32,549 bases of DNA, taken from positions 1-32,549 of IMG/VR virus record IMGVR_UViG_3300021197_000919; one strand, given 5' to 3'. The number at the start of each line of letters is the position of its first letter. The stretch's first letter is position 1. The translations under genes and the position numbers were made by a program. The DNA is from a virus. This document shows positions 1 through 32,549 of this stretch, one piece after another. A model generated the notes under the pieces. It did no database searches. It worked only from the letters and a program-made list of their open reading frames with translations, and was not told the origin of the DNA.

Positions 1-489
1 GGCGACGAGAACATCGACATGTCTCGCGGCTTCGCGGTGGACATCAAGGAAGTACAGTTCGGCTGGCTGCACATCGACATCGGCGTGCGCGACTGGCAGC
101 CCTGGCCGTCACCGTCCGAGCAGATCCCGCGCCCAAGCGAGGTCTACAAGCAGGGCTTCGAGGTGAAGTGCTGGCTGGTCGACGGTCGTGAGGCGTCGTT
201 TAGCGGCAACTCTTATGGCCTCGGCCAGTTCATCGCCAAGCTGTACAATCAGGCAGAGCAGGCGCCCGAGTTCGCGACGCAGATCCCGATTGTGCAGGTT
301 ACGAGCTCAACACCAATCGTGATCGGCAAGGGCACGTCATACGACGTCGGCTTCAACATCTCCAAGTGGATCAACCGCCCGGAGAACGGCGTCGAACACC
401 CGGCGGCGGCAGCGGCACCAGCTATGGCGCCAGCTCCGGCGCCGGCACCTGCCGCAGCACCCGCAGCCGATAACAACTTCGGTTTCTAA
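1..489 (+). CDS. Phage protein of unknown function, 5' end missing, Pro/Ala-rich tail
   Basis: The frame is open from base 1 through the first ATG at 19, and no convincing ribosome binding site precedes that ATG, so the gene probably starts outside the window. The visible part has a mixed alpha/beta body of about 125 residues rich in Trp and aromatic residues. A run of alternating Ala and Pro (about residues 127-148) follows, ending in Asp-Asn-Asn-Phe-Gly-Phe. A flexible linker with a short aromatic end is reminiscent of single-stranded DNA-binding protein tails, and the next gene is a replicative helicase, so a replication accessory role is possible. That is inference; I do not recognise a named family. 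Confidence 0.8.
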   Translation, partial: GDENIDMSRGFAVDIKEVQFGWLHIDIGVRDWQPWPSPSEQIPRPSEVYKQGFEVKCWLVDGREASFSGNSYGLGQFIAKLYNQAEQAPEFATQIPIVQVTSSTPIVIGKGTSYDVGFNISKWINRPENGVEHPAAAAAPAMAPAPAPAPAAAPAADNNFGF

Positions 490-496
490 GCAACAT

Positions 497-520
497 GGCC
501 GCCTGCCTCGGTGGGCGGCC
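497..520 (+). other. Intergenic GC-rich stem-loop
   Basis: GGCCGCC (497-503) is perfectly complementary to GGCGGCC (514-520) around a 10-base loop, eight bases after the stop codon at 489. No T-run follows, so it is a poor match to an intrinsic terminator. It may instead mark RNA processing or protect the upstream message. It lies before the ribosome binding site of the helicase gene at 540. Confidence 0.5.
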
Positions 521-539
521 AAACTATAGGGTGGAAACT

Positions 540-2738
540 ATGAGCGAGAGATACTTCAGCAAAGTCGCGGAGAGCGCAGTGGCCGACGTAGCCGGTGCGA
601 TCAAGGGGAGCCGCAACGAAATTTTAAACAAGGCCGCATTCAGCCTGGGCCGCCACGCGCACATGGCGCCAGCAAATCTGGACGCGGCGCTCATGGAGCT
701 GCACAGCGCGGCAAAGGCAATGGGCCTGCAAGACCACGAGATCAAGGCGACGATTGGCAGCGGCTTTAAGCGCGGAGGCGACAGCCCGAAGGAGCTCGAA
801 AACTCCGACGCGCTGCCGTACACGCCGTCAGAGTTCGAGCGCCTCATGGCGCGCCTGGCAGCAAAGGAAGTGCTGGCGAGAGACGACGAGACCCGCGCGG
901 ACAAGATGCGCAAGGCCCGCGAGATCTGGGAGCGGGGCGTCACAATTTCGCGTGATAACACCGACGCCGTGCGTCCGGCGCTGCTCTACCTCAACTCAAG
1001 GGGTCTAAGAGCCAGCACAGCCTCACATGCGGCGCGGTTCAACCCGAATATATACGACGGCCCCGCGATCATGTTTCCCGCGCTCAGTCCAAGCGGAGAA
1101 GTGTGCGGCGTGCAGAGCGTGCTGCTCACACCCGAGGGCCAGAAGAGAGAGCACAACGGGATCAGCAAATACAGCCGCGGCGTCATCGCCGGCAACGTTA
1201 TGCGGATCGGCAACGAGCACGAGGGCGGCGTCATAATCATGGCCGAGGGGCCGGAGGATGCGCTCAGCGTGTATCAGGCGGTCGGCGACGAGGCGACAGT
1301 CGTCTGCACGTTTGGCAAGGCCGGCATGTCAACATACCCGGTGCCGCGCGCGTCCGACGTGACGATCTGCGCCGACCCCGATCTCGACGTTGACGCGGTG
1401 GCCGACGTGCTGCGCGGCGACGGCAGCACCGACGTGCACGTCGTGCGGTTCGACATGCTGGGCGTCGAGGGCGTGAAGGACGCCAACGACTACATTCGTG
1501 AGGCTGGGGCGCAGAAATTGCGTGAGGCACTGGCGATGGCCAAGCCGGTCGCACAGGTGCAGGCCGAGATCGCGCAGTCCGAGCGCAGCTACCCGACGCC
1601 ATACGATCCCGTCGACCCGGCGAGCATACCGGCGCGGCGCTGGATCTACGGCCAGCACTACATCCGATCAAACGTGTCCGTGCTGGCTTCCGCCGGGGGC
1701 GTGGGCAAGACGTCCATGCAGATCGTGGAGGCGCTGGCAATTTGCACTGGCCGTCCGCTGCTCGGTGAGCCCGTGCACGAGCCGTGCAACGTGTGGGTGA
1801 TTAACTTGGAAGATCCGTACGAGGAGCTCCAGCGGCGTGTGGCCGCGGCTATGCTGCACTACAACGTCACGGCCGACGAGATCCGGGGCAAGCTGTTCCT
1901 CGATGCGGGTCGCGACATGAACATTATCTTCGCCAGGCAGGATCGCGAGGGCATCACAGTCGACGACGCGCTGGTTGACTACCTGACAGCCAAGATCACC
2001 GAGAACAAGATCGGGCTAGTCAGCATCGACCCGTGGGTCGGGGCGACTGGCATCAACGAGAACGACAACGTCGCAATGAACGCCGCCGTCGGGGCTGTGC
2101 GCTCCGTGTGCGACGAGACGGACTGTGCGGCGTCTCTCGTGCACCACATCCGCAAGGGCAACGGCTCTGACGACGCCAATGTTGACAGTATCCGAGGCGC
2201 AGGGTCCTTGCTCGGCGCAGCTAGAGCAGCGCGCGTCATCAACCGCGTGTCTATGGAGGATGCGATGAAGCTGGGCGTGTCGGAGACCGAGGCGCTTGGC
2301 ATTTTTAAAGTGGAGGACGGCAAGTCGAATATGGCTCCACCCGCAGCGAAGGCAGTGTACCGGCGCATGGTCGGCGTAAAATTGCCGAATGGAGAATACG
2401 TCGGGGTCGCGACCGAGTTCGCAATGCCTGACCTTTTCGACGGGGTGAGCGCCAAGGACGCGATGAAGGTGCAGCGTGACGTCGGGCAGGCGGCGCAGCG
2501 CGGAGAGTTTATGCGCCAGAACCCGCAGGCAAAGCAGTGGGTGGGCAACATCGTGGCGCTGCACCTCGATCTGGACGTGGACAAGAAGCACGAGAAGGCC
2601 AAGGTCAACGCAATCGTCAAAAAGTGGATCGAGACCGACGTGCTGCGCATCGAGCGCGAGAAAGACTTGCGCACCGGGCGTGACGTGCCGGTGGTCGTCG
2701 TGGGTGAGTGGATCACCGGCGAGGAGGCGGGGCAATGA
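540..2738 (+). CDS. TOPRIM-RecA-like primase/helicase fusion
   Basis: Replication protein of 732 residues. About residues 15-75 resemble the helical C-terminal domain that follows primase-polymerase domains (AAFSLGR, then a TIGSGFKRG motif). Next comes a TOPRIM-like domain with the acidic motif EGPEDAL and a downstream ADPDLD (about residues 235-285). A RecA/RepA-type ATPase follows, with Walker A AGGVGKTS near residue 385, a Walker B-like hydrophobic stretch ending in SIDPW, and a VHHIRKG motif. The start at 540 is chosen because AGGGTGG precedes it; the in-frame ATG at 495 sits at the base of the hairpin and lacks such a site. There is no N-terminal zinc finger, so a separate primase-polymerase may lie upstream. 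Its stop overlaps the next start by four bases (ATGA). Confidence 0.88.
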   Translation: MSERYFSKVAESAVADVAGAIKGSRNEILNKAAFSLGRHAHMAPANLDAALMELHSAAKAMGLQDHEIKATIGSGFKRGGDSPKELENSDALPYTPSEFERLMARLAAKEVLARDDETRADKMRKAREIWERGVTISRDNTDAVRPALLYLNSRGLRASTASHAARFNPNIYDGPAIMFPALSPSGEVCGVQSVLLTPEGQKREHNGISKYSRGVIAGNVMRIGNEHEGGVIIMAEGPEDALSVYQAVGDEATVVCTFGKAGMSTYPVPRASDVTICADPDLDVDAVADVLRGDGSTDVHVVRFDMLGVEGVKDANDYIREAGAQKLREALAMAKPVAQVQAEIAQSERSYPTPYDPVDPASIPARRWIYGQHYIRSNVSVLASAGGVGKTSMQIVEALAICTGRPLLGEPVHEPCNVWVINLEDPYEELQRRVAAAMLHYNVTADEIRGKLFLDAGRDMNIIFARQDREGITVDDALVDYLTAKITENKIGLVSIDPWVGATGINENDNVAMNAAVGAVRSVCDETDCAASLVHHIRKGNGSDDANVDSIRGAGSLLGAARAARVINRVSMEDAMKLGVSETEALGIFKVEDGKSNMAPPAAKAVYRRMVGVKLPNGEYVGVATEFAMPDLFDGVSAKDAMKVQRDVGQAAQRGEFMRQNPQAKQWVGNIVALHLDLDVDKKHEKAKVNAIVKKWIETDVLRIEREKDLRTGRDVPVVVVGEWITGEEAGQ

Positions 2739-3367
2739 TTAAGGCGTGTGAGTATAAGACGTGCTGCAATTTCTTCAGCATTACAAATGGCAGGCAGAAG
2801 CTCAAAAGGTTTTGTAGTATCATTTGCAAGAAGAGAAGCCACGACACTACGTCAGAAACCCGCTTGGCAAGTCGAAAGAGAAGGGCAAAGATAAGATGGC
2901 ATACCGATCAGGATTATCGAAAAAGATATAATGAGCGGAAATCCGCTCGGTATCACGCTATGACAGACGAAGAAAAAAAGGCTGCTAATAAAAAGCGAAA
3001 TGATAAATATAAAGATTACAGACTAAAGAGACATTACGAGAGAATGCGGTCTGACACTCATTACATGGTAAGACAAAAAGTATCTGACCGCATACGCAAA
3101 GCCTTAAAGGCTGGATACGGAAACAAAAGCAAAAGCTGCTTTCATTACATCGGCTGCTCTGTGCCGCACTTACGCCAGCACCTCGAGGCGCAGTTCGCTG
3201 AGGGCATGACGTGGGACAACCACGGCGAGTGGCACATAGACCACATCAAGCCGTGCGCCTCGTTTGATCTGACAGACGCAGAGCAGCAGCGTGAGTGTTT
3301 CAATTACACGAATTTGCAGCCACTGTGGGCCAAGGACAACTTGTCGAAGGGGGCGAAGATACTGTGA
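2735..3367 (+). CDS. HNH endonuclease with N-terminal Cys cluster
   Basis: A 210-residue protein. The N-terminus carries cysteines spaced like a treble-clef zinc finger (Cys4, Cys9, Cys10, then CSIICKK). A long Lys/Arg-rich middle follows. The C-terminus is an HNH domain: WHIDHIKPCASFDL, then a conserved Asn/Leu-Gln-Pro-Leu segment (YTNLQPLWAKDN). Such proteins cut DNA in the ββα-metal fold, and many are free-standing homing endonucleases, although some help packaging or restriction. The first 400 bases are visibly A+T-richer than the flanks while the HNH end matches them, suggesting a recent or composite arrival. The start overlaps the helicase stop (ATGA) with GAGGAGG just upstream. Homing activity is inferred, not shown. 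Confidence 0.85.
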   Translation: MIKACEYKTCCNFFSITNGRQKLKRFCSIICKKRSHDTTSETRLASRKRRAKIRWHTDQDYRKRYNERKSARYHAMTDEEKKAANKKRNDKYKDYRLKRHYERMRSDTHYMVRQKVSDRIRKALKAGYGNKSKSCFHYIGCSVPHLRQHLEAQFAEGMTWDNHGEWHIDHIKPCASFDLTDAEQQRECFNYTNLQPLWAKDNLSKGAKIL

Positions 3368-3615
3368 CCGAATTCGATGACAAGGCGGCCATGGATCTCG
3401 AGGACGACGACCTAATCATGGCGGTCTACTGGTCAGACATATTCCGTGCCTGCGCCATCGAGTTTGAGCCTGGGTTCATGCAGCCGCGCACAGTCGAGGA
3501 GCGGATGCGCGTGCAGGAAGTCATCGTGGCAACCATGCAGTGCCTGGAGCACGCATTGGTGAGGCTCGACGACCAGATGGTGGAGGTGCGCAGTGGTGCA
3601 GAGCTGTTGCATTAA
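3364..3615 (+). CDS. Small acidic protein of unknown function
   Basis: An 83-residue protein if the GTG at 3364 is used. That GTG overlaps the stop of the HNH gene (GTGA) and follows a GAAGGGGGCGAAG stretch that can serve as ribosome binding site. The ATG at 3391 is an alternative with a weaker site. The protein begins with an acidic stretch and continues as a predicted helical body; no motif is recognised. It is the last gene before the G/T-rich repeat region, so it closes the replication-module operon. Confidence 0.6.
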   Translation: MTEFDDKAAMDLEDDDLIMAVYWSDIFRACAIEFEPGFMQPRTVEERMRVQEVIVATMQCLEHALVRLDDQMVEVRSGAELLH

Positions 3616-3620
3616 TGCCT

Positions 3621-3757
3621 CCACACCTTACACACATGGGGTGTGGGGAGGTGTGGAGAGTGTGGTAAATAGGGCAATTTCACCTCCCACACCACCACAC
3701 GCTATTGTATAGCGTGGTGGTGTGGTGGTGTGGCGTGTGTGAGATTTTAGGTGTGGT
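3621..3757. repeat. GTGTGG repeat cluster, candidate origin or operator region
   Basis: The intergenic region is packed with the hexamer GTGTGG or its complement CCACAC. Direct copies lie at 3641, 3651 and 3660 (9-10 bp apart), several overlap between 3715 and 3735, and one lies at 3751. Complement copies occur at 3621, 3687 and nearby. The cluster surrounds the large palindrome at 3687-3725. It sits directly after the helicase, HNH and small genes and before a protein with an SSB-like tail. Iteron-like repeats spaced near one helical turn beside replication genes fit a replication origin. Multiple sites for a repressor are the main alternative. Confidence 0.55.
3687..3725. repeat. Long imperfect palindrome in repeat cluster
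   Basis: The left arm (3687-3704) and right arm (3710-3725) pair over 16 base pairs with one two-base bulge. The loop is TTGTA (3705-3709) and the inner stem is GCTA/TAGC. No T-run follows on either strand, so it is not a typical terminator. As DNA it could extrude as a cruciform or bind a dimeric protein; as RNA it would make a very stable hairpin ahead of the gene at 3787. Confidence 0.65.
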
Positions 3758-3786
3758 TAACATTAGGGACGAAGGGGAGTTATATC

Positions 3787-4392
3787 ATGGCAACTAAGGT
3801 GAGTGGCAAAGCGAAGCCGAAGTACACGAAGGCGAGGAAGGATAAGGGGACGTTTGAGACTGGCGTCCAGAGCAAGCCGATCTCACGTCAGGTCGATGGT
3901 CAGCTGGCTCCGCTGGATCGCAAGGCGCGGGAGAAGACGCTCAAGTGGGGCGACACTCTGCCTGGCCTCGTAAGCCCGGAGCTCGCCGGACGCTTCGAGG
4001 CGGCGTATGATGCGCTGCGGGTTAAGATCGAAGCGGATGACGTGGTGGCGGTGCACCAGATAGCGACGCAGCTGATACGCGCCTGGGACGTGCTGGAAGC
4101 GGAGGCGGAGGCTAACGGGCACCAGCCGGTGGGCCGGCACGCGTACTGCATCGAGATCGCTTCTGGCAACATCGTGTGCATCGCGCTGCACGACGCGGCC
4201 GGCATAAGGCGTGAACATCCAGAGTGGCTGGTGTATGATATGATCGACGCAGCAATCGTGCTCGGGAATAACTTTAGCAGCGAGTTCATCGCGGAAACGC
4301 TGAAGCAGTTTCCAGATGCAAAGGTGACGCGGTGCATCGGTCCAGCGAACAGCACGTTTGACGTGGAGCTGGGCGACGAGATACCGTTTTAA
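3787..4392 (+). CDS. Protein of unknown function with SSB-like acidic C-terminus
   Basis: A 201-residue protein. The N-terminal 40 residues are strongly basic (many Lys) and the middle is a predicted helix-rich domain. The last six residues are GDEIPF, close to the DDDIPF tail by which bacterial single-stranded DNA-binding proteins recruit partners. The body does not look like a standard OB-fold SSB. Possible roles are a replication or recombination accessory protein that mimics or uses the SSB tail, or a packaging-related protein given the adjacent terminase. The start at 3787 follows AAGGGGAG at a good distance; upstream in-frame starts would run into the repeat region. Confidence 0.75.
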   Translation: MATKVSGKAKPKYTKARKDKGTFETGVQSKPISRQVDGQLAPLDRKAREKTLKWGDTLPGLVSPELAGRFEAAYDALRVKIEADDVVAVHQIATQLIRAWDVLEAEAEANGHQPVGRHAYCIEIASGNIVCIALHDAAGIRREHPEWLVYDMIDAAIVLGNNFSSEFIAETLKQFPDAKVTRCIGPANSTFDVELGDEIPF

Positions 4393-4406
4393 TAGGAGAG
4401 TGTGGC

Positions 4407-4862
4407 ATGGGAACAATTGGCAAGGTGAAGCTGGCAGCGCTTGAAGCTGCCGGCGAGGACGAGATCTTCGGGATGATCGCCGCGGGCAAGAACGCGTCCG
4501 ACGTGATCGCTCACTACGACGTGGGCTGGAACCTGTTTCACAAGTGGATCGCGTCCGGCGATGGCAGAGCTCAGCGCTACGACGAGGCCAAGCAGATGGC
4601 TGGTCATTACTACGCATCGCAGGCGCAGAAGATTGCAGACGAGATACATCAACACGAGGCGAGCGTGAACAGCGCGAAGCTGGCGGTCGACGTGCTGAAG
4701 TGGAAGGCGGCGAAGGCGTCGCCAGAGTATGACACGAGGCAGCGTGACATCGCTGTCAACATTAGCGTGAACGACCTGCACGCTCAGGCTGCGCAGCTGC
4801 TCAACAGCGTTGGCGGCGACGTCATCGAGGGCGAGGCAGTCGAGGTGGAGGATGACGATTGA
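4407..4862 (+). CDS. terS: Terminase small subunit
   Basis: A 151-residue protein placed 340 bp before the large terminase gene. Residues 15-55 form a helix-turn-helix-like segment (AAGKNASDVIAHYDVGWNLF). A helical, charged central region suited to oligomer formation follows (residues 60-110), with an acidic tail ending in EDDD. Small terminases form rings that bind the packaging site and hand DNA to the large subunit. The assignment rests on position, size and the HTH-helix-acidic-tail layout rather than a diagnostic motif. AGGAGAG lies seven bases before the ATG. Confidence 0.75.
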   Translation: MGTIGKVKLAALEAAGEDEIFGMIAAGKNASDVIAHYDVGWNLFHKWIASGDGRAQRYDEAKQMAGHYYASQAQKIADEIHQHEASVNSAKLAVDVLKWKAAKASPEYDTRQRDIAVNISVNDLHAQAAQLLNSVGGDVIEGEAVEVEDDD

Positions 4863-4938
4863 GTGCGAAATCGCACATCGACGCAGCGTTGCAGGCGCGT
4901 GCGCGCGTGACACGATCTCGCCGATCAGTCAACATATC

Positions 4939-4974
4939 GCCACATTTGGGTACTTTCGGGCGTGCAAATGTGGC
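4939..4974. repeat. Perfect 10-bp inverted repeat
   Basis: GCCACATTTG (4939-4948) is the exact reverse complement of CAAATGTGGC (4965-4974), separated by 16 bases. No T-run follows. It could be a binding site for a dimeric protein such as the small terminase, or an RNA hairpin. Confidence 0.6.
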
Positions 4975-5016
4975 AGAAGTAAGGCATAAGCGGGGCAAAA
5001 TAGCCAAGTCACTGAG

Positions 5017-5043
5017 TTGCAACGACAAAAGATTTAACATAAT
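5017..5043 (+). promoter_or_regulatory. Weak candidate promoter
   Basis: TTGCAA (5017-5022) and CATAAT (5038-5043) resemble -35 and -10 boxes, but the 15-base spacing is short. TTGCAA also begins the better promoter candidate at 26873. CATAAT is half of a palindrome with ATTATG (5048-5053), so a regulator could overlap it. It would serve terL. Confidence 0.25.
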
Positions 5044-5085
5044 ACGGATTATGCGTCTTTCGCCCGATCCGGCGCCAAATCGCTG

Positions 5086-5123
5086 CCGAGATCCGCGTTT
5101 TGACCCCCCCTCTCGGATCTCGG
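5086..5123. repeat. Perfect 10-bp inverted repeat
   Basis: CCGAGATCCG (5086-5095) and CGGATCTCGG (5114-5123) are exact reverse complements around an 18-base spacer containing a run of seven C. It is the second of two such elements in the terS-terL gap and is about 80 bases before the terL start. Confidence 0.6.
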
Positions 5124-5193
5124 GCGGGTGCAAAAGCTCATGTCCCCCACACGCACCCCGAGAAAAAAATTTCACACCACAACGCCACAGGAG

Positions 5194-5201
5194 TGTTAAC
5201 A
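5194..5201. promoter_or_regulatory. TGTTAACA palindrome at terL start
   Basis: An 8-bp perfect palindrome lies between the AGGAG ribosome binding site and the ATG at 5203. The same octamer occurs at 7994, 26898 and 32488, all intergenic. Here it overlaps the translation initiation region, so a bound factor would block terL. Confidence 0.4.
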
Positions 5202-5202
5202 C

Positions 5203-6624
5203 ATGAACGCCCCCAGCCCCCAAGATAACCCGTTTCTGAAGTTGATGCGCCGCTACCGCGACGACCCCGTGCGCTTCTCCCAGGAGGTCATTGGCATCGA
5301 GCCCGACGAGTGGCAGGTTGAGCTGTTGGACGCGATTGCCGCCCCAGCGGTGCGCCGCGTATCCGTTCGGTCTGGCCACGGCGTCGGCAAGTCGACGGGC
5401 GTCGCCATGGCGGCCATCTGGCACGTATTGATGCGGTATCCGAGCAAGACGGTGGTCACGGCGCCCACGTCCGCGCAGCTTTTTGACGCGTGCTTCGCGG
5501 AGATGAAGAACGTCGCCAAGCGGCTGAAGCCCCCGTTCAACAATTTGCTGGAGATCAAGTCTGATCGGATTGAGCTGAAGAGCGCCCCGGAGAGCACGTT
5601 TATTTCGTGCAGGACGTCGAGGTCGGAGCAGCCGGAAGCCTTGGCCGGTGTTCACAGCGAGAACGTGCTGCTGCTGGCGGATGAGGCCAGCGGTATCCCG
5701 GAGGCCGTGTTTGAGGCTGCATCCGGCTCGATGTCGGGCCACAGCGCCACCACGGTGCTCACGGGCAACCCGACGCGTAACACTGGCTTCTTTTACGACA
5801 CCCACACGCGTTTGCGGGATGACTGGTACACGATGCACGTCTCCTGCGTTGACAGCCCGCGCGTTTCCGAGGATTTCGTCACCGACATGCAGCGCCGGTA
5901 CGGCGAGGACAGCCCGGCGTACCATGTGCGCGTCTTGGGCAACTTCCCGCCGTCTGAGGAGGACACGGTGATCCCGGTGGCGTTGGTCGAGCACGCGTTT
6001 AACAACGAGGTGAAGGTTCACGAGGACACTGTGGGCGTTTGGGGCTTGGACGTGGCGCGCCAGGGAGACGATAGCAGCGTCCTGTGCAAGCGCCAGGGGC
6101 CGGTGGTGCACCCGCTGACTGTGTGGCGCAACTTGGACCTGATGCAGCTCTCCGGCGCTGTGAAGGCGGAATACGATGCGGCGCCGCCGTCTAAGCGGCC
6201 GATTGAGATCATCGTCGACAGCAACGGCTTTGGCGCTGGCGTGTTGGATCGCTTGCGGGAGCTCGGGTTGCCGGCGCGCGGCTTGAACGTGTCTGAGCGC
6301 GCGATGGCGAAGCAGACGTATTTGAACCTGCGCGCGGAGCTGTGGTTCAAGTGCAAGGCGTGGCTCGAGAATATGGATGTGTCGCTGCCGAAGGATGACG
6401 CGCTGTATTCGGAGCTGGTGGCGCCGCGTTACATGTTTACGTCGTCTGGCAAGATCCAGGTTGAGAGCAAGGACAGCATGAAAAAGCGCGGCGTGCGATC
6501 TCCCGACCGCGCCGACGCGCTTTGCTTAGCATTGGCCAACGACCACACGACGATGGCATATGGTACGTCGGCCAGCGGCTCGTGGGGCAAGCCGCTGAAG
6601 CGTGGTATTCGCGGGGTGGTTTAG
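5203..6624 (+). CDS. terL: Terminase large subunit
   Basis: DNA-packaging motor of 473 residues, typical for the family. The N-terminal ATPase has Walker A SGHGVGKST (residues 57-65), a Walker B-like VLLLADEAS (about 153-161) and a coupling-type TGNPTR segment. The C-terminal RNase H-like nuclease shows acidic residues in GLDVARQGDD (about 283), VDSNGFG (about 342) and SPDRADAL (about 437). The ATPase pumps DNA into the prohead through the portal and the nuclease cuts the concatemer. AGGAG precedes the ATG. Its stop overlaps the stop of the opposing gene by three bases, leaving no room for a terminator between them. Confidence 0.96.
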   Translation: MNAPSPQDNPFLKLMRRYRDDPVRFSQEVIGIEPDEWQVELLDAIAAPAVRRVSVRSGHGVGKSTGVAMAAIWHVLMRYPSKTVVTAPTSAQLFDACFAEMKNVAKRLKPPFNNLLEIKSDRIELKSAPESTFISCRTSRSEQPEALAGVHSENVLLLADEASGIPEAVFEAASGSMSGHSATTVLTGNPTRNTGFFYDTHTRLRDDWYTMHVSCVDSPRVSEDFVTDMQRRYGEDSPAYHVRVLGNFPPSEEDTVIPVALVEHAFNNEVKVHEDTVGVWGLDVARQGDDSSVLCKRQGPVVHPLTVWRNLDLMQLSGAVKAEYDAAPPSKRPIEIIVDSNGFGAGVLDRLRELGLPARGLNVSERAMAKQTYLNLRAELWFKCKAWLENMDVSLPKDDALYSELVAPRYMFTSSGKIQVESKDSMKKRGVRSPDRADALCLALANDHTTMAYGTSASGSWGKPLKRGIRGVV

Positions 6625-7193
6625 GTCTCCCACTCTTTCAGGTTTACGTCCCGTCCCTCGGTCATAAACGGCGTTTTGCGTGGCGACACTGCCTCGATGG
6701 CGCTTGACAGGTCGCGGCGCAGCTCGACCTGCTCGACGAGCATCTGGCCGTTCTCGACCCACTGCTCGAGCGTGAGGTCTTTGAGGCGCGGGTGGTCGAC
6801 TTCGAGCTGGCCTAAGACTTCGTAGTCGTCGTATATGCCCCTCTTGAGGTATGAGAAGACGAAGCCGACTGTGTGCTCCCCGACCAGCACGTCGCGGTGC
6901 TTTACGCGCTCCAGCACGAGGTTTGGGCACCCGATTGCGTCGATGATCGCTTCACGCGTGACGCGCTTTGGCTTTTTAGCGCTTTTCATCATCTGAGAGT
7001 GCAGGCGCTCGTCTGCGATAAACTTGCGGACGTTTGCCTTGGCGTCTTCCATCTCGGCGGGGCTGAGGCCCAAAGCGAGCTCCTTTGCGAGTTGCAGCGC
7101 GTCCTCCGACTTCTCGTCGGTGTCGGCGGTGATCGCGAGGTACAGGCCCAGCTCGACGGCTTCCTGCGTGTTTTGTGGTGTTTCGCTGTGCAT
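6621..7193 (-). CDS. Protein of unknown function in minus-strand island
   Basis: A 190-residue soluble, mostly helical, charged protein with no recognised motif. AAAAGGAG lies well placed before the ATG at 7193, which favours this start over an earlier in-frame ATG. It is the last gene of the three-gene minus-strand island and is separated from the peptidase-like gene by a strong hairpin. Its 3' end meets terL head-on: the two stop codons share bases. Lack of signal sequence or membrane segments suggests a cytoplasmic role. Confidence 0.75.
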   Translation of the reverse strand: MHSETPQNTQEAVELGLYLAITADTDEKSEDALQLAKELALGLSPAEMEDAKANVRKFIADERLHSQMMKSAKKPKRVTREAIIDAIGCPNLVLERVKHRDVLVGEHTVGFVFSYLKRGIYDDYEVLGQLEVDHPRLKDLTLEQWVENGQMLVEQVELRRDLSSAIEAVSPRKTPFMTEGRDVNLKEWET

Positions 7194-7230
7194 TTTATTG
7201 CTCCTTTTACGCTCGGATTTTTTCAAGTTT

Positions 7231-7252
7231 ACGGGGAGCCGGAGCTCCCCGT
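7231..7252 (-). terminator. Strong stem-loop after peptidase-like gene
   Basis: ACGGGGAGC (7231-7239) pairs perfectly with GCTCCCCGT (7244-7252) around the four-base loop CGGA. It begins just after the stop of the gene at 7258-7665 in its reading direction. No clear T-run follows on the minus strand, so it may be a partial terminator or a message-stabilising hairpin that lowers expression of the next gene. Confidence 0.45.
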
Positions 7253-7257
7253 GTTGC

Positions 7258-7665
7258 TTAATGATTAATTTCGTTGACCCAAATGCCATAGATCATCTTC
7301 TGCGAGCTATCGAAAGTGTCTTGCGGGACGCCCTCGATGACGGCGCAGTAATGCTTGGACATGCGAGCGATGCAAACGCCCTCTGTGTCAGCAGCCTTGC
7401 ACTTGCGCCCGTCAAACTTAGGCGCTGGCATCCAGAACCAACCGTGCTTGTTAAGCACTTTCTCGTAAACAGATTTAGGCAATCCGTTTCGAGCAGACTT
7501 TTTGTTGCCGGCATCCTTGTTGGCTTGAGCCAGCTCCTTGTAGCAGGCGTCATAGTCGAGGCCCAGCGCGATTGACATTGCGCGGACGCCGCAGTCGCCT
7601 GCGTAGCCTTTGCGTCCAGTGGCGGCACGGCCACCGTCGTTGTATGTGAAGTTTGAATTTGTCAT
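7258..7665 (-). CDS. Papain-like cysteine peptidase homologue
   Basis: A 135-residue protein. The N-terminal motif GYAGDCGVRA puts Cys25 at the start of a helix, and a downstream KHYCAVIEG places His105 at the start of a strand, with Asp116 or Asp119 following. This Cys-His-Asp order and spacing are typical of small papain-fold (C39/NlpC-like) enzymes. Such proteins can cut peptides or peptidoglycan cross-links or act as transglutaminase-like enzymes, and several phages encode them outside the lysis cassette. There is no signal peptide, so action in the cytoplasm is likely. GGGAGGG precedes the ATG. Family assignment is by motif only and the substrate is unknown. Confidence 0.65.
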   Translation of the reverse strand: MTNSNFTYNDGGRAATGRKGYAGDCGVRAMSIALGLDYDACYKELAQANKDAGNKKSARNGLPKSVYEKVLNKHGWFWMPAPKFDGRKCKAADTEGVCIARMSKHYCAVIEGVPQDTFDSSQKMIYGIWVNEINH

Positions 7666-7689
7666 GTGGTGCCCTCCCAGAGCGTTAAG

Positions 7690-7953
7690 TTAAACTTTTG
7701 CCAGCATGGCTTTGGCGCCACGCTCTGCGGTTTTTGCGTTTGCGTAGCTGCGTGCGGCTGGGTAGTTGCACACGCGGCCGTGTTGGCTGCCGTCGTCGGC
7801 GACGATCATCACATAGAATGAGCTGCCGTTTGGCGTGATTTTAGCGGTGTAGCTGCCCTTTGTGATCGTTTGGCCGATTGGGCGGCGAACAGTCTCCTCG
7901 CGGAATGTGCCGTCACCCATGTAGATAGCTCTTGTTTTTACTTGATATTCCAT
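7690..7953 (-). CDS. Small basic protein of unknown function, first gene of minus island
   Basis: An 87-residue protein predicted to be mostly beta strand, ending in an Ala/Lys-rich helix (ANAKTAERGAKAMLAKV). The ATG at 7953 follows GGGAGAA by seven bases, while the ATG at 7968 has no such site. It is the first gene after the promoter at 7987-8015 and is separated from the peptidase-like gene by 24 bases. No family is recognised. Confidence 0.75.
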   Translation of the reverse strand: MEYQVKTRAIYMGDGTFREETVRRPIGQTITKGSYTAKITPNGSSFYVMIVADDGSQHGRVCNYPAARSYANAKTAERGAKAMLAKV

Positions 7954-7986
7954 GATGTGTTCTCCCATATGTCTGTCTATACAGGT

Positions 7987-8015
7987 AACATAATGTTAAC
8001 ATCTACAGACTGCAA
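7987..8015 (-). promoter_or_regulatory. Promoter of minus island, near-duplicate of the one at 26873
   Basis: On the minus strand TTGCAG (8015-8010), 17 bases, then TATGTT (7992-7987) form a sigma70-like promoter with ideal spacing. The same arrangement, TTGCAA-17-TATGTT, lies at 26873-26901. Both continue with TATAGACAGA and a similar leader down to the start codon. The palindrome TGTTAACA (7994-8001) lies in the spacer, where a bound protein would compete with RNA polymerase. Confidence 0.6.
7994..8001. promoter_or_regulatory. TGTTAACA palindrome inside promoter spacer
   Basis: A perfect 8-bp palindrome lies between the -35 and -10 boxes of the minus-island promoter. It is one of four identical intergenic copies and is a candidate operator. 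Confidence 0.45.
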
Positions 8016-8114
8016 CCCCCCAAATGCAAAAAACTGGCGTCCGGTAAACTTTTTTGTTATCCTGCGCCTGTTAGCGGCTTCCACCCTGTCGCTGAGAGCT
8101 TACTCCAGAGCTCA

Positions 8115-8148
8115 CCCCGCGGCTATATCCTCCCATGTGGCCGCGGGG
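8115..8148. other. GC-rich inverted repeat upstream of virion module
   Basis: CCCCGCGGC (8115-8123) pairs perfectly with GCCGCGGGG (8140-8148) around a 16-base loop. It lies between the divergent promoter of the minus island and the first gene of the virion module. In the plus direction it is followed by ACTTTGAAGCATTTTTAC, so a terminator with a displaced T-run is possible. A protein-binding site is the alternative. Confidence 0.5.
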
Positions 8149-8176
8149 TTACTTTGAAGCATTTTTACTGTATTAT
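8148..8176 (+). promoter_or_regulatory. Candidate promoter for virion module
   Basis: A TATTAT -10-like box (8171-8176) lies 17 bases after GTTACT, a poor -35. The transcript would start about 25 bases before the ATG at 8207. The evidence is a good -10 box and location in the only sizeable gap before the long plus-strand gene run. Confidence 0.3.
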
Positions 8177-8206
8177 GGGGGGAGCGGATAAAGAGGGCGC
8201 GGCTTC

Positions 8207-8935
8207 ATGGGGATACTTGACGACTTGGCGATGGGGTTCGGCTTCAAGGAGAAGGACCGCGACTACTACGACCGCACGGAGCAAACAATGCGGCGCACGC
8301 AGGGCGACGCCCGCGCCGACCAGTACAACAAGTATCTCGGGCGCACCGAAAGCGGCTTCGAGCCAAATTCTCGTTACGGCAACGCCCCCCACTACAGCAC
8401 GGCCATTGGCCCCTCTGTCAGCGACTTCCGACAGGTCGCCAATCCCGGCCGCGACCCTTACACGAGCGGCGGACGCCTGCGCTCCGACTTCCAGCCTGGA
8501 TCTCTGGCCCAGACCTACCGCGACGCGAACCTGCCGCAGCCCGGCACGTTCATGCACAAGTTGACTAATATGCCGACGCCCATGGGCGTGCTCGCGCGCA
8601 TTATCAGCGGATACGACGCCCCGCCGCCCCAAGGCGAGCTGCGGTCGACGTATAGGCCGCAGAAGCAGCAGGCGCCGATCATCGAGCCTGTGGCGCCAAT
8701 TACTACGCCCGCAGCGCCCGCGCGCACCGAAATGAGCTCATTCGACTTTGCGCCAGAAAACGACAACGCCCAGTTCGTGCAGACTGGCGACCCGCGATAC
8801 ATGCCCGGCGGCGAGTTTGACGCGTTCATGGAGCAGGTAGGAAGCCTGCCAGCCTTCGATAAGTACAGGAACGACCCGGCGCGCATGAGGGCAATTTTTG
8901 AGGAATACTTAAAGACGCAGGGAGGCAGCAACTAA
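8207..8935 (+). CDS. Probable structural protein, first gene of virion module
   Basis: A 242-residue protein rich in Tyr, Pro, Gly and Arg and without clear domains. The N-terminal 60 residues are charged and helical, and the middle contains a Pro/Ala linker (about residues 150-170). It lacks membrane segments. Its stop overlaps the start of the transglycosylase gene (TAATG), suggesting translational coupling and a joint role in the virion. AGAGGG lies before the ATG. No family is recognised. Confidence 0.75.
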   Translation: MGILDDLAMGFGFKEKDRDYYDRTEQTMRRTQGDARADQYNKYLGRTESGFEPNSRYGNAPHYSTAIGPSVSDFRQVANPGRDPYTSGGRLRSDFQPGSLAQTYRDANLPQPGTFMHKLTNMPTPMGVLARIISGYDAPPPQGELRSTYRPQKQQAPIIEPVAPITTPAAPARTEMSSFDFAPENDNAQFVQTGDPRYMPGGEFDAFMEQVGSLPAFDKYRNDPARMRAIFEEYLKTQGGSN

Positions 8936-9477
8936 TGCCAGACAATGAGCTTAACTTTAAGTCTCTGCTCGACGCCATCCAGCGCCAAGAGAGCAGTCGC
9001 AACCGCGATCACAATGAGCCGACCAGAGACCTCAGCGAGCTAGTTAACCCTAAGAGCGGCGCCCGTGGCATTATGCAAGTTAAGCCCATAACAGCGATGA
9101 AGCCGGGTTACGAAAGAAGTGGCGCGAGTAATATATTCGACGTTGCAGAGGAGATGGGCTTCGGCCGCTTTGAGCGGACGGAAGAGGCGGCAAAGGCACT
9201 ACTAGACACCCCAGAAATCAATCGCGAATTTGCAAACCGATACATGACGGCGATGCTGGCCGAATTTGATGGTAACGTCGACCAAGCTGTAGCCGCCTAC
9301 ACCGCCGGCGTCGGCGCAGTGAAGTCGGGCGGGGCTAAATACGAAAACCTACCCTATGACGACGACCGCACCTACGTCAGCAACGTGCGTCAATACTACA
9401 ATCAGGCGACCGGCGACACATACCCCGTCACTATGTCACCGCGCCCGCGAATGCGCCCCAGAGGACTGTTAGACTAA
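8935..9477 (+). CDS. Virion lytic transglycosylase (SLT domain)
   Basis: A 180-residue protein with the soluble lytic transglycosylase pattern. The catalytic Glu19 lies in RQESS, GARGIMQVKP spans about 42-51, AAYTAGVGAV about 121-130, and a YVSNV segment lies near the end of the domain. Such enzymes cleave the glycan chain of peptidoglycan with formation of a 1,6-anhydro product. In phages they travel in the virion to open the wall during DNA entry. There is no signal peptide and it is far from the lysis genes, which fits a virion enzyme. It overlaps both neighbours by one base. Confidence 0.85.
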   Translation: MPDNELNFKSLLDAIQRQESSRNRDHNEPTRDLSELVNPKSGARGIMQVKPITAMKPGYERSGASNIFDVAEEMGFGRFERTEEAAKALLDTPEINREFANRYMTAMLAEFDGNVDQAVAAYTAGVGAVKSGGAKYENLPYDDDRTYVSNVRQYYNQATGDTYPVTMSPRPRMRPRGLLD

Positions 9478-10805
9478 TGGCAGGTTACGAGCAATACATC
9501 CCGCCCGGCCTACGCGGCCCACTTAAAGACATATTCGGCATGGCCCGCGTGACGGGCGAGGGCGCCGCCGGCATTCTTGGCGCCGTCCAGCAAGATCCGC
9601 TGGCAGTTAATCAGGCAATCGGCGAGAGCATGATCGGCGGCATCCGGTCCATGGCCACCGATCCGGTCGGCACCGTGCGCGGCGTCGTGAGCGACACCGC
9701 CGGCACCGTGCAGCGCGCTTTGACGAATACGGCGGCGGACTACCTGCCAGAAGGCGTCACGCTGGCCAACGCGACGCCAGATCAGATCGAGATCGCCAAC
9801 GACGCGCGATACGCTGACCTTGCGTCAACCGCTGCGATGGCGATCCCCGGAGCCAAGGCATTGAGGACAGGCGCAAAAGCGGCAGCGTCTTCTGTGGGCG
9901 GAAGGTCTCTCGGCAATCAGGCCGCATCTGCATACATGATAGGTCAGAAGCTCGAGGAAGTTGAGGGATACAAGGGCGCCACTGGCAAGCCTAGTAAAGT
10001 CAAAATGCCTTCTGGTGAAAGCTACGACGCGCGCCCGGTGAGCCAAATTGAGGAGGCTGCAAAGTCTTACATGAAGTCCCAGAACATGGACGTCTCTGGA
10101 TTTTCTGAGTATCCCGCCTTCAGTGAACAGCGCGCCAGGTTGATCGCTGCTGCTTACGATATGATGGAGCACACCCCCACCGGCCCTGCGGTCAAGAGGG
10201 CTTATGACGCCATGATTGAAGAGACAATGGGCCAGTATAGGGCGTTGAAGGACGCCGGGGTTGAGTTTAAGTTTTTGAAGGAAGGCATGGACGACCCTTA
10301 CGCGGCATCTCCCGCCATGGGTTATCAGGACATTGTCGAAAACGGCAAGCTGTGGGTTTTTCCAACTGACTTCGGGTTTGGCACAAACACATCATTTGAT
10401 GCGGCTGAAAACCCCTTGCTCAAAAGCGTCGGAAAGGTCGGAGATAAGAGCGACGCCGTAGCTAACGACGCATTCAGAGCCGTGCACGATGCTTTCGGGC
10501 ATTTTGGCTCCGGCAATCCGTTCTTTAGGCGTCAAGGCGAGGAGCGGGCCTTTCTGGAGCACTCTCGGATGTATTCGCCTGCCGCTATAGGCGCAATGAC
10601 GTCTGAGACTAGGGGCCAGAACAGCTGGCTTAACTCTGGGCCGTTTGGGATGTCTAACAGAACCGCCAACACCTCTGACACCGTTTTTGCAGATCAAAAA
10701 TCTGGGCTCATGCCGTCTTGGACTAGCGAACCGGCCGGAATGCCAGATCCAGATGAAACGCGATCACTTTTAAGGTATATTGAGAACCAAAAATGGCAAA
10801 AATAG
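9477..10805 (+). CDS. Probable virion protein with conserved HDAFGH / TSETRGQNSW domain
   Basis: A 442-residue protein. The first 150 residues are Gly/Ala-rich with weakly hydrophobic helices, as in ejected virion proteins. The C-terminal half (about 190-400) carries VHDAFGHFG, GEERAFLEH, RMYSP and MTSETRGQNSW, a set of motifs I recall from other phage proteins but cannot tie to a solved family. The ordered His, Asp, Glu and Arg residues suggest an enzyme or metal-binding site. Its position behind a lytic transglycosylase suggests both enter the host with the DNA. It contains internal starts and its last 13 bases overlap the small gene at 10793. Confidence 0.7.
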   Translation: MAGYEQYIPPGLRGPLKDIFGMARVTGEGAAGILGAVQQDPLAVNQAIGESMIGGIRSMATDPVGTVRGVVSDTAGTVQRALTNTAADYLPEGVTLANATPDQIEIANDARYADLASTAAMAIPGAKALRTGAKAAASSVGGRSLGNQAASAYMIGQKLEEVEGYKGATGKPSKVKMPSGESYDARPVSQIEEAAKSYMKSQNMDVSGFSEYPAFSEQRARLIAAAYDMMEHTPTGPAVKRAYDAMIEETMGQYRALKDAGVEFKFLKEGMDDPYAASPAMGYQDIVENGKLWVFPTDFGFGTNTSFDAAENPLLKSVGKVGDKSDAVANDAFRAVHDAFGHFGSGNPFFRRQGEERAFLEHSRMYSPAAIGAMTSETRGQNSWLNSGPFGMSNRTANTSDTVFADQKSGLMPSWTSEPAGMPDPDETRSLLRYIENQKWQK

Positions 10806-10921
10806 CGGGTGGCTTGGGTCACAGGCCGACAGCAAAGCTGGCAGACTTAGAAGACGAGTTGGAGCGCAAGGCGCAAGAAGATGCGCGCGAGTTTGAGAAG
10901 GCGAAAAAAAATGGACTATGA
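10793..10921 (+). CDS. Small charged protein overlapping the portal start
   Basis: A 42-residue frame starts with ATG inside the end of the preceding gene and stops 11 bases into the portal gene, filling the gap exactly. The product has a short Gly/Pro N-terminus, then a Lys/Glu-rich amphipathic helix from about residue 15. No strong ribosome binding site is visible; coupling to the upstream stop could supply ribosomes. The exact tiling between genes supports it, but its shortness leaves doubt. Confidence 0.5.
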   Translation: MAKIAGGLGHRPTAKLADLEDELERKAQEDAREFEKAKKNGL

Positions 10922-13034
10922 GATAAACGAAATGGCCTCCGAGCTCGAGGCTGAACTGAACCCGGACGTCATGGATGACCAGGAGCTGCAAGGCATCGTC
11001 GGCAAAGAGATCGACGACGCCATCGACTTCATCGACAACTGGGTCTCCCCGGTGCGCGCCACGGCGACGCAATACTACCGCGGCGAGCCGTTTGGCGACG
11101 AGGAAGAGGGCCGCAGCCAAGTGGTGAGCATGGACGTACGGGATACCGTACAAGCCATCATGCCGTCGCTGATGCGGATCTTCAACGGCTCCGACCGCAC
11201 GGTTGAATACGTCCCGCAGAACGCGGAGGACGTGCCGGCGGCAAAGCAGGCCACCGAATACGCGAATTTCATCATCAACCGCGATAACCGCGGCTTCCTG
11301 GAGATGCACAGCGCGTTCATGGACGCACTGGTGCGCAAAGTCGGCATCCTCAAGTGCTACTGGGAAGACACGACCGAGTTTGAGACGATTGAATATACCG
11401 GCGTCGACGACAACGCCCTGGCGGCTCTCATGGCCGACCCAGCCGCCGAAGTCGACATCACAGTGAGCACGCCAGTCGGCGAGCCGCAGATCGACCCCAT
11501 GACGGGCCAGATCGTCCCGCCGCCCATGGCCCACGACCTGCGCGTCACCTACACGCACCCAGACGGCCGCGTGAAGCTGGAGGCGCTTCCGCCGGAAGAG
11601 TTTTTGATCTCGCGCGAAGCGAAATCCGTCGAGGAGGCTGACTACGTTGCGCACCGCCGCATCGTCACCGTGTCCGAGCTTGTAGCTATGGGCTACAATT
11701 ACGACGAGGTCTACAACTTGTCGTCGACCAACGACGACATGGACACCAACGTCGAGCGCAACACGCGTAACCCTGCATTGTCCAACGACATGAACGCCCG
11801 CAGCGACCCGGCCATGCGCAAGGTGCTGTACGTCGAAAACTACATCCGAGTGGATTACGACGGCGACGGCATTGCCGAGCTGCGCAAGATCTGCACCGGC
11901 GGCGACGGCAATGTCATCCTGAACAACGAGCCCTGCGCGATGGCGCCATTCGCCACGCTCTGCCCAGATCCCGAGCCGCATGACTTCTTCGGCCTGAGCA
12001 TTTTTGACGCTGTGGCTGACATCCAGCGCATCAAGTCAGTCGTCATGCGCAACTCCCTGGACAGCCTAAGTCTCAGTATTCACCCAAGAATTGCTGTTGT
12101 CGAAGGCATGGTGAATATGGACGACGCCATGAACACAGAGATGGGTTCAATCGTCCGCCAGCGCGCCCCAGGCTCAGTCCAGCAGCTGACCGTGCCATTC
12201 GTCGGCCAGCAGGCGTTTCCTGTCCTGCAATACATGGACGAGGTCAAGGAGGCCCGCACGGGCATCTCCAAGGCGTCCATGGGCTTAGACGCCGGCGCCC
12301 TTCAGTCAAGCACTGCGACAGCCGTGGCAGCCACTGTAAGCGCCGCACAGCAGCACATTGAGATGATTGCTAGGGTATTCGCTGAGACGGGCGTTAAGCG
12401 CCTGTATGAGCTTGTCCTGTACAACATCACCACGCACCAAGACAAGGCGCGCATGATCCGCCTAAACAACGATTTCGTGGAAATGGACCCCAGGGTCTGG
12501 AATGCGAACATGGACGTTTCTGTGAACGTAGCCCTGGGGCGTGGCACTGACACTGAGCGCATGATGATGCTGCGCCAGATCGGCGAGATGCAGAAGGAAG
12601 CCATGTCAACCATGGGGCCGCAGAACCCGCTGACCGACATCTCCAAGTTGAGCAACACGCTCAAGGAGATGACGTCGCTGGCCGGCTTCAAGGACACGTC
12701 GCAGTTCTGGAGCGATCCGGCGAAGTTCCAGCCGCCACCGCCAGACAACAAGCCCGACATCAACGAGCAGCTGATCCAAGTTCAGATCCAGCAGATCCAA
12801 TCGGACATGCAAAAGAAGGCGGCCGAGCTGCAACTGAAGCGCGAGCAGATGGTGATGGAAGACGACCGCAAGCGCGACGAGCTGGAGGCCGACATCCGCG
12901 TCAAGGCGGAGGAGCTGAAGGCCAAGTACGGCACGCAGCTTGACGTCGCCCAGATCCGGGCTGACATGGCGATCAACCGCGAAGTGATGAAGGCGCAGGC
13001 CGAAATAATCACGGAGGCGACGCGTGAAGACTAA
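10911..13034 (+). CDS. Portal protein (P22-like podovirus type)
   Basis: A 707-residue protein matching the large portal proteins of P22-like and related podoviruses. Its N-terminal region has the pattern ATQYYRGEPFGDEEEGRSQVV and a conserved DTVQAIMPSLMRIF segment, the central crown/wing region lies at about 100-400, and a stem-clip region follows. A long Gln/Lys/Glu coiled-coil tail (about 595-700) corresponds to the barrel. Twelve copies form the ring at one capsid vertex that binds the terminase during packaging and the tail afterwards. The ATG at 10911 is favoured over an in-frame start at 10881 because the latter adds a basic stretch absent from the family. Confidence 0.92.
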   Translation: MDYEINEMASELEAELNPDVMDDQELQGIVGKEIDDAIDFIDNWVSPVRATATQYYRGEPFGDEEEGRSQVVSMDVRDTVQAIMPSLMRIFNGSDRTVEYVPQNAEDVPAAKQATEYANFIINRDNRGFLEMHSAFMDALVRKVGILKCYWEDTTEFETIEYTGVDDNALAALMADPAAEVDITVSTPVGEPQIDPMTGQIVPPPMAHDLRVTYTHPDGRVKLEALPPEEFLISREAKSVEEADYVAHRRIVTVSELVAMGYNYDEVYNLSSTNDDMDTNVERNTRNPALSNDMNARSDPAMRKVLYVENYIRVDYDGDGIAELRKICTGGDGNVILNNEPCAMAPFATLCPDPEPHDFFGLSIFDAVADIQRIKSVVMRNSLDSLSLSIHPRIAVVEGMVNMDDAMNTEMGSIVRQRAPGSVQQLTVPFVGQQAFPVLQYMDEVKEARTGISKASMGLDAGALQSSTATAVAATVSAAQQHIEMIARVFAETGVKRLYELVLYNITTHQDKARMIRLNNDFVEMDPRVWNANMDVSVNVALGRGTDTERMMMLRQIGEMQKEAMSTMGPQNPLTDISKLSNTLKEMTSLAGFKDTSQFWSDPAKFQPPPPDNKPDINEQLIQVQIQQIQSDMQKKAAELQLKREQMVMEDDRKRDELEADIRVKAEELKAKYGTQLDVAQIRADMAINREVMKAQAEIITEATRED

Positions 13035-13269
13035 GCAGCAGATTATCACGGACGGTAAGCAGGCTGAACGCCTGCTCGCTGACACAGATTTGCTTCGGTT
13101 TCTTGAGGAAGCCGAGGCGGATTGCTGGACGCAGTTCAAAGCAACTGGCCCCAGTGACACCGACAGCCGCGAGGCTGTTTACATGAAGCTGCGTGGAATT
13201 GACATGGTTCGCCAGTCTCTGCGCAGCATGGTTGATAACGCTACTATTGAAATGAAGATGAAAAAGTAG
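13024..13269 (+). CDS. Small helical protein downstream of portal
   Basis: An 81-residue protein beginning with GTG at 13024, inside the last codons of the portal gene, with GGAGGCGACGC upstream. It is a helical, charged protein ending in Lys-Met-Lys-Lys. Small genes between portal and scaffold are common in podoviruses of this type, but I recognise no function. Confidence 0.75.
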   Translation: MKTKQQIITDGKQAERLLADTDLLRFLEEAEADCWTQFKATGPSDTDSREAVYMKLRGIDMVRQSLRSMVDNATIEMKMKK

Positions 13270-13288
13270 CATAATGGAGAGATAAGAG

Positions 13289-14305
13289 ATGTCAGACAAC
13301 AGCACCCCGCAAGGGACTGACCTGTACAGCGCTCAGAATGCAATCAGAAGTATGCTCGCGCCCCAAGAGGATAACGTGACGACAGATGATGCGCTTGAGG
13401 TAGAAGCCGCGCAAGTGGACGAAGCCGAAATGCCGGATGGCCAAGAGGAAGAGTACGAGGCGCAAGCTGACAACTCTCCCGTCGAAGGGTCTGAAAGCGA
13501 TCTGGACGACGAAGACGACGATGACGGCGACCAATATGGATCTCTTGATTTGTCCACGACCATTGAGGTCGATGGCGAAGAGATAACCATTGAGGAGCTG
13601 CGCAGCGGACACCTTCGGCAGAAAGACTACACGCGAAAAACTCAGGAGCTCGCCGAAAACCGAAAGGCTATGGAAGCGCAGTATCAGGAGATTGAGCGTG
13701 AGCGTGCTGAATATGCGCAACTTCTGCCAGCGATGGCGGAGCGCATTCAACAGGCAGCGGAACAGGAGCCGGACTGGGACACTCTGTATGACACAGACCC
13801 CGTAATGGCAGCGAAGGCAGAACGCCAGTGGCGGAAGGAACAGGAGGGGCGCGTCGCGCAGCTCCAAGCCGTCCAAGCTGAGCAGCAACGGATGCAGCAG
13901 ATTGAAGCGCAGAAGCATGAGCAGATGCAGCAATCGTATTTGGAGCAGCAGCGTCATATATTGCCTGACATCATACCCGAGTGGCGTGACAAGAAAGTCG
14001 CGGCCACGGAAGCAACCCAGATCCGGGACTTCCTACTTGGCGAAGGTTTCAGCGAGCAAGACGTGAGCGGGATGTCAAATGCAACGCTTGTGAAATTGGC
14101 GAGGAAGGCGATGTTATATGATCGTGGAGAAACGCGGGCAAACGAGGTTAAAGCTAAACCTAAGAAGCCACGCACCAAGACATTGAAGTCGGGTTCCAGA
14201 GCGTCACAGCCTAAACGCACCTCAGCAGCACAGGAAGCGCAGAACCGCGCACGGAAAACTGGTCGCGTCAACGACGCCGCGGCCGCAATCAAAGCCTTGC
14301 TATAG
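13289..14305 (+). CDS. Capsid scaffolding protein
   Basis: A 338-residue protein with the usual scaffold features. It has an acidic N-terminal third (a run of Asp/Glu at about residues 70-80), a long Gln/Glu/Arg coiled coil (about 110-230) and a basic C-terminal tail rich in Lys, Arg and Ser (about 285-325). It lies directly before the major capsid gene. Scaffolds direct prohead assembly and leave or are degraded before packaging; the basic tail usually contacts the capsid protein. GGAGAG precedes the ATG. Assignment is by position and composition. Confidence 0.85.
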   Translation: MSDNSTPQGTDLYSAQNAIRSMLAPQEDNVTTDDALEVEAAQVDEAEMPDGQEEEYEAQADNSPVEGSESDLDDEDDDDGDQYGSLDLSTTIEVDGEEITIEELRSGHLRQKDYTRKTQELAENRKAMEAQYQEIERERAEYAQLLPAMAERIQQAAEQEPDWDTLYDTDPVMAAKAERQWRKEQEGRVAQLQAVQAEQQRMQQIEAQKHEQMQQSYLEQQRHILPDIIPEWRDKKVAATEATQIRDFLLGEGFSEQDVSGMSNATLVKLARKAMLYDRGETRANEVKAKPKKPRTKTLKSGSRASQPKRTSAAQEAQNRARKTGRVNDAAAAIKALL

Positions 14306-14316
14306 GAGCATAAACT

Positions 14317-15273
14317 ATGACTATCATTGCAAACACCTTTACGTCTTTTGACGCCAAGGGTATCCGGGAAGAATTAGCCAATGTTATCAGTAACATAGCC
14401 CCCGAAGAAACACCCTTCACATCCAACGTCGGTTCCGAAAATGTGTCCAACACATTTTTTGAGTGGATGGTCGATGACTTGTCAGCTGTTGACACCACTG
14501 CGATCATTGACGGCGACGATGTTGCATCTTTTGACGCAACAACTGCCACCGTAAGGGTCGGAAACTACACGCAAATCCGCCGTCGCAGCATGATTATTGC
14601 TGACAACCTCGGCTTCCAAGATCTGGCCGGCCGAAACGATGAAGTTGCGTATCAGCTCGCCAAGCGCGGCAAGGAGATCAAGCGCGACTTGGAAACAATC
14701 TACACAGGCAATACAGCCCGTTCCGCCGGCTCAGCATCCGCTGGTCGCGTAACTGCTGGCCTGGGTGCGTGGATTTCAACCAACGTCAACAAAGCTGGCG
14801 ACGGCACCAACCCAACTGCGGTTGACGGTTCCGACGCCCGTAACGACGGCACGCAGCGTGACTTCACTGAAGCCATGTTGAAGGACGTGATGCAGAAGGC
14901 ATACACCGAAGGTGGAAACCCATCCATTCTGATGGTTGGACCGTACAACAAGACTGTTGTGTCTGGCTTCGCGGGCATCGCGGCTCAGCGCTACCAAGCG
15001 CCAACTGATGGCCCAACAACCATCATCGGTGCAGCTGACGTTTATCTGAGTGACTTTGGCGCCTTAACCGTTGTTCCTAATCGCTTTTCTCGCGAGCGGG
15101 ACGCCTGGTGCCTCGACACTGAGTACGCGTCAATCGCAACTCTGCGTCCGATCCAGAAGGTAGATCTTGCCCGCACAGGCGACGCAGAAAAATCGATGCT
15201 TATCTGCGAGACCGGCGTCAAGGTAACTAACGAAAAGGCTCACGGCCTGATCGCTGACTTGAACGTATCGTAA
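14317..15273 (+). CDS. Major capsid protein, SU10/DUF5309 type
   Basis: A 318-residue protein. The N-terminal pattern ISNIAPEETPFTSNVG followed by NTFFEWMVDDL, then an IRRRSMIIADN segment and an ELA-like VAYQLAKRGKEIKRDLE helix, is typical of the DUF5309 (SU10-like) HK97-fold capsid proteins. A Gly/Ser-rich loop lies near residue 135. It assembles the icosahedral head around the scaffold encoded just upstream. AGGAG lies at a good distance from the ATG. A GC-rich hairpin follows the stop, in keeping with a highly expressed gene. Confidence 0.92.
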   Translation: MTIIANTFTSFDAKGIREELANVISNIAPEETPFTSNVGSENVSNTFFEWMVDDLSAVDTTAIIDGDDVASFDATTATVRVGNYTQIRRRSMIIADNLGFQDLAGRNDEVAYQLAKRGKEIKRDLETIYTGNTARSAGSASAGRVTAGLGAWISTNVNKAGDGTNPTAVDGSDARNDGTQRDFTEAMLKDVMQKAYTEGGNPSILMVGPYNKTVVSGFAGIAAQRYQAPTDGPTTIIGAADVYLSDFGALTVVPNRFSRERDAWCLDTEYASIATLRPIQKVDLARTGDAEKSMLICETGVKVTNEKAHGLIADLNVS

Positions 15274-15280
15274 GTATGGT

Positions 15281-15300
15281 GGGGCGGCTTCGGTCGCCCC
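15281..15300 (+). other. UUCG-loop hairpin after capsid gene
   Basis: GGGGCGGC and GTCGCCCC pair over eight bases, including one G-U, closed by the very stable TTCG tetraloop, just after the capsid stop. The T-run needed for a strong terminator is missing. It probably protects the capsid message from 3' decay or gives partial termination. Confidence 0.6.
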
Positions 15301-15319
15301 ATTCACTCTGGAGGTAAAG

Positions 15320-15619
15320 ATGAAAAGACTTTTTAGCCGAGACGAAGCCGCCGGGATTACGCGGTACTGGCACGTCAAGCAAAACGGCGAATACGTTATT
15401 GAGACCGTGCAGGACAGCACAAAAATTATCGAAGCAAACAAGCGCTCGTACAACGACGTTTCGGGTAAATTCGGAGAAAACGCCAAGGTGGCCTCCATCC
15501 CGCTTTCCGTGTATTATGAGCTGAAGAAGCAAGGCATCGCCGACGATCCGAAAGCCCTACGCAAGTGGCTAAACCAGTCGGAAAATCGGGCGTTTCGCAC
15601 TCGAGAAGGTACACTGTAA
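15320..15619 (+). CDS. Conserved phage protein after capsid gene
   Basis: A 99-residue protein ending in a KALRKWLNQSENRAFRTREG-like motif, which I recall at the end of small proteins next to SU10-type capsid genes. The function is not known; a head-completion or decoration role would fit its place. GGAGG lies eight bases before the ATG. It ends with TAATG overlapping the adaptor gene. Confidence 0.75.
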   Translation: MKRLFSRDEAAGITRYWHVKQNGEYVIETVQDSTKIIEANKRSYNDVSGKFGENAKVASIPLSVYYELKKQGIADDPKALRKWLNQSENRAFRTREGTL

Positions 15620-16239
15620 TGGCGATCACAACGTATGACGAGCTCAAGGCATCCATCGCCAGCTGGCTAAACCGAGACGACCTGACGGCGGTCATACCAG
15701 ACTTTATCGCTTTGGCCGAGAGTAGCATCGACCGCGACTTGCGCCACTACAAGATGGTGCAGCGCGCCGACGCCACGCTCGACAGCCGATATGTGCAGGT
15801 GCCGGAAGACTGGGTGCAGACCATGCGCTTCACAATCACGTCTGGCAACACGTTCCGCATCGAGGCGACGTCAATCGACGACTTGGCCCAGCTGCGCCAG
15901 GAAAACAACGATCAGTCTGGCCGGCCTCGCCTTTACGCCAATGTTGGCCACGAGATCGAGGTGTTCCCAACGCCAGACACCGAATACCAGATGCAGCTGA
16001 TGTATTTTGGCAAGACCCCGGCGCTGAGCGCCACTAACACATACAACTGGCTATTGCAGGACGCCCCAGACGCCTACCTATACGGCGCCTTGGTGCAATC
16101 GGCCCCGTATCTAAACGATGACGCCCGGACGCAGGTGTGGGCTTCGCTCTACTCAAACGCGATACAGTCGCTGCAAAAGTCGTCTGACGAAACAAGATCC
16201 GCCGGCTCTGGCCTCCGAATGCGGACGTCTGGCTATTAA
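15619..16239 (+). CDS. Head-tail adaptor protein
   Basis: A 206-residue protein. The N-terminal YDELKASIASWLNRDDLTAV followed by an IALAESSIDRDLR helix is characteristic of the adaptor family of P22 gp4-like and SU10-like podoviruses. A YVQVPEDWV strand and a C-terminal WLLQDAPDAYLYGAL helix are further family marks. Adaptors form a ring below the portal and create the docking site for tail and fibres. The start at 15619 overlaps the previous stop; the in-frame ATG at 15565 lies inside the upstream gene and has no better site. Confidence 0.85.
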   Translation: MAITTYDELKASIASWLNRDDLTAVIPDFIALAESSIDRDLRHYKMVQRADATLDSRYVQVPEDWVQTMRFTITSGNTFRIEATSIDDLAQLRQENNDQSGRPRLYANVGHEIEVFPTPDTEYQMQLMYFGKTPALSATNTYNWLLQDAPDAYLYGALVQSAPYLNDDARTQVWASLYSNAIQSLQKSSDETRSAGSGLRMRTSGY

Positions 16240-16288
16240 AACAATATTGGTGTATGATTGCGCCAGATATATCTAACAGGAGAAATCC

Positions 16289-16675
16289 ATGTCACTTACT
16301 AACGCTTTCGAGACGCACACGCTCGAATACTTACTCACCACAGACAGCGTGACCCGTCCGACAAATTGGTACATCGGCCTGTTTACATCTGACCCAACTG
16401 ACACCGGCGCCGCTGGCACTGAGGTCGCTGGCAACGGCTACGCTCGGACGGCGGTTACATTTTCAGTAACAAGCGATGTCGCATCGAATACTGCTGGCGT
16501 TGAGTTTCCCGCTGCAACTGGCGGCAACTGGGGGACAATCGGCTGGATTGGGGTCATGGACGCATCGTCTGGCGGCAACATGATTATTCACTCCGCGCTC
16601 ACAACCGCCAAAGCCATCAACGATGGCGATGTGTTCCGCATCCCAACTGGCGACCTTGACATCACGGCAAGCTAA
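16289..16675 (+). CDS. Gp80-like phage tail/fibre protein
   Basis: A 128-residue protein with an all-beta pattern. The LEYLL helix, WYIGLFTSDPTDTGAAGTEV and YARTAVTFSV match a family of small phage tail or fibre proteins, often written Gp80-like. An IGWIGVMDA strand and Gly-rich loops follow. It probably contributes to the tail or fibre attachment. AGGAGAAATCC precedes the ATG and a 50-base gap separates it from the adaptor gene. Confidence 0.75.
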   Translation: MSLTNAFETHTLEYLLTTDSVTRPTNWYIGLFTSDPTDTGAAGTEVAGNGYARTAVTFSVTSDVASNTAGVEFPAATGGNWGTIGWIGVMDASSGGNMIIHSALTTAKAINDGDVFRIPTGDLDITAS

Positions 16676-17307
16676 TGGCGCTGCGCTCCACATATAGCTC
16701 TGGGGTTTTCAACTCCGGTCTATACGGCGAGCCTGAGACAACGCAGGCTGCGGCTTCTGCATCTATTGGCGTCTCCGCAGCGTCTAGCGCTATTACCGTC
16801 GTTAGCGCATCTGCAACCGCCGCCATAGCTGTCAGCTCCTCTCAGCCAACTGCCATTCGCGTTGCTGATGCGGCGGCAGACATTAGTCTCGGAGGCATCG
16901 CCAGCGTATCTGCTGTCACATATGAAGTCATACCCGGCTTCCGCCCCGGCTACGGCCTTAACACCTTCGGTTCCTATCTGTACGGTAAGAATATCAGCAT
17001 CGAGGAAGGTGCAGCTGCAACGGCTATTGGCGTCAGCGCAACGGCCTCGGCGCAAGTCACCCGGAATGTTTCGGCGGCTCCAGCCATTGCTATTACGACA
17101 ACATCAAACGCGGTTATTGATGTCGTAGGGGCTGCAACCCCAACTGTTTCAATATCCACGGATATAGTGTATAACCGTGTCAGACTAATGGCGGCTGCGG
17201 ATAGGTTTGACATTGTGCAAAGCGTCTCAGCCCGCTACAAATGGCTTGAGGCAGCTGAGCCGACAACAAGCTGGACAGAGGCAGATTACTTAGAGAGGGC
17301 CGCGTAA
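16675..17307 (+). CDS. Ala/Val/Ser-rich tail protein with internal duplication
   Basis: A 210-residue protein composed of alternating Ala, Val, Ile, Ser and Thr, indicating beta-strand repeats. Two segments look like copies: one near residues 8-36 (SGVFNSGLYGEP, then an ASIGVSAASS run) and one near 95-125 (GLNTFGSYLYGKN, then ATAIGVSATASA). The C-terminus (WLEAAEPTTSWTEADYLERAA) resembles ends of phage fibre-associated proteins. It overlaps neighbours by one base on both sides (TAATG). Likely a virion surface component; no specific family is recognised. Confidence 0.7.
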   Translation: MALRSTYSSGVFNSGLYGEPETTQAAASASIGVSAASSAITVVSASATAAIAVSSSQPTAIRVADAAADISLGGIASVSAVTYEVIPGFRPGYGLNTFGSYLYGKNISIEEGAAATAIGVSATASAQVTRNVSAAPAIAITTTSNAVIDVVGAATPTVSISTDIVYNRVRLMAAADRFDIVQSVSARYKWLEAAEPTTSWTEADYLERAA

Positions 17308-18059
17308 TGGCTGATGGAACTACAACAAACTATGGCTGGGTCCAGCCGGAAGTCGGCGCATCCGAGGACACTTGGGGCACAAAGCTCAACGCTAACTGGG
17401 GCGCTGTTGACACGCTTCTTGGCGGCGTTACAAATACCGAGTTTGAAATTCTTGACGGCGCGACTGTTTCAACGGCAGAGTTGAACCTGCTTGACGGTGT
17501 TACGTCTACAACTGCTGAGTTGAACTTGCTTGACGGTGTTACAGCCACAACTGCTGAGTTAAACATTCTTGATGGTGTAACATCTACAGCAGCAGAACTT
17601 AATTTGTTGGATGGTGTTACTGCAACGACAACAGAACTAAATTACCTAGACATTTCAACGCTCGGACTTACGCAATCATCTAAGGCGGTTACAGCAGATG
17701 CAAACGGTGTTGTAAGTTTTGACAATGGTACGATTGAGGAAGTTACATCAATCACATCAAGTTCAAATGCAGCGACAATTAACCTGCGCGATGGCAACTT
17801 ATTTGAGCATGATTTAACTGAAAATGTTACATATACGTTTAGTAATTCAGCTCCATCGGGCCGCGCATCTTGCTTTATTTTAAAGGTAATACAAGGCTCT
17901 TCAGCAAGAACGATTACTTGGCCCAGCAGTGTAGATTGGGCAGCAGCAACGGCACCAACACTTTCTACAGGAAACAATGATGTCGATGTTTTTGGCTTCC
18001 TTACCATTGATGGTGGAACTACTTACTACGGATTTATTCTTGGACAGGATATGGGGTAA
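17307..18059 (+). CDS. Tail fibre protein with 13-residue tandem repeats
   Basis: A 250-residue protein. Its N-terminus (YGWVQPEVGASEDTWGTKLN) is a common tail-fibre start. Five near-perfect 13-residue repeats of the type TAELNLLDGVTST (residues 56-120) form a trimeric fibre shaft in similar proteins. The C-terminal 130 residues are a beta-rich tip domain. It probably joins the tail and helps recognise the cell surface. The gene is A+T-richer than the head genes, as is usual for fibre genes exchanged between phages. Confidence 0.85.
   Translation: MADGTTTNYGWVQPEVGASEDTWGTKLNANWGAVDTLLGGVTNTEFEILDGATVSTAELNLLDGVTSTTAELNLLDGVTATTAELNILDGVTSTAAELNLLDGVTATTTELNYLDISTLGLTQSSKAVTADANGVVSFDNGTIEEVTSITSSSNAATINLRDGNLFEHDLTENVTYTFSNSAPSGRASCFILKVIQGSSARTITWPSSVDWAAATAPTLSTGNNDVDVFGFLTIDGGTTYYGFILGQDMG
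17472..17666 (+). repeat. Five tandem 39-bp coding repeats
   Basis: Five units of 39 bp, with a degenerate unit before them, encode the 13-residue fibre-shaft repeat. Units differ mostly at third positions. Copy number may change by slippage or recombination, altering fibre length. Confidence 0.85.
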
Positions 18060-18062
18060 AGT

Positions 18063-18995
18063 ATGTCGTCTGCTAAAATAATAATTAAAGCCGCGGCAGG
18101 TGCTGGTGGGGTATCATCGGGTGAAGCTGTTTTCACTAATCTTGACACAGGAGTGTCTAATTTTGCAAATGCCACTTACACTTTTATAGTTCCAGATGAT
18201 ATTGATAGCGTAAGTATGATTGCTATTGCTGGCGGCGGAGGTGGCGGAAATGGCACGTCAGTCCAAGGCGGCGGAGGCGGCGGCGGCGGATCTTTAGCAT
18301 ACGCCAACAATGTTTCCGTTACAGCGGGTGAAAGTCTTTCTATTCAAGTTGGTGATGGTGGAAATTATAATTTTCCCGGTATGGTTGAAGGTAATGGCGG
18401 AAATAGTTTTGTAAAAAGAGGGTCAACCGCTCTCATTGAGGCCGGTGGTGGTCAAAGAGGCGGCGCAGCTTTTACAGGAGGTAATGACAGCGCTGCGGGA
18501 ACTGTTCAGACAGGAACGGGCTATAGTGGCGGCGAGGGCGGGACACGAAGGACAGGCGCAGGCGGTGCGGGCGGCGGCGGCGCAGGGGGCTACTCTGGCG
18601 CAGGCGGTCGAGGCAATAATGCAGGTGGCGGCAGTGGTTCAGCGGGTTCTGGAGGTGCTGGCGGAGGCGGCGGTGCAAGTAATCAGTCAGGTGCTGGTGC
18701 ACAAGGTGGCGGCGTGTTCCCATACGGTCAAACAGGAAGTGGCGGTGAAGGTAGCGACAGCTCTGTTGGCAACGGCGGCGGAGGTGGCTCTGGCGGACAA
18801 AGTGGCTCGAGTGGATCAGGAGCTTTAGGCAACCTTTATGGCGCTGGCGGCGGAGGCTCTGCAAACAACGGAAATGGTCAAACAGGTGGTCGTGGAGTTG
18901 TTAGAATTGTATGGGGAATAGACAGATCGTTCCCATCTACAAGTGTGGCAGAAGCCGACAGCGATGACGTTTATTTAAACAACGTGCTGCAATAA
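18063..18995 (+). CDS. Glycine-rich tail fibre/adhesin
   Basis: A 310-residue protein. A beta domain (residues 1-60) with a YTFIVPDDIDSVSMIAIAGG strand leads into about 200 residues dominated by Gly with Ser, Ala and Asn, probably a polyglycine II helix bundle as in some phage adhesins. The terminal segment GVVRIVWGIDRSFPSTSV is a recurrent C-terminal mark of this Gly-rich family. It likely forms the receptor-binding tip. It lies between the repeat fibre and a chaperone-like gene. Confidence 0.8.
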   Translation: MSSAKIIIKAAAGAGGVSSGEAVFTNLDTGVSNFANATYTFIVPDDIDSVSMIAIAGGGGGGNGTSVQGGGGGGGGSLAYANNVSVTAGESLSIQVGDGGNYNFPGMVEGNGGNSFVKRGSTALIEAGGGQRGGAAFTGGNDSAAGTVQTGTGYSGGEGGTRRTGAGGAGGGGAGGYSGAGGRGNNAGGGSGSAGSGGAGGGGGASNQSGAGAQGGGVFPYGQTGSGGEGSDSSVGNGGGGGSGGQSGSSGSGALGNLYGAGGGGSANNGNGQTGGRGVVRIVWGIDRSFPSTSVAEADSDDVYLNNVLQ

Positions 18996-19031
18996 CGATA
19001 TACAGGTTTACAAGTCGGATAGGAGACTAAA

Positions 19032-19490
19032 ATGTATGTAAAGGCAACAAGCGGATCAGTAGACACATATCCATATACTATTGGACAACTACGCCGCGAT
19101 AACCCTCAAGTTTCGTTCCCAAAGCAAATTCCACTAGGTATGTTGGCAGATTTTGGTGTTTACGAGGTTACTGAAATCGACAAGCCAAATTTCAATGAAC
19201 GCACGGAAACTTTGACAGAGCAGACCACACCAACAGGAAGTGGAAGTTCATGGACAATTGGATGGACGAAAAGCAACAAAACATCATCGGAAATCGCAGA
19301 TTTTGATGCGAATATGGCAACGATAAATAGACAAACACGAAATACATTGCTTGCAGATACAGATATGTATGGATTGTCAGATATGACTATGACCACGGAA
19401 ATGCAAACACACCGTCAAGCATTGCGTGATATAACTAGCCACTCAAATTGGCCTAATTTATCTGCGGGCGATTGGCCAACAAAACCTTAA
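19032..19490 (+). CDS. Tail fibre assembly chaperone-like protein
   Basis: A 152-residue protein. The N-terminal domain has a YPYTIGQLRRDNPQVSFP motif and the C-terminal helix reads MTTEMQTHRQALRDITSH followed by a Trp-Pro segment. This pattern is shared with phage tail assembly chaperone proteins, whose C-terminal helix binds fibre tips. In this position it probably folds or trims the adhesin at 18063. ATAGGAGAC is before the ATG. The surrounding A+T-richer composition suggests it moved together with the adhesin. Confidence 0.75.
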   Translation: MYVKATSGSVDTYPYTIGQLRRDNPQVSFPKQIPLGMLADFGVYEVTEIDKPNFNERTETLTEQTTPTGSGSSWTIGWTKSNKTSSEIADFDANMATINRQTRNTLLADTDMYGLSDMTMTTEMQTHRQALRDITSHSNWPNLSAGDWPTKP

Positions 19491-19505
19491 AAGAGGAGAA
19501 GGCAC

Positions 19506-20984
19506 ATGCCGTTAATTCCTCTAAAACTTCCAGCTGGCCAGTACCGCAACGGCACTGAATACCAGTCTCAGGGGCGGTGGCGTGACGCAAACTTAATCCG
19601 CTGGCATGAGGGCGCTTTGCGCCCCGTGGGCGGCTGGCGTCAGCGTGGCTCTGTTGATCTGAGCGGCGTGGCGCGCACGATGGTTGCGTGGGAAGACAAC
19701 TCCAACAACCGGCGCGTTGCCTTTGGCACCCACAACAAGCTGTACGCGATGACCTCTGGTAACACTATTGCCGACATCACCCCGTCAGGTTTTACGGCTG
19801 GCCGAGTGGATGCAACTGCGTTTACGGGATACAGCGCAAGCACGTTTGGCAACGACCAATACGGCCTGCCGTCTGAAGACACTGGAAGCATCTTGCGAGC
19901 TACCACATGGAGCTTGGAAAACTGGGGCGAGTACCTGCTCGGCTGCACCGCTGACGACGGAAAGATATACCAGTGGACGCTCAACAGCAGCACACCGGCT
20001 GCCGTGTTGTCAAACGCTCCGACTGGATGCTCGAGCATGATGGTAACTGAGGAGCGCTTTGTCTTTGCGTTTGGCGCTGGCGGCGATCCTCGGAAAGTTG
20101 CGTGGTCAGACCGCGAAGATAACAACACATGGACACCAGCGACAACAAACGAAGCTGGCGACATTCAAATCCAAACCAACGGCGTAATCCTCAAGGGCTT
20201 GCGCACACGCGGGCAGGCGCTGATACTGACCGACCAAGACGCACACACAGCGACATATGCTGGCCCGCCGTTTGTGTACGGCTTCGAGCGTGTTGGCACC
20301 TCGTGCGGCCTCGTAGCCGCCAACGCCGCAGCGTCGATAGACGAGGGCGTCGTCTGGATGGGCCAGAGGTCATTCTTTGTTTACTCTGGTGGAGCTGTGC
20401 AGGATTTGAACTGTGAGGTTGCGGATTATGTGTTCAGCGACATAAACAACGACCAGAAGTCGAAAGTCCACGCCGTGGTGAATAGCCGCTTCAACGAAAT
20501 ATGGTGGTTCTACCCCAGCGGCGGCAGTACGGAATGCGACAGGTATGTGTGCTTCGATTACGCAGAAAAGATCTGGACTACTGGCGAAATAGATCGCACC
20601 GCCGGCGTGGACCGGGGCGTATTCCGCCAGCCTTTCTGGATCGCTGCGGACGGCGTTCTGTATGAGCAGGAGGTTGGGTTTAACTACGGCAGCCAAACTC
20701 CGTTTGCCGAAACTGGGCCGATCTCCATTGGCGTCGGTGAGCAGGTTATGGCCGTGCGCGGCATGATCCCAGACGAGAAGACGCTGGGCGACGTGAACGC
20801 CACGTTCAAGACGCGCTTCTACCCGACCGACACTGAGCGCGATTACGGCCCGTTCAACATGGCTAACCCAACAAGCCTTCGGTTTACGGGTAGGCAGATC
20901 AGGATGCGCGTCACGGGCGACGCGGCGTCTGATTGGCGCGTCGGCATCATGCGGCTTGACGCTGCTCCCGGCGGCCGCAGATGA
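19506..20984 (+). CDS. Phage stabilisation/tail nozzle-type protein
   Basis: A 492-residue all-beta protein. The opening PLIPLKLPAGQYRNGTEYQSQGRW and the repeated blades (for example RRVAFGTHNKLYAM, FVFAFGAGGDPRKVAWSDR) resemble P22 gp10-like stabilisation proteins, which plug or extend the head-tail channel as a beta-propeller. A conserved WFYPSGGSTECDRYV lies near residue 340. It should form the lower tail tube below the adaptor. AGAGGAG precedes the ATG; the stop overlaps the next start (ATGA). Confidence 0.78.
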   Translation: MPLIPLKLPAGQYRNGTEYQSQGRWRDANLIRWHEGALRPVGGWRQRGSVDLSGVARTMVAWEDNSNNRRVAFGTHNKLYAMTSGNTIADITPSGFTAGRVDATAFTGYSASTFGNDQYGLPSEDTGSILRATTWSLENWGEYLLGCTADDGKIYQWTLNSSTPAAVLSNAPTGCSSMMVTEERFVFAFGAGGDPRKVAWSDREDNNTWTPATTNEAGDIQIQTNGVILKGLRTRGQALILTDQDAHTATYAGPPFVYGFERVGTSCGLVAANAAASIDEGVVWMGQRSFFVYSGGAVQDLNCEVADYVFSDINNDQKSKVHAVVNSRFNEIWWFYPSGGSTECDRYVCFDYAEKIWTTGEIDRTAGVDRGVFRQPFWIAADGVLYEQEVGFNYGSQTPFAETGPISIGVGEQVMAVRGMIPDEKTLGDVNATFKTRFYPTDTERDYGPFNMANPTSLRFTGRQIRMRVTGDAASDWRVGIMRLDAAPGGRR

Positions 20985-21631
20985 GCCGGATGCTTCCACC
21001 GATTACTATGGACTTGAGCCAGTGGGCCGAAAACTTGAGGCGCTACCTCGGGCGGGCTTTGGACCAGCTCGGCTTCAAGGAAACTTACTCATCGGCATCC
21101 GAGAACGGAGTGTTGCTTTGGGACAACGTAAACGGCTATCCAGTGGTCTCTAAGGATGGCGAGTGGCGTCAGATTGTGCTGGAAGACGGCCAGTATGCTG
21201 GCGGCGTCACAACGGATCAGACTGCTGCATCTACAAACACAGCCTACGCTTTGACGTACACATCAAGCATCGCCGAGGGCATTACAAACGGCACACCAGC
21301 CTCACGCTTGGTGTTTGAGGAAGCTGGCCAATACATGGTTAGCTTTTCGGCGCAAATTGCGTCCACATCCAGTTCAACTGTAAACTTCTGGTTTTGGCCC
21401 CGCGTCAACGGCACGGACGTTGCTGGATCAACCATGAAGAACGCACTGCATCAAAACGGTTCGGTCCTTGTTGTTGGCAGGTCTGCAATATTTAACTTTG
21501 CCGCTGGAGATTACTTGGAAGCCATGTGGGCTGTTGATAGCACCACTGGTTTTTTGCACTCAACTGCGGCAACGGCGTTTGCACCAGCAGCGCCGTCCTC
21601 AACCATTGCGATAACGAGGTTGCATGGATGA
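20981..21631 (+). CDS. Tail protein with C1q/TNF-like jelly-roll candidate
   Basis: A 216-residue protein. The first 60 residues include an amphipathic helix (SQWAENLRRYLGRALDQLG). The rest is beta-rich, with the pattern FEEAGQYMVSFSAQIAST, VNFWFWPRVNGTDV and an FNFAAGDYLEAMWAVDS segment typical of compact trimeric jelly-roll tips. A receptor-binding or fibre-cap role is likely but inferred. ATGA overlaps occur at both ends. Confidence 0.7.
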   Translation: MSRMLPPITMDLSQWAENLRRYLGRALDQLGFKETYSSASENGVLLWDNVNGYPVVSKDGEWRQIVLEDGQYAGGVTTDQTAASTNTAYALTYTSSIAEGITNGTPASRLVFEEAGQYMVSFSAQIASTSSSTVNFWFWPRVNGTDVAGSTMKNALHQNGSVLVVGRSAIFNFAAGDYLEAMWAVDSTTGFLHSTAATAFAPAAPSSTIAITRLHG

Positions 21632-22095
21632 CCAGTGAAAACGTCATAAAGGTCAGCTTCGAGCCGCAGAAAGATCCTATGGTGGAAATGTTCGCCGTAT
21701 TGCCAGAGAACCTTCCATCGGTGATCGACGACGCGCGGCGCTTTATAGCGATGTCCACTGCGCGCCAGGACAATGTAAACGCCGATCACATCATACAAGA
21801 CCTATACGACGGCATGTCCCTGCTGTGGATGGTTTACGTCGACGGGGTGCCAATGGCGTCCGTCGTGACCTGCATTTTACACCACCCGCTGCGCCGCAAC
21901 CTAAAGATCGAGTGGATGGGCGGAGAGGACATGCACCTCTGGGCCGGAGAGGCGTTGGCCACTTTGACAAAAATAGCGAAAGAAGCTAAAATGGACGCGA
22001 TTGAGACTGACGGTCGCAAGGGGTTCGCGAAATACGCAGAGGCGGCTTCATTCCGCGAAACGCGCAGGCATTATGAGATGGAGCTGAGCCAATGA
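21628..22095 (+). CDS. GNAT-like acyltransferase-fold protein in tail module
   Basis: A 155-residue protein. Central strands followed by a helix and the segment DAIETDGRKGFAKYAEAASF near the end resemble the fold of GNAT acyltransferases, where C-terminal motifs line the acyl-CoA pocket. I do not see a clear acetyl-CoA binding loop (Gln/Arg-x-x-Gly-x-Gly/Ala), so catalysis is doubtful. Small acyltransferase-like proteins such as T7 gp13 lie at the equivalent place before ejection proteins and assist virion assembly. Four-base overlaps couple it to both neighbours. Confidence 0.6.
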   Translation: MTSENVIKVSFEPQKDPMVEMFAVLPENLPSVIDDARRFIAMSTARQDNVNADHIIQDLYDGMSLLWMVYVDGVPMASVVTCILHHPLRRNLKIEWMGGEDMHLWAGEALATLTKIAKEAKMDAIETDGRKGFAKYAEAASFRETRRHYEMELSQ

Positions 22096-23243
22096 GTTCG
22101 ACCAAGACGCAAGAAACCAAGCTGCCGCAGTGGCAAGAAGACTTTATCCGCGAGCAGATCCTGCCGCGCGGCATTGAAATTGCCGAAACGGAATACACTC
22201 CGTACACTGGCGAGACGATTGCCGGCATGACGCCCCTGCAAGAGCAGGCGCTGTCAGGCTTTGGCAATCTCAACATGGGCGGCCAGACATACGATCAGGC
22301 GATTGGTGTCCAGAGCCGTCTCACCGGCTTTGACCCGACCGACATGTCCGCGGCTCAGCTCGCAGAGGTTGAGCGTATGCGGGGCGTCGGGGCGGTAGAC
22401 GCCGCGCGAGCTCCTGGGCAGATCGGCGTTGACACGCTGGCGGGAACCAGCTTCGACCCGTATTTGTCGCCTTACACTCAGAACGTGATCGAACTTGGCC
22501 AGCAGGACATCGAGCGTCAGCGCAGGATGGCGTCTGACAGGCTCGGCGCGCAGGCGGAGGCCGCCAGCGCATTCGGCGGGTCGCGTCAGGCTGTGCAGGA
22601 AGGCGTACTCGCCGGCGAGGCTCTGCGCCAGGCGGGCGCCTTGTCCGCCCAGCAACGTCAGCAAGCATTTACGCAGGCTCTGCAATCGGGTCAGTTCGAC
22701 ATTGGCAACGTGCAGCAGGCTCGCGCACTGTCGTCAGGTCAGCAGATGACAGCCGAGACACTTGGCCAACAGGCTCGCGAAGCCGCGGCGGCTCGAGATC
22801 AAGCGGCACGCGCAGGCAACATGGCGGCGGCAAACCAATTTGCGCAACAGCAGGCGCAACTCCAGCAGGCGGCCAACGCTGCCAACTATCAGGGGCAGTT
22901 TCAAGCTGCGGGTATTCAGGGGCAGGCGGCCAACGCAATGGGCGCCCTCGCTGGGCAGCGCTTGCAGTCGGAGATCGCCGGCCTCGGCGCGCAAATGTCT
23001 GCCGGAGAGCAGGCCCGCGCCCTTGAGCAGGCTCAGTTGCAAGCTGATTACGCAATGTTCCAGGAGCAGCAGAACTACCCGCTCACGCAGCTTAATGCGG
23101 TCCTGGCGGCGGGCACCGGCGTTCCGGCCGGCCTCGGCACAACGACGACGCGCGATCCGTTTGGCGGGTTGACGGGAGTTGGTAAGCTATTGGGCGGAGT
23201 GGGCGCTGTTGGCAGCGGCGGTGGCTTTGGCGCTCTTTTTTAA
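22092..23243 (+). CDS. Gln/Ala-rich internal virion (ejection) protein
   Basis: A 383-residue protein dominated by Ala, Gln and Gly in long helices (about 130-330), with a Gly-rich hydrophobic end. The N-terminal half holds an ETIAGMTPLQEQALSGF motif, common in podoviral structural proteins, and a SAFGGSRQAVQEG segment. It is the first of three consecutive large proteins placed where P22 encodes ejection proteins gp7, gp20 and gp16. Such proteins leave the head with the DNA and build a channel through the envelope. The ejection role is inferred from order and composition. Confidence 0.7.
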   Translation: MSSTKTQETKLPQWQEDFIREQILPRGIEIAETEYTPYTGETIAGMTPLQEQALSGFGNLNMGGQTYDQAIGVQSRLTGFDPTDMSAAQLAEVERMRGVGAVDAARAPGQIGVDTLAGTSFDPYLSPYTQNVIELGQQDIERQRRMASDRLGAQAEAASAFGGSRQAVQEGVLAGEALRQAGALSAQQRQQAFTQALQSGQFDIGNVQQARALSSGQQMTAETLGQQAREAAAARDQAARAGNMAAANQFAQQQAQLQQAANAANYQGQFQAAGIQGQAANAMGALAGQRLQSEIAGLGAQMSAGEQARALEQAQLQADYAMFQEQQNYPLTQLNAVLAAGTGVPAGLGTTTTRDPFGGLTGVGKLLGGVGAVGSGGGFGALF

Positions 23244-23265
23244 ATAAGCGGATTGGACGATAGAC

Positions 23266-24411
23266 ATGCAACGAATACTGACTGACGAAGACATCACCGC
23301 TCTCGAGAATGCTGGCGTCAACATGAACGGCGTCGCGGTCGGTGACGAAGCCTTGCCGGAGGAGATTATTGAGCTTGAGCGGCTGGGCGTTCAACCGGCC
23401 ACCGCACCCGTCGCTGCACCCGTAAGTGCGCCTGTAAGTGCGCCTGTAAGTGCGCCAGTAGTAACCGACGACAGAAGCCCCGGCGGCAACCTGGCAGTTG
23501 AGGCCATGCCAACAGCGCCTGCCGTTACAGCAGCCGCGCCGGTCGCGAGCAACGCAAACATACTCCAACAGCTACTGGCCGCGCAGGCCGCTCCAGCAGC
23601 GCCGGCAGATCCATACGAAAACCTATCGAAAACTCAGCGCCGGATGCTGGCGTTTGCCGGCCTGTCAGACGCCGGGGCAGCTTTGCAGGGAGGTCAAGGC
23701 GGAAACGTCAGCGCCATGCTAGGCCGATTTAACGAGCAGGCCGACATGCAGCGCAAGGCAACGGCGGCGCAGGCTCAGCGGCAGATGCTGCAAGGGGTTA
23801 TGGCCGGCGGTGCAGGCGCTGACCCGCAGGCCCGCATCCAGCAGCTTCTCAACATGGCAATGGTAAATCCGAGCATGGCGCCGGCGATTGCGTTGCAGGT
23901 TAAGCAGATACAGGATCAACTGAAGGCGGCCAGTGGCGAAGTCGCCGAGGTGACTACAGCGCAAGGTCAGATAGATTTGATCCAGCAGATGAAAGACAAG
24001 GTCAACTATTTAACAACTGGCCCTATTGGAATGGTCGCGGCTCTCGCCCCATTTAGCGACGCCGCGGCTTTGCGAAATATGGGCGTGACGCTTGAGAGCA
24101 ACTTGGCTTTCAGCACTCTAGTTCAGCTCAAGAAAGACGGCGGCACTCTTGGGGCTGTGTCAGAAAAAGAACTTGATCTGCTCAAGGCGGAGATTGCTAA
24201 ATTTAACCCTGACATGAAGCCAGAAGATGTAATTAGGCAACTTGAAACGGTTGATAAGGAATATAGACGAATTATCCGGCGGGCTTTTGAAACGTCTCCA
24301 GACGCTGACAAACTTGCGGCTGCAATCGGCGGGCGCCCCGCTTGGTTGGATGCACCAGCCCCGAATGGAACCAGGACTGATGCGGAACTAGACGCGACCT
24401 ACGGGGGATAA
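23266..24411 (+). CDS. Internal virion protein with Ala-Pro-Val-Ser repeat
   Basis: A 381-residue protein. An N-terminal acidic segment (residues 1-45) is followed by a flexible linker with repeated APVS units (about 50-66). A helical Ala/Gln/Met-rich core and a charged C-terminus (about 290-380) follow. No catalytic motif is visible. Its place between two Ala-rich virion proteins suggests the second of an ejection trio. The ATG has only a weak upstream GGA site. Confidence 0.7.
   Translation: MQRILTDEDITALENAGVNMNGVAVGDEALPEEIIELERLGVQPATAPVAAPVSAPVSAPVSAPVVTDDRSPGGNLAVEAMPTAPAVTAAAPVASNANILQQLLAAQAAPAAPADPYENLSKTQRRMLAFAGLSDAGAALQGGQGGNVSAMLGRFNEQADMQRKATAAQAQRQMLQGVMAGGAGADPQARIQQLLNMAMVNPSMAPAIALQVKQIQDQLKAASGEVAEVTTAQGQIDLIQQMKDKVNYLTTGPIGMVAALAPFSDAAALRNMGVTLESNLAFSTLVQLKKDGGTLGAVSEKELDLLKAEIAKFNPDMKPEDVIRQLETVDKEYRRIIRRAFETSPDADKLAAAIGGRPAWLDAPAPNGTRTDAELDATYGG
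23416..23457 (+). repeat. 12-bp tandem coding repeat
   Basis: Three and a half copies of a 12-bp unit (GCGCCTGTAAGT with small changes) encode Ala-Pro-Val-Ser. The copies are nearly identical at DNA level, so recent slippage is likely and linker length may vary between relatives. Confidence 0.75.
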
Positions 24412-24415
24412 CTAA

Positions 24416-26602
24416 GTGGCAGAAGCAAAAACATACGAGCAGCTCATGGAAATGACGCGGAAAGCTGATGCTGCCGGGGATACAGATGCGGCTCAGAGGT
24501 TTTATACTCGCGCGCAGGCGGTGAAGGACACCAAGCCGGTGCCAGAAGGTCTTGAGGTAATCGCAGAATATGAGGGCGGAGGCCGCGTAACTCGCGACGC
24601 CGACGGCAATCTGTCATACCGTGACAGTGGCTATTCGGTAAGCGGTGACAATGCAAAAGTTAGAGAGATCATGGAGCGCAAGGGCGACGCCGGCGCAGTA
24701 GTAAAGCGCGGTATAGCGCAAGACATTGCAGGTCAAGCGGGCGCGGCGGGACGCGCTGCCAGCTTGATTAAAGGCGTGCCATTTCTTGGATCTTACGCTG
24801 ATGAGCTTATCAGTATGTTTAGCCCCGAGGCTGCTCAGGCGACAAGGATGTCTCAAGAGGCGCAGGAAATTCTAAGCCCAACGCGCACGGCCATTGAGCG
24901 CGGGGCGGTCGGCTTGGCTACGGCGGTGCCAATGGCCTTGGCCGCGCCAGCCATATCGCTTGCGCCGCTCGGAACGTCTATTGGGTCTCGAGTAGTGGCG
25001 GGAGGCTTGGCCGGCGCCGGCGGAGGGGCTCTGGAAGGCGCCATATACGGCGCCGGAGAGGGGCGGACCTTAGAAGAGAGAGGCGCTGCAGCAATGTCCG
25101 GCGGTCAAACCGGCGCGGCTTTCGGCGCAGGTCTTGGTGTTGCCGGACCGGCGTTGGGCGGAATTTTAGGCAGTGTCGCAGGTCGTCAAATCGCAGCCCC
25201 AGCGCAAGAAGTCGCTCGAGAAATAGGCGTTAAGGGCCAAGCGCTGGACCTTCTGAGCAAGGCGGCGCGAATGGACGCTCCAGTGGCGGGTCCAGCGATG
25301 GCACGCGCAGGCCAATACGCGTCACTGGGGCAGATGGGTCCGGCGACCCAGAACCTGCTAGACTTGGCCGCGTCATCCACGAGTGAGGGCGCCGCGATTG
25401 CTAGAGCAAACATTGACGAGGTTGCCGGCGAGGCTGGCGAGCAAATGTCTCGCCTGCTGGACACCTCATTCGGTGGACCGCAGGCTGCACAGCAAGTCGA
25501 GGACGTCTTGATGGAGACAACTGCACCGCTCCGCAAAGAGGTTTACGACAGGGCGTATGCAAATATCATTGACTATTCAGACCCGGCGGCAAGTAAGCTG
25601 GAAGAGTTGATGACCCGCGTAGATCGGCCGATCATAGAGGCCGCAGAAAGAATTATGCGCCGCGAGGGTCAGCCTTCGTCTCAAATATTCGCTGAGTTCG
25701 ACGTGGCTGGAAATGTTGTTGGCTATAACACCTTGCCAGACGTGCGTCAGATCGACTACATCACACGCGCTCTGCATAGCGTCAGCCCGACAGCGGCGCC
25801 AGAGGATAAGAACACGTCCCGCGCGCTGGCCTCGCAGATCCGTAAGGCATTGGACGAGCTGGTCCCTGATTACAAGGCTGCTCGTGGCGTAGCTGGAGAC
25901 GTTATCAGCGTGCGCGACGCGCTGTCTATCGGCTCTGAGGCGTTGACCAGCAAGATGACGCGTTATGACGTCAAAAAAGCGTTGAGCGGCATGACGGAGC
26001 CAGAGCTGAACGCGGTGAGACAGGGCGTGCGCAGCTACATAGACGAGATCATGGCGAATGCGAAGGCGTCTCTAACAGATCCAAATCAAGATGCGCGTGA
26101 AATGGTGCGCCCGCTGAAGGACATGATGTCCCGTGCGGGGCGTGAGAAACTTGAAACGATACTTGGAGATCAGTCAAAAGAGTTCCTGCGCCAGATGGAT
26201 GAGATCTATTCTGTGGTCTCGATGCGGGCCGGAGTTGCTCAAAACTCTAAGACCGCAATTCGCCGTATGGCTCAGGACGCGGCGGAGGATGTAATCCAGC
26301 CAACTCTTGGCCAGTTGGCTGGGGAGCGCGGTGTGGTCGCAGGTTCGCTAGAAGCGCTGCGGCGTCAAGCGACCCAGACGCCATCTAAGCAAGAGGCGTT
26401 CCAAGCGCTAATGGGTGAGATCGCGCAGCCTCTGACACGCCAGAAAGACCTGACAACGCTCTTGCGTGAGATGTCTGGCTTGCAGCAAGCGGCCCCGCAA
26501 CTTGAGCGAGGCCGTCGAGCATATGAGACCGGAAAAGCGGCCGGCACGTTTGGCGCAGTCACGCTGACACCAGCAATGCAGACCCTCTTGGGCCAGCGAT
26601 AA
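24416..26602 (+). CDS. Large internal virion (ejection) protein
   Basis: A 728-residue protein beginning with GTG at 24416, four bases after the previous stop, with ACGGGGG upstream. Residues 1-90 are charged. A region of Gly/Ala-rich hydrophobic segments follows (about 100-260, for example LATAVPMALAAPAISLAPLG and a GALEGAIYGAGEG stretch) that could insert into membranes. The rest is long charged helices. The layout fits the largest ejection protein of a podovirus, forming part of the trans-envelope channel. No peptidoglycan hydrolase motif is seen here; the SLT enzyme is encoded at 8935. Its stop lies three bases from the stop of the opposite gene. Confidence 0.75.
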   Translation: MAEAKTYEQLMEMTRKADAAGDTDAAQRFYTRAQAVKDTKPVPEGLEVIAEYEGGGRVTRDADGNLSYRDSGYSVSGDNAKVREIMERKGDAGAVVKRGIAQDIAGQAGAAGRAASLIKGVPFLGSYADELISMFSPEAAQATRMSQEAQEILSPTRTAIERGAVGLATAVPMALAAPAISLAPLGTSIGSRVVAGGLAGAGGGALEGAIYGAGEGRTLEERGAAAMSGGQTGAAFGAGLGVAGPALGGILGSVAGRQIAAPAQEVAREIGVKGQALDLLSKAARMDAPVAGPAMARAGQYASLGQMGPATQNLLDLAASSTSEGAAIARANIDEVAGEAGEQMSRLLDTSFGGPQAAQQVEDVLMETTAPLRKEVYDRAYANIIDYSDPAASKLEELMTRVDRPIIEAAERIMRREGQPSSQIFAEFDVAGNVVGYNTLPDVRQIDYITRALHSVSPTAAPEDKNTSRALASQIRKALDELVPDYKAARGVAGDVISVRDALSIGSEALTSKMTRYDVKKALSGMTEPELNAVRQGVRSYIDEIMANAKASLTDPNQDAREMVRPLKDMMSRAGREKLETILGDQSKEFLRQMDEIYSVVSMRAGVAQNSKTAIRRMAQDAAEDVIQPTLGQLAGERGVVAGSLEALRRQATQTPSKQEAFQALMGEIAQPLTRQKDLTTLLREMSGLQQAAPQLERGRRAYETGKAAGTFGAVTLTPAMQTLLGQR

Positions 26603-26605
26603 ACG

Positions 26606-26806
26606 CTACTTCTTGGCAGCTTTTTTAGGCGCAGTCTTAGCGGGCTGCGCCTTCAGTGTGTCCGCCGCCAGCTGGTGCAGCTGAGCCGACTGCTCCTGTA
26701 TGATCGTGGCCGCCTGTTCGCAGAATTTGAACAGCGCCATGATGTTTGTCACGCGGTGCGGATTGTTGAGATTGCGCACCAGTTCTTTCGTTTGATCGTC
26801 GAGCAT
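26606..26806 (-). CDS. Small helical protein with Lys/Ala-Pro histone-like tail
   Basis: A 66-residue protein if it starts at 26806, where GGAGG stands six bases before the ATG. Two upstream in-frame ATGs lack such a site. The body is helical (TNIMALFKFCEQAATIIQ) and the last 15 residues are rich in Lys, Ala and Pro (QPAKTAPKKAAKK), like tails of bacterial histone H1-type proteins. A nucleic-acid contact is plausible. It is a lone minus-strand gene, convergent with the ejection gene and divergent from the small-gene cluster. Confidence 0.7.
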   Translation of the reverse strand: MLDDQTKELVRNLNNPHRVTNIMALFKFCEQAATIIQEQSAQLHQLAADTLKAQPAKTAPKKAAKK

Positions 26807-26872
26807 GTGATCCTCCATGAATGTCACCCTGGCACCCTATAACATTTTTTTCGCTTTGTGAACATTTTGTGC

Positions 26873-26901
26873 TTGCAAGGGTGTGCTGTTACCCTTATGT
26901 T
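26873..26901 (+). promoter_or_regulatory. Promoter of small-gene cluster
   Basis: TTGCAA (26873-26878), 17 bases, TATGTT (26896-26901) form a sigma70-like promoter. The geometry and the following TATAGACAGA plus leader repeat those of the minus-island promoter at 7987-8015. The TGTTAACA palindrome overlaps the -10 box. TTGCAA is itself palindromic, so it may also serve the divergent gene at 26806. Confidence 0.6.
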
Positions 26902-26905
26902 AACA
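26898..26905. promoter_or_regulatory. TGTTAACA palindrome over -10 box
   Basis: One of four identical intergenic palindromes. It overlaps the -10 region of the small-gene promoter, the usual place for a repressor operator. Confidence 0.45.
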
Positions 26906-26933
26906 ATATAGACAGAAACAAGGGAACACGGAC

Positions 26934-27140
26934 ATGATTTTAAAGATGACAGCAATTCCGTTTGAAGGCGCAAACATCATTGTTGATTTTGGTGACGACT
27001 GCTACGCAGTCCAGCACTCAAACGGTAACGTCGGCATTTACGCAAAAGATGAAGATGAATTGTTGCGCATTAGCGACCGATTGATCCGCAACCCCAACAA
27101 GTCTGGCGAACAAATCGCAAAAGAAATGTGGGGCGCCTAA
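26934..27140 (+). CDS. Small protein of unknown function
   Basis: A 68-residue acidic protein with alternating strands (NIIVDFGDDCYAVQHSNGNV) and an amphipathic helix at the end. It is first after the promoter at 26873, and AAGGGAAC lies upstream of the ATG. A hairpin follows its stop. No family is recognised; small genes at this kind of position often act on host processes, but nothing here shows that directly. Confidence 0.72.
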   Translation: MILKMTAIPFEGANIIVDFGDDCYAVQHSNGNVGIYAKDEDELLRISDRLIRNPNKSGEQIAKEMWGA

Positions 27141-27147
27141 TCAAACC

Positions 27148-27163
27148 GGGGGCTACGGCCCCC
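27148..27163 (+). other. GGGGGC/GCCCCC hairpin between small genes
   Basis: A six-base GC stem closed by the TACG loop lies eight bases after the stop at 27140 and 20 bases before the next start. There is no T-run, so it is probably a stabiliser or weak terminator between first and second gene. Confidence 0.5.
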
Positions 27164-27183
27164 ACTCACCGGGAGAAACGGAC

Positions 27184-27456
27184 ATGACACTCACATATAA
27201 CAAAAACGGATTTGACATCAAAGCGACCGTAACTGGCACAGGTTATGACGCGGTTGCTGATGTAATGTATAAGCCATACGGCGAAGCCGAATATCTTGAG
27301 ATCGGTCAGATCTACAAGACCACAACAATGGCCTGCGGCACAACGCGCGACGCAGCGACTTGGCATCACGTCAAGGCCTCCAGCCCCATGTATAAAAAAA
27401 CTTGGTATGAGGCCGCCGCAGATCTTTACTGCGCCTTCCGCAAGGAGGCAGCGTAA
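27184..27456 (+). CDS. Small protein of unknown function
   Basis: A 90-residue protein with a beta-rich first half (KNGFDIKATVTGTGYDAVAD) and a helical second half containing two Cys and several Trp/Tyr (TWYEAAADLYCAF). CACCGGGAG lies before the ATG. Its stop overlaps the next start (TAATG). No family is recognised. Confidence 0.72.
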   Translation: MTLTYNKNGFDIKATVTGTGYDAVADVMYKPYGEAEYLEIGQIYKTTTMACGTTRDAATWHHVKASSPMYKKTWYEAAADLYCAFRKEAA

Positions 27457-27602
27457 TGCCAACTGCGCAAGACTGGGCGATCCTCGCCATCTGGACGTCG
27501 CTCTGCGGGCTGTTGATCGCCTGCACAGTAACCGCTAATATTTCAGACGAAACAATGCGCCCGAAGGCGCGTCCAACACACTGGGAGACCACACATGGCT
27601 AA
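27456..27602 (+). CDS. Small single-pass membrane protein
   Basis: A 48-residue protein with one hydrophobic segment (about residues 7-26, WAILAIWTSLCGLLIACTVT) and a short hydrophilic basic tail, so an N-out or N-in single-pass inner-membrane topology is likely. AAGGAGG stands well placed before the ATG. It starts within the previous stop (TAATG) and runs eight bases into the next gene, filling the gap exactly. Function is unknown. Confidence 0.68.
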   Translation: MPTAQDWAILAIWTSLCGLLIACTVTANISDETMRPKARPTHWETTHG

Positions 27603-27888
27603 AGCATACTCACGCTCCGACATCCTCGACATGGCGAGCGAATGTATCACGAAAGATCGCGCCGCGACGCACGGCGACATGGAGGAAAACTTCTCGACGA
27701 TTGCGGCGTACTGGAGCATCCACTTGGGGATCGAAATAACCGCCGCAGATTGCGCAATTATGTGCGCACAGATAAAGCTGGCTCGCCTCAAGTCTAACGC
27801 CGCCCACGCCGACAACTGGGTGGATCTGGTCGGATACGCCGCCTGCGGCGGTGAGCTGGCCGCTGAGCGCCCGGAGGGTTCGACATGA
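27595..27888 (+). CDS. DUF6378-type phage protein
   Basis: A 97-residue protein. The patterns CITKDRAATHGDMEENFSTI, then ALK/ARLK helices ending in HADNWVDLVGYAACGGE, match a small phage family of unknown function that I recall as DUF6378. The conserved His, Asp and Glu positions and helical layout recall MazG-like nucleotide pyrophosphohydrolases, so nucleotide binding is possible but unproven. GGGAG precedes the ATG; ATGA overlap with the next gene. Confidence 0.75.
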   Translation: MAKAYSRSDILDMASECITKDRAATHGDMEENFSTIAAYWSIHLGIEITAADCAIMCAQIKLARLKSNAAHADNWVDLVGYAACGGELAAERPEGST

Positions 27889-28097
27889 GCGAAGCATGGG
27901 CAGTCACCCTGCCGAGGCTGGTAGCGTGTCCTGAGTGCCACGGTGAGGGCACCATAGAGGAGGGGTACGCATACCCTCACAACGCCGGCCGCGACATCGG
28001 CGAAATCATCATGGAGACCGTGTCATGCCCCGAGTGCGGCGGAATGGGAGAGATCCCGCCACCCGAGGAAGAAGAGGAAGAGGAGGAAGACGAATGA
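27885..28097 (+). CDS. DnaJ-type zinc-ribbon small protein
   Basis: A 70-residue protein with two cysteine pairs, CPECHGEG (residues 15-22) and CPECGGMG (about 48-55), as in one zinc site of the DnaJ cysteine-rich domain, followed by an almost pure Glu/Asp tail. It should bind one zinc ion and may act as an adaptor binding a protein or nucleic acid. It overlaps both neighbours by four bases (ATGA), so it is probably made together with the DNA-binding protein downstream. Confidence 0.78.
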   Translation: MSEAWAVTLPRLVACPECHGEGTIEEGYAYPHNAGRDIGEIIMETVSCPECGGMGEIPPPEEEEEEEEDE

Positions 28098-28861
28098 AGT
28101 ATGACCCGGAGGCGCTCACGCGTCACGTTCTTGACTGCGCACAGCAGGGAATGTCTCAGGCGGACGTCGCAGACTTGCTGCGAGTATCCCGCTCAACGAT
28201 CCACCGCATCTGCACCACTGCAAACATAAAACTTGAAAGGAAGCCCCGTGAATACGGACCAAACTCAAATCATTATAAGCCGTCTGGAGCGGATCAACAG
28301 CATAATGCTGACGGAGGCGAAGACGGCGATGCGGCCAAACTTGAAGCAGCGGCTGGAAGAGCAGCAGGCATTGTTAGACGCACTAAGGCGCGCGACCAAC
28401 GTGACGCCGCAGAGCGCCTGAAGGCTAAGCTGGAGGGCGTCACAGATAAGCACGAGCGGTACGAGATAACATACGCCCACTGCATCTGGGAATATGAGCA
28501 AATGCAGTACCGGAACGGCAAACGTGACCCTCTGCCGTCCGGCCCGCGTAGGCCGCTGACAACCTCTCCGTCCATGCTGGTGGCCGCTGAGAAGATGAAG
28601 CAGCACAGCATCGAGCAAGGCAACCGCCTGTTCTCATTGATACCGTATGACCAACGTGTGACGGCCTCACAGGCGGCGGAGTTGCTGGGCGAGAGCGTGC
28701 CGCGCACGTCAAGTTACCTCAAGAAGATGTGGGAAGCGGATAAGATCTACCGCGTGCGCGACCTGGTCGAAGTGGAGGGCTGCACAAAGCGTCAGTGGCG
28801 CTGGGTGTTTAGCAAGCAGCCAATCAAGGCGCTGAATAACTTTTTTGAGGATGACGAGTGA
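28094..28861 (+). CDS. DNA-binding protein with two helix-turn-helix domains
   Basis: A 255-residue protein. An N-terminal HTH (about residues 18-45, MSQADVADLLRVSRSTIHRI) resembles the homeodomain-like domains of resolvases and transposases. A C-terminal winged-helix-like part (about 190-240, VTASQAAELLGESVPRTSSY) is followed by an acidic end. The linker (about 52-110) is Ala/Gly/Arg-rich, and its third-position bases are not G+C-biased as they are in the rest of the gene. A second frame there looks protein-coding (see 28248-28421). Likely a phage regulator or replication factor, and a candidate to bind TGTTAACA or the GTGTGG repeats, although nothing links them directly. The ATG at 28094 overlaps the previous stop. 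Confidence 0.78.
   Translation: MKYDPEALTRHVLDCAQQGMSQADVADLLRVSRSTIHRICTTANIKLERKPREYGPNSNHYKPSGADQQHNADGGEDGDAAKLEAAAGRAAGIVRRTKARDQRDAAERLKAKLEGVTDKHERYEITYAHCIWEYEQMQYRNGKRDPLPSGPRRPLTTSPSMLVAAEKMKQHSIEQGNRLFSLIPYDQRVTASQAAELLGESVPRTSSYLKKMWEADKIYRVRDLVEVEGCTKRQWRWVFSKQPIKALNNFFEDDE
28248..28421 (+). CDS. Nested overlapping gene candidate inside the HTH gene
   Basis: A frame shifted relative to the HTH gene starts with GTG at 28248 after AAAGGAAG and encodes 57 residues. It reads as a helical, Leu/Arg/Glu-rich coiled-coil-like protein (QIIISRLERINSIMLTEAK, then RLEEQQALLDALRR). Over about 52 codons I counted roughly three quarters G or C at third positions in this frame, against about two fifths in the HTH frame. 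That is the reverse of what a mere shadow frame should show. It could be an independent gene expressed from within the larger one. No homologue is recognised. Confidence 0.5.
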   Translation: MNTDQTQIIISRLERINSIMLTEAKTAMRPNLKQRLEEQQALLDALRRATNVTPQSA

Positions 28862-28971
28862 TGGGCGAGAAGGAACTGGAGCGCATGATAAACGCAGCAG
28901 GATTTATTGGGGCAGTCATTGGCTTTTTTAGCGGCGCTGTCCTGATGGCTCTGGCTTTTATTATATTCTAG
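28861..28971 (+). CDS. Very small single-pass membrane protein
   Basis: A 36-residue protein. A charged N-terminus (MGEKELERM) is followed by one hydrophobic segment to the end (about residues 13-36, GFIGAVIGFFSGAVLMALAF). Small Gly-x-x-x-Gly-like spacing suggests helix packing, as in oligomerising membrane peptides. It starts in the stop of the HTH gene (TGATG) with GAGG upstream, so it is coupled to it. It could be a membrane effector or a minor holin-like protein. It is the last plus-strand gene before the lysis operon. Confidence 0.6.
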   Translation: MGEKELERMINAAGFIGAVIGFFSGAVLMALAFIIF

Positions 28972-28978
28972 TAATCGT

Positions 28979-29050
28979 GCGGGTGGTAGTGTGAATGATT
29001 GGCGCATTCGATAGCACGTTAACCAACAAACAATATGTTGAACCACCCGC
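28979..29050. other. Long stem-loop between convergent operons
   Basis: GCGGGTGGT (28979-28987) pairs perfectly with ACCACCCGC (29042-29050) around a 54-base loop that contains a smaller GAATG/CATTC hairpin and a GTTAAC. It lies between the plus-strand stop at 28971 and the minus-strand stop at 29090, so a bidirectional terminator or structured RNA is possible. It lacks the T-arm and anticodon-arm pattern of a tRNA. Confidence 0.4.
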
Positions 29051-29089
29051 TCAAACTTTCTACGCAAGCCCACACACGGGCGCCAGAGA

Positions 29090-29473
29090 TTATTTAAAGC
29101 TGTCCAAAGTTTTTTGCATCGACTGGCTTTCGCTCATAAATTCTGCCTCAGAAACATATGTTGTCGTCTTGATTATCTCGTCTCCCCGGCGGAAAACAAC
29201 AGCATCCAGATCCACCGCGACAAAGGCGTAAACGTCCGACCTTGGGCCGCTCCTCTTAGTTGTGTGGAATTTGTACCTTTGTTCTATCCCATGTGTTTTG
29301 CTGGCGCTTTTCACCTGCAACGTGAGCGTGCGTGTATCCGTCTGGATGTATGCGTCGTGGTCTCTGATCTGGCAGAGTGTGCAGAGATAGCCAGCAAGCG
29401 AAAGGCGGGCGAGCGCTAAGTGCTCACCCGCCCTTCCAACTGCCGCGCTGGCCTTCTGATCTTGGACCCGCAC
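29090..29473 (-). CDS. PD-(D/E)XK nuclease-like protein
   Basis: A 127-residue protein with the minimal restriction-endonuclease-like core. An N-terminal helix with Glu17 (GRAGEHLALARLSLAGY) is followed by Asp in the strand RDHDAYI and then LTLQVKSAS, giving the order E...D...(Q)xK. This pattern occurs in Holliday-junction resolvase-like and group I intron-type nucleases (PDDEXK_5-like). The likely role is DNA cutting in recombination or host DNA breakdown. It starts with GTG and has only a weak upstream site; the repeat TTAGCTAAAC lies just ahead. It is last in the minus-strand operon. Confidence 0.72.
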   Translation of the reverse strand: MRVQDQKASAAVGRAGEHLALARLSLAGYLCTLCQIRDHDAYIQTDTRTLTLQVKSASKTHGIEQRYKFHTTKRSGPRSDVYAFVAVDLDAVVFRRGDEIIKTTTYVSEAEFMSESQSMQKTLDSFK

Positions 29474-29497
29474 TTAGCTAAACAACCTTAGCTAAAC
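29474..29497. repeat. Paired direct repeat TTAGCTAAAC
   Basis: Two exact copies of TTAGCTAAAC (29474-29483 and 29488-29497) are separated by four bases, so they recur every 14 bp. They fill the gap between the endolysin stop and the nuclease start. TAGCTA is itself palindromic. A small regulator or translational element is possible. Confidence 0.45.
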
Positions 29498-30123
29498 TAG
29501 GTCAACAGCCAGGTGTGGATTTTGCGCGTCTGGTTGATGCGATCATCCAGGCCGTGATAGCCGCCGTTCACCCTGCGCGTTATGCGCTTGATAACATCAT
29601 CGCCAACACCGTCGTCCGCAATGGCAAATAGGCCGTTCTTCTGGAAGAACCATAAGGCCGTTTCAAACGCATACTCGTCAGCCAGTTTCGACGGGTACTC
29701 AAGAACCTCCGGCAAATTCATGTCTGACGCAAATGCCTTGACGTTTGACTTGCCGGTCAGCTGCAAAAAGCCCTTTCCAGAAAACGCAAAGCCGTCGCCA
29801 CTTGCCTCGTCGCCATTGCCCATGCGGCTGGAGTAGACCTTGTTTGCCAGCCCCTGCGGGTTCTTAGCATACGGCTCCGCGCTCTCAACGGTTGGGAAGC
29901 GCGACGGCCAGACGGCTTGAATGCGCTCAGGGGTTGAGTAGTATAGCCCCTCCGTTGTGCGCTTAAAGCCGCCGCTCTCGTGATGCGACTGGCCAAGCAA
30001 GTGAGCGCCGCGGTCAGGCGACAGGTCGTAATGCTTGGCGATTGCTCTGGCCGTATTTGGGCCAAACGCGCCATCGGCTGAAACTCCAATTTTTGCTTGG
30101 AGCAACTTCATTGCTTCACTCAT
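29497..30123 (-). CDS. GH19-type endolysin with N-terminal peptidoglycan-binding segment
   Basis: A 208-residue protein. Residues 1-32 look like a shortened peptidoglycan-binding repeat (LLQAKIGVSADGAFGPNTARAI). The rest is a chitinase-like glycoside hydrolase of family 19. Glu49 lies in HHESGGF and Glu58 in TTEGLYYS, the two catalytic acids of the family. Further family marks are RIQAVWPSRFP and FSGKGFLQLTGKSN. It hydrolyses the peptidoglycan glycan strand and ends the infection. There is no signal peptide, so a holin is needed; a holin-like gene lies upstream at 30892. ATGA overlap with the basic protein gene before it. Confidence 0.9.
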   Translation of the reverse strand: MSEAMKLLQAKIGVSADGAFGPNTARAIAKHYDLSPDRGAHLLGQSHHESGGFKRTTEGLYYSTPERIQAVWPSRFPTVESAEPYAKNPQGLANKVYSSRMGNGDEASGDGFAFSGKGFLQLTGKSNVKAFASDMNLPEVLEYPSKLADEYAFETALWFFQKNGLFAIADDGVGDDVIKRITRRVNGGYHGLDDRINQTRKIHTWLLT

Positions 30124-30317
30124 TTTTTAGCCTTTTTCTTAGCTGGCTTCTTAGCCGTCTTGGCAGCCTTTTTAAATGCAGCGGCCGTCGGCGCTCCTTT
30201 GGAGCCGGGCTTGCGCATTTTCTCACCGCTTCCGGCTTTAATGCGCGCTTGCTTATTGCGAATGCGGTCCCATAAGCCGGTTTTACTTTTGCTAGAAGAC
30301 TTCGATTTCCCTGACAT
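30120..30317 (-). CDS. Very basic small protein
   Basis: A 65-residue protein consisting mainly of Lys, Ala, Ser and Arg, with a conserved-looking core (TGLWDRIRNKQARIKAGSGE, then KMRKPGSKGAPTA) that I recall from other phage small proteins near endolysins. The tail is Lys/Ala repeats. It probably binds nucleic acid or acidic polymers. AAGGAG precedes the ATG and its stop overlaps the endolysin start. Confidence 0.75.
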   Translation of the reverse strand: MSGKSKSSSKSKTGLWDRIRNKQARIKAGSGEKMRKPGSKGAPTAAAFKKAAKTAKKPAKKKAKK

Positions 30318-30328
30318 CTTAGCACTCC

Positions 30329-30445
30329 TTACGCCATTTTAATTTTAACGCCCATCTTCTTGCACGAGCCTGCGGCACGGCAGGCGGATTTTGTCTTGCA
30401 GGATGGGCACGGCTTGAAGCCAGATGATTTTTTACCGTATTTCAT
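30329..30445 (-). CDS. Small cysteine-rich zinc-binding protein
   Basis: A 38-residue protein with four Cys in CPSCKTKSACRAAGSC plus many Lys, which suggests one zinc site and nucleic-acid binding. AAAGGT lies before the ATG; longer in-frame starts run into the upstream gene. It sits 11 bases before the start of the basic protein gene and one base after the DUF6321-type gene. Confidence 0.7.
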   Translation of the reverse strand: MKYGKKSSGFKPCPSCKTKSACRAAGSCKKMGVKIKMA

Positions 30446-30446
30446 G

Positions 30447-30707
30447 TTATGACCTTTTCGATTTGGTGCCGGCACATTTCCAGCGCTTGCGTGATAGATT
30501 GAGCGGGCTGTTAGGATCTTTCGCCGCCTTCGGAAACTTCTTCTTCTGCGCCGCGGATCGTGCGCAATACGCATCGCCCTTGGATGTTCCGGGCTTGACC
30601 CGTGGGCCACCGCCCTTCGCCTTACCCGCTTGACCGTAGCTGACCTTCTTGCCGGACGCCGTGACTTTAACGCGGGCTTTGCCCTTCGCCGGTGTAGATT
30701 TGCTCAT
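30447..30707 (-). CDS. DUF6321-type small basic phage protein
   Basis: An 86-residue protein with the pattern KVSYGQAGKAKGGGPRVKPG, GDAYCARSA and PNSPLNLSRKRWKCAG, which I recognise as the DUF6321-type family from phages. The function is unknown. The Lys/Arg-rich N-terminus and two Cys suggest nucleic-acid or metal binding. GGAGAAGG precedes the ATG. Together with the two genes after it, it forms a trio of small basic proteins beside the endolysin. Confidence 0.78.
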   Translation of the reverse strand: MSKSTPAKGKARVKVTASGKKVSYGQAGKAKGGGPRVKPGTSKGDAYCARSAAQKKKFPKAAKDPNSPLNLSRKRWKCAGTKSKRS

Positions 30708-30892
30708 GCGCCTTCTCCTAACTTGAAGCAATACGGCTTGACCAAAAAGCCCTTGTCAGCCAACTCCATCGCAAAGTTCATTACGTCGGCTTGGCACTCA
30801 GCTTCGCTATACCATAAATTATTTGAGTTTGCGATCACCGTGCAAGACTTGGAGTTTAGTGTCTGACATATCAGGATGACCGCGAGAAACAT
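30704..30892 (-). CDS. Small secreted protein with SExEC...CFKxG motif
   Basis: A 62-residue protein. Residues 1-9 are hydrophobic and resemble a short signal sequence (MFLAVILIC), followed by a polar region. The motif YSEAEC, 21 residues, then CFKLG is shared with the small protein encoded at 31529-31693 (GSEKEC, 19 residues, CFKIG). The two cysteines may form a disulfide in the periplasm. A lysis-related or envelope role is likely from position. Start and stop overlap neighbours (TAATG and ATGA). Confidence 0.65.
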   Translation of the reverse strand: MFLAVILICQTLNSKSCTVIANSNNLWYSEAECQADVMNFAMELADKGFLVKPYCFKLGEGA

Positions 30893-31236
30893 TACTTTTT
30901 CAAACCCCGCACTGTGCGTATGCCAAAGCTCGCCGCGATGCTGGCATACATTGCCCACTGAAACCACTGCGGCGCAGCATCAAGGTTTGCAAAACCCTGC
31001 GCCATATACGGCTGAATGCCCGGTATGAAGCTGCCTAAGACTATGAAGATAAAGCATAATGTCCACGCCTCGTCTTTCCACGAATTATTGCTGGCCTCGA
31101 TAGCAGCCTGCTCCCAGCTGATTTCGCCAGTGGCAATTTTCATCTTCGTTTCTGCCTCGGCTTTCTTCACAGCGGTCTTGCCGTCAATGTAGCTCGCAGC
31201 TAAACCGCCGAGTGATCCGATTATCTGTCCGATCAT
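30892..31236 (-). CDS. Holin-like membrane protein
   Basis: A 114-residue protein. A Gly-rich N-terminus (MIGQIIGSLGG) is followed by a charged helix with the motif ISWEQAAIEASNNSWKDEAW, seen in holins of gene-transfer-agent type. Two hydrophobic segments come next (about 59-78 FIFIVLGSFIPG and 93-107 AMYASIAASFGI). Holins of this type have three membrane-associated helices; the first here would be weak. It should make the hole or depolarisation that releases the endolysin. Four-base overlap with the EF-hand gene upstream. Confidence 0.75.
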   Translation of the reverse strand: MIGQIIGSLGGLAASYIDGKTAVKKAEAETKMKIATGEISWEQAAIEASNNSWKDEAWTLCFIFIVLGSFIPGIQPYMAQGFANLDAAPQWFQWAMYASIAASFGIRTVRGLKK

Positions 31237-31532
31237 TTCTTAGCCCCCATTGCGCTAAATCCAAAGAACGCGGCGACAAGGCCGGATATGGCTATGAAAT
31301 ATGTGGGGGCGATTGTAGCTAAAAGCTGCCCTGTTGTGTCATAGCCCCAGATGTCAGCCGCAACTATCCCAAACGGGTAGATCAGCAATCCAAAAAGCGC
31401 GAACCACGTCATGCGCAGCTGCGCATCGCGCTTGTGGTCAGCGTCTTCCATGCGCAACCTACGGTCCTCGAGCATAAGCTCTCGCTCATCTAGGTCAATC
31501 TTGCCGTTTCCATTAAGGTCATACTCAGTCAT
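31233..31532 (-). CDS. EF-hand membrane protein
   Basis: A 99-residue protein. Residues 5-16 are a canonical calcium-binding loop, DLNGNGKIDLDE, with Asp, Asn, Asn, Lys, Asp and Glu at positions 1, 3, 5, 7, 9 and 12. A charged helix (17-40) and two hydrophobic segments (about 42-60 and 72-94) follow. A single EF-hand loop in the cytoplasm (or periplasm) joined to membrane helices suggests a calcium-sensing or calcium-stabilised partner for the holin. It overlaps the holin-like gene by four bases. It could be an antiholin or second holin; this is inference. Confidence 0.72.
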   Translation of the reverse strand: MTEYDLNGNGKIDLDERELMLEDRRLRMEDADHKRDAQLRMTWFALFGLLIYPFGIVAADIWGYDTTGQLLATIAPTYFIAISGLVAAFFGFSAMGAKK

Positions 31533-31693
31533 TGGCTAACTCCAATTTTAAAACATTGCAGATATTCGTTATTTTTAGTTACTAGAACGGACGCTTTATT
31601 GAGAGCGTCAAAACACTCTTTTTCACTGCCATACTGGCCCACCTCAAAGTGTATGACCTGCGAAGTTAGTTGGAACCAAAGCAATAAGTACAT
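31529..31693 (-). CDS. Small secreted protein, paralogue of the 30704 gene
   Basis: A 54-residue protein. It starts directly after the stop of the upstream gene (TAAATG) and its stop overlaps the EF-hand gene start (ATGA), so it fits its gap exactly. A hydrophobic N-terminus (MYLLLWF) is followed by GSEKEC, 19 residues and CFKIG. That matches the motif order of the 62-residue protein encoded at 30704-30892. Its bases are A+T-richer than neighbours. The shared pattern implies duplication and periplasmic disulfide-linked products. Confidence 0.6.
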   Translation of the reverse strand: MYLLLWFQLTSQVIHFEVGQYGSEKECFDALNKASVLVTKNNEYLQCFKIGVSQ

Positions 31694-32164
31694 TTAAAAC
31701 TTTCCGTGCTTGAGGCCCAAGAAATACAGAATAACGATCAGCGAACCAAATCCGGCAAGCAGTAGCGCTGTGCCGATTGCCAAGTTTATACACTTGTCGA
31801 TAAACTCCTGCTTTTTGTACACTAGCTCCTGCTGGCGTTTGCGCTGTTGGCCCTCGATTTTTACGATGGCCTCCCAAGCCGATGGCCCATAATGCCAAGA
31901 AATATGGCTTCGCAAATCCTCGCGATATTCAGCTAATTTTTGCTTCTGCGACCATATCTCAAGGGCGTTGGCCTCATTGTCGCTAAACATTTTGTATAAA
32001 GGCGGCTTCTGTGACTTCTTTTCTAAGAAATCCAGATCAGACGCGGCCTTGGCAAATTGCGATATGGTTCCAGACATTTCGTGGACGCTCTTGCCAAAGT
32101 CCACGGCCTTCTTGATGCCCTTATACGCTGCGGACGCGGCGGCTATGCAAGTGACCGGGTCCAT
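31694..32164 (-). CDS. Conserved phage protein with C-terminal membrane helix
   Basis: A 156-residue protein. The N-terminus (CIAAASAAYKGIKKAVDFGK) and SHISWHYGPSAWEAIVKIEG followed by Gln/Arg coiled coil recur in marine phage proteins that I recall without a known role. A hydrophobic segment (about 129-149, AIGTALLLAGFGSLIVIL) is followed by a short basic end, so it is a tail-anchored membrane protein. It probably acts with the lysis proteins or on the envelope. GGAG precedes the ATG and the next upstream stop is one base away. Confidence 0.72.
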   Translation of the reverse strand: MDPVTCIAAASAAYKGIKKAVDFGKSVHEMSGTISQFAKAASDLDFLEKKSQKPPLYKMFSDNEANALEIWSQKQKLAEYREDLRSHISWHYGPSAWEAIVKIEGQQRKRQQELVYKKQEFIDKCINLAIGTALLLAGFGSLIVILYFLGLKHGKF

Positions 32165-32165
32165 A

Positions 32166-32399
32166 TCACCGCTCCATCAACCGATCAATTTTTTCTTCGA
32201 GCCGGTCAAACTTATTCATGATTTGTGATAGCACTTCAGAGCTGTCTGACTTTGTGACATATTCTTTGGCCATTTCTTCGCGGGTGCGGTTAAGCAAGAT
32301 GCGCAGGCGATCCAACTCTTCTCGCTGAGTTTTGAGCCACCAGCCAATGCCAGCGATGACAACTCCAAAAAGTATATTCAAGATTGCGTCGACTTCCAT
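32166..32399 (-). CDS. N-terminal membrane anchor plus coiled coil, i-spanin-like
   Basis: A 77-residue protein using the ATG at 32399, which has GGAG at good distance; the ATG at 32426 has none. One hydrophobic helix (about 5-22, AILNILFGVVIAGIGWWL) is followed by a long charged coiled coil (about 24-77). This is the layout of inner-membrane spanins (Rz-like), though short, and of hemolysin XhlA-like proteins in reverse order. No partner outer-membrane lipoprotein with a clear lipobox was seen. It is the first gene of the minus-strand operon. Confidence 0.68.
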   Translation of the reverse strand: MEVDAILNILFGVVIAGIGWWLKTQREELDRLRILLNRTREEMAKEYVTKSDSSEVLSQIMNKFDRLEEKIDRLMER

Positions 32400-32468
32400 G
32401 GTTGGCTCCAAAAGGTTCCCGTCCATATTAACACGACGACGACAGAAAAGAAATATCTCGGCAACACC

Positions 32469-32496
32469 TTGACCCCTGCTCCCATTCTGTTAACAC
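32469..32496 (+). promoter_or_regulatory. Candidate promoter for the gene at the window end
   Basis: TTGACC (32469-32474) matches five of six -35 bases, and TAACAC lies 16 bases later as a weak -10. TGTTAACA (32488-32495) overlaps the -10. The leader to the start codon resembles that at 26901-26936 (TGTTAACA, ACAAACAA, GGAAC). Confidence 0.4.
32488..32495. promoter_or_regulatory. TGTTAACA palindrome between divergent genes
   Basis: Fourth exact copy of the intergenic octamer, between the minus-strand lysis operon (32399) and the plus-strand gene at 32522, where it could control one or both. Confidence 0.45.
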
Positions 32497-32521
32497 TGCA
32501 CAAACAAATGGAGGAACCACT

Positions 32522-32549
32522 GTGAAACATGAGTTAAAACAAATCGGGC
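32522..32549 (+). CDS. Start of a gene cut by the window end
   Basis: Nine codons are visible from GTG at 32522 (MKHELKQIG). GGAGG lies seven bases upstream, and a promoter-like region with TGTTAACA precedes it, so this is very likely the first gene of a new plus-strand operon. Nothing can be said about its product. Confidence 0.6.

Follow-up and report, generated by a model that had tools for sequence, protein, structure and literature searches.

What is the function of the cluster of GTGTGG repeats that lies between the primase-helicase gene and the packaging genes of an uncultured phage? The window, by which we refer to the whole stretch of DNA analyzed (32,549 nucleotides; IMG/VR record IMGVR_UViG_3300021197_000919, positions 1 to 32,549), corresponds to a 32.5-kb virus record in which packaging and head genes of a phage are present. 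Around the array, the gene order is primase-helicase (495–2738, + strand), an endonuclease VII/HNH-like ORF (2708–3367, +; phrog_1035, E 3e-8), an 83-aa ORF (3364–3615), the array itself (3621–3756), an SSB-tail ORF (3787–4392, +), TerS, and TerL. The initial annotation had placed the repeats beside a primase/helicase and a protein with an SSB tail, and both were recovered. The former is a Toprim/RecA-fold primase-helicase consisting of a DUF7146/Toprim_3 primase part, an AAA_25 RecA-fold helicase, and a C-terminal winged helix, and is proposed to be a self-loading initiator. The latter directly follows the array and ends in GDEIPF, an SSB-like acidic C-terminal tip; nearly all homologues share a D[DE]IP[FW] C-terminal tail. 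No family in Pfam or PHROG matched this ORF, which is possibly a replication accessory protein. The endonuclease VII/HNH-like ORF is missing from the same gap in many relatives and, for that reason, was not counted as part of the core; this pattern of presence and absence may be read as a mobile insertion beside the origin. Four relatives (L008, L013, L021, and L024) carry such an ORF, about 48–54% identical, in the same gap. PADLOC assigned none of five neighbouring proteins to a defence family, and comparison of the window with known phages by DNA similarity yielded nothing useful, the sole matches lying inside the HNH-like ORF.

The array comprises nine exact copies of GTGTGG/CCACAC in 136 bp, located at positions 3621 (−), 3641 (+), 3651 (+), 3660 (+), 3687 (−), 3695 (−), 3720 (+), 3728 (+), and 3751 (+). 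One inverted copy is followed by three direct copies, an A+T-rich spacer, two inverted copies, a hairpin core, two direct copies, and one trailing copy. The number falls slightly short of the ten or so copies first claimed, while the claimed crowding held: when 100 copies of the window were generated by a third-order Markov model, the top count of any hexamer per 137 bp was four (82 times), five (14), or six (4), compared to nine in the real sequence. Outside the array, GTGTGG occurs near chance level (24 in the whole window versus 15.4 expected). The three copies between 3641 and 3665 are spaced by 10 and 9 bp and thus by about one helical turn, as had been noted. Also in agreement with the initial annotation, a bulged palindrome occupies the middle (arms 3687–3700/3720–3733, core 3698–3705/3709–3716) with an A+T patch beside it. 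In this central dyad (3687–3733), two inverted iterons lie on each side of the hairpin core. The 17-bp A+T-rich spacer GGTAAATAGGGCAATTT (3664–3680) separates the left direct iterons from the dyad and is possibly a melting element.

To follow the array in relatives, 31 loci encoding a close relative of the SSB-tail protein were fetched, and the gap was readable in 30 of these. An array occurred in the same place, with conserved layout, in all 30. In more distant relatives, place and layout were also retained, but all copies together had another word. The words found were GTGTGG, GTGAGG, GTGCGG, CTGTGG, CTGAGG, and CTGCGG, corresponding to the pattern xTGyGG. Relatives that keep the gene order while lacking the repeats had been named as evidence that would speak against an origin; instead, relatives without GTGTGG have a different word in the same layout. 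L047 and L048 have near-identical flanks, and nine L047 copies read GTGAGG where L048 has GTGTGG. Similarly, spacers and dyad core are nearly unchanged among L055, L056, L060, L095, and L087, and base y differs in nearly every copy. In L060 and L111, one GTGCGG is left among six GTGTGG, and one GTGAGG is left among eight GTGTGG in L095 and L119; to judge from these words, switching looks to be in progress. GTGGGG occurring as another word in GTGTGG arrays mostly represented overlaps with GTGTGGGG and was not taken as a remnant. The dyad core of distant relatives is a TA-rich palindrome, e.g. TTACGTATA/TATACGTAA, and pairing of the core stem is preserved through paired changes (CGCTAT/ATAGCG, CCCTAT/ATAGGG, GCATAT/ATATGC, and ACGTAT/ATACGT). 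Three relatives of ~37.5 kb (G001, G004, and G005) possess identical ends of 59–141 bp at different break points, suggesting complete, circularly permuted genomes; where an array was detected in them, there was one per genome.

Which protein reads the variable word? The word was written as xTGyGG, and the alignments of five neighbouring proteins (primase-helicase, SSB-tail ORF, TerS, TerL, and the ORF at 19–489), with 1673 columns in all, were scanned for prediction of x and y in 123 distinct sequences. Base x was predicted without error (0/123) by residue 678 of the primase-helicase (Q in the window; codon 2526–2528, +): Q occurred with G in 83 of 83 and R with C in 40 of 40 sequences. The null gave 40 errors and the next-best column 8. 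Base y was predicted with two errors in 123 by residue 727 at the wing tip (T in the window; codon 2673–2675, +), with T, A, or H corresponding to T, Q to A, and D to C, compared to 67 errors for the null and 19 for the next-best column. Both standout columns are located in the C-terminal winged-helix domain. The SSB-tail ORF is closer to the array than the helicase but has no column comparable to 678 or 727, indicating that linkage alone is an insufficient explanation. In addition, different residues (T, A, and H) accompany the same base T, which argues against a block simply carried along. Both errors for y stem from a single lineage (L210/L214), in which Q727 occurs with the word GTGGG(G), i.e. 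y = G. In L210 (array at about 5522–5700) and L214, D724 is replaced by A relative to the sister L209.

We then related the switches to a tree built exclusively from residues 16–560 of the primase-helicase, i.e. without the winged-helix domain. This tree requires a minimum of 6 changes of x and 14 of y, and the same numbers for residues 678 and 727, respectively. With the exception of the y = G lineage, all tested switches were matched by the residue. Independent pairs agreed in 4 of 4 cases for x, 9 of 9 for y = T (p 0.004), and 6 of 6 for y = C (p 0.03); for y = A, three of four agreed, and the fourth pair displayed no residue difference. Comparison of the sequences thus shows an array made up of xTGyGG sites whose variable bases track residues 678 and 727, and these residues presumably contact x and y directly.

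The proposed iteron reader comprises the C-terminal 108 residues (640–747; 2412–2735, +), for which AlphaFold2 predicted a winged helix (pLDDT 82, pTM 0.72) with helices at 653–668, 683–690, and 698–713 and a beta wing at 717–723/730–736. In this model, residue 678 is situated in the loop preceding the second helix and residue 727 at the tip of the wing; both are exposed. VIA-align ranked RecQ-family winged helices first, and the best Z of 8.4 is middling and thus supports the fold, not descent. The origin-binding domain of P4 was not among the fold matches listed, and a profile of the C-terminal part gave no match to a PDB chain even at E values of up to 10. The model of the whole protein was poor overall (pTM 0.42) and was, thus, not used for the relative placement of domains. 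The helicase part matches T7 gp4 and RSF1010 RepA, the latter being the nearest solved relative. Pfam identified AAA_25, Toprim_3, and DUF7146 only, not DUF927 or D5/Primase_Cterm. The protein is, according to these predictions, a replicative helicase in which a DNA-binding domain follows the RecA fold at the C-terminus. Standalone copies of the winged helix, as an Odn-like nuclease would carry, were absent among the fetched loci, and outlying matches were all truncated contig ends.

A held-out set was obtained by scanning bacterial genome contigs with the helicase alignment, which identified 37 further homologues, most of them from Alphaproteobacteria. Most have an array of hexamers that begins no more than about 40 bp from the stop codon of the helicase, whatever gene comes next, and a central hairpin is usually part of it. 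In L257, a terminase and a capsid gene lie beside the helicase, the terminase after the array; in L245, an integrase is the neighbour. Where the residue was alignable and the array clear, Q678 coincided with GTG words in 17 of 17 cases, with word picking that favoured words starting with xTG and left x free. The single R678 case (L248) has the word CTGGAG, i.e. x = C, so that this test mostly covers one class (Q = G). L678 in L245 occurs with GTGCGG (x = G) and is not covered by the x rule, and the partly palindromic TGTACA words of L264 fall outside it. The second variable base was often the fifth (GTGGAG, GTGGCG, and GTGGGG), indicating that the y rule of the window does not simply carry over. 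After the helicases of Rhizobium phage RHph_X2_26 (L274), BUCT618 (L290), and Vibrio phage 1.123.O (L291), a clear array was not found.

In the cultured Rhodoferax phage P26218 (L288), GTAGCA/TGCTAC copies form an array around a central hairpin at about 2866–2998, between a RepA helicase and the terminase, which is arranged as in the window with a different word. In Microcystis phage Mae-Yong1326-1 (L287), a RecA-family ATPase gene is followed, at 4273–4465, by five copies of ACTGGCGC/GCGCCAGT together with a hairpin. TGGCGC arrays with a long hairpin are located after the stop of a RepA-like helicase with a divergent tail in L262, L266, L270, and L272, the contigs of which are labelled Asaia, Proteobacteria, Rhodospirillales, and Acetobacteraceae. 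We regard these four as a further branch of the helicase-then-array arrangement.

A multi-site operator, at which the helicase tail or another protein would control the downstream operon (SSB-tail ORF, TerS, TerL), would account for an array 30 bp upstream of an ORF and ahead of the packaging genes. Repressors can use repeated sites, and covariation reflects binding, not its purpose. However, the co-varying protein is a primase-helicase and not a regulator, and its gene lies upstream of the array, which excludes autoregulation. In addition, a scan restricted to sigma-70 type sites found no promoter-like site in the gap, and the arrays of distant homologues follow the helicase regardless of the next gene. 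We consider an operator improbable. Even less is to be said for a structural RNA, terminator, or attenuator in which the repeats are merely stems. The array folds strongly as a single DNA strand (z = −7.2) and the core stem stays paired through changes, but Rfam yielded no family above the gathering score, with sub-threshold chance matches only; a T-run after the stem is absent, and a terminator scan found nothing at the array. Moreover, many of the iterons that switch in concert are direct repeats located outside the stems, and folding leaves the link to residues 678 and 727 unexplained, making this reading very improbable. A packaging (pac) site recognized by the small terminase, to which the position of the array about 650 bp upstream of TerS and the terminase after the array in L257 might point, is just as implausible, as the columns that best predict x or y include none from TerS or TerL and both near-perfect columns reside in the primase-helicase.

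Taken together, the array at 3621–3756 is very probably the replication origin of this phage, its iterons being read by the winged helix of the phage's own primase-helicase. The suggestion of an iteron origin gained strong support from two sides, the near-perfect covariation with residues 678 and 727 and the arrays after the stop codons of homologous helicases, which together identify the array as the site of the initiator helicase. Nine copies in 136 bp form the compact set of direct and inverted repeats characteristic of iteron origins, and covariation points to these repeats as sites of an initiator encoded nearby. A self-loading helicase is expected to have its origin directly downstream of its gene, and this arrangement is present in most distant homologues, while two small ORFs intervene in the window. 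A GC skew switch, proposed as a check, did not occur at the array in five near-complete relatives; the sign of the skew follows the coding strand and is, hence, uninformative, speaking neither for nor against an origin.

We propose that several copies of the primase-helicase bind the direct and inverted iterons through their winged-helix domains, which would thereby bring the RecA-fold helicase ring onto the origin. Next, the A+T spacer and the dyad, with a core of A/T or TA steps, would open and allow the helicase to enter, the Toprim domain would prime, and the host replisome would take over, perhaps aided by the SSB-tailed neighbour. A comparable mode of action has been described for SaPI Rep and Cch2 (PMC7581432) and for P4 alpha (PMC4234260). 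An origin has to fit its initiator, and the two positions would therefore form a lock that has been switched repeatedly in all copies together. Pressure to escape competing replicons, decoys of the origin, or nucleases directed at it would fit as a driver of switching.

For a large group of uncultured phages, the probable origin of replication could thus be mapped, its initiator and two specificity residues named, and a protein-origin pairing rule read from sequence alone. If the code is true, the origin type, and perhaps compatibility, would be predictable from protein sequence. The natural variants represent a ready-made experiment in which about ten scattered sites and the protein that binds them co-switch specificity with function kept; the arrays with a single leftover copy (L060/L111, L095, and L119) are part of it. 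In a limited selection of open-access literature, no description of such a helicase type with such an array was found. We consider it likely that these elements constitute an undescribed, widespread class of phage and prophage replicons with a RepA/T7 gp4-like primase-helicase, a winged-helix reader, and a two-letter residue-to-base origin code rewritten in concert.

A correspondence between initiator residues and iteron sequence across lineages is known from the iteron-related domain of geminivirus Rep. Geminiviruses are, however, ssDNA plant viruses with rolling-circle replication, and protein and mechanism are unrelated to those of the window. In PLE, the RepA_N DNA-binding domain and the iterons co-vary and are swapped as a module, and such swaps escape the origin-directed ICP1 nuclease Odn (PMC8263062). 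PLE swaps whole domains and ~30-bp iterons, whereas in the window group single residues and single bases change while the rest of the domain and of the array is conserved. Should the switches be driven by replicon competition or by nucleases aimed at the origin, the type of origin would mark that conflict, as for PLE/ICP1; in lambda, extra origin copies block infection (PMC4488673).

The helicase of P4 alpha belongs to SF3. According to PMC4234260 (citing Yeo 2002; Ziegelin and Lanka 1995), P4 alpha combines a Toprim-type primase, a helicase, and a C-terminal winged-helix origin-binding domain acting on short repeats, and a C-terminal winged helix is known in the initiator helicases P4 alpha and pRN1 ORF904. 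The window protein likewise unites primase, helicase, and C-terminal winged helix in one protein, but its helicase is a RecA-fold AAA_25 type resembling RSF1010 RepA and T7 gp4. In the RSF1010 RepA/RepB'/RepC replicon, the hexameric helicase RepA resembles the helicase part of the window protein; RSF1010 uses a separate protein, RepC, for the iterons (PMC4234260), whereas a single polypeptide of the window seems to combine all functions. SaPI Rep and SCCmec Cch2 bind short iterons directly downstream of the helicase gene through a C-terminal domain (PMC7581432). The arrays of most distant homologues of the window helicase start at the corresponding place. The helicases of SaPI Rep and Cch2 belong to DUF927 and D5/Primase_Cterm instead of AAA_25, and compared to them the window-type arrays also have a central dyad, often with a TA-rich core. 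By analogy, the array of the window would be an iteron origin that works like those of P4 alpha, SaPI Rep, and Cch2, from which it would differ in the type of helicase and in having a code that can be read.
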